The translations under genes were made by a program, and so were the position numbers. From Polytrichum commune (taxonomy: Eukaryota; Streptophyta; Polytrichopsida; Polytrichales; Polytrichaceae), in contig OX485803.1 of the NCBI GenBank assembly GCA_950295325.1, positions 18,662,001-18,726,000 on the forward strand: a stretch of 64,000 nt of DNA. The letters are read 5' to 3'. Shown piece after piece: positions 1-64,000 of the stretch (position 1 is the stretch's first letter; every line of letters starts with the position of its first letter). The notes beneath the pieces were generated by a model that was given only the letters and a program-made list of their open reading frames with translations, did not search any database and was not told the DNA's origin.

Positions 1-1
1 C

Positions 2-658
2 GAGAATTCTCTTCGAAGTAACGATTCTGATGATGAGTATGATGATGAGGCCTCTGCTTCTGGTCAGGAAGATGCCTATGGAGCCAATGCGGTTCTTGCC
101 TGGGCTGAGGTGTGCAATATTTTGCCACGTTTTCAGAGCTTGTTCCTTGCCAATTTCTTTTCTTCCAGGAGTTGACTATCCAGAGAATGGTGATGCTAGT
201 AGCCAGCCATTGTCTTAGAAGGGGTGTGGCACTTCTCTAAGAAAGTTTGCCTTAAACAAAATATTTTTTGAGTTTTGTTTTCACATTTTGGGAAAGTGAC
301 TGAGAATGTTGTCATGTATTTGCAGGAAAATAGAAATGATTCCCTACGAGTAGTGGTTGCTTATCATCGGCTTCCTCTACCTTTGAGGGGTGATACAATT
401 CAATTTCAACCATTGGAACACTTGTCTCCTATTGAGTTTACAAGACGTGGTGGAATTCCTAGGAGCTTGCCAGATGCAGCAGTTGACCTGAAAACATGCA
501 GGAGTAACCTGGAGCTTGCTGAGGTGTGTCCCCAGATCTGTACATTTTGTTTTGTATGTGCTGTAGAAGTATTCAATTGCAGGAAACAGTAAACAGGAAT
601 GTATCAACTTGCTATGCAGCAGCTGCACTCTTCTGAATTTCACTAATGTGTGGAAAAG

Positions 659-690
<32 letters not shown>

Positions 691-2977
691 TTATTTACCA
701 TTGTATTATTTGATTGACATGGTACACACTTCTGCTTTTCTTATGTGTAGGCTCAATCAGCAGCAATGATGGCAGAAGAATGTGAAGCCCTAGCTGTGTG
801 GTCTACTGCTACACTTTGCCGAGCACTCTCCCTCGAAAATGTAACCCAAATATCTGCCAAACTTGTTTTAGGTTATTCTGTTGATGTGTATTTTTCACTC
901 AGAAGTTCAGGTGTTAACCTATTGAGACAGACAACTTGTTGATTATAATTCTCTGCTTTGGTTTCAGGTTCTGGCCATGTTTGCATGTGCTTTGTTGGAG
1001 AAGCAGATGGTGGTTATTTGCTCTAATTTGGTCAGTAAGACTACCCTTGCTTCTCTTAGTCATTATTGTTTGAGCCAGTTTTCAAGACTAGAATTCTACC
1101 TGCGGGTTTTCAAAGGATGACATGAATTGACTTGATCTAAACACTTTGGCAGGGTATCTTGTCAGCTGTGGTGTTGTCCATAAAGCCTATGCTTCGACCC
1201 TATGAATGGCAGTCTCTACTCCTTCCTGTAAGTATTTTTTTTCATTTATTGTATGAGTACTGGCGGTCTGGATTGTCTACACATGACGAAGCTACTTTGT
1301 TAGTTGTTGCTTTATGCAATATGTAGTACTTGAATTCCTTGTAAACTTCATGAATGATCATCTATGGTGGATGCGAAACTCAATGATTGGATTCTTCACT
1401 TCCTAATCCAGTATACAAATGGCTGAAATAGGTTCTTCCAAACAAGATGCTGGATTTCCTCGATGCCCCAGTTCCTTTCATAGTGAGTACTTGCATTGAA
1501 GTGGCCAGTGCATTTTGATTGTTGCATGACTGGTCTACTAGGCACATTGAAAATATGAGATATTTACTTGGCAGAAATTGATGTGGCTGTCAATCATTCT
1601 ATGCAAGCTTTGAGCATGATGTGTCCATTCAATAGGTACTGAAACTCAAATATTTCTATGTGTACTTTCTTGCGATTGCAGGTGGGTATACAGAACAAAA
1701 CCTTAGAAGTGCGTACTAAGTCAGCCCATTTGGTCCGTGTGAATGTCTACAAGGATAAGGTATGTTCATTCCCTCACTCTTTGTATTGTAAGAAACATGT
1801 CAGATAAAATTATATTACATTTAAGTTTCACCCCGTTAATCTTGCTGGATATCTATCATTTGAGTAGCTCACAGGATCAATGCAGGTAAAAATGTCGTCA
1901 ATTCCTCCCCTACCACGACAAAAGGAACTGATGGCAGAACTTGAGCCATACCACTCCAAATTGGTTGCTGAGGATGTGTCGGCAAGAAGACACCCAGTAC
2001 ACCAGACCAATGAAGCTCAGGTTCAGTCACCAGACCTTTCTATTCACTTAATACATCTTTACCTTTCTTTGACTTTGATGTCATTTTGAAAGTTGATAAA
2101 ATTATTACCCTCCCTGCACCCTTGATGCACATTTATTTGATACAAGAATTCTAGTTTGACATGTGGTCTCTTCTGCAGGCATACGCAGTGAATGGCTTTC
2201 TAGGAGTAATTTATCGCTATTTAGAATCACTGTGCCACAATCTTCGATCCCATACCATAACTAATGTTCAATCCAACAATGATAAGGTATGCTCTTGGCT
2301 TTAATTTTGTTGAGAAAGATATGCATATAGCGGTGACTACTGATTGTGCTATTTTGAAAGTAGGAAGCTTCCAGCATTGCACCCTTTATCCTGGACAGAC
2401 ATCCTTTCTGCTTTACGACACTGTCCTCTGTAACTCAATAAATAAGTATGCATTGATTCCTGGAGGGGGAGAACTGTCTTTTCACTACAAAAAAGTTGTA
2501 TATATTGAAGCTATTTTGGTTGTCTGAACCTTGTCTCATCATATGTACAGGTGTCACTCTTGCTGAAGGATAGCTTTATTGATTCATTTCCTTCACGGGA
2601 TCAGCCCTTCATCAAGGTACATATAGTTGGATATAATTTCCTTGAATATTGTGAACATGAAATAGATATATTGAAAAAGGTGTCTTTGAGATTTGTCAAG
2701 GAAAGTGCAGGTAGTTTATCGGAAGTCAGTTTTTTTGTAATGGCTCTTTGCCTTTGCCTAATGTTTCCATAAATCTACTGCCCAAGGTGTTACTCCTCTG
2801 AAATATTTAAATTGGAGTATTATGTGGCTTAAAGCGGAAGTTGCTGGAATTATGGTGAGTTTCAGTCCTTGAGATGCTGGTTGTGCTGAGCAATATTGGT
2901 TCTTGCAGCTTTTTGCAGATACACAACTTTTCGCTGTCTACACAGATGGAGTGCTGTCAAGCTACGAAAATAGTTGA
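2..2977 (+). CDS. DENN (AEX-3) domain protein, C-terminal part (5' end outside window)
   Basis: Exons are 2-109, 326-523, 751-840, 968-1030, 1153-1227, 1432-1482, 1682-1759, 1886-2020, 2179-2286, 2551-2616 and 2909-2977 (TGA stop). Each is bounded by GT/AG and each is a multiple of three, giving about 346 residues. The product starts with an acidic stretch (SDDEYDDE). It then shows the core DENN signature: PLEHLSPIEF, ALLEKQMVVICSNLGIL, SIKPMLRPYEWQSLLLPVLP and FLDAPVPFIVGI. The dDENN-like end is SFIDSFPSRDQPFIKLFADT. DENN proteins act as Rab GTPase exchange factors or adaptors in membrane traffic; the plant members of this subfamily are little studied. I recognise this layout from the Arabidopsis DENN (AEX-3) domain protein family. 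An alternative exon at 169 was dropped because it runs into a stop and breaks the WAE-ENRND join. The identity is firm; the Rab target is unknown. Confidence 0.9.
661..686. repeat. (ATT)n microsatellite in a DENN gene intron
   Basis: About eight uninterrupted ATT/TAT units lie in the third intron-exon interval of the DENN gene, upstream of the exon starting at 751. It is a simple repeat with no coding role. Confidence 0.9.
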
Positions 2978-5159
2978 GGCCTGTTGTACACTAGACCCTC
3001 TTCATTCAGACCCTTGAAAATGGGGAAATTACCTGACCACAAAATGGCATAGGATATTTAGTTCCGACTCAGAAATGTTATCTGAAGTCTGAAACGGCTG
3101 GGAAACCTCAGATCTTGAGTGACAAAAATTCGAGCCCTCGAGAGGGTGAGGAAACTTTATGCTGATTGAGTACATTGATGCACGTAGTTAACCCTGCCAC
3201 ATAGCCAATGTAGTCGCCTCGCAGAGGTATATTTTGAGGCATCCAGGCGAGCATATTTGCTTCACAATCAGATAACGTGCAAATGTAGATAAGTTAGTAT
3301 AAGTGTAGTCGTATTCATGACTCTGTACCCTCTGGCATGGAAGTTTCAGAAATCGGTTTCCAACCAGCATGGCGAGTTTAGACTAATTGGTACTTGATAA
3401 AGTTCTCATTGGTGTCTAGAGACTGCTCCCTGGATGTCTACATCCCCGTGTATGAATCAACGTGGATGGCTTGTATTTATAGTTTTCCTGCCCTCATCAG
3501 AACTTATTGTGTAAGATCAATTGTTCTGACTTTTTGAGTTGGTGTGCATATTTTGTTCGTTAAATGTTCCATACATGACTGCATTGGGTTTGTAGTGCAT
3601 TCTTGATGGAAATGTTTCATGATCTACACTAGCTTGAACTTTAACGTCAAGCTGAGGAAAAATTCCAGTGTATGATTATCTCCCTCTTATGAGGGAAGCA
3701 AGTCCTAAGGTAGGAATGCCTAGAAAGGGCACTTGATCACTTGGGATCCTTATTGTTCATTTATGGCAAATTACAAAGTCAGTGAATCCATAAGATCAAG
3801 CTCCATAAAATCACATGTTTAAGGTAGAAATACCTTGACCTGTTAACCACCCTCTAGCCGTGCACTAGACCGCCGTCATAATGGTGAAGTGCCATTTCTA
3901 AAATGGATCATGGCTTGGCCACAACTTCAATGCGGCTACACTAAGTGTAGCCAATGGGAGTTAAGTGTTAATGTACTAATGAGGTAACCGATTTAAGCGA
4001 TGTTCTGTTTGGAAATGTGGATTACCGTGTTCGGTGTAAGGAAAATCTAGTGAACGAGTAGGGGGTTGGACAATTTTCCACTTTGAAAAATTGTAGTATT
4101 TTTTTTTGTATAGGGCTGAAAAATATGAAACAACTTGCATTCTTCATGAATCCTTCTCCTCTATCTTGGAAAATTATCTCACAATTGTTAGACCAGATCT
4201 TCAATGTGATAAAATCACCTTATTTTCACAGGTTATGGTAATTCTACCTTAGCAGAAGTTGGACTACAACTTCAAATTTCATTAATTCCTCCACTCAATA
4301 GTGAGCACGATTGGAGGACCTATGTGTTCGGTTAAGGAAACAACAAACATGCACTTTCGATAGCAATAATTAAATTAGGGGAGGCCTGATTTTCAATTCG
4401 ATTTTTGGTGGTGCTTCGTCATGGATTGGCCAATCCAACACAAGTTTTGGTGTGTAAATCTAATCGGTATGAGTTGGAGAACGTGTAGAGTGAACCGAAT
4501 GACACCCTAATACTTCATAGATTGTGTATATTATTGGACATTCAGCTGTAGATTGTAGATACCCTTATGTACTTAAAACATTATACACACACATTTGTAG
4601 ATTGTGTACAATACAGATTATACACAACTTTTAGGTATAGATTGTGTATATAAACTATACAAACAGCCCTGAACTTGTCTTGTGAGACTGTATGTACACC
4701 TATGGATTTGGATTTCTAGTCAATCCCGTGCATTGTGACTCACTCAAATTGCCCAATTAATCTATAGAATTGTTTGAGTTGTTGAATTGACCAATCTCAA
4801 GTGCAAATTACGAATGGATAAAATTCATGTAGGTATGTGAAAGTCAACAAAATTATGGCCACTCATAAACCCATGAGGTTTTGTCTAACCTCTCTTGCAC
4901 ATACACATCCATTCATCAAGTGTATGACATGCTCTTATTTTAGCATTAGGATAGAAGATACATCTGCCCAACCTAAGCATACCACACCTTACTCTACACA
5001 CCCAAGAATGCAACCCATATAAAGACACCATAGCAACAAAATCCTCCATACAAGTACACCCTCCATGTGCACAAATTCTCAACCATGAAGGAAGATACCA
5101 CACAACCATCCCACTAGAAAGACTAGTTTGGCTATGGGAAAGAACGTGACCCACATAAC
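2978..5159. other. 3' flank of the DENN gene and gene-free AT-rich DNA
   Basis: The first few hundred bases after the stop at 2977 are presumably the 3'UTR, but I see no decisive poly(A) signal. The rest holds only short ORFs with no recognisable protein. Around 4500-4670 the sequence is rich in repeated TGTGTATA/GATTGTGTA words. From about 4880 the plus strand becomes rich in C and A, like the LINE remnant that follows. Confidence 0.6.
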
Positions 5160-8040
5160 CACCCCCACATCTACCCTTTTACCCCCAACACAAGACTATG
5201 CCAAATTAGTCTTAACTAATTGTTAAATTAGTTAGGACGAATTTAACCAAGACACCACCAAGACACTCCCCCCAACTACAACCCCCATCACACAAAATCA
5301 CCACACCCTCCCACCCAATATCCTAGATAACCTCATCAACACATTCCACCTTACATGTTCCTCCTACTTGAGCCCACTCACTTGCCCCACAAAATTCACA
5401 CAATACTACTCCCCATACGACAAAAATATGATCTTTGAATTGCCAGGGCCCACCTAATCCAATCATTGGAGCAGACATGGCCTTGTACACATTACCGACA
5501 TATGTCTCGCCCCTAAAGCTATAAAATGGGCATGTCTAGCAATGTAAGCATACCCTAACTCAACCACAATAATAGTCATAAATTGGACACACAACATTTT
5601 AACCCCCTCCAACAAACAAATGTAACTCCATGAAACTCCCTCCATAATACAACACCAATGAACCACTTCTCACCTCCATATTAATTATAACACTACATAG
5701 CCAAAAGCAACATCACCACCTTCCTACAATCACTCACACCAAAGATCCTCGAGCAAAGCAATACCTACCCCAATACATACACCCCTCACCTACACACCCC
5801 ATCCACCAAGATTTCCAACCCCCCCCCCCCCGGCACCGCCCATCCTCTACCACAACATACACCATTTCCACCAAAAACAACTATCATCCACCCACTAAGA
5901 TACCCCACCTCCCAATACTACTACACAGATTGATCATTTACCCCACTAGAGATAATGAAATGGTAATATTGTTGGGCCGGTGGTCTTCAAGAATCCACTA
6001 CAAGTACATATAATTACCGAGATGTCCAAATATCTTAAAAGCAGAACTCTACGCATTCCTCGCATTAGAATATACTAAAACACTCATCACAAACATGCCC
6101 TTCTTCACTCATAACCTAAACAACATATACCACTTACTCAACCACATAAGACACCCCTCCTCCCAAAACAACCACCCATATAAACTCCACATCACATACA
6201 TAATACATGTCATCAATCTCTCGCCACAACATGACCATCAAAAAAGAGTGAGCTCACACATATATCCACAACAATGATGAAATGGATACAAACAAGGTGC
6301 ACTAAAACCTTGGATCATAGAGACCCCTTTCCACCACGTAGGCCACCAAACACCATTTTGGCCCTCTATCCCCCTTACCTCAACCTAACATGACGGCTCA
6401 ATTCGGAACTTGAAAAGCTACATATAAAATAAATACAAACAAGCCTTCACAACACATGCCACAAACACAATACCAAACGAAAAGAAAATGGCAAGCCCCC
6501 AAGACATTCACTATAGATTGTCAAACCTATTTTGGAATGCCCCCTGGATCACGGACACAAATCACCCAAGTCCTCAAATTCCGCTACAGTAGATATACAA
6601 GGAAACTATCAAAAGAAAATATTATTAAACAAGATATATGCCTAGTATGTAACCTCTGCCCACTAAAAGAAAACGACGCCTGCCTACACCTCCTATCATG
6701 TTGCACAAACAAACACATAAACAACCTTCACTCGCCAAGACACACAATAAAGCGGTACATGCACTAGCTGCCACTTTGCTAGCCCACCCCACCACAACAT
6801 GCTTCTCACTTGTAAACCATGGAGAGTGGACTCTTCCTACCATATACGAATTGGCGTGAGTGTAAGGAGTATTATTTGTAGGCATTAGCATACATAATAT
6901 ACATTAGGGAGGGGTATTACTTTTTCTCTAGTGTGTACATCCAAAAAGGTTATTAAAAAATATGTAGTAAAGGTAGATGTACAAAAGGGGGCCCTACATT
7001 TTAATGAAAAACTTGACAATAGATGTGTTAGTTTCATCCAAGTCATATTTTTATCCATTATTATCGTATGGTAATAGTCCTCAATGACTATCATGTCCAT
7101 TCTTGTTAGGGCCAGTACTTTGGGTTCTAGGTGGTTACAAATTGGAGGCTCTTGGAATGCTCATGGGCTCCCTTGTTTTTGGCTCTCCATATTGTGGCTA
7201 AGTTATTTGCCTTGAGTCTTTGTTTGTTTGATGTAATTGTTGAGTTACATGCTATGCATGAAAAAATGTTCAATGATTTTTCATTGGAAAATAAAAGTGG
7301 ATTTTATATGTGTATTTAATTCATGATTACATCTTCTATATTTTGTGGAGGCATTTATCACATTAAAATGAAAAAACTTAGTATGAATACATGAGTTCAT
7401 TTTCTAGCATGCAATTAGTATGTAAACATTTATTTTCTTCATAAACTTCTCGTATATAGGGGGTGTAATTGGATAGTGATTCACGCACATCATTCATGTT
7501 TCCAACGAAGATTCCACCCTTGGGCTGTAAACAATGTCATATTTAAAGACAAAACAATTGAAAATACGTTACCATCATGGTTTATCCCATGTACATGTTA
7601 CCTCCCAATATGTAAATACCCTGCCAAATTACTTCTAGACATACAATACATCCTAGGTACGTCACCCACAAACAAACCCCCATTCACACCCCACCACGAC
7701 TTGAAAGTGCAATTCTTTGAGTTTACATATTGTAATGATAAATTCCCCCTTAGCCGCCACCACAAGAGAACTAGAAAAGCACGACACCCTACATACGACA
7801 CTCACCCAACAAGGATGATCAGTTCTACCTCCCATAATCATCACAACATGCATCAGTTGCACCATCCACAAAGCCACAAACAAAAACCTCCTAGACCTTG
7901 AATCCCTAACACCAAAGTCCACAAATGTCTGGAAACATTCTCACAAATCTCTATTTCATACATCACGTACATCATCCTCAACAAATGGAGACTTAAAAAG
8001 AAGAAAACCACAACCCCACTCACATGAATACACACAACAC
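5160..8040 (+). mobile_element. Decayed LINE (non-LTR retrotransposon), 3' half with RNase H and C-terminal regions
   Basis: The CA-rich plus strand can be read as a broken ORF2 tail with many stops and frameshifts. At about 6035-6290 there is an RNase H-like stretch (AELYAFLALEYTKT, then NIYHLLNHIRHPSSQNNHP). At about 6640-6830 there is a Cys/His cluster (CLVCNLCPLKENDACLH, LLSCC) followed by HALAATLLAHP in a shifted frame. At 7540-7760 comes CTCYLPICKYPAKLLLD, PPFTPHHDLKVQF and FEFTYCNDKFPLS. The ORF end is near 7950-8010 (ISISYITYIILNKW). About 600 bp of unrelated AT-rich DNA (6880-7460) sits inside. The order RNase H, zinc motif, C-terminal tail fits plant LINEs. It is not functional. A second relic with reverse transcriptase lies at 45.2-47.2 kb. 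Confidence 0.65.
5820..5832. repeat. Poly(C) tract
   Basis: A run of about 12-13 C residues lies inside the LINE remnant. It is a homopolymer with no other meaning seen. Confidence 0.85.
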
Positions 8041-9186
8041 AACCACATAATTAGATATACCTTATGAAACTAACTTACTTTTCACCAGTCCACCTACTTA
8101 CTTAGGCACTACACTACCTCCAACCCAAAGTCCACGTGGACATGGATAGGAAATGGCAAATGGACATTGCATGTTATTGTACAGACTTCGAACTCTCAAA
8201 AGAATTGAAGGAAGGAGGTGAAATTTACGATCTACACTAGAAGAAGCTTGTCTATTACAACTATCTATTTGTCCATTACAATTCATGGTAAAAGATTACA
8301 TAAGTAAATAATTTGGGTAGTCAACTGGAGGATTTTGGTTGTCGATTGTTGGGAACTCACAACCAAATATTCCTAGTTGACAACCATAATGACTTGTGTA
8401 TGATTTTTTTTGCAATTTGCTACAATGAACAAGTCACAACGGATGATTGTACAAACAACTTTTTTTCTAGTACTAGTTACTCACTGAACTAAATATTGTA
8501 TTTAGTGACGCTTATTATTCCAAGGGTTGCAACTTGGATCAATAATATATTCTAAAATGCAAATTAAAGACCTTATTTGGAGTTGGCATTTGAAACTATA
8601 GAGAGCCAATTTTAGACCATATTCATGTAGTTGGAAGAGTGTTGGAATAAAGGATCATTGATGTCCACCAAAAGTATATTCTTTCTTAACACAATGAGAT
8701 TTTGAAGATGCATCATTCAAAATGACTTGATTATTGATATGATTAGCTAAATCATGAGTTTCTTAACTTGATGGGAAAAAATTGGCCTTCTTTCATATCA
8801 CTTACCTTGTTACTTTCCTCGTGGTAGATTTTGTAACAAAGAGTAACTTGTTAAAGATTCCAACCACTTCATGGTTCACATCTTACAATTCTTACTATAT
8901 AATTCCGATTGGTTTATTTGAGATGGTATTGAGAGTTATTAGTTCAAAGTGCTAGAATTTTTTTGGAGATATACATGTTCGCCTCAAGAATATCGAAAAA
9001 CACTTGCAACTAAGGCTTTATGGCTTATTAGGAATTTAGGGGTAAAATCAACAACTTGGAAAAATAACTAACTTACGCCTACATTGACCTTAAGAAGTAC
9101 ATTTGGCTTAACGAATGAAACGGCGAAAAACTGCTTGGATGATTAATGGATGAAACACTTGTTCATCCAGATACCTCCCCAACTGA
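8041..9186. other. Gene-free AT-rich interval upstream of eL28
   Basis: No reading frame here resembles a known protein and I see no RNA gene. The 3' few hundred bases must contain the promoter of the eL28 gene, but I cannot place a TATA box with confidence. Confidence 0.5.
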
Positions 9187-9293
9187 GCGCAGAGATTAGG
9201 GTTTTAGTCCTTCGGTGAGAAGTGGAGAGCCTCTTTGCTTGTTGGATTTTAAGCTCTCGCCGGTCGTCGCGCATCGATTAGCACGTTTCGCAG
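9187..9293 (+). promoter_or_regulatory. Putative 5'UTR exon of eL28 with telo-box
   Basis: The stretch contains TTAGGGTTT at 9196-9204, which is the reverse complement of the telo-box AAACCCTAA. This element is common near transcription starts of plant ribosomal protein genes. It is followed by a non-coding leader ending in TTTCGCAG|GTAAGTA, a near-perfect donor at 9294. The matching acceptor is the CAG at 10021-10023, two bases before the ATG. The arrangement of a short UTR exon, a UTR intron and then the start codon is usual for plant ribosomal protein genes. The exact transcription start is not visible. Confidence 0.6.
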
Positions 9294-9595
9294 GTAAGTA
9301 TGCGATTCCACCTGCTGTGCATTGAAACTTCCTCTTTTTTTTCTACCTTTACATGTCTGTTCCTTTCGTTCGATGTTAAAACGAACGAGACTTTTCTTTC
9401 AATTAAGGAGACGTTGTATGCTTCAGCGATGTGGTTCAGTTAGTGTCAGGATTTTATCGGAGAAGGTGAAGGGAGTATGAGGGTCGGCGAGGATTTTTGA
9501 TGAGTTAAACTGATGTGCTTGCAAAAGTCGGAAAAATTGTGGACGACATAAATGTTTATATTATGTTTTTTCTGAGAACTTAAGGGGTTGGCTTA

Positions 9596-9965
9596 AACGA
9601 AAGCCTTTACCCGGGTCCCATGGAAAATCCAAGGTTAAGCCGCTTAAAGCCCGAATAGCGTACTGCTGGGATGTGTGACCTTCTTAGCATGGATGGGTGC
9701 TTGATTTCCGGTGTACCCATACCCAATCATAGTGGGAGTATGGGGTGAACCGAATATTTTGAACCAACCATGGGGCTTGTCCTTGGGGGCGAGAGGTGCA
9801 GGCCAGCTTGTCTTCGCCTGTTCAAGGTGACCACCTTTGAAAGGAGGCATTAGTATTTGGGCCCTCTAATTTTTGCGATACCTGGGTTTGGGATTGCGGA
9901 CACACTTAGACCAACTTCAAAACAAAGAAACACTATAATTCACGCTAGTGGCAACGTTAGAGTAG
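9596..9965 (+). repeat. 5S rRNA-derived repeat, copy A (in eL28 5'UTR intron)
   Basis: From 9614 to 9683 the sequence follows the middle of 5S rRNA: GGGTCCCATGG, then AAGGTTAAGCCGCTT (A-box region), then TGGGATGTGTGACC (C-box; the plant consensus is GGATGGGTGACC). A body shared with copies B and C follows (CCAATCATAGTGGGAGTAT, GGGCTTGTCCTTGGGGG, GTTCAAGGTGACCACCTTTG, AAAGGAGGCA). The tail, near ATAATTCACGCTAGTGGCAA, is shared with the end of copy C. Known carriers of 5S sequence are SINE3-type SINEs and Cassandra TRIM elements, whose LTRs contain 5S. I cannot tell which applies because clear ends and target duplications are not seen. The orientation is the same as the host gene. Confidence 0.75.
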
Positions 9966-10024
9966 TCTTTTTGTTGTCTACTGTTCGAACACCTGATTTA
10001 TTTTTGAGGCCATCTGTGTGCAGG

Positions 10025-11609
10025 ATGGCGATCGCATCAGATGATTTGATTTGGTTGTTGGTCAAGAAGAACAACAGGTTCTTAGTAAAGAGGAATGGCA
10101 ACAACACCTCCTCCATTACCTTCAGCTCAGAGCCGAACAACTTGTACAACTTGAATAGCTACAAGTACTCAGGTAAGTAAATTAAAATGAGATTATCAAT
10201 GAATTCTATATGTTACAGAAAAGTGCTCGTCTTGAAGTATCTTGTGAATCCAGGATTTGACTATTTTTGAATCAAACTCAGAATTGAAGCACATTGCTGA
10301 ATCCTTTATCAGAGGGAAGGATGACTAAGATGATTTCATTGCTATATTTAGCAGTGTTGGACTGATACCCTTTTTTGATACCACTCAGGGATGCAGAACA
10401 AGGATATTACATTTTTTTGCTACCAGTAGGGTATAGGTATTTGAGGATATATTTGTTTTTGAGACCTTACAGGTTTATGCCATTTAAGGACCTTCAGACC
10501 TAGGTTAATCATCCTAGTATCAATATGATTTCAAATTGGTATTGACCCAAAGACTGACTCATCAGGTGCAAGATGCCTTCATAGCTGGTATTTTCTAGTA
10601 GTTTCTGAGACTAATAGGAGGCATCTTGTTATTTTCAGGATTGGCCAACAAGAAGACTGTTGCCGTGTTGCCTGGTGAGGATCTCTCTGTGGTGTTGGCC
10701 ACTACCAAGACCAAGAAGGCCAACCAACCAGGTAGTCTTGTGCACCGGTCACACTTGAAGAAGGACTTCCGTAAGATGGCTAAGGTGGTAAACAACCAGG
10801 TGAGTTGTTGATATCATCCACTCTAATATGTTTTACTTCGGTAGAAATTCTGTATGTTTTTCCATGTTAGGACCAGTGTTGAACTGGTATCACCTTCTTT
10901 TTTCGTCTATACCACTTGGCTATATATAATGAGAATCCTGCATGTTTTTTACTCCATAAGGGTACAGATATTCAATGATTTTTTTGGCTTAGGATTCGTG
11001 CCACTCATGTGAGGGGGGCTCAGTAGAAACCTACCCTCTGTAGGTTTATGGCTAATTCATCACAACTGAATCTCACTAGACTAATTTGAGGTCTCTGATG
11101 CTAATATTGGGGTCAAATCTGACGAGAAAAAAGTCCCCAAGTTATAAGGGGTTCACTATGTTTTCACCTTCAACTTACCTGAATGGCATGAACCCTTGGC
11201 CATTTCATTTTGTTTTTGATACCATTTGGGTCTATGGGCAAGAACTTTTATACCAAGGTAAATTAGCCTAGTATCAACATTGTATACAAAGATTCCCACC
11301 GAAGATCAATACCTTGTACTGCAATTCTGATACCGGTTGGGTAGGTTTTTTGGTACTGTCATTGATATTGTGTATTGATATCATGCATTCACCTGAATTC
11401 CTTTTGAAACATCATGATTGCACGTGAAGTTCTCTAATTCTGATAGTGTGTTGATTGTATGCATGATGCAGGTCGTGAGTAATGGATACAGACCTGATCT
11501 CAAAGCCGCGGCTCTTGCCAGACTTGCTGCAGTGCACAAAAGTCTTCGTGTGGCTAAGGCAGGTCAAAAGAAGAAGGTCTCCAAGGCTAGGAAATCTTCC
11601 AAGAATTAA
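10025..11609 (+). CDS. RPL28: 60S ribosomal protein L28 (eL28)
   Basis: Three coding exons, 10025-10172, 10639-10799 and 11472-11609, join with phases 1 and 0 into 148 residues, close to the usual plant length of about 143. The start [17 protein letters not shown] and the core [26 protein letters not shown] and [20 protein letters not shown] are typical of eL28, as is the lysine-rich tail ending SKARKSSKN. eL28 is a structural protein of the large cytosolic ribosomal subunit. The ATG at 10025 lies two bases after a CAG acceptor, so the upstream leader is spliced. The telo-box in the leader fits coordinated control with other ribosomal protein genes. The 5'UTR intron carries a 5S rRNA-like repeat, which is unusual. 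Confidence 0.96.
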
Positions 11610-13768
11610 AATGGCCATCACTGCATCCTTCTCTTTGCACATTACTAGTGTTTAGACCAAACAGATATTAATACAGGGATACTTCAAGAGAGCTTTTGAA
11701 GATTTTGATCTCCATGTCACCCAGAGCTTGTGGAATTCACAGAAGTATATTGTAAACTGAATTCGCTTAATCAGGAGTCTTAATCATGTGTCTGACCAGG
11801 TCCCCAGTATGTCAGGTGATGTATTCACTGCCTTGGTGAGTGCCCTAGGAAGTCTATGAATGGAGGCTGCATATTGGTTCACTCAAGATTTTCGCACCAA
11901 AGAAAGGACTACTTCAACTTTCAAATCTTGGGTCTAAGATATGCAATTTTTCATAAAAAATCCTCTGTATTTTGGTCAGAGATTCAGAGGCTTGAAGTGT
12001 ATCCTAGTGACACATAATGTTGTTGAATTTGGGACTGCTTACTGCACTCATCTGTTTTCTTTCTTTTCTTTGAATTTTTATGAGTATCTGCATGTTGGCT
12101 GCACAATGCAAAATGATGAATGCCATTTGGCTTTTGTTTGTTGTATCCAAATTTAAAGTTGGCAATAGGATGCAGTACTTTTATAAAATTGGAGTCAAGT
12201 CACAAGGCTAGAGCTATCATGGTTGATGTGATGGTGACAAGGTTGTATACAAGATATTTGATGTGGGGTTGGCATTGAACTGGCAAACCATGTTGTTTTG
12301 TTGGCAGTGTTTTTAGACTATAAATTCTCTCAAGAAATATCATTTTTTTGGTCTCTCTCTCTCCCTATCTCTCTCTTAATGCCATGCCACAAAATTTTGA
12401 TTTTAAACTCTTACATTAATCTACCTAGCAATGGTCCTCTTTATAAATAGACGACTCTAGGCTTAGAAGATTATAAGTTCACATACAAGGAAAGAAATCA
12501 TACTTACCATGAAATGGATGTACCAAGGATGTAGATGAATAGAGAAAAATAGCCATAGTTACAAACATGACCTATGTTTCTAATCCATGGTAAAATTAGG
12601 GTTTACAAAAACTTGCCATTTGTAAAAACTCCAAATAGAACCCGTAACCCTAGAAAGAGCCTTTTTTTTACCATTCACGCAAGTGAGAGGTGTAGTGAGC
12701 TTTGTGTATACTCACTGGGTAGTAGATACATGCTAAAAGTAAGAGCAATGTGGACTCATCACCAAGGGGAGTATTCTACTTGGAGTGACCCAATCATGGC
12801 CATGGAATAGGTTAGAACACCCATATGTAGTTTTACAATGAGCGTTGTAATTTGAAATACTATGATACATTTGAAATGGACCAAATGTGTGTGACATGGA
12901 TGACAACTGGGTCTTCTTGTTATTTACCTTGTGTACGTAACTAATCCTCAAATGTTTATTGGTTGGTTGCATGGCCACATGTGAGGTAGGCCCTTCACAC
13001 TTTCAATACAATGATGTATTGTGATTATGACATTTTATGCATATCTATTGGTTGAAGTTACTAAGAACATTTCCATTATAAGTACTCCATACATGTGGTG
13101 GATCAACTATATACGCTTTAAGGTGAACCAAGAAGATAGGTGATTAAACTTCCAAGGTATGGGGTAGTCAAAATCAAACATTTGTTGTTGGATATCATTT
13201 GATAGCAGAACCCCTAAGTAAGGTACATGTTCTTGCAAAGCAAAGGAGGCTATAACACAAAATGTTCATTTCGTACAACACATAGCTAGGCATGATTGCA
13301 AACAACTCTATTATGCAAGATGTTATTGTGTTATCAAATAGGAAGATGCAAAAGAAATAGAAAGAGTCTTGTGGAAATTCCCACCCACCCACTCTCGTAT
13401 TGCAATGAAGAAGTTAAAGGATTTTGACCTTTGTAAAGAGGAAGTTCAAACTTTGTAAAAGTTTTGAAAAGTCATCTCTCTCTGTCTCCCTCTCTCTAAT
13501 ATCATAGTTACAAATAATATCAGTGGATTCCTCTCAATGCCCTCTATTTCCAAGCATGTTGCTCCTCTTTGTGTTCTTACAAATCACCAATTCATTAGAT
13601 GTGTTATAAGTGATTTAGAAACAGCTAATCTAAAAGGGAGAGTTGCCACTGATCATTTGAGAACCCTTATTTTGTGATCTTTTGTTGCAAACCTAATCCC
13701 GCAAGGTTCCCAGAAAATAATTACTTAATCCATGCACTTATTTCTGCAGATAAATGTCATTCTAACTC
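11610..13768. other. 3' flank of eL28 and gene-free DNA
   Basis: The beginning is the 3'UTR of eL28. The rest has only short ORFs without recognisable products. A CT-rich simple repeat (CTCTCTCTCTCCC type) lies near 12351-12377 and a shorter one near 13475-13497. Confidence 0.55.
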
Positions 13769-14020
13769 ACTATGGCAATTTTTTGGATGACACTTTTGAA
13801 TAAGTGAACAGATATTGTCATGGATGATGGATGAGTTCATTCATTGGGCCAAAATCCTACCTTCTCTTGTCAACAACTCGTGATGGATTATTGTCATGGT
13901 TGATTGAAAATTGGATGTAAAATCACTTGATGAGTGACAGTAATTGCAACACTACAAATCTGTAATCCCCCAAAAATTTACAAGGAATGATAAATAATGT
14001 GGGGTTCACATTTAGTGTTG
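13769..14020 (+). repeat. Dispersed repeat family R1, copy 1
   Basis: The sequence beginning CACTATGGCA and containing GTCATGGATGATGGATGAG and GTGACAGTAATTGC recurs in the same order and spacing at 59209-59463. A partial inverted copy lies at 24655-24750. The copies differ by scattered substitutions and small indels. It may be a short non-autonomous element; I see no clear terminal repeats. Confidence 0.75.
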
Positions 14021-17000
14021 GTGACACCAAATGGTAAGCACCACTAATTAGACAAAATAGTGTAGTCCTCCTCACCGCTGCTAACCAAAGCACAATTTAA
14101 CAACACGTCAACAACCCCACTGACACTGTCCTGCCCGGCCACCAATAAGGGCAAGGTTCCATGTACCAGTCCTGGTCTAATTTTTGGAAAATAAATGGGT
14201 TGGCGGGTGGGAAAAGGGTGGTGTCATGTGCCCATCTCCCCTCACCCAAGGACCAGTGCCCTCATGGATGGGTGTCCTGCATTGTACGTTGTGCAAGGAC
14301 GGATGCTAAAGGATGGGCGGTCCTAACGGTCGAGAGAAGGACATGTCCCGGTTAGACAACTCCAGTGACTCGATCGGTTGATCACCTTGGATACACCTTC
14401 GGGAACTAAAGGCCACTTTGGTCTTCAAGTCCTCTCTTTTGGGGGTGTACTCCTAGGGCTCCTTGCGGTACAGTGGTATTCCTTTGAGAAGGACAACGTA
14501 CACATCAATCACCTACATGAGATTTTTCAAGAGTGATGTGATATTAGTATTAATTACTACTTTCTTGAGTTTATTATCATGCATGAAGAATCATTTAGTT
14601 ACTACTCAAATGAATGAGCAATTTGTATATTCATTAAATAAGAGTTTTTTTAGGGTTTGGAATTTTAAAACTCTATAACATTCATCAAGATTCACTATTA
14701 TTAAAATTATAAATATCATACACATTCTAATTTATTGATCATTTTTTTAGTAAACATATATATATATAATGATTTTACTATTATCATAGCACAAGTTTAG
14801 GTTGAGGATAAGGTAATTCTAAACTTTTAAGGCTTCAATGACATGAACACGGTATTTGGGGCTCCACATACTCTAGGTGGCAAATGGTCTTTAAGTGAAT
14901 GTTTGCTATTGGTTGCTTGTAAACAAATTCATTTTTTTGGAAACAGATACAAATAATCGGTATATGGTGATGACTACGGCAAGTGAAAGATGAACAAATT
15001 TTGAGGAGAATATGATAATCCGATCTATTATGCTGTTTGAATCTTAATATCTAGAAAAATGGAAAACTTTTGCATGTGACTTCAAAAAGGTATATGACTT
15101 TGAAAAAAAAATTCCACCAAAAAAAAATTTACTTTCAAAGCGCCAATTTGGAGAAGAAAAATCATCATTCATTGAAAATTTCTAGCTATTAGCAATTGAA
15201 GTTTATGACGCCATAGCCGAATGGTATCCGAGATGCTCTTGTGCAGTAGATTTGAAGATTTTGCACTTTGAAGGGACTATAAATTACAATCGGATAGTAT
15301 GTAATTTATTGCTTATGTTTTTATATATAATTCTAAACATGTTATATTATTATGTGATATTGTTTAAATATATAAATATATATTTGTGATCAAATTCTCT
15401 CTCTGGATACCGTTGTCAATGATGATAATCGCGACATAAATTCAACTAAATTTTTTTTGACTCTCCAGTATAATATCAGAGGGTGTATTACACGTCATAA
15501 AAAAACAAATTTAAAGTACTTATGGGTGCTTTTAACGAAAGTAAAGGACAAGATGATGAACGATACCGCGAAACAATAGATTGTGAAAAATTGATAATAT
15601 TATAAGATATTGGAGCTTAAACATTGATGGATCACTTCAAGTGAAGAGACTGGTCGTGGTTATATTCAAGTATTAATATTCATTGGCGGTAGACTTTATT
15701 CCATTAGTGAATGTTTTATTTTTAATTATTTAGAAAATATAAAATATAAAGATAAGAGATAATGTATTCTCATGTTCTAATACCTTTCGATGAATATATT
15801 TTTTTTAGAAATAGTACCTCAAATGTTTTGGTGATTTTTTTAATTTTTTGGATATATTCTTGTATGTTTGGCTTTGAATATACATATGATGTCTAAATAA
15901 TGTGTTCACATTAATTATAAGTAGGTATCAACATGTACCACTCAAATAGATAATAATTTTTATACTTAAATTTCATGTGTAATTATAATTCTATGTTGTT
16001 TCGTAATTTTGACTTTAAAAAAATATAATCTTACAACGCAAATGCGCGATAAATTTCACCCACACTACCTTGCACTTCTGGGGCCTTGTCTGCCTTGGGG
16101 CTCCACCTGTGCTCGCGGGTTGCGTTAGATTCAGGCCTCCTCCCGCTAGGCAAATCTCCTGGCCACGAAGGTTATGTCAGTGGCCTTGCAATGTTCAAAC
16201 ATCGACAGTGCAAATTGTGCACGACACTCATTCACAAGTGTGAAGTCCAGCTCAAAACCCCCCCGCCAGGACCAACATAAACACAGGTGAGAATTGTATA
16301 GCATGTCCAAGTGACATACACATGCTGTGACGGGAGTGAGCACACAGACACTCCCTCACTACGCCCACATGTAATGAGACATTCTCCGAGTGCGTGACAT
16401 AAACGTTTACATACAAAATAAACCAATGACGTAAAGACAGAACCTCACAAGGCATGCACAAAGTCAAGGCATTTTTTGTTAAAGATTATTTATATGAAGT
16501 CTGAATAATGTATTATATGTGGTCATAAATAAATATTTAATTTTACTATTGAAATATATTTAAATAATATATGAAAATTTTGAATTGGGAAATAATGATT
16601 TTTAGGAATTTTAGATCATTTGGTCTACATACGTGACTATAAATTATATAATCTATTCATTATATATATATATATATATAATGAATAGATCAAAGTTATT
16701 TATTTATTTATTCATTAAAGTATGTAGCGTAAAAATATGCACAATGTTTTATATCTATTGATTACAATTATCCAGCTACATTTTCCGGTGCAGTACGATC
16801 TACAAGTTCGGTGTACCCTTCATCATGGTGACCCCAAAAAACATACTTTCATTCATAATTTTATTTTTATTCATACTAAAATTATGTAAAATATAATATG
16901 TCACAATGAAAGAAGAAATGCTTTGAAGATGTCTGCTTCATATTAGTATTTTAAATATCCTTAAAATCCATTTTAAAATATCAAACACACATTCTGCACA

Positions 17001-18921
17001 CATACGTGTGTTAGAATGTTTGAAATTGTATGATTGAAACATAGGTGATAAATGTTGTTTCGATCTTAGTACAAGTATGTTTGGGCTATTCGTGTACCCG
17101 CATCACTTATAATAAACTCGTGAATATCCGTACCTTGCACCTTCTTTGTAGCTTCATATAATCTCTCACCATTGGCAACAAGTAATTTATGATTGGAAAG
17201 GGAAAAATATGAGTATTGTGAATTGAACCTTGAAATCCGCGAAAACATCTTTGAATCTTATTTCTGAATTGACAATTATTTATAAAATTATATTATAATT
17301 GTAATCTTTATCGAACTAATCTACAATGTTGGTGTCATTAGGTTTATAAAAAAGAATATGAATGTAATCAATTGCATCACAACATTGTAAAATGCCAGAA
17401 ATATACTGAAAACCAAGATTACAGTCATTGATTTCTCACCTACTAGTCACCATAACTGCAAAGGTATTGCGACAATTAAAATAAATTTTATAAGCTTCTC
17501 AGCAACCTTCACACTTTTACATACCAATTCCAAATATGTTACCTACGGTATAACACGAATATCTGGTCCCTAATTGACATAATTTTATAGTTAGTTGTTT
17601 GAAATAGTCTTCTTGACAATTGTTTTCAAATCTGAAAGCGGTTTTATTTTTATTTTTAATTCCACAATGTTTCAAATATAATTAAAAGTAGCAAAAAAAA
17701 GTTGAAAGAAAGTCCTAAATTGTTTCTTTATCATCATGTATTATACAATCTGAATATTGATCCTATAAATACATTGACCTTGGTTTGATGTTACATGGTC
17801 CATTAAAAACATCAAACATTTTGATTTTATGACTAAATTCAATGTATGTAAGAGAAATCTTTGAATTTGTATCAAGGTATTGGTGAAAAACCACATCAAA
17901 TGTCATTTCCTATTTTTTTTGCTACAATTTATCTCTCTTTGATAATTCTATGAAGAATATCATGCATAGCAATTTGCAATGTTATAGCGATAATGGACAT
18001 GATGACATTGATTGCCGAGAGTATGAAACCTTTATATTGCATCATGGACTCTTTGTACATTCAAATCCTAGTTGTAGGTCGAAATGAAAAAAAGAAGAAG
18101 ATAAAAGATGATTCTATGTTATATTGTCGAAATGTTCATTGTGAAGTAAAGTAAATTCATGGGAATGTGTATTTTACGATGTTTTCAAAGTTTTAGATCT
18201 TAATAGTAACAATTACATATATATAATACAATATGATAAGAAGTGTCATGTTTAATATAAAAATGATAAACTATTCAAATGTTTTAAAAACCATTTATAA
18301 AGAACATACAATTATGATTTTAGTTTAAAATATAAATATTATTATTAATATACTTCCATAGATGACATCGGTACCAATCTATGGACATCAACAACACATA
18401 ATTTGAAATTCATAGTATAAATGTACAAAAATGCATGTACAATTTAAATACGAAAAGTTACATGATGATGACCTTCATTACTGGTCACCTGCATAAAGTG
18501 CGACATCTTATCATTCACCAAATTTAGCAAGAAAGTAGGAAATCGGAATAATTAAGCTGACACCCCTCATAGAAGTACCGCTCCATTAAATGGGTGATAT
18601 CACCCAATATTTGGATGATGTCACCCGTTTCTCACTCATTTAAAAAATGAACCGGGACCGGTACATGGAACTTCGACCTAAATTACGGGCATTTACAAAT
18701 GTGACTTTGTTTACATGGAGTGGCTCAGTGGCTGCGAAGACTGGACTTGAGCCGGTACTCTTTGGTGTGGAATAAATAATTTACAATTCCTCTCAAAATG
18801 TCCTAGAAGGCTTGTGATTCATTTACATGCTATAATATGATTCATTGTTTTTCACCTATGCAATGGATGAGTTTATAAGACACCACAAATCCTTGACCAA
18901 CTTGGAACTCTCCATATCTAT
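14021..18921. other. Long gene-free AT-rich stretch
   Basis: There are many poly(A)/poly(T) runs and TA repeats and no ORF with a recognisable product. A somewhat G/C-richer patch at 16080-16480 has overlapping ORFs on both strands, none of which looks like a protein family. A palindrome GGGTGATATCACCC lies near 18590. Confidence 0.55.
16648..16692. repeat. Near-perfect AT palindrome (hairpin)
   Basis: CTATTCATTATATATA reads into its own reverse complement, ending TATATAATGAATAG, with a (TA)n centre. It could extrude as a cruciform or simply be an expanded TA microsatellite with symmetric flanks. Confidence 0.75.
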
Positions 18922-19144
18922 GGAGAGAGGGGACTATCACATGCAAGCGTACCTTTCACTCATCCAACATAAAGCCATAAAACAGTTTGCAACTTGGAGG
19001 TTGCTCTTCTAGAGTTAATTTGACACTGGAATGCTCAAATTAGTCTACTTGAGAGTATTCAAGACAAATCAACAACAAACCTATAGGATGTCATGTTTTG
19101 GTTTTGGATGGATTCGAGGTATGCGATAATTCCCTCTCTCTTGT
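18920..19144. mobile_element. Short TIR element, family T1, copy 1
   Basis: The left arm (GAGAGAGGGGACTATCAC, then ACTCATCCAACATAAAG) is matched in reverse complement by the right arm (TTGGATGGATTCGAGG, then GATAATTCCCTCTCTC). A related element with the same arms is at 60565-60808. A length of about 225 bp, no ORF and long imperfect inverted ends suggest a MITE-like element. Confidence 0.65.
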
Positions 19145-19689
19145 ACCTCTGGGGTTCCAATGTTACCGTGAGTTATTAAGGCTATGAAACACCAATCTCC
19201 TCCATAAGCTTCACACTTGATGGCAAACTCGACACAACAGATTTCCATACCACAGGCCATGCATCATTTGGCCATTCAAGCATCAACTCAAGGCTTCCAA
19301 ATAGCCTGTGATGACTCATGGTTGATGTGGATGTACACTTGGGTTTATATTAACGGCGTAAGAAATTACATCGAAAACCGATCGCAATAGACTTGAAATG
19401 CGGCGTAGGAAGTAATCTCCGTCATCTGCACCGTTTATGGGTTCTGTGGCCTTTCAGACTCCATGTTAAGTGAATATGTCTGGTTTTGAATACATGGACA
19501 CAACCGATGTGTATCAACACTGATAGCATTATTAATGGCACGATTCTTGCCGAAACAATGATGTGAGTGCAGTCGATGGAATTTCTGATTGTTAGCTGCT
19601 ACAGGTAGTACGAGAGCGTAACCCTAGACTTTTGTCTACACAAGTGCTTGTCTTTGTGCCTTCTGTCAAAGCTTCACCGTTCACATGAA

Positions 19690-22600
19690 TCACAAGAGCG
19701 GGGGTTCATACCAATGCTGGCACGAGAAGGACGTGCTTGAAAATTGAGACAATGGATGCATAAAGCCAACATTTGATTTAACCTTTAGTGCACACATTAT
19801 CCCCTTGGTCTCGTGTAGATTAGCAAGAAAGTGAATCCTCAACTTTGGGCTCGCCTTTGTCGCGTCCTCCATTTCTTCCATCACAGACTTAATCTTGGCT
19901 ACATTTGTGTTTGCATCTTTTGTCTTCGTGACATGGCCTAGGTGTTCTTTTGGCATTTTAGCTTATGCAATACGAGACCCTTTGAACACATCCATCCATT
20001 TTGTATCATACCCTCCAGCAATAATACCCCACGACGTGTCTGGACACATGATGATATCAAAGCCTTGATAATATCAGAACCTAAAACATCAGTGTTAATA
20101 ATTTGAAACACCTTCACGGCACGCTTGCACACAGTGCCTCGTATACCTAGTGAGCAAATGCAAAGAGCCCAATCTGAATTTTGACTAGTCACAACCCAAA
20201 TTATTGAAATTTTTTGTTTGGGATGCAACGTAGGCCACATCCTCGTCTTCCAAAATGCTAACATGTTCATTTGTAATCTCCAATGCCATTATAATTGCAC
20301 CGGCCACTATACCCTCGGCCTTACCATTCTTGATAGATCTATATAATTTGTATTGTATAACATATCAGTAGTAAATTAGGTTATCCTTCACAAGGTGATA
20401 AATCAACCAATCAACATGCCGTTCATCAAACTTTTGCCGAGAGGACTCCAAATGGTTTTCAAATTCGCATGGTAACTCTCAACGGCAGCATTCGTGTATT
20501 GGTTGGCATGAGACATGTTACGATAACCTTTCACTCACATCTCAATATTTGGGATCTATGTATTTTTAAAAATTAAAAAAAAACTTTGTCTATGGATACA
20601 TAACATTTAAGTATCGGAACTTGTCATTAGCAGTTCTCACACTGACATCACCTTGAAGGATCTCATTATCATACATGAAATTTGCATAGGTAAAAAATAT
20701 CTCCACCATGAATTGACATGTCTTGATTTTTTGGATAGCAATATCAAGCTAGATTTCTCAAGTGTGCCATAAGCAGAGGAGCATTTTGACATCATCGTTG
20801 TTATCTCCTTTAATATGCGGTGAGAGTGACCAAACTTCCTTGGCATAGCAAAAACAAACGTGTCATATAGATGCTCATGAATATGCCAACTAATAGCAAG
20901 AGAGATTTAGATGGGATGCACTCACCGAATGACACTCAGTTCAACTTGATCATTATTCACAAGAACTTCATTTAGTAGTCCGGCATGACAGCTTGAAACC
21001 TAACATTGAGTTTCCTCAACCATGGCACGATTTCCACATCACGCAACTTTCCTCGAATTGTGAATGCGATAGCAATACCTTGTTCTCATTTATCGAAAAT
21101 CACGACAATATATATATAAAAACTACAACATAGGACACCATACATGTTGGTTAAGGCAAGACATATGAGGTAGGACATGAAGTGATCAAATATTGTAATG
21201 CCAAATTGATTCATATGGTTGACATACTAACCTTGGGCTCGTTTGTTGAAAAAGTAGCATCCATGGATAGTGCCCACTTGTGCTCATGCCGTACCATCAT
21301 TTCAAGTTTCCACTGTGTTTGAGTGGCTAGACAAAAGGGGTTATCTTCAAGCGGGGTGGGATCATTCAACTTCAAATTATCATATTCTTAATACTGATAG
21401 AAACAATCTAGATTTCCGTTTGTACACATCCTCACACTCATGGCATCCCATGGATGCTTCTCCCAAAACTCTCTCGCAAACTTATTATCTATGTTGTACA
21501 CATTTTGCTGGCATAATAAAAGTGTCTTTGGTTGCAGACAAGTTATTCAAGGCATACTGCATGATTACAACCTTGTGTTTTGCTATAACCTGAGTCAACG
21601 ATCTCCCATATATGAGTGTATTAAATATCCATTGTTTTGTAGATGTGGACAAACAACCCAATAAGCCAACATGTTGCCCTTCAAACTCAATGCCATGATA
21701 GGGTTTGCCATCCTTGTTTATGTGTCATACAATGAAACTTAATTGTGCAAAAAGATTCATCTAGAAGTAATTGTTTTGCAACAAAGTTACATTGACATCC
21801 TCTCTTGATGGACACCCCAACCTGGATCTTACCAACCCTAGTTTTCTTCTTTAGCTTCGTAGATGCATGAACAAGGGTGTGTGCGTGAAGGAGATTGTCA
21901 TGTACATCTTGCACCTTGGCTTGCTCCTCAAGATCCTCATCAAGTGCGTCCTCGTTGAGATCTAGGAGCCCTTCCCTTCTTCCAAAAACGTGTTTTTGAT
22001 GTTGTTTTTGTGCCTTGTAGAGCTTTATGATGAAATGCTGATTTTTTCTTTTTTCTTTTTTCTCTAATAATATATGTGCAAACACCTTCTGGACCTCTAC
22101 GTTGTGCTGCTCAGTGTAGTCCATTGGCCCGTACTGGCACCAAAAACTGCATTAGAAGACACAACCCATGGTTAATTAAAGTTCTTAGGACATTATATAA
22201 GCCACATCTTAACAATATGGATTAGGTCAAACCTGGACTGGTGTATGACATGCTTCAATGGTCTTTACAAATTAAAATATGAAAGGGGATAAATGCAAGA
22301 TCTGTGACATGTTATTGGGATAATCCCAAAACATTTAAAGGACATGGAAGATTAGTTACATGATCTCTTAAACTGCAAATTTGGCACCCACTTGCTACCT
22401 GTCTTTTTTCTTCATGCATTGCCTAGATTCCTCATGAAAGGTCCAAGGGAACTGCCGGGTAGACATTTTTACTTCGAAGAAGTATCTATCTGAGCCCAAG
22501 GAATTGTAGCCTTTTGGGTATCTCTCTTGTTACCATTGCCTTGATTGAACTTGGCTTCCCACTTCAAATTTGTCCTATCAAAGGGGCCAGGGGGCGGTAC

Positions 22601-22981
22601 TTGGATAGAGGCCAGAACAATCTGGTACAATTTCCTCTAAGACGGACAAATCTTCTTCTCTTGGACTCAAGTGTCTCCTTCCACCACACTTACAAACTCT
22701 GGCGGTTTGAAGTCCGTATCATTGGCGTTGAGATGAGATGCATGGCCTTCATGATCGATGTTGACATTTGTTGGATGTCCTCTAGTTGGTCCTTGCCTAG
22801 GACTATGAGCAACTGTGTCTTCAAATTCCCAAGTGTGTGCCTCGTCCCTTGCCCCAAGATCCACTGCATATCCTTTGTAGCCACCGTGTTCTTGATCTCT
22901 TCGTTGCTCCTATGGAAGTTGAGGGTCACCATCAAAGTTCCATGCTCTGAAATTGTTTCCCTTTCTTGGATCCATTGCATT
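19690..22981 (-). pseudogene. Decayed FAR1/MULE-type transposase
   Basis: Read on the minus strand, the region gives an interrupted transposase-like protein. A possible N-terminus begins MDPRKGNNFRAWNF near 22981. Around 21800 comes a Cys-rich segment (SIKRGCQCNFVAKQLLLD). In shifting frames at 21250-21500 there follow NKFARE, EKHPWDAMSVRM, LEDNPFCLATQTQWKLEMM and ALSMDATF, a pattern I associate with the plant MULE/FAR1-like transposase core. Lower down, EQGIAIAFTI and VNNDQVELSVIR resemble the segment around the second catalytic Asp. Many stops and frameshifts are present, so it is a relic. The tail at 19690-20270 is assigned only by continuity. Terminal inverted repeats were not found. Confidence 0.55.
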
Positions 22982-24654
22982 CTTTAGAGCAACGCCTTGT
23001 CCTACGCCCCTAGACCCAAGATCCAGTGCATGTGCATGGCCACTCGGGGGGTGCACTGTACTAAACATGTACGAGTATACGTGAGTGCACAAGAGGGGTA
23101 TTGATTTGGACCTTGCCGTATTACGTATACATATGGTATACATGTTATAATTTATAGTTACGTACATATATGGAAGGCCTTTAAAAAGTATACAATAATT
23201 GTACTTGTATGATATTGTTACTATACTACATATCATAAGTTTTCATATCGGATGCTGAGGAAGTTTTGTAATCGTTGGGTGGAGTATAGGGATCCAATTG
23301 ACTTGATGGACCGTCCATCAAACGTGGAGATTGGTTTATGTTGATATCAAAAAGGGGCTAACAACAAGTGGACATATGATCTTACTGATCATTTGATGGT
23401 AGACTTAGAGACAATAATTGCATTGGCTACAATGACATATATTGGTGAATCAAATGTTTATGAGTTACATCCGGGAGATGAAAAAGTTTTTAACGACTTT
23501 GCTGATGAAAGCTAGGATATTTTGTTATACATATTATAGGGGTTGATTATTGTTCAAAAGTATATTTGTATACTTATGTTAATGACTATATATGAATGGA
23601 TGTTTTTTTGTGTATACATATTGTCACTTGTATATTTATTGTTGCAATTGTATGTGTATTACTTCATTTCACAAAAAATAACTTGTATATAGGGGGTTTT
23701 TAGAGTATGCAGTGAACGCACGTGATTCTAGGTTTTAATGAAAGGTGCACCCCCCGAGCATGGCCGCGGCCATGTCCTTGACAACCACGCCATAACTAGA
23801 GGCTTTGTTGCAACGGCCGTGAGGAAGGGAACAAAGTTAAAAGAGACGACGAGCTGGTGGAGGTGGCAAGCGGGGCACCGTTCTCGGACGAGGCGGTGTT
23901 GTCCCTGCCCGCTGCCCCGACGAGTGCAATGCTCGTCAGGGGTGATTAGGGAGACCCTCACAACTAGGGAAAGAAGCATGTCATGGCTACTAGATACACT
24001 AGTTTGATCTATGGAGCACGAGAGACACCGGATTGATAGGAAAAGCGAACCTCATCAAAATCTCAGGCTGCAAGAGGCAAAACCAGATCAGAGACTTTCG
24101 ATACCGTATGCAAATAAGAACAAGTTATTCTTAGAAAAAATACATTACGAAAATCATCATCATCATCTAGCCTACCACCTCGTCATTAGTCGCACTTGTA
24201 TCCACAATGAAAGCATCAACCATGCGGAACCCGTGTTTCGAAAGAATGAGGCATAGAACGAGTGCAGGAAGAGGGAGTTAAAGATCAGAACTAGGCTCCA
24301 ACTAGGACGAAACCTTCGTGCAATCCCGCATTCAACACACTTCCTCAGTTTTGAAGTGCATTCCAGTGCACTTTGCTCCCTCGCCTCCCCTGCGTACTTA
24401 CACCACCACCAAAGCGATGCAATGCGGCGACTGACTAACAGAGGGGAAAACCCTGCTCAAGGTTTGAAGCATCTGAGTAGATCAATCCGACAATGAAAGA
24501 AAGTGGAACCCTAACAAGCAAACCCTACAAACACACTCTCCACCAAACCCTACAAGTAAACTCTCAAGCAATTCCAACAGGCAAACTGTGAAAAGAGTTG
24601 TTAGGGTGGAGCAGCATAACCTATAGAAGACTGGGCAAACTAGAGAAGATAGGG
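22982..24654. other. Interval with one coding-like relic and a G/C-rich patch
   Basis: At 23249-23515 (+) about 88 codons read through with a single in-frame TGA (RMLRKFCNRWVEYRD, then VYELHPGDEKVFNDFADES, then stop). I do not recognise the product; it may be a transposon fragment. At 23735-24000 a G/C-rich patch has overlapping ORFs on both strands, again unrecognised. Nothing else is supported here. Confidence 0.35.
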
Positions 24655-24750
24655 TTTTGGGCAATGGATGAACTTAGAGTTATCATCCACCATCCATGAC
24701 AAAATTTTCTACACTTATTCATAACAAGTGTCATTAGAAAAGTTACCATA
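24655..24750 (-). repeat. Dispersed repeat family R1, partial inverted copy
   Basis: The reverse complement begins TATGGTAACTTTT and continues GACACTTGTTATGAATAAGTG and TCATGGATGGTGGATGA. It matches the first 90 or so bases of the R1 copies at 13769 and 59209. The remainder of the element is absent. Confidence 0.65.
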
Positions 24751-25152
24751 ACGACGTAAAATACCATATGACACTCAATAACATAGTTGGCATAGTCTCC
24801 AGGGAAATAAAAAAGAAATACTTTTGTGTTGACTTATTGTTAATTTCTCATCTCGACTTTGATAATGAATTATGACAATATGTGTGAGTTCCAATTATTA
24901 ATTGGATGAGGCACTTGTTGAGCCGGTCTAACCGCCAAGAATGTATGTAATAAACCCCTCAAATCACATGTCGAAGATATGATTTGATGCAAGGGAAGAA
25001 GAACCATGAAGCACTCTACGGTACATTAGTAGGAAACTTGAATCACAAAATGTGTTATAACCAACCTTTTTGAAGTTTGATTGTGCAAAGATGGTTTTTT
25101 TTTTTTTAATTTGGAGTTGTGTTCAACTAAAAAATAAAATTAGATAATCAAA

Positions 25153-25779
25153 CATACCATAGCACCATGGTTGGTTTGTGCAAAAATTATTCCCCCCCAA
25201 AAAAACCCATAAAAAACGGAAATTATGAGCCCAATCAAACGAATAAGTGAAATATTATACATGACACTACCGACCGAACCTGCTTCAACGCTTTACGGCT
25301 CGCAACAACGCTCCCGATCCGACCCGCTTCAATGCTGACAACTTGACCTGCTTCAATGTGGCAACAATGCTCCTGTCCTTGAATGGCTTTGGGAAAACGA
25401 CTACCAAACTAATCACTATATTAATTGGAGACTTTTTCATGATTCGGAGACTAATCAAGGACTTCAAGTCCGATATCGTGTCTAGTGCATGTTTTGATTA
25501 TGATATAGATACTTACTATATTTAGAAATATATATACTCCTCATGGATGAATTTGTAGAAAGTTCATTACCAATTTTCTCCACGTTCACAATATTGCATC
25601 CCAAACTATGAGTAAAGTTTATTTTGAGACTTTCCAAAGTCTCCAATTAACGAATATAGTGATACTATTAGGAGAGAAACCAAATTTCAAATTTTATATT
25701 TCTAGGTACACAAACCCTTTTTTTTAATAAATAAACATTCATTTCGAGGTGCACAAACGGGCTATGGTGCTATGGTAGT
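25153..25779. mobile_element. TIR element, family T2 (about 620 bp)
   Basis: The ends are inverted copies: TACCATAGCACCAT on the left at 25155, and its exact complement ATGGTGCTATGGTA on the right ending at 25777. The similarity continues inward for about 30 bp (GGTTTGTGCA against TGCACAAAC). If the outer TA is a target duplication, the element would be of the TA-inserting (Tc1/mariner-like) kind. A second inverted pair lies inside (around 25403-25440 and 25635-25672, core AATTGGAGACTTT). There is no transposase ORF, so it is non-autonomous. Confidence 0.65.
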
Positions 25780-27240
25780 ACTACCTCCAATAATAATTCC
25801 ACTAGTTGAACTCATTTGAGCATTGTCCCGAAGCAAATCTAAATGACACCTTTATCGAGGTTCATGCATTACTCCCAAACTCCTCCTACCCCCACCTCGT
25901 TAACAAACTTAAGAGTTGTAGGAGTTCCATTTCAAGGCACACGTCTATAGTGTGTAGTAGACCGTTGACAAACCACTCATCAAATGACTCCAAGAATGTG
26001 CTTTGTCCATACGCCATGCACCAAATGCCATCCTCGATTCAATCCAACTTCCTATTGGGCACGACGTTGAGGCATTTCTCACACATGGAGCCAAAACCAA
26101 TGTTGGATCCATAGGCCTCTTCCCATTCTCCCACTAGGTTCCCTTATAATCAATTTCAAAGTCAAGGTCTTAAAGTCTTAGGTGTGTGGACTCTTCTAGG
26201 AAGTTGGCATCCTATAAGTTTGGCATCTCCACTTAGATTGTAAGATTTGAAATAACATTGTATGTGATTTGCATAAACTACCTAGATGCGACATTTCCCA
26301 GTTCGATTCAACAAATCAATTTTGTGTGTAGAGTTGCTAGCTAGGACCCACATGAGGCCCACACACGTGCATTAATAGATTGTGCACTTCTTGTGCATGG
26401 CCTTTGGAATCAACATGGGATCCATAAACTGCTATTTTGCATTCTCAACTAGGCTCCCCAAAATCATTTTTAAGAATTGTAGTCTAGACTCTAAACGCCC
26501 ACCTCAGGTAGATTGATGCTAAACCCAACACCCCATTCGAAACTAACACATTAAATCTTGCACAATAAATACATATCGATTATGAGAGTGTCCGTTACAT
26601 GAACATCATGCTCCCATGTTGGTTTTGTGTCTACTGATAAAACTTTGAGCTCTTGTAACTTGGTCCCATAAGTAGCATCAAAGTCCTCAAATTAGTTTAG
26701 AGGAACCCACATGAGATAAATTATTCATAAATCTACGGGGGTTGAGTTTTCCCTAGATCCCTTTTGCGTGCGTAATGTTGGTGGGGGGCCAACACAAAAG
26801 CTTGTGTGTTTCTTAGCCTTGGCCTTATACTTTTGCATACAAAATTCAAAAAAGTTATACTTTGATGTTGTGTTGAAATCCATGTCAATTCAAAACAACA
26901 ATCACCTAATTATCAATAAGAAATAATACAAATTTGAATCGACAATTTGGCTTCGTTGACATATTCTACACTGATATGTACACTTGGATTGCATATGTGA
27001 ACATGTTGCATGTTTACTCATGACGAACATTACCTTGGATGAAGTTCGATTCAAATAAACTTATAACTTTGTTTATTCATCCATGCAACATACAATGTGC
27101 AAAGAAAATCAATGTATTTTTGTTACTATGGCAATACATAATCAAAATAGTGTGGAATGTCCACAAATTTACGTGGGGCACCCTAACAACTCGCAACTTC
27201 CGAGGGCGAGGTTGAAAAGCATCTTCCATTTTTGGGCACA
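25780..27240. other. Gene-free interval
   Basis: The longest frame (25806-26114, +) encodes about 100 residues with no family resemblance and ordinary composition. I see no RNA gene or repeat structure beyond short A/T tracts. Confidence 0.5.
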
Positions 27241-27263
27241 TTAATTTAAGGGTGTCAGGTTGA

Positions 27264-27518
27264 TGACGTGGAAAGGAGGCAAACATACCGAAACCCCAGC
27301 TTGGCACTGCCACGTGCACAGAACGACAAGTGGCGTGGCGCTCCCTCGGGAGGTCGACCAGGTCAACACGCCCGACCTCCCCGCAACGTGTCACCGCGGG
27401 AGGCGCCGCCAGCTCATCGGGGCGATCCTAACCGTTCGATCTTCCTCGTGAGCAGAGTTTCGCTAAAGACAGGCCATAACTGGCCCGGTTGAGTGGGCCG
27501 GGTCGGAGCATGACGTGG
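27264..27518 (+). promoter_or_regulatory. Cluster of ABRE/G-box-like sites upstream of the ERD7-like gene
   Basis: Three ACGT-core elements occur within 255 bp: TGACGTGG at 27264-27271, a G-box CACGTG at 27311-27316 (in GCCACGTGCA), and TGACGTGG at 27511-27518. ACGT elements bind bZIP factors and, in pairs, confer ABA and dehydration responses in plants. The surrounding 300 bp is G/C-rich, unlike the flanks. ERD7 in Arabidopsis was found as an early dehydration-responsive gene, so the context fits, but the distance to the ATG (about 2.1 kb) requires a spliced leader. Confidence 0.5.
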
Positions 27519-27548
27519 TCGGTTTACATTGGGGGGAACCCGGGTGGT

Positions 27549-28580
27549 GACACTCTGGCCCGGGGAAATGACGGGTGGCCCGGGGAACACAGACAACTCC
27601 TCCGCTTCTGTATCGGAGGTTCCAAATTCCAATCTGAAGCAACGGAAGCTTGGGCGATTGGGATTGTTGAGGTGGTGTCAGAGTTCATTAGATTTTTGAG
27701 CTTCCGCTACAAAGGCTGACTCATCATCTTTCGTCATCCCAATCTCATCGACCAGTTTTGGAAGTAGACAGCAAGCGACAGAATTATTCGGTTGCCATCA
27801 TCAACAACAACGAATCGGGTATTTCTTTACCACCTTTGGGATTTGGAAAGATGCTGTCACATATTCTGTGTTTGGTTGCTGTGATCACATTGCAGGAGAA
27901 GAATAATAATAGTAGGGAAGATTTGATATCCAAGTCACTGGGGATTAGTAGACCGCGAATTTCACCGACCCTCGTATGTTGGATTGTTGGATTGGGTGTG
28001 GAAACCTCCTACTTAAGCGGCGTTCTTTGCCATTCTTCAGAGTGAGGCTCGTTGCAGAAATCATCAAGAGTTCTTTCGCCGGTGCTTTTTATTTTATGTT
28101 TCTAATCATTTAAAATTGAATACCTGCGAGGGTGACACGAGGTTGGTAGCACTCTAAGATCAGGTGTGTGAATTCTTCGTTCGTGGTGGTTGTGTGATCT
28201 TGTGGAGGTTATGGGTTCTGTCGGCTTCATAATTTGCGAGTAGGAATTGAGGATTTGGTTTTTGTTAGGTCGACTTGAATGAATGGTGGGTTTTAGAACT
28301 ATGCCAGCTCATCGTCTTCATTTCACTAGAATTGGTAAGGGGGATGGCAGAAAGGGGATTCTAGGAAAGTGTAGTGTGTGGAACTTTGAGCATTTATGAA
28401 GACACCATATGAAGGAAAAGATTAGGGTGTCGGTGATTTTATTTTCTTCGTTTGTGTGGAAAAGTGTGGTACGAGGTTCGTGTACGAGGATGGTGGCTTT
28501 CTGAGCTAAATTTGGTTGTGGAAATCCTTTCTACACGGATTTTCAAACTTCTGTAGTGTAATGTCTTGAATTTAGTTGAT
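27549..28580 (+). repeat. Duplicated 1-kb block, copy 1 (upstream of the ERD7-like gene)
   Basis: Starting at GACACTCTGGCCCGGGG, the block is closely similar over its first 400 bp and more loosely to its end to 37941-38932, in the same orientation. Shared words include CTCCGCTTCTGTATCGGAGG, GACCAGTTTTGGAAGTAGAC and GGTTGCCATCATCAACAACA. A candidate donor (AATCGG|GTATTTC) follows the CAACAACAA stretch in both copies, so the block may hold a promoter plus a non-coding first exon. It has no conserved ORF. Confidence 0.85.
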
Positions 28581-28960
28581 TGCGAGTAGGAAGTGCGCAT
28601 CCATTTTGTTGTGGTTGAGCACAATTTTACAAATGAAATCTTGGATGCCGTCAAATTCCTTTGTTACAAGGATTGTTGGAATAGGCTCGGTTTTACCTGG
28701 ACTTTGCACCATGTGGCATTTGAAAATGCGATGGCAGCGAGCTTGATATTGGTTTATTACCAAAACCTGCTGAGTTAACCTCTGCTTTCTTGTGATCAAA
28801 GTGACAAATATCACTCTGTGCTCCCCTGAATTCCCACCAAATTTCAGGGAGGGCTTTTCGTAAGTTGGTGTGAGAGTATTGATTTTTGTAGAGGTCACCT
28901 ACCTTCTTCGACTGCTTGCAAATAGTGCTCTCCGAAATGATGTTGATTTTTCCCTGTCTT

Positions 28961-29543
28961 GATTGTATACGAGGGGTACAATATCTCCTGAAACTGATGA
29001 CATTGTCATGGCTTGACCACTGCGTCCGATAATGGACATGTGTTGCCCTATCATCCATCAGCTGTAGCAGGCACTAGCAGGCACTAGTAGGCACCCAATA
29101 TCTGCCTTGTTACTACCCCAACTTGGTAGGTTGGGCACCTATAGCCCATGTGCAAGGCTTGTTGCATCCACTACCTGATTTGTAGTGGTAAGTGATATTG
29201 TTGACTATGTCTATCCTTGGATGGATACAAGGAGGCACATTATCATCTATAATTGATGACCTTGTCATGGCTTGACCAATATGTTTGATAATGGACACTT
29301 ATTGCCTGCTATCGTCTAAAGTAGGCACCCAATACTTACCTCGTCACTTTGCAACTTGGTAGGTTGGGTGCTTATTTTAGCTCTTGACATGATTTGTTGG
29401 GCATGTCATTCTTGATTGGATACGAGGAGGCACATTATCATTTGTATTTGATGACCTTGTCATGGCTTGACTAATACATATGGTAATGGACATACATGTC
29501 GCCTTGTCATCGGCTGTAGTAGGCACCACCTACCACACCGCTC
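28961..29543 (+). repeat. Degenerate tandem array, units 1-3
   Basis: Units begin near 28961, 29213 and 29411 with TTGATTGGATACGAGG-like words. They continue with CTTGTCATGGCTTGAC, GATAATGGACA, GTAGTAGGCACC and AACTTGGTAGGTTGGG. The period is about 195-250 bp. Two more units lie beyond the first coding exon of the ERD7-like gene (30434-30840). Confidence 0.75.
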
Positions 29544-29623
29544 CATACATGTGTTGAGAATTCCATGTTGCTAAGATCTGTTTTTCCTGGTGCAGAGTAT
29601 TATATACAGGAAGTTGATCAACA

Positions 29624-32600
29624 ATGCAGTGGATCAAGAAAAAGTTTGGGGGTGATGGCGACAACAAATCGGCTCCGTTTATAGTAGGCTCTCACACATG
29701 GCTTGGCAGCACAACTGATCACAAAGGTGAGAAGGCATCACAAGTTGTGTATGAGCCACCAGTTGAAGAAACTGAGCAACATGGAGATTCAGAAGACTCA
29801 AAATCTATGGCGCGCTCACAATCCATGACTCCCCCAAGTGGTTCTTCGTCCACCGATATGTCAAGGTCCAAAACCTTGGAATCTGCCTTCAAAAATGGTG
29901 ATTCCAAGGGTAATAAAAAGCAACAGCAGCAGCCGTCTGCGATGTACCCGAAAGTTTATGAAGGGAAGTCAATGGAGGAGCTTGCAAAGGAAGAAGGAAG
30001 TGAAGAAGATGATGGAGATGATAGTCCAGTTGAGGCAAGAGAAGAGTGTCTGGTGACAGTGCCAAATGCAATGGTGCATTTGATTGATGATCAGCAGAGT
30101 CCTCATTTGGCAACTGGCCATTTCTCCATTGTGCGCATCACCCAAAGGGGGAGGGGAAAAGGAAAAGGAAGCAAGAATTGGAATGGGATTGTGGTTCTTG
30201 TGCGAGTGGGAGAGAATCTGCATTGGCCTTTGATGAAGGATGAGGCCACTGTGAAGTTGGACCCCACTCATTATTTTTTCACTCTTCCTGTGCCATCATC
30301 TGTGGAGGAACAGAGCGGTGATAGCAATTCAGAGGTAATCTTCTTCATCATCAAGCTTTTGGTCTCGCTGATTGATTACTTGAGGATTTTATTGTAGGGG
30401 TCAAGCCAAGCAACGTGGCTGGTGTGTCTATTCTTGATTGGATACGAGGAGATACATTATGGCATTGTCATGGCCTGGCTACTATGTTCAAAATGGACAT
30501 GTGTCACCCTGCTAGGCACCTAGTATCTAACTCACCCGTTATTTTAGCTTGGGAGCTTAGGCGCCTACTACAACCTGTGGCAAGGCTCTTGGTATACATT
30601 ACCTAGTTCGTAGTGGTCAAGCAAGTCAATGTTGTTCACATTTTTATTCTCCATTGGATATGATGAGGCACATTATCACATGTAATTGGTGATACTGTTA
30701 TGTCTTCACCGCTACGTTCGTTAATGGACACAAGTCGAGCTGTAGTATGCACACAGTACCTACTGAGCCACTTACGCAGCTTGATAGGTTGGGCGCCTAC
30801 TATAGCCCTTGGCAAGGCTCGTTGCTTCTGTTACCTAATTCACAATTTAAGAGGTCCAAAGGCTCCTTGCTTTAGCTCTCCTCCACCATTTTGCTGGTGT
30901 CTGGTGTCTGTAAGGTCTGTTTTTGGGGCAGCACTGATACACGTGTACCATTGTAGATTTGGGATTCGTAATTCCCTCTGCTCTTGCATCAAGTAGTGTG
31001 CGCAGTATATAATCACTCTTCTTTAAGTACATCTGAGTGGCATATGCAAGGTTTGTGGATTGGACTATGTGCTCAAAATGTATCAGCCATTCTAGGTTCA
31101 ACAATGGCCACAATTGGGAGGGCCTGTGTGATCACATTAAGAAAAAGATAATAATTCTCTTGACCTCCTATAACTTTTGCATCTCATGTGTGATACTGAA
31201 ATCCGGAATGACAATCTGCACGATTCATTGCAATTGCGAAATGGGTGAGGCAGTTCCTGTTCCGGTCCCAAGGGCCAACTTGTTGGAGTCAGAAATGCTA
31301 ACATTAGGGCCACAGACCTTAATTGTCAAATGATTTGGTTTCTGATTTTCAGACTTCTCTGCTTTGGGTTGGGTCTGTTTGTTGCAGGAGAAGACAAGCA
31401 CTGATAACATTGAAACCCTTAATTATGGAGTGACGTTCTCGGATATAAAGAATTATGAGAAGGAGCTGAAGGATGTGGACCATTATCTGGAACTGTACAG
31501 TTCCTTCTCATCACCGACTCTTCTACATGGTGATGAGAAGAAAGAAGAGTTTATTGAGCAGGGAAAGCAGATGACAGCAGCAGATGGCAAACGCAAAGGC
31601 TCCAAGGAACAACCTGCAGCTGATAAATATGGTGGCATAGTGGTCCCACCGGAGGTAGTCACAAGTGATGGCAAACAGGTATGATGCTGAAGCTTCAGAA
31701 GTACATGATGTAGTTCGTGACAAGAGGATTGGATGGTACATACATTTTGCGTTGAATTCTTGTACTTCAGCTGAAAATTGAATGATTGATGAGAGCAAGA
31801 ATATAGGATTTTAAAGCTGAGTCAGTGCACCCGATTATAGAGTGATGCTTACTATCGCACAATTTAACTGACGCAGGTCGCTGTTACAGAAGAGAATCAG
31901 TCTGAATTTTGGACAACCATGGCACCCAATGTGGATGATTATGGGTCATATGCAGCCAGGGCTATTGCAATTGGGTCTGGGCATGTCATAAAGAGTATAT
32001 TTTGGGTCCGGGATTCCACTGTCAAACAGCTTGAGGGTGGAACTATCTACCTGACGAGCAAGATTAATCCCTCAAACAAGCCAAGCAACATCAGCCCCCG
32101 AACACTCCGTAACCTGAGAAGGTCAGATTTTTATAACCACTTGTTGGTAGGTACTCAGCATTTTGCTCAGGGACAAGGGTGGGATGTACTCCTCACAATA
32201 TTCTGTATGCTTCATTCTAAACAGTCCGGGAGAGTCCTCTTGGACTTAATTGCTTACAACTAAGCTGCTGATGACCTGGCAAAACAAAATGTGAGTTCTG
32301 TTAAAAGAGAATCTATGGAGTGCATTCTGGGTGGTGACATTAAACATCCTTAGTATTGGCTGGTGACCCTTGAAATTGAGAAGGCGGTAGAGTGATAGTA
32401 TCTTTGTTGGTGTCTTATGCATTGCAACTTCCCTAGAGCTTTCCCTCGAAGTTGAGCTGCCAAGTACAAGATGATAGTAGTAAGTCATTGTGTATACCTG
32501 TTAAATTCCATCAAATTACTCCAATAACCAACAAGGCAGCTAAGAATTTGATTGTCAACGTACGTTCACTGCCTCCTAAATATGTTGGAGCATCTTCAGT

Positions 32601-33676
32601 TCATAAGATTCTCTTTGGCCTTTCTTACCTCTTCCATTTATTTCATGACTCACGAATGCAAAACATTGTGTGTTGTGTTTTCAGGGTGCGAAATATGTCG
32701 CGAGCAACCGAGAATGTAGCCAGAGGTGTACTGTCAGGAATTGTAATGACAGCAGGTTTCTTTTCAGGCGCAATTATCAAGTCTTCAATGGGAAAGAAGG
32801 TCTTCAAGTTGATGCCTGGGGAGGTGGCTCTGGTTTCTCTTGATGCTTTTGGTAAAGCCTCCATAACCAGTAATTTCTTCTTAAATTTGGAACTCATGTC
32901 AGATTTGATAGAATAACGTTCAATTTCTCAGGCTATGCATAACAGCTCTGCTGTAGCTAAATCCTAGATAGACTGAATTGCTAGTAATTTTTAAGCTTAC
33001 TTCCTGGGATATCAATATCACACTTGGACCTGACCAACTTTTAAAAACAAAACTACAGGATCACATACACAGAATCAGCTACTGGTTGCTCGTATATATC
33101 TCAGTGTTTCTACTTGTACTTTAGCTTCAAGAGAGTTTGTTAATTGTTGTTGGCTGGTGCAGGTAAATTGTTTGATGCTCTGGAGAAAGCAACAACAGAT
33201 GTCCTAGGATCTACCTCTCTCATGACCCAAAATGTCATCTCTCACAAGTATGGTGCTTCTTTTCAACAGTGCAGTAATTGATGCTTTCGTACAAATATTT
33301 GAATGGAATGTATATTCAATTATACTTAGATTCCTATAAGTTTGCGCATCAAAGCAATCCTTTTTTCAAAGTTGTTCAAAGCAAGGGGTTTCATCCAGGA
33401 AAAAGACAGTAAAGGCATAACAATCACTAGGATTTTATTATATGGATTCTCCATGTTGTTCTTGCTTAAACTTGTCAATCGTTTTCCCTTGTGATCAGAT
33501 TTGGAGAGTCGGCAGGGCAGGTGACACAGGAGACGCTGGCCACTGCGGGGCATGTTGTGGCAACAGCCTGGACTATCTCCAAGCTACGAAAAGCCTTAAA
33601 TCCCAAGGACGGCGTGAAGCCCACTAAAACCAGCATGGTGACAGGGTTTGCTAAAAATGTCATCAAGGGTAAATAA
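29624..33676 (+). CDS. ERD7-like senescence/dehydration-associated protein
   Basis: Six coding exons, 29624-30334, 31388-31678, 31877-32121, 32685-32851, 33163-33247 and 33499-33676, join in phase to give 558 residues. The N-terminal 140 residues are low-complexity (Ser-rich, a QQQQ run, an acidic EEDDGDD patch). Residues about 140-230 hold the conserved ERD7 N-domain (VHLIDDQQSPHLATGHFSIV; HYFFTLPVP). From about residue 345 the plant senescence domain (spartin-related) follows: YAARAIAIGSGHVIKSIFWV, NVARGVLSGIVMTAGFFSG, LMPGEVALVSLDAF, TLATAGHVVATAW. Family members associate with membranes and lipid droplets under stress. A CAG acceptor at 29593-29595 shows that the leader is spliced. The protein could end differently if GGTAAATAA is itself a donor. 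Confidence 0.92.
30434..30840 (+). repeat. Degenerate tandem array, units 4-5 (in ERD7-like intron 1)
   Basis: Two further units of the array seen at 28961-29543 occur here. The first starts TTGATTGGATACGAGGAG at 30434 and the second has TTGGATATGATGAGGCAC near 30654. Both carry the AATGGACA, GCACC and GGTTGGGCGCC words in order. The coding exon 29624-30334 thus sits between two parts of the same array. Confidence 0.7.
31020..31330 (+). repeat. Dispersed repeat family R2, copy in ERD7-like intron 1
   Basis: The words GATTGGACTATGTGCTCAAA, AATGACAATCTGCACGATT and TAGGGCCACAGACCTTA recur in the same order at 43515-43810 (GATTGGACTAAGTGCTCAAA, ATGACAATCTTCATGATT, TAGGACCACATACCTTA). The copies are old and diverged. 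Confidence 0.5.
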
Positions 33677-35538
33677 ACATTATATTGTTCACATGATTAG
33701 GTTGGGCCCTACGCGGCCGTGTGTACTTATAGGTAGATCAGGGTTCAAGGGGGCATAGATAGAAAGTGGTCACTTTTGACCCCCGCTGGATGTGAAGCAA
33801 TAATATACGGTAGGTTTACATCATCTTGACCTTGTAAACATTCCAAACATTGATATTGTACTCTTTCTAAAGAAACATGAAACATTTCCATGATGTCAAA
33901 TTTTGCAACTGGACTTTAGGGCTTGTAGTAGCTTTAACTTTAAACTTTAAACTCCACCACATAAACTTTAACTCCGTTCGCCTAAAAAATACAGACTCTC
34001 ATCCATGAGAGCATTACATGACCCTAATGAACAGTTTAATGGACGTGATTGATTATGGATGCCTTGACCTTAGTGCGCATTCTAGGGCATTTGTAGAGTT
34101 TTAAAAAATAAAATAAAATCACATGTAAACACATGCTTGTCAACATAACATTACTCAACCCTATGGTTGAGATCCATTTCTATATTTAGCAACTGATAGG
34201 GAAGTTTATCTTTATGGGAAGAAACTGACACTGATATGAATAGCATGAATATTGTGAATAGTGCTAGTACTCTCAATGAACAATGCTACTATGAATAGTA
34301 ATTTTAGTGAATACTGCTTGGAATGAACTATGATTCCTAGATCTTCTGATGCCACTAATTTCATAGCATATAGAAATTTAGTATTGCCATCACTAGTTTC
34401 CCCCACACACTGTTAGCATGCCCTCAGTAAATGGGATTACTAGCATAGTTTTTTTCTCAGACCATCCCTTGAACACATGCTCTTGCTATGGATTGTAAAT
34501 TGCAGTCTTGGATTTGGAATGCAACATTGCATCCTAACCCACCCCCCCTCCCCCCCCAACTTAGTCCGCTAGCAACAATACTCTTAAGAATGCTCAAACA
34601 CTATACATGGAATATTCTTCATTGGGTTCTAAGGCATATTGGAATACTTTGATGGAGTGCATGACATGGATAGCAATTGAATAATTATGCAACTCACCTT
34701 GTGCACACTATTGATCCTCTTATTTTGATTTGGTTGGTGATATTGGGCACATTTGAGGCAGGCTCTTCAAAAACTCGATCCAAACAAGTGGTTTCAACTT
34801 TTACAACATGGTTCTCATTATTTTCTCAGCTACTACAAATGTTGCTAAATTGAGAAGCTTGAAAAATGGCTTCAGTACTTGAGTGCCACAGGCAACACGA
34901 TAGGATACTCCCTCACTGTAGAATGAGCAATTAAACAGTCAGGAAAATGTCCTTTTCAGAACTTCACAAATGTGAACCCGCAATGCCAAAACCATTCAAA
35001 CAGACCCAACTTAGTATGACTTACTATATAACATTAAGAAGAAAATTTATGAAAAGAAGTGGTCAGGAAATCCATATCATCTATACTAGTTTGATGATAC
35101 CCAGAAACAAATACCATCACAACTCAAAACCCAAGAATCCCAGCTACTCAATACAGTAAAGTGAATACCATCAACTCATTAAGGCTCCAACGAGCACAAC
35201 AATTATTCTAGATCTCTCCAAGCCCCTCTTGACACTATGCTTGAGTGGTAATGAGAAACAAGTAGAGAAGTTGAAAGCTCTGCTAAACAGAGAATAAGAA
35301 TTGGGCCGAGTCCCAGCCTGACCCGACCCATAATTTTGACCCCAGAATCTGCTAACTGGGACACTAAACCAAAATCTGGATGGTTTGTACCTTAGCAGAT
35401 AGGTATTTATCAATCACCTTGTTGAAAAAAATCCAATCTGTTCTAATTACACCCTAGATCATGTGAATGGCAACCCAATGCATTGACTGTATCCCACTGA
35501 ACATGAAGTGCACAAGTTGATATTCCAGTGTACTTGAG
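33677..35538. other. 3' flank of the ERD7-like gene, gene-free
   Basis: After the stop at 33676 there is only A/T-rich DNA with short ORFs and a C-rich patch near 34540-34557. No product or RNA gene is recognised. Confidence 0.5.
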
Positions 35539-36215
35539 GATTGCAAGTATTCAAGATGAAAGTGTCACTTGAAGTGTTCCAAAATATTCTTTACAATTCC
35601 TTCCATGTGATACTCCTCCACCTCTCAAGTGTGGCATTGACATTCTACTATGAATTTGTGACATGGAGTACAGAATGAAAGAGAATATATCCACAAGACA
35701 CTAAAGCACAAATTTGGTGACATATCTTACTAATGCTTCCTCACACAATTGCAAATCATTTGCGGGATTGATTATGTTGCACTCTCCACTCCTTCCAGTG
35801 CCTGCACAACCACAAGGACACCTTGATGACATTAGTACTGCTACACCACCGAGGAAAACATCCAATTCTTCCAGATTATGTCGCATATGTGATTGCAAGC
35901 ATTTTCTACAAATTCCTTCCATATGATACTCTCCTACCTCACAAGGATTGCGGTGACATATCCACCATGAATTTGTGACATAGAGTGAAGATTGAAAGAA
36001 AATATAACTACAAGATACAACAGATTGCAGATGCAACAAAATTTGTATACTCAGATTTGCCACAGAGCTCTAGTTTGTTGAAAATTATCTTCCAGATTAT
36101 ATTGTATCTATCATTGCCAGCATTTGAGCTTGAGAGACCTACTGATGCACCATGGAGGAAAACATTCATTCTTCCAGATTACATTGCATCTAAGGTTGAC
36201 GTGCTTAATTCCAAC
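35539..36215 (+). repeat. Two-copy tandem duplication, 352-bp period
   Basis: Copy 1 (35539-35890) and copy 2 (35891-36215) share GATTGCAAG, AATTCCTTCCAT, TGAATTTGTGACAT and, near the end, GAGGAAAACAT and TTCTTCCAGATTA in the same order. The copies have diverged by substitutions and a short deletion. No coding content is evident. Confidence 0.7.
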
Positions 36216-36229
36216 GTAACATTAATTTA

Positions 36230-36520
36230 GACACCTATATTTGAGATCTAGAAATGAACACCAAGAAGATGTGTTAAAAAGAGATTGAAGTACATGCTCA
36301 AAACATGCTAACTACTGGCTCAGTTAAAAATATAAGTGGGGGGATCTATATGACCACTTAATGAGCACGACAATCTTCAATTTTATAATGAATAAAATAA
36401 TCACATGAGCTCCGGAAATAATAAGGCAAATGGCTACAGGCACGATTTGGTTTTGCTAATCATTTCCAACTAATTGTGTGTTTCATATATCTCACTAGAA
36501 GTGGGTGCAGGGAGAAAAGT
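36230..36520. repeat. Duplicated segment downstream of COMMD-like exon B
   Basis: The words CCTATATTTGAG, GTACATGCTCAAAACATG, AATGGCTACAGGCACGATT and AGAAGTGGGTGCAGGGA match, in order, 36979-37225 on the other side of the exon at 36609-36809. The same family is seen more weakly at 43515 and 31020. Confidence 0.6.
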
Positions 36521-36608
36521 ATTCGAATTAGGCACATCTACCTTACGATTGCAATCATTTGCATCATCAGGAATGATAAATCATAAGGAACTTAAGAAAA
36601 TTGGGCAC

Positions 36609-37827
36609 CTGCACTATGCCATCCATCTCCTGAATCAGCTCGTCAAGCTCCGCCTTGCTGTACTCTGCGACTGATGTTCGTGTCTGGCTGTCAGGTAAGG
36701 TCCTCCGAAGCTCTGGCACTTGCACTTTGCTTGCAAACTTGGAGGTGTACAACTCCAGCCTCAGAAAAGACTTGTTCACGGTTGCTATCGATCCGCTGGC
36801 CACTGCGTACTGTGAAGAAGGACATCAAAATAAAGGTCAGGATACATACAATTTTGCTGCTGCACCAAAATTCTCGATCCTTCGATTGCTCACGAATCAA
36901 ATTACTACTTTGTGATAGAGGTATGCAGAAATCTTGCAATAAGGTAAGCGGGCCTAGTTCATTTACTTGTCTTAAAATGGCACCTATATTCGAGTGGTTG
37001 TGTGGTTAGGCGTGAATCTAAGAACGGACGCCAAAAACGCATCATGTGTTTGAAAGAGATTGGATTACGTTCTCAAAAGATGTTAACCAGTCTCAATAGT
37101 CAACATAAATTGGGAGGAAAATTAAGTGGAAAATGGCTGCGGACACAATTTTGAATTTGCTAATCATCTTGCACTAAGTTACTTGAGTGTTTCGTATCTT
37201 ATGAGGGGTGGGTGCAGAGCTAAAAGGGTCCATTAAAGACCCGCTTACTTTGGAGGCATGAAGAAATTTTGCAGTGCTCTTAGGTTAAAGGCAGAAAAGG
37301 CCCTCTCCAGGCCAAAGCAGAAACTCGGTAACACACAATAGCTTTCGAAGCCCAGCGAATTTTATGTTAAACTGTTCACCACGACACAACCTTCGGAACT
37401 CTCTTGGAAAACAGAAACCTAGAAGTTCCCAACAAAAGGAATGTAGGTTTCAAAATCAAGGTTTCAGGTTTAACCTCCACCATATCCCAGACAATACAAT
37501 GCGACCGCTCAGGCTCCTGGAACGAAAATCCCGTATCTCAAAACTCTCCAATCCTCGAAACCCGAACCAAAATGCATGGTTGGCATCAAGAATTACCCTG
37601 ACCGATCGTAGCCCTACTTCACAATCAAACTGCGAGACAAGGAAGAAAACAAACCACATTACAGTAATAAAAATTTCACTTCCGAGACGGACCTTGAGCT
37701 TCCAGTCGAAGTCCTGTAAGGGCAGGGCTGCATCAATGCGAGGAGCAGCTGCGGGGTCAATGCCCTTCTCTTCTTGCGCATCCACCTCCGCCATAGCCAC
37801 AGCCATGGCTAAACGAGCTTCTGGCAT
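36609..37827 (-). CDS. COMM-domain protein (COMMD8-like), 5'-incomplete
   Basis: Two minus-strand exons, 37827-37693 and 36809-36609, join in phase 0 to about 112 residues. The COMM domain spans the join: LPLQDFDWKLK, then SGSIATVNKSFLRLELYTSK and EYSKAELDELIQEMDGIVQ. This is close in layout to animal COMMD8 (an LQDFDWQ-type start and an EELQNLI-type end). COMMD proteins form a hetero-decameric ring in the Commander endosomal recycling complex. The usual N-terminal helical (HN) domain of about 100 residues is absent. The frame stays open upstream of the ATG at 37827 to a possible acceptor (CCCACAG at about 37861), so earlier exons may be lost. The C-terminus may be a short further exon; without splicing it ends PNFLKFLMIYHS at 36567. 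The gene is probably truncated. Confidence 0.65.
36975..37235. repeat. Duplicated segment in the COMMD-like intron
   Basis: This is the second member of the pair described at 36230-36520, with CCTATATTCGAG, GTTCTCAAAAGATG, AATGGCTGCGGACACAATTT and GGGTGGGTGCAGAG in the same order. The two copies bracket the COMM-domain exon. Confidence 0.6.
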
Positions 37828-37940
37828 AAGCCTTGGCTTAAACTCCGACCGGGCCCTGTTCTGTGGGCATTGTTGTCAGTTGACGTGGCAATATTCTATT
37901 GCCTGAGACCTGTAAACATATGGGGTGGGGACTATGTGTA

Positions 37941-38932
37941 GACACTCTGGCCCGGGGAAACGACAGGTGGCCCGGGGAACACAGACACCTCCTCCGCTTC
38001 TGTATCGGAGGTTCCAAATTCCAATCTGAAGCAACGGAAGCTTGGGCGATTGAGAATGTTGAGGTGCTGTCAGAGTTCATTAGATTTCTGAGCTTCCGCT
38101 ACAAAGACTGGCTCATCATCTTTCTTCATCTCAATCTCATCGACCAGTTTTGGAAGTAGACAGCAAGCGACAAATTTATTCGGTTGCCATCATCAACAAC
38201 AACAAATCGGGTATTTCTTCATTTTTCTCTACCACTTTCAGGGTTTGGAAAGATGCTCTGACATTTCTTAGTTTGGTTGCTGTGATCACATTACAGAAAA
38301 ATTAATAACAGTAGTAGGAAAGATTTGATATCCAAGTCACTGGGAATAGTAGACCGCGAATTTCACCGACCCTCGTATGTTGGATTGTTTGATTGGGTAT
38401 GGAAACCTCCTACTTAAACGGCGTTCTTTGCCATTTTTCAGAGTGAGGCTCGTTGCGGAAATCATCAAGAGATCCTTCGCCGGAGCATTTTTTTGCATGT
38501 TTTTCCCTGCGAGGGTGACACGAGGTTGGTAGCACTCTGAGATCAGGTGTGTGAATTCTTCGCTCGTGGCGGTTGTGTGATGTTGTGGGGGTTATGGGTT
38601 TGGTTAGTTTCATAATTTGCGAGTAGGAAAATGAGGATTGGTATTTGGGAGGTCGACTTGAATAAATAGTAGGTTCAGAACTATGCCAGCTTATCGTCTT
38701 CATTTTACTTGAATTGGAAGGGCAATGTGTGGAAATTTTAGAATTTATGAAGACACCATATAAAGAAAAAGATTAGGGTGTCGGTGATTTGCTTTTCTTC
38801 GTTTGTGTGGAGAAACGTGGTATTCAGTTTGCGCATGAGAATGGTGGCTTTCTGAGCTGAATTTGATCATGAAAGTCCTTTTTATGCAGACGTTCAATCT
38901 TTTGTAGTTTATGTCAAAATTTGAGTTCATTG
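37941..38932 (+). repeat. Duplicated 1-kb block, copy 2 (upstream of the TMEM186-like gene)
   Basis: This is the partner of 27549-28580, sharing nearly all of its first 400 bp including GACACTCTGGCCCGGGGAAA and TCCAAATTCCAATCTGAAGC. It has small deletions, for example in the stretch near 38500. It lies between the start of the COMMD-like gene (minus) and the start of the TMEM186-like gene (plus). A TGACGTGG element at 37881-37888 lies just outside it. Confidence 0.85.
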
Positions 38933-38988
38933 ACATCATCATTCAGCTTCACCAAATAGTGGTATTTGCGTGTACAGGACTATTATTT

Positions 38989-41900
38989 ATGGCAATCCGG
39001 AAGTGCCTGCAATCAAGCTTGCAGAACCATCTTTTCAAAGCACCGATTCTGCAATGCTTGCTACAAGCGGATTCCCTCAATAGCAATCAACCAAGTTCCA
39101 GACACCAAATGTCTCAATTTATGCACTTGGGTTTGTTGACAAAGCCAATCAGCTCAAGCCACCAATATAGGTTTGCAAGCTCAGAAGTTGCACACAACCT
39201 TCAAACTCCAGAGAAAGTTGTTTTGTATCGAGCCAAATGGATGCAACCCCTCCGGCTCATGGTCAGGTGCTTATCGCAAACCACAAAACATTTTAAGCAT
39301 AAAATCATTGACAAGATGATCATCGTGCATTGTGTTTTCTCAATAGTTGTGTTAACTACACCTATAATTGGCCTTCTAAGAATTTGAGCACAATCACTAT
39401 TATTAGATTACCCTTATTTTGTGTTAGTCTTGTTGGTAAATGAAAGAGGATCTCAACACATCGTATCATGTAGTTTTGGGACACCGTATGAACTAACCAC
39501 AAATTTCCAAAGTGTTGACTATGAGTCCAAAATTAACCCTAGGCTCTTATGTGCCTCTTATTGCCAGTAAAATCAATTTGTAGAATAATCATAAAGACGT
39601 AGAAATTGTAGAGTGCTTACATTAAAGCCCTGTATAAATTCCATGTGCCTAATAGAGTGTTTTCCTTTGAATAGACTAGCTGGTATATCGACTCCCTTGT
39701 TCACAATTCGGTTACTGTCCTTCAAGGTTCAATGTAGGGAGCACTCTTGTTTTTATATTGTGTTCAATTTCTCAGCTTACTTAAAGTTTTTTATATCAAA
39801 TTGAAACTCATTTCACTGCTATTTCCACTTGCTACATTGGCATGTCGGCATGTTGGCAATGCTACACTTGCTACATTGGCATGTTTGTCCAGACTGAAGA
39901 TTTTCCAGCTTGGAGGTCTGGCAGCATTTGCACTGCCTTTGGCAGAATATGCGAATGAGGTATGAAGGTGCCACAAGTCATGTTTATGTACTTTGGGTCA
40001 TCCATGTACACAGTTTGCAATATTTTCTGGGAAAAGTATTGAGCAATATGACTAGAGTTGAAATGATTGTACTATTTGCTCGACCATTGAAATCTAAAAT
40101 CTCTCTTTGGTGGAAAATGCCGAGACCGTCCACTTCACATTACACTAGAGCCTGTGGGCCTAAGAGACCAAGGGAATTCGAATGGATGTAAAACCTAAAA
40201 GGAGTCCTACATGGCATGCAATAGATAATGTTTCAGGGTCTACCAGATTTTGCGTGAAGTCCACCTCAAAGAGCCAGGGTCAAAGACTGAGCCAAGAGAC
40301 TGACACTCCCAAATCTCACAACCCTTGAATTATTATAAATTATTGTGTAGAAGGGCCTGCATTGATAGGATTGTAATGAAACAGCATTTGGTTGAGAGCC
40401 AGGTCGGGTTTGTCTTTACACCACTTTTGAAGGCCCATGATGAAACAAATTTTAATTTCAATTTTCCATGGCACAGCCTTCAGATGAGTTTCAAGGGCCC
40501 TCACGATTTCATGGTCATGGCCCTTGCACACAAAGTAGAGTGACCCTTAGTCCCGCTTGTGTGTATGAGAATTTGGCATGTGCCATTATGTGACATTGCA
40601 TGTCAATACTCAAGAGATAATCAATGGGTATTGTAGGGTGGATTTACATCAGGTTTGGGTCCAAAACACACCTTAAAGGACCTTACTTTTGGCCTGAAGT
40701 ATGGTTTCTCAAACTAGTATTGTTTCTTCAATGTGGACCAGCAAGATTTGGCAGGAAAAGGACGCCACATTAGCCCCTCTTCCTTTTTTCCTACCTTAAA
40801 CCCAGACCCTAGTGTAAACTCCTTTGGTTTAAAATTGTGCTCTCGGCCAATAGGATTACTGGATGTTGGAGTTTCTTTGGTCTTCGACCCTAGTGTATAC
40901 CCACCCTTATAGTCAAAAACATGGCATTCTCATTGCATTCTGCATGTGTTGGATATTGTGTGCAAGAGCATGAATTAGGGAAGCTTGTCGGTGGGGACAA
41001 TTGCAGCTGTAACTGCAGTGGTGGGAGGTGCTGGAGCTGCTTCAGCTGCACTTTGGTACTATTCTCGCAGGTAAATTTTCAACTCATAATATGTCTGCTG
41101 AACTGAATTTTCATAGTTGAACTATTGAATGTATTGTAAATTGCATTTCACATCTATACAGACATATTAGAGTTTTCCACAACGTTCCTCAAAGAGGGTT
41201 CACTAGGAGCTTGGTGCCTCTTTGTGGGACTTTTCTATCAAGAGCTCGTTAGACCATCTCATATTGGAGCCAAACTTTGGAACATGGGTGAAACTCCTTG
41301 GACGTGCTCTCTCAATTCAAAAACTATGAGAACTTTAAGAATGCTAAAGAAAACTCGGATGACTTTATGTATGAGCTTTCAAACTCACCTTCTAGCCAAC
41401 TCAAATGGAGTTTGACCCCAAGGCTTTATGGAAAATTCAGTTAACTGCACTGCACTGGTCTGTGACTATTGTGGAGTAATCAAAATCTAGTATTGCTGAT
41501 TATATTTAGCATTTGATTGAACAGGTACGTGGGTGAGATGGCACTTGTTGGTCCCAAATCAAGTATCGTACAACTGAGTGTTGTGGACTTCTGGGGTAAT
41601 CGTGAGGTATCAAAACACTTATCCTTATGATGTGCTGCTTGCAAATCGGATTTTAATCCTTGCCTTCTATGTAGACTTGTTGCTCACGCAATAGCACAAT
41701 TATCAATCAAAGTAGGAAGTATGAGCTGTCAAAATCCTCATAGACGTTACGTTGTTTATGTGCAGGACAACAAGTATGATCCCAGGTACAGGTTTCTACC
41801 AAGCTATGATAACCATTAAATTCAATATGAGTCTGAGTCTACTTCTACATCCACCATGATGTTCTCATTTTCATGTAAAATTGCTTGGATTGAGGATGAG

Positions 41901-43354
41901 TGCAAAAATACTTGCTAATCCATTTCAATCACTCCATGACACAGGGATGTTGTCCCACCTTTGAAGGGACTGTCAAGATCTGAGCTCGAGAAAGCAGCAA
42001 ATCAAGTTCTCATCCCACTGGATGGTAAGGCATCATCTCTCCGCAAACAACCCCCATCTGTAATTTAAAGGATTAGTAGAAATCATTCTAATCCCCCACT
42101 AGTATTTAAAATTGGAGCTGTATTTTAATGTTCTCGACAAAGGGTTAGGGTAATAATCACAATCAACACAATGTTTGTACTAATCACAAGACAGTGGCTT
42201 GAACCCAAGGCCTTAACCAACATACAATGAGAACTCCAAGGTTAAGCCGCCTAAGGCCGAAATAGAGTTTGGCTGCGTGATCTTCCTAGCACTAGAGTTT
42301 CGGTGCACGCTCCCACTACCACTATGGTCCACCCAACCATAATGGAAGTATCTTGGTGAACCAAATATTTTCAAATAATCATGTGGGGATTGTCCTTGGG
42401 GGAGATTTAACGTGGGTCAGCTAGTTCAAGGTGTTCACCTTTAGGGTGGCTTCAACCTAAGGCCTTAAGTTGAATCCCATGGGAACTATGAGGTTGAGCT
42501 GCCTAAGGCCATAATAGTACTTGGATGGGTGACCTTCCTAGCACTCGATTTTTGGTGCACCCTACCACCTATGCTCCACCCAATCATAGTGGGGTTATCC
42601 AAGTGAACTAAATATTTTCATATGCACCATGTGGGACCTAGGGGCTTGGCCTTGGGGAAGATGGGTGCCATTGAGCTTGTCCATGCCTATTCAAGGTGTT
42701 CACCTTCGAAAGGAGGCACAAGTCGTTAGGGGCCTTATAATTCTCATAATGCCCGTGTCGGGATCACATATAAACTTAGACCGTAATTCACGCCAATGAC
42801 AACATTGGAACCCACTTTCTTTTCCTTGTTCAGCCTTGAAAGCAAGGAGTAGTCTTCAAGATCCCTCTAATTCTCCTAATGCAGTTACACATAGAATTAG
42901 ACTACGTTGAAGATGAAGCAACACCATAATTCGTGCCGGTGGCAACATCGGACTCATCTCTGTCTCTCTTTACACTAATCGCAAGTTGAGGTATTGGAAA
43001 CCCTGAGAACATGGAGTCCAGCCTCTGGATATCAGTGCATTTACATCTGTTTACCTTATCAGTGTCATTAATTTAATTTCCATGGGGTTGGTTTTGTTCC
43101 AGTTTGTAATACATAGACATGGGCAATGAAGTCCTGAGTTGATACATGTTTTGGGTGTTGCAGTCATTGGGGCGAGGCAGTTCTTTTTCAGCATAAGGCA
43201 TGGCCAAGTCATCAATAAAGAGTTGCTGTTTGCAATCCTTCACGGCACTTTGGACTTCAATGATGTGCAAAATGTACTAGCCAGGCAACAAGCTTCACTC
43301 CTAGACACTCATGCTGCAAGCACGGAGATCTCAGAATTGCCCCAAAAGATTTGA
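38989..43354 (+). CDS. TMEM186-like mitochondrial inner-membrane protein
   Basis: Seven exons, 38989-39266, 39893-39959, 40979-41070, 41525-41606, 41766-41785 (20 nt), 41945-42024 and 43164-43354, join in phase to 269 residues. The start MAIRKCLQSSLQNHLFK is basic and amphipathic, like a mitochondrial presequence. Conserved points match animal TMEM186: VVLYRAKWMQP, RLKIFQ, a hydrophobic pair (GGLAAFALPLAEYA and VGTIAAVTAVVGGAGAASAA), RRYVGEMAL, VVDFWGNRED, DVVPPLKG and FFFSIRHGQVINKE. Human TMEM186 belongs to the MCIA complex for assembly of respiratory complex I; a similar role in plants is inference. An upstream in-frame ATG at 38911 exists, but TGTACAG|G at 38977 looks like an acceptor, favouring 38989. 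Introns 2 and 6 carry a TIR element and 5S-like repeats. Confidence 0.85.
40635..40908. mobile_element. TIR element, family T3, copy 1 (in TMEM186-like intron 2)
   Basis: The left end AGGGTGGATTTACATC and the right end GTGTATACCCACCCTTA are imperfect inverted repeats. Inside the right end, GAGTTTCTTTGGTCTTCGAC matches the complement of the larger copy at 44695-45226. It has no ORF and is a MITE-like, non-autonomous element. Confidence 0.65.
42194..42445 (+). repeat. 5S rRNA-derived repeat, copy B (in TMEM186-like intron 6)
   Basis: The unit begins GTGGCTTGAACCCAAGG. It holds the 5S-like core GAGAACTCCAAGGTTAAGCC and GGCTGCGTGATC (42221-42286), with a damaged C-box. The body words match copies A and C. 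It stops at CACCTTTAGG, directly followed by copy C, giving a head-to-tail dimer with a 252-bp period. Confidence 0.7.
42446..42960 (+). repeat. 5S rRNA-derived repeat, copy C (in TMEM186-like intron 6)
   Basis: This is the best-preserved 5S similarity (42472-42560): GAATCCCATGGGAACTATG, GAGGTTGAGCTGCCTAAGGC, then TAGTACTTGGATGGGTGACC, then TTTTTGGTGCACC. The C-box GGATGGGTGACC is intact. The shared body continues to about 42790 (CAAGGTGTTCACCTTCGAAA, GGAGGCA). The tail region (CCCTCTAATTCTCCTAATG, ATAATTCGTGCCGGTGGCAA) is partly duplicated up to 42960. It may be a SINE3-like SINE or a Cassandra-type 5S-bearing LTR. Confidence 0.75.
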
Positions 43355-43514
43355 CAGATATGTTGTTCCCTAGCACATTCTTCAACAGAAATCTATTCAA
43401 CTCATTTCTGCAGTATTTTCAAACCTTCATAAATTTACAGCCCACGAATGTTTACCTTACCCTGAGACCAACTTGTACTAAAATTTTGCCTTATGTAGTC
43501 ACTCTTGTTGATCG

Positions 43515-43810
43515 GACATCTATATTTGAGTGGTATATGGCAAGTCTTTTGAAAAGACACATGTCACAATGAGATTGGACTAAGTGCTCAAAATAAAGGC
43601 ACTATTCTTGATGAAGACCTATTTGATCATTGAAAGAGAAAGAGTACCTACACTTCTCAACTCCTACAACTTCAATTCTCGAACTTGAAATGACAATCTT
43701 CATGATTTGCAAATGCCAAGCAGATGAAACAATCCCCATTCTGAGGCAACAGGTAAAATTGTGTAATGATTTGGAAGTGCCCACAATAGGACCACATACC
43801 TTATTTTTCA
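43515..43810 (+). repeat. Dispersed repeat family R2, copy after the TMEM186-like gene
   Basis: This is the partner of 31020-31330, with weaker ties to 36230 and 36975 (CTATATTTGAGTGG, GATTGGACTAAGTGCTCAAA). It lies in the 3' flank of the TMEM186-like gene. Confidence 0.5.
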
Positions 43811-44690
43811 TTTACTATCTTAGTGCCAATACTTGATTGTAGTCTAAGTTAACAAGTCCTTCAGTGATGGCATTCACACATTTGTACCACATCAAAGGTT
43901 GAAACTCGTGTAGAACTATGCCTATTCTAAAACACTCAATAGCATGAAGTATAAGGCATGTGATTGTAATGAACACTTCCAAGTTTCTTCTCTTGTGCAA
44001 GGTTTGTCAATACATCTCGAAGTTCATGTGAGTTCTATATTCTCAACATCATGCAATTTCAACGTTGAAGATGAAAACCATGATGCTCAATGAATTTTTA
44101 TTTTTTTATTTTATTTTTATTATTCAATGGGAAAGAAAATTTTGAATAGTGTTGCATTCACTTTTTGTCTATGTGAGTTAATATTTTGCATTTTGAATGT
44201 CTAATAAACAAGTGGTGATAGAATACACCACTAACAAGTGATAGTAGCCTTCAGGTGAAGAGAATCTTCATGTAAGCTTACCCTTAAAAAGGGTGGGCGT
44301 CATCACCTATCACCATCTACAAGTGGTGAGGTACACAAACATAGGTGTAATTTTCTATATGTTTTTTAAATCAAATGGGATAGGCCATTGATAAGCGGTT
44401 AAAATGTACCTTAGAGGACAAGCCAAGGATCCCAAGGCAAGCCTACTCATGTCAAGCATCAGAGACTTGCCCCATGGGAACGACAAAAATGATCACAAAT
44501 GATGAGAACCGTGCACTTGAAGCAAATAAGTAACATGCAAGCACATCCAAGGACACCGGACTATTGCACCAACAATCACACGTTAGGTGAATGAGGGGGA
44601 CGGGAGCCACCATGCCTACAAAGTACCTAGGGTATGAGGCCAACAAAAACATCATAGTCTCATCAATAAAACTCTTCCCATTAACTATTG
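43811..44690. other. Gene-free interval
   Basis: Only short ORFs are present and no product is recognised. It has the same A/T-rich composition as the rest of the intergenic DNA. Confidence 0.5.
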
Positions 44691-44692
44691 TC

Positions 44693-45228
44693 TAAGGGTG
44701 GGTTTACAATATTTGGTCCAAGACCAAAGAAACTCAACATTGAGCCATCCTATTGATGTAGAGAAAGAATTAAGACCTAAGGTTTACACTAAGGTTTCTC
44801 TACCTAACACAACTCTAAACTTGTGGCCACCCAAATAAATGGGTGGGCTTATTTTTAGAACACAATCTTAAGACCTTCGAGGATCTCTCATTTGATGACA
44901 TTGTCACACAAATGAGACATCCTTGCACGTGTTGGAACTGCATTCTAAAATGAAGCCCACCCTTTCATTTCAGTGGTCATAGGTTTCAAGTTGGTGTTAG
45001 ATTGAGCTACCTTAGGGTCCACGTCCAAGGAATGGAAAAATGAAGTGATGGTAATGTGGCATCATTTTCCTATCAAATCTTGGAGGTCCCAATTCAAGAG
45101 ATTACTACCACTTTGAGAAACCAATCTTTAAGATTGAGTCCATTCTTAAGCCCATAAATCAAGTCCATTATGGGGTCTTTTCGACCTCAAGTTTCTTGGA
45201 CCCGGACACTAATGTAAACCCACCCTTA
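44693..45228. mobile_element. TIR element, family T3, copy 2 (about 530 bp)
   Basis: The left end AGGGTGGGTTTACA (44695) and the right end TGTAAACCCACCCT (ending 45226) are perfect inverted repeats. TA dinucleotides at 44693-44694 and 45227-45228 are a likely target-site duplication. Inner parts (GGTCCAAGACCAAAGAAACT on the left; AGTTTCTTGGACCCGG on the right) extend the inverted repeat imperfectly. There is no ORF. The TA duplication suggests Tc1/mariner-type mobilisation. Confidence 0.75.
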
Positions 45229-45235
45229 GAATCCT

Positions 45236-47200
45236 TTCATTAAGGTCTTCATCACCTTACAATTGTGCATTGTTTGTTGGCTAAACCGAATCCCAACCAA
45301 TACACACACTAGAGCAATCCGAAACCTCCACACATGCATAACAAACAAATAAAAAAACTCGAACTTGCAATTGCCAAACCCAAATTTACATACGTTGAAA
45401 AAAGTGTCTTGAACCAAGATATCCACCACAACCCCTCAAACCAGTTTTGGAAAGCAGAAGGTATCTCGACGCACAAGTTACACAAACAATAAAATTTTGA
45501 TATACCCAATAAGTTTACAAGGGTAACCCCAAATTAAAGCATAGTTTGGCCAATCCCTAGGCAATCACCCACCCAAACCCAAATTGCAAATTATGAAATG
45601 AAACTAACACACGGCCACACCTACTATCCCCATGCACCAACCAATATGTTATAGGACTTAGGAATAGCAAGACGCAATAAGGTAGTCCACCAAATTGTCC
45701 ACATACTAGAATCAAACAAAAACACAAGATTCTACACAATTGCAAACGCAAGACAATACAACATTAGACCACAAGGCATCACAATCCCCCATTGGCCACT
45801 AAGTTGCATATGCAACCTAACACCATGCACATACCATGCCCAACTTAGACAAGTTGTCCTTTGCATAATCAAAGCACATTAAGACAGCCAACCATCAATA
45901 ACCCGAATCCCACTACACACACTACAATTCATCAAATTCACCTACTACCACAATAGAATCTCCCTGGAGGCCAAAAGGGAAAAAAAATGCGCACCAAATA
46001 TGACCCCCTTATAGCTACTTTCCAAATAATAGGTTGGCAAGTAAACCCACTCATCACCCTCATGGCAAGAGTTAGTAAGCCACAAACACTCCATAACTAT
46101 ACTAGAGCATATTCGTATCCCAAAACCATAAATCAAGTAACCATTGCAACAAATAGTTTAAATTAACATTAAATATCTCACATACCTAATCCTCAACAAA
46201 TGAAAACTAGACAACAAACAAATATTGGTGGATGCGCACGAAGGCTAATACCCCTATTACACATGATACTAATATAGTGACAACCTCCCAAAAGGCTGGA
46301 AGTACCCTTATGTTGACACTTGGTAAAACATGATCAGGATAAATGAGAGTGGTTATCCATTCACGTCAAGAGAAAAACCTCGATGTTCTCTTATTTTTTT
46401 CTAATTTATTTGTTTTCTTGCATCCTCTGTTTCCACACGTTTTGCGTTCATTCAAGAGCACCTACCCAAAGTTTGGCTTCAAGCAGCTAGAGCAACTACA
46501 GGTTCTATTTGTTCCTAAACAATCCATATGGTTCACATATTTCGTTCCTAGCAATCCAAATGGTCCACATAGTAGTGCCCGGATCAAGTGCCAAATAACA
46601 GAGTTTTCGTGCAACCTTAAGGCTTATAGGTAAGAATGACACTCAAAATTCAGGTGTTACAAAACTAGGCATACATATATATAATAAAGCTTTTTGACAC
46701 AGTCCCATGTGACAAGCTTTGAGCACACCTCCAACAATTAGAGCCATTTACCACCCCCTTTATAACATGTCATAAGAGCCATTTACACTACAGTCTAAGA
46801 AAAATTTGAATAAACAGTGAAGTAATGTCCAACATTGGTGTTAAACAAGGATGTCCCCTCTCTCCCATGCTGTTTGGTTTGTACATTGATGAACTTGAAA
46901 CACGTTTGGACAAGATCGACAAGGATTTTCCATGTTTATTTAACATAGTGGTTGCCATCCTTCTTTATGTTGACGGTGTCATTCTACTCCACAAATCTGA
47001 AACAAACCTGTAACAACTTTTGAACAAGCTATAAGAGTTTTGCACTTCTTCTAGCCTTGAAGTCAATTTATCTAATACTAAAGTCATGATATTTAAACAC
47101 AACAAATGGAAATTAAACCAAGAGGCATTTTCTCTAGACAAGAATCCAATTAAGATAACCCATGAATAAAAATACCTTGGGCTTGATTACCAACATAAGA
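45236..47200 (+). mobile_element. Decayed LINE with reverse-transcriptase relic
   Basis: Reverse-transcriptase motifs are legible from 46683: KAF followed by a frame slip and DTVPCDKL, then VKQGCPLSPMLFGLYIDELE (46840-46900). The catalytic YADD position reads YVDG (LLYVDGVILL near 46965), so the active site is lost. Further on, SSLEVNLSNTKVMIF and KYLGL complete the RT end near 47180. Upstream, 45290-46630 is CA-rich with broken frames (THTRAIRNLHTC, SARIKCQITEFSCNLKAYR) like the LINE at 5-8 kb. It is inactive. Confidence 0.7.
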
Positions 47201-48567
47201 AAATATGAAACAGAAAGTACACGACTCTGGAATGTGGCAAATTGTTTTTTGAATCAAAACATGCCTCCTGTTTGACATGTGTGCTGCAAACTCAACATAG
47301 CAGATGAGTCGCAAGTTATTGGTTACAAACCCATCCCACATTCTCATAACAAGAACCAACACTAAACATTTCTGAGCAATTGAAGCACCGGAGCTTGAAA
47401 AATTGTTTGCATATTTCATGCAACATTTTTTCTTCCTGTCATATACAACTGCTAGCATTTACAAAGATTCATCCAAGACACCAAAGAACCACTGGATGGT
47501 GCAACCTTTCCAGAGGAGTCAAAACAATCAAATAGAATTGAGCATGTATACAATTTTTTGGTCCACGAAAATAGACTGCTGCTGCTTGTTCATCATCCGG
47601 TGCCTGCCATGGGAATCTCTCACCTAATTCAGAATACATACTTCTCCTAAAGAAAAAAATCAATGCAAAACATCAAAGACCCAGTTGGTCTTGAGAAATT
47701 CAGACAATGGCCGGAAGGTCCTATAAGAGCATTAAAAACAATTATCATCATTATCATCCTTAGTCTAAAAAATACACACTTTGCTCCAATTGAGCATTTT
47801 CCCACAAGAATAGCAGTGCTCCGCCTTGACATGGAAGCATCATGACCATATTTACCTGCAAAATCTAATTCCAAGCCCGGCACTGACATGTATCTCACAC
47901 TTGATGACCCAACACTCTTCCGTCTCATCTTTCAAGCATTCGCCTGTACAATTCGTGACCCTTCCCATAAAATCCCCAGCCAGAGTAGGCAGACGGAAAG
48001 GCCTTGGGACAAAACTTTGTCCAGCCAACTCCCCCTGGCACGAGGAGCTTGAAAAAACTGGAGCCTTAGATGAAACACAAATTATGTGTTTATTTGCCGC
48101 TACATTTCGTGAGCACCTGCACTTTTGTACACTTCTTTACCAAACAGCGGTCTCTGCTGCCACTCCCATCCCACACAAACCAACGTGCCTAGGATGATGC
48201 CCCTTGAAAATCCGTCCCCCACCAAAATGCAACTCACTCCAAAACAACTCAAATCTGGCATCCTAGTTTGCCCGCTCCATACCAGTAGAAGGGTTCTCCT
48301 CCTGCGTAGGTGGCCAAAGTTGTGCCTACGACATACACTGTCACCTCAGTTTTCTTCCTCAAGAGCTTCCAATCCAGCCTGCTGCCTATGACAAAATCAT
48401 CAAAGATGACATTTCGCCTCACAATGACAGCACACCACTCAATGTTGGCCTTCAAGTCCTCTGGCCCTTATCACACATTAAGTCGTCTCACATTAATTCA
48501 TGTGATGCGAACCATGGATATGGAGCCTGCCACCATAGGTCCCCCCTCAGCAGCTTCTTCGTGGTTG
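47201..48567. other. Unresolved interval with coding-like minus-strand fragments
   Basis: The reverse strand holds an open stretch at 48249-48470 (DLKANIEWCAVI, TEVTVYVVGTTLAT, GGEPFYWYGAGK) faintly resembling the LEA2/NDR1-HIN1-like fold region, and another at 47853-48060 (LVPGGVGWTKFCPKAF; VRYMSVPGLELDF). Plus-strand ORFs of 123 and 134 codons overlap them. I cannot join either set into a gene. They may be a decayed gene or 3'UTR of the Mei2-like gene. Confidence 0.25.
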
Positions 48568-48771
48568 TCAATGTTGGGGGACGAATGCATGGCACCAAAA
48601 AAAATATTGGAATCCCCTTTCATTGAAATCTTCTCCACTAGAACTGCTTTGGTGAGGGGCTCCCCTGGTGGCTTCCTCCAATGCTTGCTGCATGGACACA
48701 GTGACGACCACTAGAAATGGCTCCAACAAAAGCCGTTCCACACCTGATTGGTTTCCTATGTACTCAACTTT
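48568..48771 (-). other. Candidate last exon of the Mei2-like gene
   Basis: A good acceptor (TTGTTACAG|AAAG) at 48772 opens a 67-codon frame in the phase required after the exon ending at 49632. Its ATRGAPHQSSSSGEDFNERG part recalls the Ser-rich tails of Mei2-like proteins. The expected EPFPMG-type motif after the third RRM is only weakly present (LLEPFLVVVTV). Without this exon the protein would end two residues after 49632. Confidence 0.3.
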
Positions 48772-49622
48772 CTGTAACAAGGTAATCCTAACCAAGACAC
48801 TCTGAAACCATAACTGGTCAAAAACCTTGACTGGTTTCTAGATGCATCAAAAGGCTTCAGAGATCTCGTCAGATGAACCATCAGTGATGTCTAAAACCTC
48901 AATAAGGTGTAAAACAGGGAATGAATGCTAACAAAGGGTTTCCCGTCGGCAGTTGCTGGTGATAAATAGCCCGAAGTGGGTGGGTACTGTTGAGGTCTAC
49001 ACCTGACTGTCTGTTGTTTTCAGACAGAGCCTTCCTGAAAACTCAGATTACTGCTACATCTTGGAAAACAGGCTGGTTATTTTCAGTACCATGCTTTCCT
49101 GGGTAGTATATATTGTGATGACTGGAGAACAGTACATGGTTCTTCTAAGGCTTACTTGACCTGGCCCTGCAAACTCGTGATAAATTGTACCGTTGGCATC
49201 AGTCAGTCCATCACTACTAACTATCTTCCAAGTAGTTTCCATACACAACCACGGCCACTTGACTACAAGTGCTGTATTCTAATTAACATTCAAAAAGCAC
49301 CTCCAGGCCTCCTAACCCTACCAGCTGAAGAAACAGTGAAGTAAAAAAACAGAAAGGATCTTGACCTACAGGAGTCTGTGACCTAGATCATCATCAGCAT
49401 TGGTTTGGCCACTGTGTCATAGACCTCCCTCCCTGTCAAAAGGAACACTTTTACAGTGGTGGTTCCTGACCAAGTGTAAAACTGAAGCTGGTTGTATCTA
49501 CAATTCAAAATTCTACGTACTGATCAAAATAGAACCCAATACTCTCATTAATTGGAGAATGGCAATTTGTTTCTTATAAGCTGAAACAAAGAGCTCAAGT
49601 AAGTCTGGCACAACTGAAGAGA
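48772..49622. other. Intron or 3' flank of the Mei2-like gene
   Basis: No other exon is recognisable. This is either the last intron of the Mei2-like gene or its 3'UTR and flank. Confidence 0.4.
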
Positions 49623-52600
49623 TTAGTCTACCTGATCTCCAATATGTGGGCCATCTGAATGAAAAAGAATGGGTCGGCAACGCTTGTCTTCATTCATGAG
49701 ACTGGAGTTTTGAAAGTGAGCCACAAGAGCAGCTTTTCCCTGAATGCGGGCATATGCCAGCGAAGCCACCTTCTCACTATTGAACTTCTCCCATTTTTTG
49801 CCGTTGAATGCTTGATAGAAAGGGACAATGCGGGCAGGCGCAGTCATATTGATAAACGCATATCCAACATTGCACTTATTCTGCATACATAAACAAAAGA
49901 AGCAGTTGGTGAAACTTGCACTAAAATTTAATACGCTATCATGCCAAAACAAATATATAAATTTGATCACAGATATTCTGTTAATCAATGTATACAGCAC
50001 ATCTTACAGACGTTAAAAGCTCAACATGGTCACCAGGATACCACTTCCTACTTGACCCTCTCTTGTTCTAAAGCACACAAAACATCAAAATAATGCACTC
50101 CAAGTATTAGACTGGAACCATGTTACAGACATATGTTCACATGGCAATTTAAAATTATATAACATGAGATCAACCACTTCAAAATGACAACTAAAATTTA
50201 TGAACATCTAGGTGATAAAACATAAACAGAGAGCCAGTATCAGCCACATCGGATGCTCAATATGTAACAGCCTACCACCTCCATTTGCTGATCCGTTTAG
50301 TAAGCCCAAGTCCCAGAATTATGTATAAATATAATGGCACAGTCCATAAAACTGACAGGATCGTAACAATGAGGAATACCTTAATACTCTTATGCAAAGT
50401 GAGAAGAAAACCACAGTAGCAAAGAAGCACCAGAATACATACCTTGAAATCAATTGGCAGATAAATGAAATCATAAGTGCCACGGTGATTTTCATCAATT
50501 GCTGCAAGAAGCATTTTTGAAGTATACCTGAAAGCATGAATCAACCTGTGTAAGCAAAGATATAACAAAGAATTCTCAATGAACTTTCCAAATTTGTCAC
50601 AATGATATCACCTCCACCAGCAGCCATCACAAAATGCCAAGAGGGTGAAACAAATCATGCTCAAGGACTTCTCAAAGGCTTACTTGTTGGGAATGTTCTT
50701 GATCATCAGCGTTGTTCTAGGGTCTTCTCCACGCATAATGCGTTCAAGATCCAGCTGATATTGTTTTTTGTTGTCTGCTTGGGCAGTGATGCTCTCACCT
50801 CTGCGATTGCGGCCCCTGTCAGCCAGACCATCCATTGCGCTAGTTACAGCAAGAAGGCCTCCATTAGAAAACAGACGCGCCCGATGCTGTGGAGACATGA
50901 CCCCCAAATTTGGTGAAGAGGATGCATGGTCCAGTGCAGAGTTACTCCCCATCGCACCACTTAGGTTGATCAAGCCATGACTTCCTGCAATGTTGATTGC
51001 ATGTGCCGCACTATTCCCACCCAAACCAGTTCCTGATGCTGATCTTATGAGTGATGTAGTCTCTGGTGACTCACCAAGATAACTGTGACGTCTCTCCAAA
51101 AGTGTAGGCTCCCCTGATGGAGCTGAACCAACATGGTGGCGGGACAGCATCAAGTTGCTATGGCTAGCAGAATAAGCATGGGACTGCAATTGGGCCTGTC
51201 CCATATGGTTGGACTGTCCCAGTGATGACGAATTTGGCCAAAGAACTGGTGCAGAATTCTGGCTAAGATGGTGGTACTGAGAAGTTGGGTTTCCCCAAAG
51301 ATTGAACTGGTGCCCAGGTAGAGACCCATTTCCATTGGAGTTCGAAAATAGAAGGCCGCCTGTGCCTGAAACTCCTAGCACTGCACAACACATTTTCAGA
51401 ATCACAATTGGACTGTAGCTCTCAGTGACTCAGGACGTCCCAGATATTGACTGAGAAAGGGATTGTCTTGTGCATATCTTAGGCAGATGGATAACAGAAT
51501 ATTGTAAGCCTGACAACCTATATAAAATCAATGACCTGGTCATTAGTAATTCATATTTCTACAAGACTTGCTAGAACAGAAACCTGCGGAGGTAGTCACA
51601 TCTATCACAACAAAGTTTAGATCAGGCTATTATACTTATAATCAATTCATGGGAAAGTCTAGTGTTTCTGTAGTAGTCAAGAGAGGAACACACCTCCACT
51701 GGTGTAATCAAGAGAGGAGGTGTCATTGAAGCTGCCTGTGCCACTGGTTGTCCTTTGCAAGCGACTACCTCCATCCAAGCTCTCCCTTGCTCTCAAGACG
51801 GCTGCATTAGAAACAGACGCGCCTGAACCAGGGGATATAATATGGCTCGGATTAATAAGACCTTTGCTAAACTCTGGGAGGGAGTGTGGGTGAGGAGGCA
51901 ATCGATGTCCACTTAAGCCAACATGTCCCAGAGAATGTCCAGCTTCCATCTGACTGGATTGTGCCACATGACTGCCTATAGTACCCACCCTGATGGGGGA
52001 CGAGATATGAGGAGGCAAGCTCGCAGCACCATTTAATGGCTTACTGGGTAATTGAAAGGAGTGCTGGTGCATTGCTCTGAGTGATCCGTTTTCAGCTCCT
52101 GTATTCCACGTAGAAGGATGCCCTGTACAGTGACAGATTCATGTATTAAATCAATGTTATATCAACAGAAAACGAGTTTAGGGAGGAGAAAAAGAAAACA
52201 ACCAACTCACTCATACTTTTAAAGTCATACAAAATGTTCGAAAACTAGACTATTGCCTGTTCGACCCAATACAAGAATGTTGTCACCTATGAAAGCTCAC
52301 TAACAACATGAGGTCACCTGATTAAGTCAATGATGGCAGTCCACACTAGAGTTCATGTAATCTATAATATAAGCTTGAAGACTCTTAAGATCAAAGCTTC
52401 ACCATACAGACAATTCTGCAATAAAGCAAGGTCACGAAGCAAACGGTATACAAGAGGTCAAAGGAATACTTCGCAAAAACATACAAGAGGCTCCAAGAAC
52501 AACCAGATAAACTACCTGGTGGTGAATTATTCAAAGGGGAGTGTGACTGTTGCCGGGGACGGATGTCATCGTCCCCTATGTCTTGATTCAGCTGCTGAAG

Positions 52601-55266
52601 CAAGCTGCTGCACCCACCACTCAAATAAGATAAGTGAATATTAAAATTCGTTTCCATCTTCAATAAATTTTGCAATTATTGCGAATCTGAAGTGGTGAAG
52701 ATACCTGCGTCTGGCTCCACCTGGACGACTAGGTTCAAGCTTGATGCGCTTTCCAGCAATGTCACTTCTGTTAAGTGCCCGCAGAGCCGCCTCAGCAGCC
52801 CTCACATCATAAAATTCAATGAATTTATGATGCCGCTTGTGAGGTGTTTCTCGAATCTGAATGCAAAAGATCATGAGACTCTACAGCCACAAGAGGCCAC
52901 TAGATTCTACAAGAAAGCAATCATGTGTAGTTCAAGAGAGTTGATCAATACATACGTGAGGTTAGTACAGATAGTAGAATGTGTGTAGGAATGACCTTCT
53001 CTAGGATTCACCACACAAAAATTTGACAGTCCAAAATACATAAACATCAACTGCCTTTGGAAACATAACACTCTTCTTTCCACAAATCTGTCAGGAATAT
53101 TATGCAGTCCTGAAGAGGATGTGACATTGCCATCAAAATTTAACAAGGAGCAGGCATTCAGAGCTCTAAATGAGAGACAGATATATTCAGCTAACCTCTT
53201 TCACCTCCCCATATTCACCAAATATGTTACGCAAGTCATCATTGGTAACAGATGCATCCAGGTTAAAAACCACAAGAGTTCCCTGATTCACATCTTTGTC
53301 CGAGGGATTATCCTGCACCACAATATATAGAGTTGTTAGCAAAGCAAAAATGATTACTCTTCCATGACCTTCCTCATTGATGATAGCAGAGCTGAACAGA
53401 AAGAAGGTAGGATGAAAAGTAAGACAACATCATTGTCCATCTCCTAAACAAGTCAAGCTTGTAGCTCTCCTGGATGCTTGAGAAATTGCAATACCTTGGG
53501 GATTGAAAAATGAATGTCCAGCTTGCGCCGTCTCAAAGGCTTATTTTGCAAAGCGCGCATTGCACTTCGAGCTGCCCGGATGTCATAGTACGAAATCATG
53601 ACAAAACCGCGGTGCTTACAAGCTGTGTACAAAGTCCGTATAGCACCATATTGCTGCAACACAAAGCGAAAGCTCTTTTAATTTGAAAATCTCCAGGTTA
53701 TCTAAATTATTGTCCCAGGCAGTCATTGCCCGAACACCTCCGCTGTAATCATACTGCTTCATCTAAGTACTGCACTCATAATGTGTTTGGTGTGGACAAC
53801 TGTTGAACTTCGCAATTATAAAAAGAATGAGTATTAAAACCCTTCAGCCAGCCTAGATTTTGTAATTGGCTGCTAAATCCTTTAAGACAAGATATTTGAA
53901 ACAATTCACTTCTGCTAGTGCAAACTCTCCTCCAAAATCAAGCAATTGGCACCTAAACCCACAATTAAGCAATTGAAATAGGTAAGTTCCACTGCAATGA
54001 TTCAAATTGCGAGATCCAACTTGTAGCTATTAATGCAAGAACCGATGAAAGGAAATTGATCACCATGGACAAAGTTTTAAGATTTCAAAACTGCACCTCA
54101 AATAGAGCCCGAAGTTCAGTGTCTTCAACATTACTGTTGATGTTGCGAACAAACAGAGTTCTAGATGGATGCTCCCCATATGGATGCTCCCCAGCAACAG
54201 ATCCTGCAGTTCCACCCTGCTGTCCAGCACCCCCAGCAAGCCCATCACTGGAGCGATGGCTACTCATGTATACACCCAAAGCATCCTGTGAATCACCCTC
54301 TAACTCCATACCACCTCCACTACTGAAAAGGTCAAACTCCTCCAGTTCCTCAGCATTACTTTCATCCCGTCGGACATGAGGAACATCATAATCATCTGCC
54401 ACACCTGCCAAAAGCTCCTCCTCGTCATCTGGGAGGAGGTTCCCAATAGTATGGAACTCCAGCTCCTCCAAGGAGCCAAAGGCTTCATCTGGGTCAAGGT
54501 CAGTGATCAAATGTACCGCAGCAGCATCCAGGGACTGACCAACACGTGGATCTGTTTCAGACAACCTCACTGCAAAATCACCAATCACCCCTTTAATTTC
54601 AGGGCACACTAGGCAATTCAAGAATTCAGATTCCTGCATATCCATAGAGAGAGACCAAGATGAAGATGCTCGAAGAGGCCGCCCAAATACTTAGTCTTTG
54701 ATCAATACCCATCAACCTATTGCAGTTTTAGGCCGGCATGCAGACCAGATACACAAGTAGGAAGAACAAGTAGGTTGGGTTCCGCAGTTGAGATCCTCAA
54801 AATCGCCAGATATCCCAACAAAACACACCCAAACAAACAAAAAGTACAGGAGGAGTAAGAAAAAAGAATAGATTTCTGCTGTTTTACATTTATCAAAGAT
54901 AGCCGGGAACGACGTTGAGAAGGTACTCGCATCAATTCCTCTATATGAGTCCATGTTGTCCAAGCTCCCATTCACATGATGATGCGGAGAAGATGATAAT
55001 CCAACTGGATCGCCCCTTTCATTAGATAAACTCCAAGAGTATGATGACATACTGGGCGGCCTCCCCTCTCCCACAGCTCCCACTCCCCATTGCTCCACAT
55101 TGTTCTGTGGCCCACTGTGAGGACTTCCTCGTGCCCAATCCTCTCCCCGGCCCATCTGAGTACTTAGTGACCATTCATGCGGGGTTCCTCCACCCCCCCT
55201 GTGCCCCATCCCAGGGGGTGGATTGTTGGCATACCCACCCGAGAGTGTCCGCTTGCTTGGCTCCAT
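49623..55266 (-). CDS. Mei2-like RNA-binding protein with three RRMs
   Basis: Minus-strand exons are 55266-54888, 54689-54097, 53653-53495, 53312-53196, 52856-52705, 52607-52516, 52122-51694, 51374-50684, 50527-50443 and 49880-49632 (plus VD-stop to 49623 if it ends there). They join in phase to about 982 residues, in the range of plant AML proteins. RRM1 is near residues 297-377 (TLFVRNI; RGFVMISYYDIRAARSAM) and RRM2 near 388-462 (GTLVVFNL; KFIEFYDVRAAEAALRAL). The Mei2-type C-terminal RRM3 starts near 858 (TTLMIKNIPNKYTSKMLL; NKCNVGYAFIN; KVASLAYARIQGK). Other hallmarks are IGNLLPDDEEELLAGV and LEEFDLFSSGGGMELEGD. Family members act in meiosis and meristem or organ initiation. The ATG at 55266 has a good context (GCGGCAATGG). 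A leader intron (donor GGAG|GTAAC near 55401) is possible. Confidence 0.93.
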
Positions 55267-57084
55267 TGCCGCAACTTAAACACTATTTTGTAACCTGGCG
55301 ACACCCATCACATCCATCCATCACCACAAAAATACCTCATCACTCCCCTGCATTAAAACAGAAGAGACTCTGCAATCTCCAATGCATTAAACCGTGTTAC
55401 CTCCTTCGATTCCCATGCTGAAAACAACTGCAGACGACGACACAAACCCTATAGAGACAAAGCCACAAACCTCGTCACTAAAAAAGCATCAATTCCATTC
55501 CCCCCTAAACATGCCCTCCCCCAAGAAGCACCTAGAGAACTCCGAAACAAAGCTGGTAGTATTTCTCACATAACTTACTCACGAACCAATTTACCCCGGT
55601 CAAGGTAAGCTTCCTCACTAACTATTGATCTGTACCGTTCATGCCACACATATAGGCTAACCGAAACGGTGTCAATCCCGGGCGCAGAGCATTTATTGTC
55701 ATTCACTACTCGAGCCATTTGTGCCCTAGTCAATCATATCATACACCTCGTTATTCGTGAGAGTACACAAACCACTCGGACTTGAGCAAGAAGGCTAAGC
55801 ACGGCCATAGAGAGAGAGACACACACACACAGACACAACACCACTACTTGCGGCTTAGTCAAGGAACAATTCTCACACCACGCACCGACGAAAGAAACCA
55901 CAAGAAAAAACACAGTAAACCCTGGCAACCGACACCAGTGGAGGGGATATTCGTCTGCTCCGGCATCACCAACATCATCGACACTACCAACACCACCACC
56001 TTCCAGCAGCAGCTTCCATATCCACTCACAACACCACCATAACACAAAACTTATCACCTCCTTCCCTACCAGACCAACCCAAGCCCCAACCCCAACCCCA
56101 ACCCCCGACACATGCGCACTCCACTCCCAGCCCCCGCTAACCCCGAACACCCTTCCACATCTCTTCCAAGTATTCTTATTTCTCTTTTTTCCTCCTTCCT
56201 CTCCTCCTCTCCTCTTGTTTCCCCCCCACGGCTGGACCATCACAGCGACATGAGCAGCATGACACATCCCCCTCCCTGCTCCACCTAGGACCACCAACCC
56301 CCACCCGCACAGCATTCATTCATTCACTCATTCATTCACTCATTCCTTCCTTCATTCATTCCCCCCTCCCCGCGTGTGATCATCGCGTTCAGCCCGTCAG
56401 GGGCCTTCCATTGGCGTTGATGAAACCCCAGCGACCGTGTACCTGGCGTGAATTGATGCGTGACATACGCCTTCCGGGCTCCAGCATCCGGCCGTGATGG
56501 TGCCGCTGCCGCACTGCCCGCCTCTCCTGCCAGGGTGATGCGCAGCGTGGCGATGGCGTGCGCTGGGGTTGCGAAACGCAGCAACAAGCAGCAACAAGCG
56601 CACGCGAAGCAACAAAGCAAAAGGGGAGAGAGAAAAAGAGAGAGAGAGAGAGAGGCACAGAGAGAGAGAGAGCGAGCCCAAAGGGAGAGCAAAAGGGAGC
56701 ACAGGCCACCAAAGCCAGGGAAGGGAAGCAAGCCTGCGACGCTGGCGTGTTGCCCTTCTTAATCTGCTTTCACAAGCCAAGCCCGGCCCGTCCCGCCCGA
56801 CCCTGCCCCGAGCCTCCACCCCCACCCCCACCCCCACCCCCTCGCCCGGCCCGTCCCGTCCAGACCGGGCTCCCCCCCGGTCCCCCTGGCGGTCGAGGCG
56901 GAGGCGGATGCGGGTGGGCCCCACCTGCCCTCGCCGGAAACAAAGGCGTGGCCTGGCGTGGGGACTTGACCACAATGGAACCTAGGATAAAGGGATGGGC
57001 GGACTATTTCCTCTCCACCCATCCCCCCCCCCCCGGCCCGGCCCTTCCCTTCCCTTTCCCACCCTTGCTAGGTTAGGCTAATAA
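55267..57084 (-). promoter_or_regulatory. CpG-rich 5' leader and promoter region of the Mei2-like gene
   Basis: This is the most G/C- and CpG-rich part of the window. On the gene's strand it has long CT tracts at about 56627-56675 (CTCTCTCTCTCT types) and GGGGGT repeats (56815-56842). GA/CT repeats are bound by plant BPC/GAGA-type factors and are common in 5' leaders. Many ORFs occur on both strands, but they are low-complexity Pro/Arg/Gly/Ser frames caused by composition, not proteins. The transcription start cannot be placed. Confidence 0.5.
56627..56675. repeat. (GA)n/(CT)n microsatellite
   Basis: AGAGAGAGAGAGAG runs are interrupted by GGCACA. Simple sequence in the upstream region of the Mei2-like gene. 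Confidence 0.85.
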
Positions 57085-57358
57085 GTCCCTAGCTAGGCTT
57101 CCCTTCCCCCTCGCGACCCCGGGCCTTTTTCCCTCCGTAGGAGGGAATCCGTTGGTGGTGCCCTCCCTTTCCTTTCGCTCGATTTGTGGGAAAGGGCGGT
57201 TCAGTTGAGCTTCGGTAGCGGGTAATAAAAATGACTTAGCGTGACGCCCTTTTCTCTCATGGTGGCTACGTCACGCGGCGGGCGTAGTAAAACAACGCCC
57301 ATGGCTCTCCTACATTACATGGACGTCTCTTGCACTTTAAGTTGGGGAGGGGTGAGTG

Positions 57359-57376
57359 GGGGGGGGGGGGGGGGGT
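57359..57376. repeat. Poly(G) tract
   Basis: An uninterrupted run of about 18 G lies at the edge of the first unit of the degenerate array. It could form a G-quadruplex and is also a frequent site of sequencing error. Confidence 0.85.
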
Positions 57377-58578
57377 AAACCAATGAGATATAGAATGAAG
57401 TGTGTTTTCTTTTGTTGCTTCAAGTGTGTACTTAGTATAAAGAGATTTCAAATCATCCTTTGGGACGTTAGTTGGTAGTTTCATTGTTTTGCAGCGGTTT
57501 TCGTCTTATTTTGTTGGCTCTGTCTGTAGGACAGAGACTATGCATCAACTTCTTCGTTTCAAGAGTAAATTTCCTAACCACTTTGTGTTCACACTTGGAT
57601 GTTACTTGTTCTTGTTATTTTTGGTCCACTTTATGTCATGTGGATGTTAACTATAGTTTATATATAAGTGCTCCCTAAAATGCATTGAAAGAAATCTAGT
57701 TAACTATTGTTATTTCGGCAGTTCTGGATTATTTATTTTTTAAATTTCGGGTTGTAAATGAGTAGCTTCAATCCTTGACGTGTATTTGAGAAGAAGGTGC
57801 ACAAAATCCAAGAAAGGTTTTGGTATAGTGAATAGCCATGAATTGGCATGAACAAAGTGGACAACTACAATTGTAGTCTTTCGTAATAAAGAACAAAGCC
57901 TCACGGTTCTACTGTTTTCTTGTTTCTTTCACTGTAGGAGGGAGTTTGTTGGCTTGCTTGACTTTTGCTTCCTTGGCTCACCAACTACATGATAACAAGT
58001 TTTTTTTTTTGTTTTGTTTTGGTTATCGGATTAGCATCATATATCTCAAACTAGTGGGAGCTAGTTGGGAACGTTGGCTTCCCCTCACGACTCGTGTTCT
58101 TTTTTCCCCAAATACAATGGAAACCATTGGGTGAGTCACGTTCTTTGGCTTGAATGTGGGAAAGGGTGGTTTGGTTTGGTTTCGGTACCCAATAACATGA
58201 TTTGGCGTGATTGGCTTTGTTTCATGGTACATACGCCAAGTGATGTTGTAAGAAACGGACACAATTGTCATACATGTCTTGCCCTTTGAAGTCAGACCCT
58301 TGTCAAAACCGTGTAGTCAACTATATTGTAACATATATTTTCTTTTCTTTTCTTTTCTTGTTTATTGGATTGATTGTGGGTTTAGCAACAAAGATCTCAA
58401 ATTAGTCTATTGGGAGCCAATTGGGATGATGTAACCATAAATCTATGGGGGGCATGTTTTGATGGGCATCATTTTACCTTGGTAAGTCTTCTTTGAATGT
58501 GTCCTTAACTCAAATGTGGTAAAGAGAAATTCAATTCAGTCATGGTAACTAGCTTAACATGACTTGCTTTTATTTATA

Positions 58579-58609
58579 GGTAGGTAGATAGGTAGGTAGG
58601 TAGGTAGGT
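58579..58609. repeat. (GGTA)n microsatellite
   Basis: About eight tetranucleotide units (TAGGTAGGTAGATAGG and so on) lie inside the third unit of the degenerate array. Confidence 0.9.
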
Positions 58610-59208
58610 CAAGGGACGTGCATTAATATAACAATCAAGACTATAGTAGGTGTCTTTCTCTTTAAGGTGGGGCCATTGTCAAATCTTACCCAGGGCTAGC
58701 ATGTAGTCCACTTTATTATAACACAAAAACTATTTCCTTTTCTTATTTGAATTTTGGGATTTACAAATGATTTCACAATCGTAGCATTAAAATGGATATA
58801 CGGCCCCCATCATTTTGCTTGAGATGGACAAAAGTCAACTATATTATAGCATGGAATTGTTTTCTCCGGTTGATTTGGCTCTCAAATTAGTATCGTAAAT
58901 CCCGAATTAGTCTATTGGAGTGATTTGAATGTATATATAAACATGTATCTATGTCACAAACCCACTTAACTCCACCATGGGAAAGATTGATTTGATCCAC
59001 ATATCATATAAATGGCTAAATGTAACTAATGTTGTTTCAAGATAGATGATACGTCAAGACAAGTACAAGTAAACCAAATGTCATACGTACAGTATATATA
59101 CGGTTCTCTTTAGCTTCAACATAAGACCCCCAAAGTCAACTATGCTATAAGAGATAAATGGCCTACACTACACATGATAGATAGTGTCATATTATGGTAT
59201 TTGATATC

Positions 59209-59463
59209 ACTATGGCACCTTTTTGGATGACACTTCTTGTGAATAAGTGAACGAATATTGTCATGGATGATGGATGAGTTCATCAGTGGCCAAAACCTTG
59301 CCTCCTGTTGTTAGTAACTTGTGATGATATATTGTCATGGATGACTGAAATTTGGATGAAAAATGACTTGGTAAGTGACAGTAATTGCGACATTGTAAAT
59401 CTAGGATACCCTTAAAAGACTTGCAAGGAATGACAAATAATGTTGGGTTAACATTTACACCGC
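59209..59463 (+). repeat. Dispersed repeat family R1, copy 2
   Basis: This is the partner of 13769-14020. CACTATGGCA, TTTTTGGATGACACTT, GTCATGGATGATGGATGAG, GTGACAGTAATTGC and CAAGGAATGACAAATAATGT lie in the same order. It is flanked on the left by the degenerate array. Confidence 0.75.
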
Positions 59464-60564
59464 AGTTTACAACTAGTATTGAGCACGACAATTAGAATTG
59501 GTGACTTTAAATATCATATTTAGTGTAGATTTCAAAGTCGATTAAGCTTTGAATCTACACTATGCATCCTTTTAGCATATCCCTTTTAGGGCCAAAGCAT
59601 GGTAAAGTGAACAAAAGTTGTACCTTGTGAGTTTATAGGCCCAAATAGTCACATTTCCTAGTTATATGTCTCAAAAAAATAATAACGAATCATAAGAAAA
59701 TTACTAATATTATTGATTACGACGTTTTCATTATTATATATTGCAAACTACACGGTTTACAATCATAGAAGTAGATTCTACAACCTGCAGAATCTACTTT
59801 CATAAATGTTGGTTTTTGGGAAGGGAACGTGAAGTAGACCTTAAGAAAATGTATTTTGCTTCAAATTATGTGGTGCAATAACATATAGTACGATCTTGCC
59901 AAATACTTGAACCATCCACACTAATCATAACAAAATTTGAAATGAAGTAGGTTTTAGCTCAAACCCACCACTTAGTTTAGGATCTACTTCATACATATCT
60001 CCACAATACACATGAGGCACAAATATTGTTATGTGTTTGGTTCAAACCCATAGGAGGGTTCCATGATCTTGAAATGTATAAAATTGAGCCTACTTCCCTT
60101 ACTACCGTAGAGTGCGCTCTATTCCAACACAAATTGATTATCTTCCCCTTAAAGAAAATCAACACGTATCATGCTCACATTCGCCACAACCACTTGTATT
60201 CTAGGTGGAAACCACGTTCTAGCACTTGTAAAGATGAAATAGGGAGCCCTCTACGATATATACAAAAATAGTATCATAGTGGAAAGTCAAACCACTTTCC
60301 TTGTTCACTTTACCGTGTTTTGGCCCTTTACCATGGTAAGATTGGTCGACATCCAACTCAAGGAGCAAGACAAACAACATTGGCCCAATATAACTAAACA
60401 TGCCTTATACGACTACAATTCATTTGGATCTTGTGAAAATACAATTATAGTATCTTATTTTACTATATTGTATAAAAATAATATTTAATGGTTGTGAGGG
60501 ATTTTTATTGTATACATCTATTTACTTCCCCCATTATTTACACGTGATTCTTGATTGAGACTCA
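59464..60564. other. Gene-free interval
   Basis: Only short ORFs are present (up to about 80 codons) and none is recognised. TTTAGTGTAGATT and AATCTACACTA near 59518-59563 form a short inverted pair. Confidence 0.5.
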
Positions 60565-60808
60565 CAAAGAGAGGGAATTATTGGATACAAGTATGCCTCT
60601 CATACATCCAACATAAAAACTTAACCGCCTATAGGTTTGTTGCCAATCTACCTCAAATGATTTCAAGTACACGAATTTGGGGTCTTTAATGCTAATTCCA
60701 TTGTCAAATCAACTTCAAAGATAACCTTCATGTTGCATACTATTTCAGGGCTTCTATGTTGGATGAATGAGAGGTACGCTCATGTACGATAATTCCTTTC
60801 TCCAAAAC
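60565..60808. mobile_element. Short TIR element, family T1, copy 2
   Basis: The left arm (GAGAGGGAATTATTGGATAC, ATACATCCAACATAAA) is mirrored by the right arm (TATGTTGGATGAATGAGAGG, GATAATTCCTTTCTCC). The same arms occur at 18920-19144. About 240 bp long, with no ORF. Confidence 0.65.
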
Positions 60809-62350
60809 TCACCTACATCAATTTCCAAGATCAATCACGATCCTCTCCACTCAAACGATGTCACACAAGCCTTGAGTTCATCCATGGTCACATGAAGTTG
60901 ATTCCGATTTGGTAATATTGTAATGGAATCTGACCCCAATTTATGGTTCGATTCCATTCTACAAACACACCTCCAAAACCGTACAAAACATAACATCGTT
61001 AAGCATACCTAATGACTTTGGCGGGCCCTAGTACACGTGGAGCATTACACCCCCTTTACTTTCGGATTCCACTCACATTGGAATTCATGTTGATTACGGA
61101 AGATTTTAAAATGCAAAATTTAAATCGAAAATAATATGTGTCTGAATCCTCTTAAGTAACATGACATTATTTAGCAACAAAGATCCTCATAATGTAACAG
61201 TGAGATGATGTGAGTTTAGTATGAATCCAAGTCACCTAATGCAACCTTTCGAGCATCTCATTGTTATATTCCTAAGACCTACAACTGAAAGTTGAACGGT
61301 GAGTAATGTTGTAGGAATAGAAGTCCTCAAAGAAGATGAATAATGTTATTACACTTTCTTGAGGGGAGGATGAAAATGCAAAAGAATATTTGTACATTTG
61401 AGGATTTTTGGCTTGTCACGGTGTTTCATCATGTGACACAAAACGGACCTACTTGCACTAAAAAATAGATCAAAATTGGTGTATCATGAAACTCCTCCAA
61501 GTGTGATTTCCCAAGGCGAGTTCATCGCTCAAGCATGCTATTTGTTGGCGTTAGTAAGTAGGACACATGTGCCTATCATGGGCACTTTTAACTCCACATT
61601 CCAATATGGGCATTGGATTGGTGATTCGACTAGCTTAATTTTCTAGCGTTTAGGAATGAAGAAGGGAAAACAATGAAATATCTACGATCGAAGTTCACTC
61701 CGAAGCTCTTTAGTCAAAGCACACACTTCATGATTAAAAAGTGTTGGTGTAAGAGCGGTGGGGGAGAGGACATGGGATGGGGGGCATTTTGAGATTCAGT
61801 TGTGCTTGTTGTTACTTGCATTTATGTGTCACCTGCTCGGATGTCATGGGACCTTGTAAGAGAATAGTCCGCCCTTTTTGAAACAAGCATGTACTTATTG
61901 TGGTTGCATCTTTCCCTACGAAGGGCCTAGTATTTGGATACATGGAAGTGGTCCCAAAGCGGTTCCGTTCCTTCTTCGAACGTTGCACGACTCGAGCTCC
62001 ATGAATCAAAGCAAGCAAACGTATGTTCCAAAGTCGTGGAGCTATGCCCCTAATCACACGATCGATTACGATACACACGTGATCGTAATTCGGTTAGTTT
62101 GTATATGCTTAGAAATTCAATGAAATGAAACATAATTTGATATTGATTTTTTTAATTTGTGAAACCGAAAGGCTAGTGGGATTGAAAGTACAACATGATG
62201 ATTTTCAATCGGCTAAGTATCTAGAGTGGCGGAAGTGTGGTAGCCTCCGTGAGATCGAGGCTAATGTCAACTTGATGGTCAATTGAAAGAAAGACTCGAA
62301 GCTCCCTAATACCACATTCGTGAATAAGGCTTATCTCTAATAAGATTATG
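60809..62350. other. Gene-free interval
   Basis: Two overlapping antisense ORFs of 80-90 codons at 61812-62123 show no family resemblance. Nothing else is supported. Confidence 0.45.
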
Positions 62351-62352
62351 TA

Positions 62353-62783
62353 GGGGAGACTCCCACGGGGGGGTCACTCCATTGTCAAGTTGAACACCAC
62401 GTGCGACCAAAAAAAATCTTCTTTTGGTAAGTTGCACCACCAAAATGGGTCAAAATTTTATCAATTTTTTTTCATGAGTAGATATACACAGTACCTATGA
62501 CATAGTTAAAAGTGGTAACTAATATTGGTGATTTGTTTTTTTCTTAAAACATACCGTTTCTAACTAGAATGACACAAAATTGAACTAAAACAATTACTAA
62601 AAAAATAAAGATGACTAAAAATTTCAAAAAAATATACAAAAGATACTATCAATGGTTATGTATATGTAGAAAAAATATCATAAATTTTAAAATTATACAT
62701 GGCATGTAATATAGGGGTAGCAAACTTTGTCCGCACGTGGTGTCAACTTGACAATGAAGTGACCTCCCCGTGGAGACTCCAAC
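62353..62783. mobile_element. Element with 50-bp inverted arms (fold-back/MITE-like)
   Basis: The left arm 62355-62407 (GGAGACTCCCACGG, GTCACTCCATTGTCAAGTTG, ACACCACGTGCG) and the right arm 62731-62780 (CGCACGTGGTGTCAACTTGA, CAATGAAGTGACC, CCGTGGAGACTCC) are near-perfect inverted copies. They are separated by about 320 bp of A/T-rich DNA without an ORF. Target duplications are not clear. Confidence 0.7.
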
Positions 62784-63520
62784 ATGAAGTGTGCCTCATT
62801 TTCAACTGCTTTATCATAATAAAAGTGGCAAAATCTATTATCTCTAGAGATATAGACTATCCAGTCTCAATGACAAGTTTATAATTTGAGATCGATTCGT
62901 CCCATTCAAACCCTCAACCCAACTCGCCACGTAAGACAAATTGACCACATAATGCAAACCATACCTTCGGTTCACCTCATTCCTATTGCGTGAGCCTTTG
63001 TGGGCAAGCTCCACCGGTTCACATAGCACACCTCGTGTATGCAGAACCCTCCACCTCCGCTTTAAGAAATTTTACTCCACCCTTTAAAGTCATTGCCACT
63101 TGTCGTCCAAACGTTGGTCGAGACCCCGTGACAAGTATACTACACAAGATAGTCCTTGTGCATCAAACAAGATGAACCCCCCGAAGCCTGCACTTTGCCC
63201 ATGGTGTGGACCACACTAAGTTAAAAAGGCATACATCATAACTTAATGATTCCAAAAGAGAGAGAGAGATGGGATAGTAGGTAGAGTAGTTTGGGTACAT
63301 GGTATTGACCGGTCATCATACTAGGTGAATGAATGACGTACACATTACTATGTAGCATGACTTCCCTAGGGCACGCCGGTCAAGACTCACATAATAAGTT
63401 ACTTCTCGACAACGGCTTCAACGTTCAAGCTTAACTTGCTTGTAGGCAAGCTCTCCCTCCGCTTCATTCTAAAGTAGGCGACACTTAAGCGAGGCAATTG
63501 TGGGTCGATGGTTCTGATCA
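62784..63520. other. Gene-free interval
   Basis: No recognisable ORF is present. There is a short GA run near 63260 (AGAGAGAGAGAGA). Confidence 0.5.
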
Positions 63521-64000
63521 ACCCACTCCTTGAACGATAATAACCTCCAAGAGTCCGAAGCCATACGCCCATAATTGTCTAAAACAACTCAATTCAAATT
63601 CATCAACAATTTTGTGAAGAGAATGTCGATCTGTGATGGTAAATTTGAATTTTAGGGATGGCATTCTTGAAGGGTTGGGATTGTTCACATTGACTTTCAC
63701 CTAATTACATGTCTTAACAGAAATATGTATGTTGGTGTGGTTAGGTACCATGACCAAAAAACAAATCAGGACCCACTCCTTGAACAATAATAACCTCCAA
63801 GAGTCCGAAGCCATATGCCCATAATTGTCTAAAACAACTCAATTCAAATTCATCAACAATTTTGTGAAGAGAATGTCGATCTGTGATGGTAAATTTGAAT
63901 TTTAGGGATGCCATTTTTGAAGGGTTGGGATTGTTCACATTGACTTTCACCTAATTACATGTCTTAACAGAAATATGTATGTTGGTGTGGTTAGGTACCA
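63521..64000. repeat. 250-bp tandem repeat, two copies, running off the window
   Basis: Copy 1 (63521-63750) and copy 2 (63771-64000) both begin ACCCACTCCTTGAAC and end at GTGTGGTTAGGTACCA. They are nearly identical, with only a handful of substitutions. The period is 250 bp including a 20-bp linker. Similar 60-codon minus-strand ORFs in the two copies are by-products of the duplication. The high identity means a recent event, and more copies may follow beyond the window. Confidence 0.9.

Follow-up and report, generated by a model that had tools for sequence, protein, structure and literature searches.

SINEs of the SINE3 type, whose 5' end is a head derived from 5S rRNA, are on record from a range of vertebrates and from some insects (PMC7245038, PMC8010984, PMC3747384), and PMC10853983 mentions a comparable promoter acquisition "for SINEs in animals". 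Zebrafish SINE3, HaSE3, PxSE4/PxSE5 and AfuSINE3 are members of this type, and 5S-headed SINEs have been described in moths (PMC8010984) and in Aspergillus (PMC5063351). In the plant retroelement Cassandra, as seen in a set of 81 members, the 5S unit has a position near mid-LTR and a Met primer site is present (PMC10853983); the Cassandra 5S promoter has been proposed to derive from a SINE3 insertion into an LTR (PMC10886601). A third system, the 5S mimic of the plant TFIIIA pre-mRNA, lies in an exon, and binding of the ribosomal protein L5 to it triggers exon skipping (PMC5972288).

Here, we report three copies of a ~380-nt element with a 5S rRNA-derived head in a 64,000-nucleotide stretch of the Polytrichum commune genome (the window; assembly GCA_950295325.1, contig OX485803.1, positions 18,662,001 to 18,726,000 of the forward strand), one of them within an intron of a ribosomal protein gene. 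We consider it quite likely that this is a SINE-type retroelement, short and non-coding. The element shares with SINE3 the 5' terminal 5S head with A, IE and C boxes, an unrelated body and tail, a size of a few hundred nt with no long reading frame expected, and target duplications that exceed the length found at LTR elements, here at two of the three copies. It differs in its plant host and in its C/T-rich end, where SINE3 has an A tail; the likeness is judged by layout, which agrees with that of the moth and Aspergillus elements. With Cassandra it has in common the plant host, a 5S-derived pol III promoter, here a putative one, and a similar size, but the 5S unit, mid-LTR in Cassandra (PMC10853983), is terminal here, neither paired LTRs nor a Met site were found, and the duplications seen are longer than 4-6 bp. 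The TFIIIA mimic is similar in that a 5S-like sequence is present in a pre-mRNA of the 5S/ribosome pathway, whereas it is exonic and its structure is bound by L5 (PMC5972288), in contrast to the decayed intronic insertion found here.

The eL28 gene and its leader intron

The first of the three copies, copy A, lies in the 5'UTR intron of the gene for ribosomal protein eL28. The intron is predicted at 9294-10023 on the + strand from a GTAAGT donor and a GTGCAG acceptor; it is 730 nt long, of the GT..AG type, and directly 5' of the ATG, with the start codon at 10025. The exons 3' of 10025, joined by eye, give a protein of 148 aa that matches Pfam PF01778 Ribosomal_L28e (E 3e-34) as well as eL28 chains in the PDB, the best six with E values from 2.3e-50 to 1.1e-43, in entries that we take to be plant ribosomes. 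Among viral contigs, the eL28 protein gave 20 candidates, none of which was confirmed. One arm of a 78-nt inverted repeat pair (11027-11104 / 58382-58459, 77% complementary) falls within a later eL28 intron.

Three 5S-like words had been read in the leader intron, in sense, in the earlier note on this DNA. All three are placed as claimed on the + strand: CCCATGG at 9617-9623, GGTTAAGC at 9633-9640 and GGGATGTGTGACC at 9668-9680.

The 5S rRNA-derived head

Copy A was aligned to a plant 5S rRNA. The 5S-derived head occupies 9585-9718 (+ strand) and spans 5S positions 1-119 plus extra bases, so that the stretch 9614-9683, earlier taken to be the promoter part of 5S rRNA, is indeed 5S-derived by sequence but covers only part of the true extent. 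In the global alignment, 83 of 114 aligned bases are identical (73%), with a z of 6.2 against 500 letter shuffles; the heads of the two copies at 42 kb, which we call the outer and the inner copy, give 74/111 (67%, z 5.3) and 83/110 (75%, z 9.0), respectively, each against 500 shuffles. The local score of copy A against plant 5S is 28, and 2 of 1000 dinucleotide shuffles score as high; the local score of the 42-kb locus is 48, which none of 1000 shuffles reaches. Against human 5S, the 42-kb locus is significant (0/1000 shuffles), and copy A is not (426 of 1000 shuffles reach its score). The promoter boxes are partially kept in the copies, the IE box with 3-5 of 6 and the A box with 10-12 of 15 bases, and in the inner copy the C box is the best preserved of the three (16/18). 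In the alignment, copy A shows an excess of 5 bases in the interval from the IE to the C box, and of 10-12 beyond the C box. Judged from these alignments, 9585-9718 is a descendant of a whole 5S rRNA, decayed in its structure.

The decay can be seen in the structural analysis. At gathering scores, the Rfam 5S model has no match in the whole window, and for copy A, where a significant score had been the check proposed in the earlier note, there is none up to E 10 in either 9300-10300 or 9590-9730. The inner copy matches model positions 1-120 weakly at 42444-42563, with 14.1 bits and E 4.3 against a gathering score of 38. We then counted base pairs over the 34 pairs of the Rfam 5S structure, of which plant 5S forms 31. 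Copy A keeps 19 (shuffled letters average 13.6, p 0.036), including 7 of the 9 pairs of its terminal helix; the inner copy keeps 22 (shuffles average 12.9, 0 of 2000 as high) and the outer copy 15 (average 10.8, p 0.07). The predicted folds have z values against shuffles of -0.41 for copy A, -0.86 for the outer and -1.57 for the inner copy, i.e., the 5S part of copy A folds no better than its shuffles.

Three copies of one element at two loci

A self-search of the window indicated that the similarity extends beyond the 5S part and recurs at 42.2-42.95 kb. Every copy carries, attached to its 5S part, a shared stretch of ~250 nt that is not 5S sequence; the head (5S) measures about 120-134 nt, and the body and tail that follow it about 120-135 nt each. 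Copy A (9583-9966, + strand, ~384 nt, sense to eL28) has its body at 9719-9837, common to both other copies, and its tail at 9838-9966, common to all three, the limits of both being approximate; a T-rich stretch follows. The tails of the element run into T- or C/T-rich ends, and a (T)n end is common among plant SINEs (PMC3747384).

At the 42-kb locus the order is head-body, head-body-tail, tail, which is explained by one element inserted into another. The first part of the outer copy, 5S head plus body, lies at 42193-42441; it is followed by the whole inner copy at 42442-42826, with its 5S head at about 42444-42563, and then by the second part of the outer copy, the tail with a C/T-rich end, at 42838-42973 (all + strand). 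The outer copy, joined across the inner insertion, reads on like copy A and the inner copy. The body ends in a near-palindrome, TTCAAGGTGNNCACCTTYGAA (9821-9847 / 42690-42716), which is present in 3/3 copies, and the nested copy was inserted in the outer copy right at this near-palindrome.

Profiles were built from the three copies' own head-body and tail stretches, and the E values of those copies are therefore self-inclusive: 9583-9849 (E 2.5e-76) and 9827-9963 (E 1.6e-40) for copy A, 42193-42441 (E 1.1e-78) and 42827-42954 (E 6.8e-35) for the outer copy, and 42442-42718 (E 2e-88) and, for the tail, 42696-42811 (E 2.3e-32) for the inner copy. The two profiles found no further copies in the window, the next matches having E values of 0.6 and 8.5, and with the tail profile matching only these three copies, no partner LINE was found there. 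Pattern scans for the element in viral contigs and prokaryote genome contigs also gave none, as expected of a plant repeat.

As cut, the three copies at the two loci measure 384, 372 and 374 nt. Their pairwise identities are 73.5, 74.6 and 74.6% (K2P 0.31-0.33), copy A being 73.5% and 74.6% identical to the other two, and such near-equal distances are to be expected if the copies spread from one source. In the profile matches, the homology between the copies starts no more than 2 nt away from 5S position 1, and in the BLAST alignments about 6 nt ahead of that position; a start near this position is expected if an internal 5S promoter started the mobile RNA.

All three copies are on the + strand, as are eL28 and, by splice signals only, the gene at 42 kb. 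This second gene would have an intron at about 42025-43163, likewise read from splice signals only, and two joined exon guesses gave no Pfam match. The repeat had earlier been said to be present in another gene's intron, and this holds, with two sister copies at 42 kb, one of them nested, in an intron that is predicted from splice signals.

Several other repeats were seen in the window. Long direct repeats at 27544-28560 and 37936-38911, about 10.4 kb apart, consist of pieces that are 81-94% identical, and either a segmental duplication or a pair of old LTRs could account for them; between them are open reading frames at 29.6-32.9 kb, of which two were tried with no Pfam match. A dispersed repeat is found at 13754-13976 and 59194-59417 on the same strand (pieces 78-94% identical). 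Two copies in tandem, offset by 250 nt and sharing 98% identity across 230 nt, occupy 63521-64000; they run to the window end and are perhaps the edge of a satellite array.

Flanking duplications

The outer copy is flanked by ACTAATCACAAG on the left (42179-42190, + strand) and ACTAATCGCAAG on the right (42974-42985, + strand), which match at 11 of 12 positions. When only repeats that abut the element are allowed, controls matched in position do as well as this 12-nt duplication in 2 of 1500 cases; without the position constraint it is marginal, with 3 of 120 controls as good and between 2.5% and 6% in a set of 3000. At the inner copy, the left duplication TGTTCACCTT (42432-42441, + strand), which is also part of the outer copy body, matches the right one, TGTTCAGCCTT (42827-42837, + strand), with a 1-nt gap. 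The p value for this 10-11 nt duplication is 0.0024 (20000 placements); please note that the 1-nt gap is needed for the match and that the duplication was tested after being seen. With another, misplaced cut, the score at the inner copy was 6.0 and the null 0.15. Copy A has no flanking duplication: its best score, 3.5, is reached by 33% of 800 controls, and we put the missing duplication down to age. Duplications of 10-12 nt are hence present at two of the three copies, and this is more than the 4-6 bp found at LTR elements.

Alternative explanations

The copies could be those of Cassandra or a Cassandra-like TRIM, with the 5S promoter in LTRs that are now solo or in tandem and that were spread by tRNA-primed reverse transcription and integrase. 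Of retroelements that bear a 5S unit, Cassandra was the only one we found reported from plants, and tandem Cassandra arrays are on record (PMC7215508, PMC4717578), which would suit the two 5S units in a row at the 42-kb locus; the two units are, however, explained by the nesting. The 5S unit is terminal here, and in the set of 81 Cassandras it is never at the LTR ends (PMC10853983). The duplications of 10-12 nt also contrast with the 4-6 bp given for TRIMs (PMC4717578). For the Met primer site, taken as a 12-mer, the window has no site with fewer than two mismatches, and none of the seven sites with two mismatches is inside an element. TG..CA pairs with a one-mismatch 5-bp repeat do occur, one around copy A, three around the 42-kb locus and one near the inner copy, but random places average 4.8, 5.6 and 1.3 such pairs, respectively. 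There is no case with a perfect 5-bp repeat, which is weak evidence since such a case turns up at just 87, 86 and 32 of 300 random places for the three scan sizes; the scan for TG..CA ends thus discriminates poorly in both directions, and such ends could have been lost from an old copy. We set Cassandra aside on the start of homology near 5S position 1 and on the 10-12 nt duplications, both of which fit a SINE3-type SINE better, and we regard it as an unlikely source of these copies.

Scattered 5S pseudogenes spread by duplication of DNA, and not by retroposition, would account for the 5S descent, and at first sight the 42-kb locus resembles a tandem duplication. Against this, each copy has the same non-5S sequence attached to its 5S part, one copy is interrupted by the nested one with a short duplication at the junction, and among the matches listed in the self-search none links the two loci outside the element. 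We judge this origin to be very improbable.

The earlier note had also weighed a regulatory 5S-like fold. On such a reading the intron RNA would fold like 5S rRNA, bind L5 or TFIIIA and control eL28 splicing, and this we consider hardly credible: the sense orientation inside a ribosomal-protein gene intron, the TFIIIA precedent (PMC5972288), the terminal helix and a pair count slightly above that of shuffled letters speak for it, but such a mimic is not supported because copy A has no Rfam match, keeps 19 of the 34 pairs (31 in plant 5S) and folds like its shuffles, and, moreover, extra bases lie inside its 5S unit, sister copies sit at the unrelated 42-kb locus, and the TFIIIA mimic is exonic (PMC5972288), whereas copy A is intronic. 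A local or species-specific effect of copy A on eL28 splicing may nonetheless exist.

Discussion

The reading that we prefer, a SINE-type retroelement with a 5S rRNA-derived head, agrees with the retroelement insertion that the earlier note had weighed, and it is supported by the three copies of one element, two of them with end repeats of 10-12 nt. In such an element, the A, IE and C boxes inherited from 5S would serve as an internal promoter and let RNA polymerase III start at the 5S start point. A LINE enzyme would then reverse transcribe the resulting RNA, composed of the 5S head, the body and the tail, at a target site that has been nicked, and target-primed retroposition of this kind would leave target duplications of about 10-12 nt. 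Copy A itself is probably an old passenger in the eL28 intron, which would be spliced out without effect.

SINEs with a 5S head are a known kind in animals and fungi, and here we find a probable one in a host group for which no record was found. Our literature search, which covered titles and the starts of abstracts, those of the hits listed for the broader queries, and few subscription papers, with Repbase and SINEBase outside the search, found no report of a 5S-headed SINE in a plant; in PMC11490119, 5S SINEs come up only in a reference. AnnoSINE, an annotator of plant SINEs, has 5S rRNA among its head classes (PMC8825457), so plant 5S-headed SINEs may already have been called somewhere. Conceivably, this is the first family of SINEs with a 5S head from a land plant, a priority that we put forward tentatively.

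For the eL28 gene, the finding is a caution that 5S boxes in the intron of a ribosomal-protein gene need not mean regulation. If our reading is true, a plant SINE3 would be a stock of the kind proposed as the source of Cassandra's 5S promoter, and the proposed SINE3 origin of that promoter would become testable.
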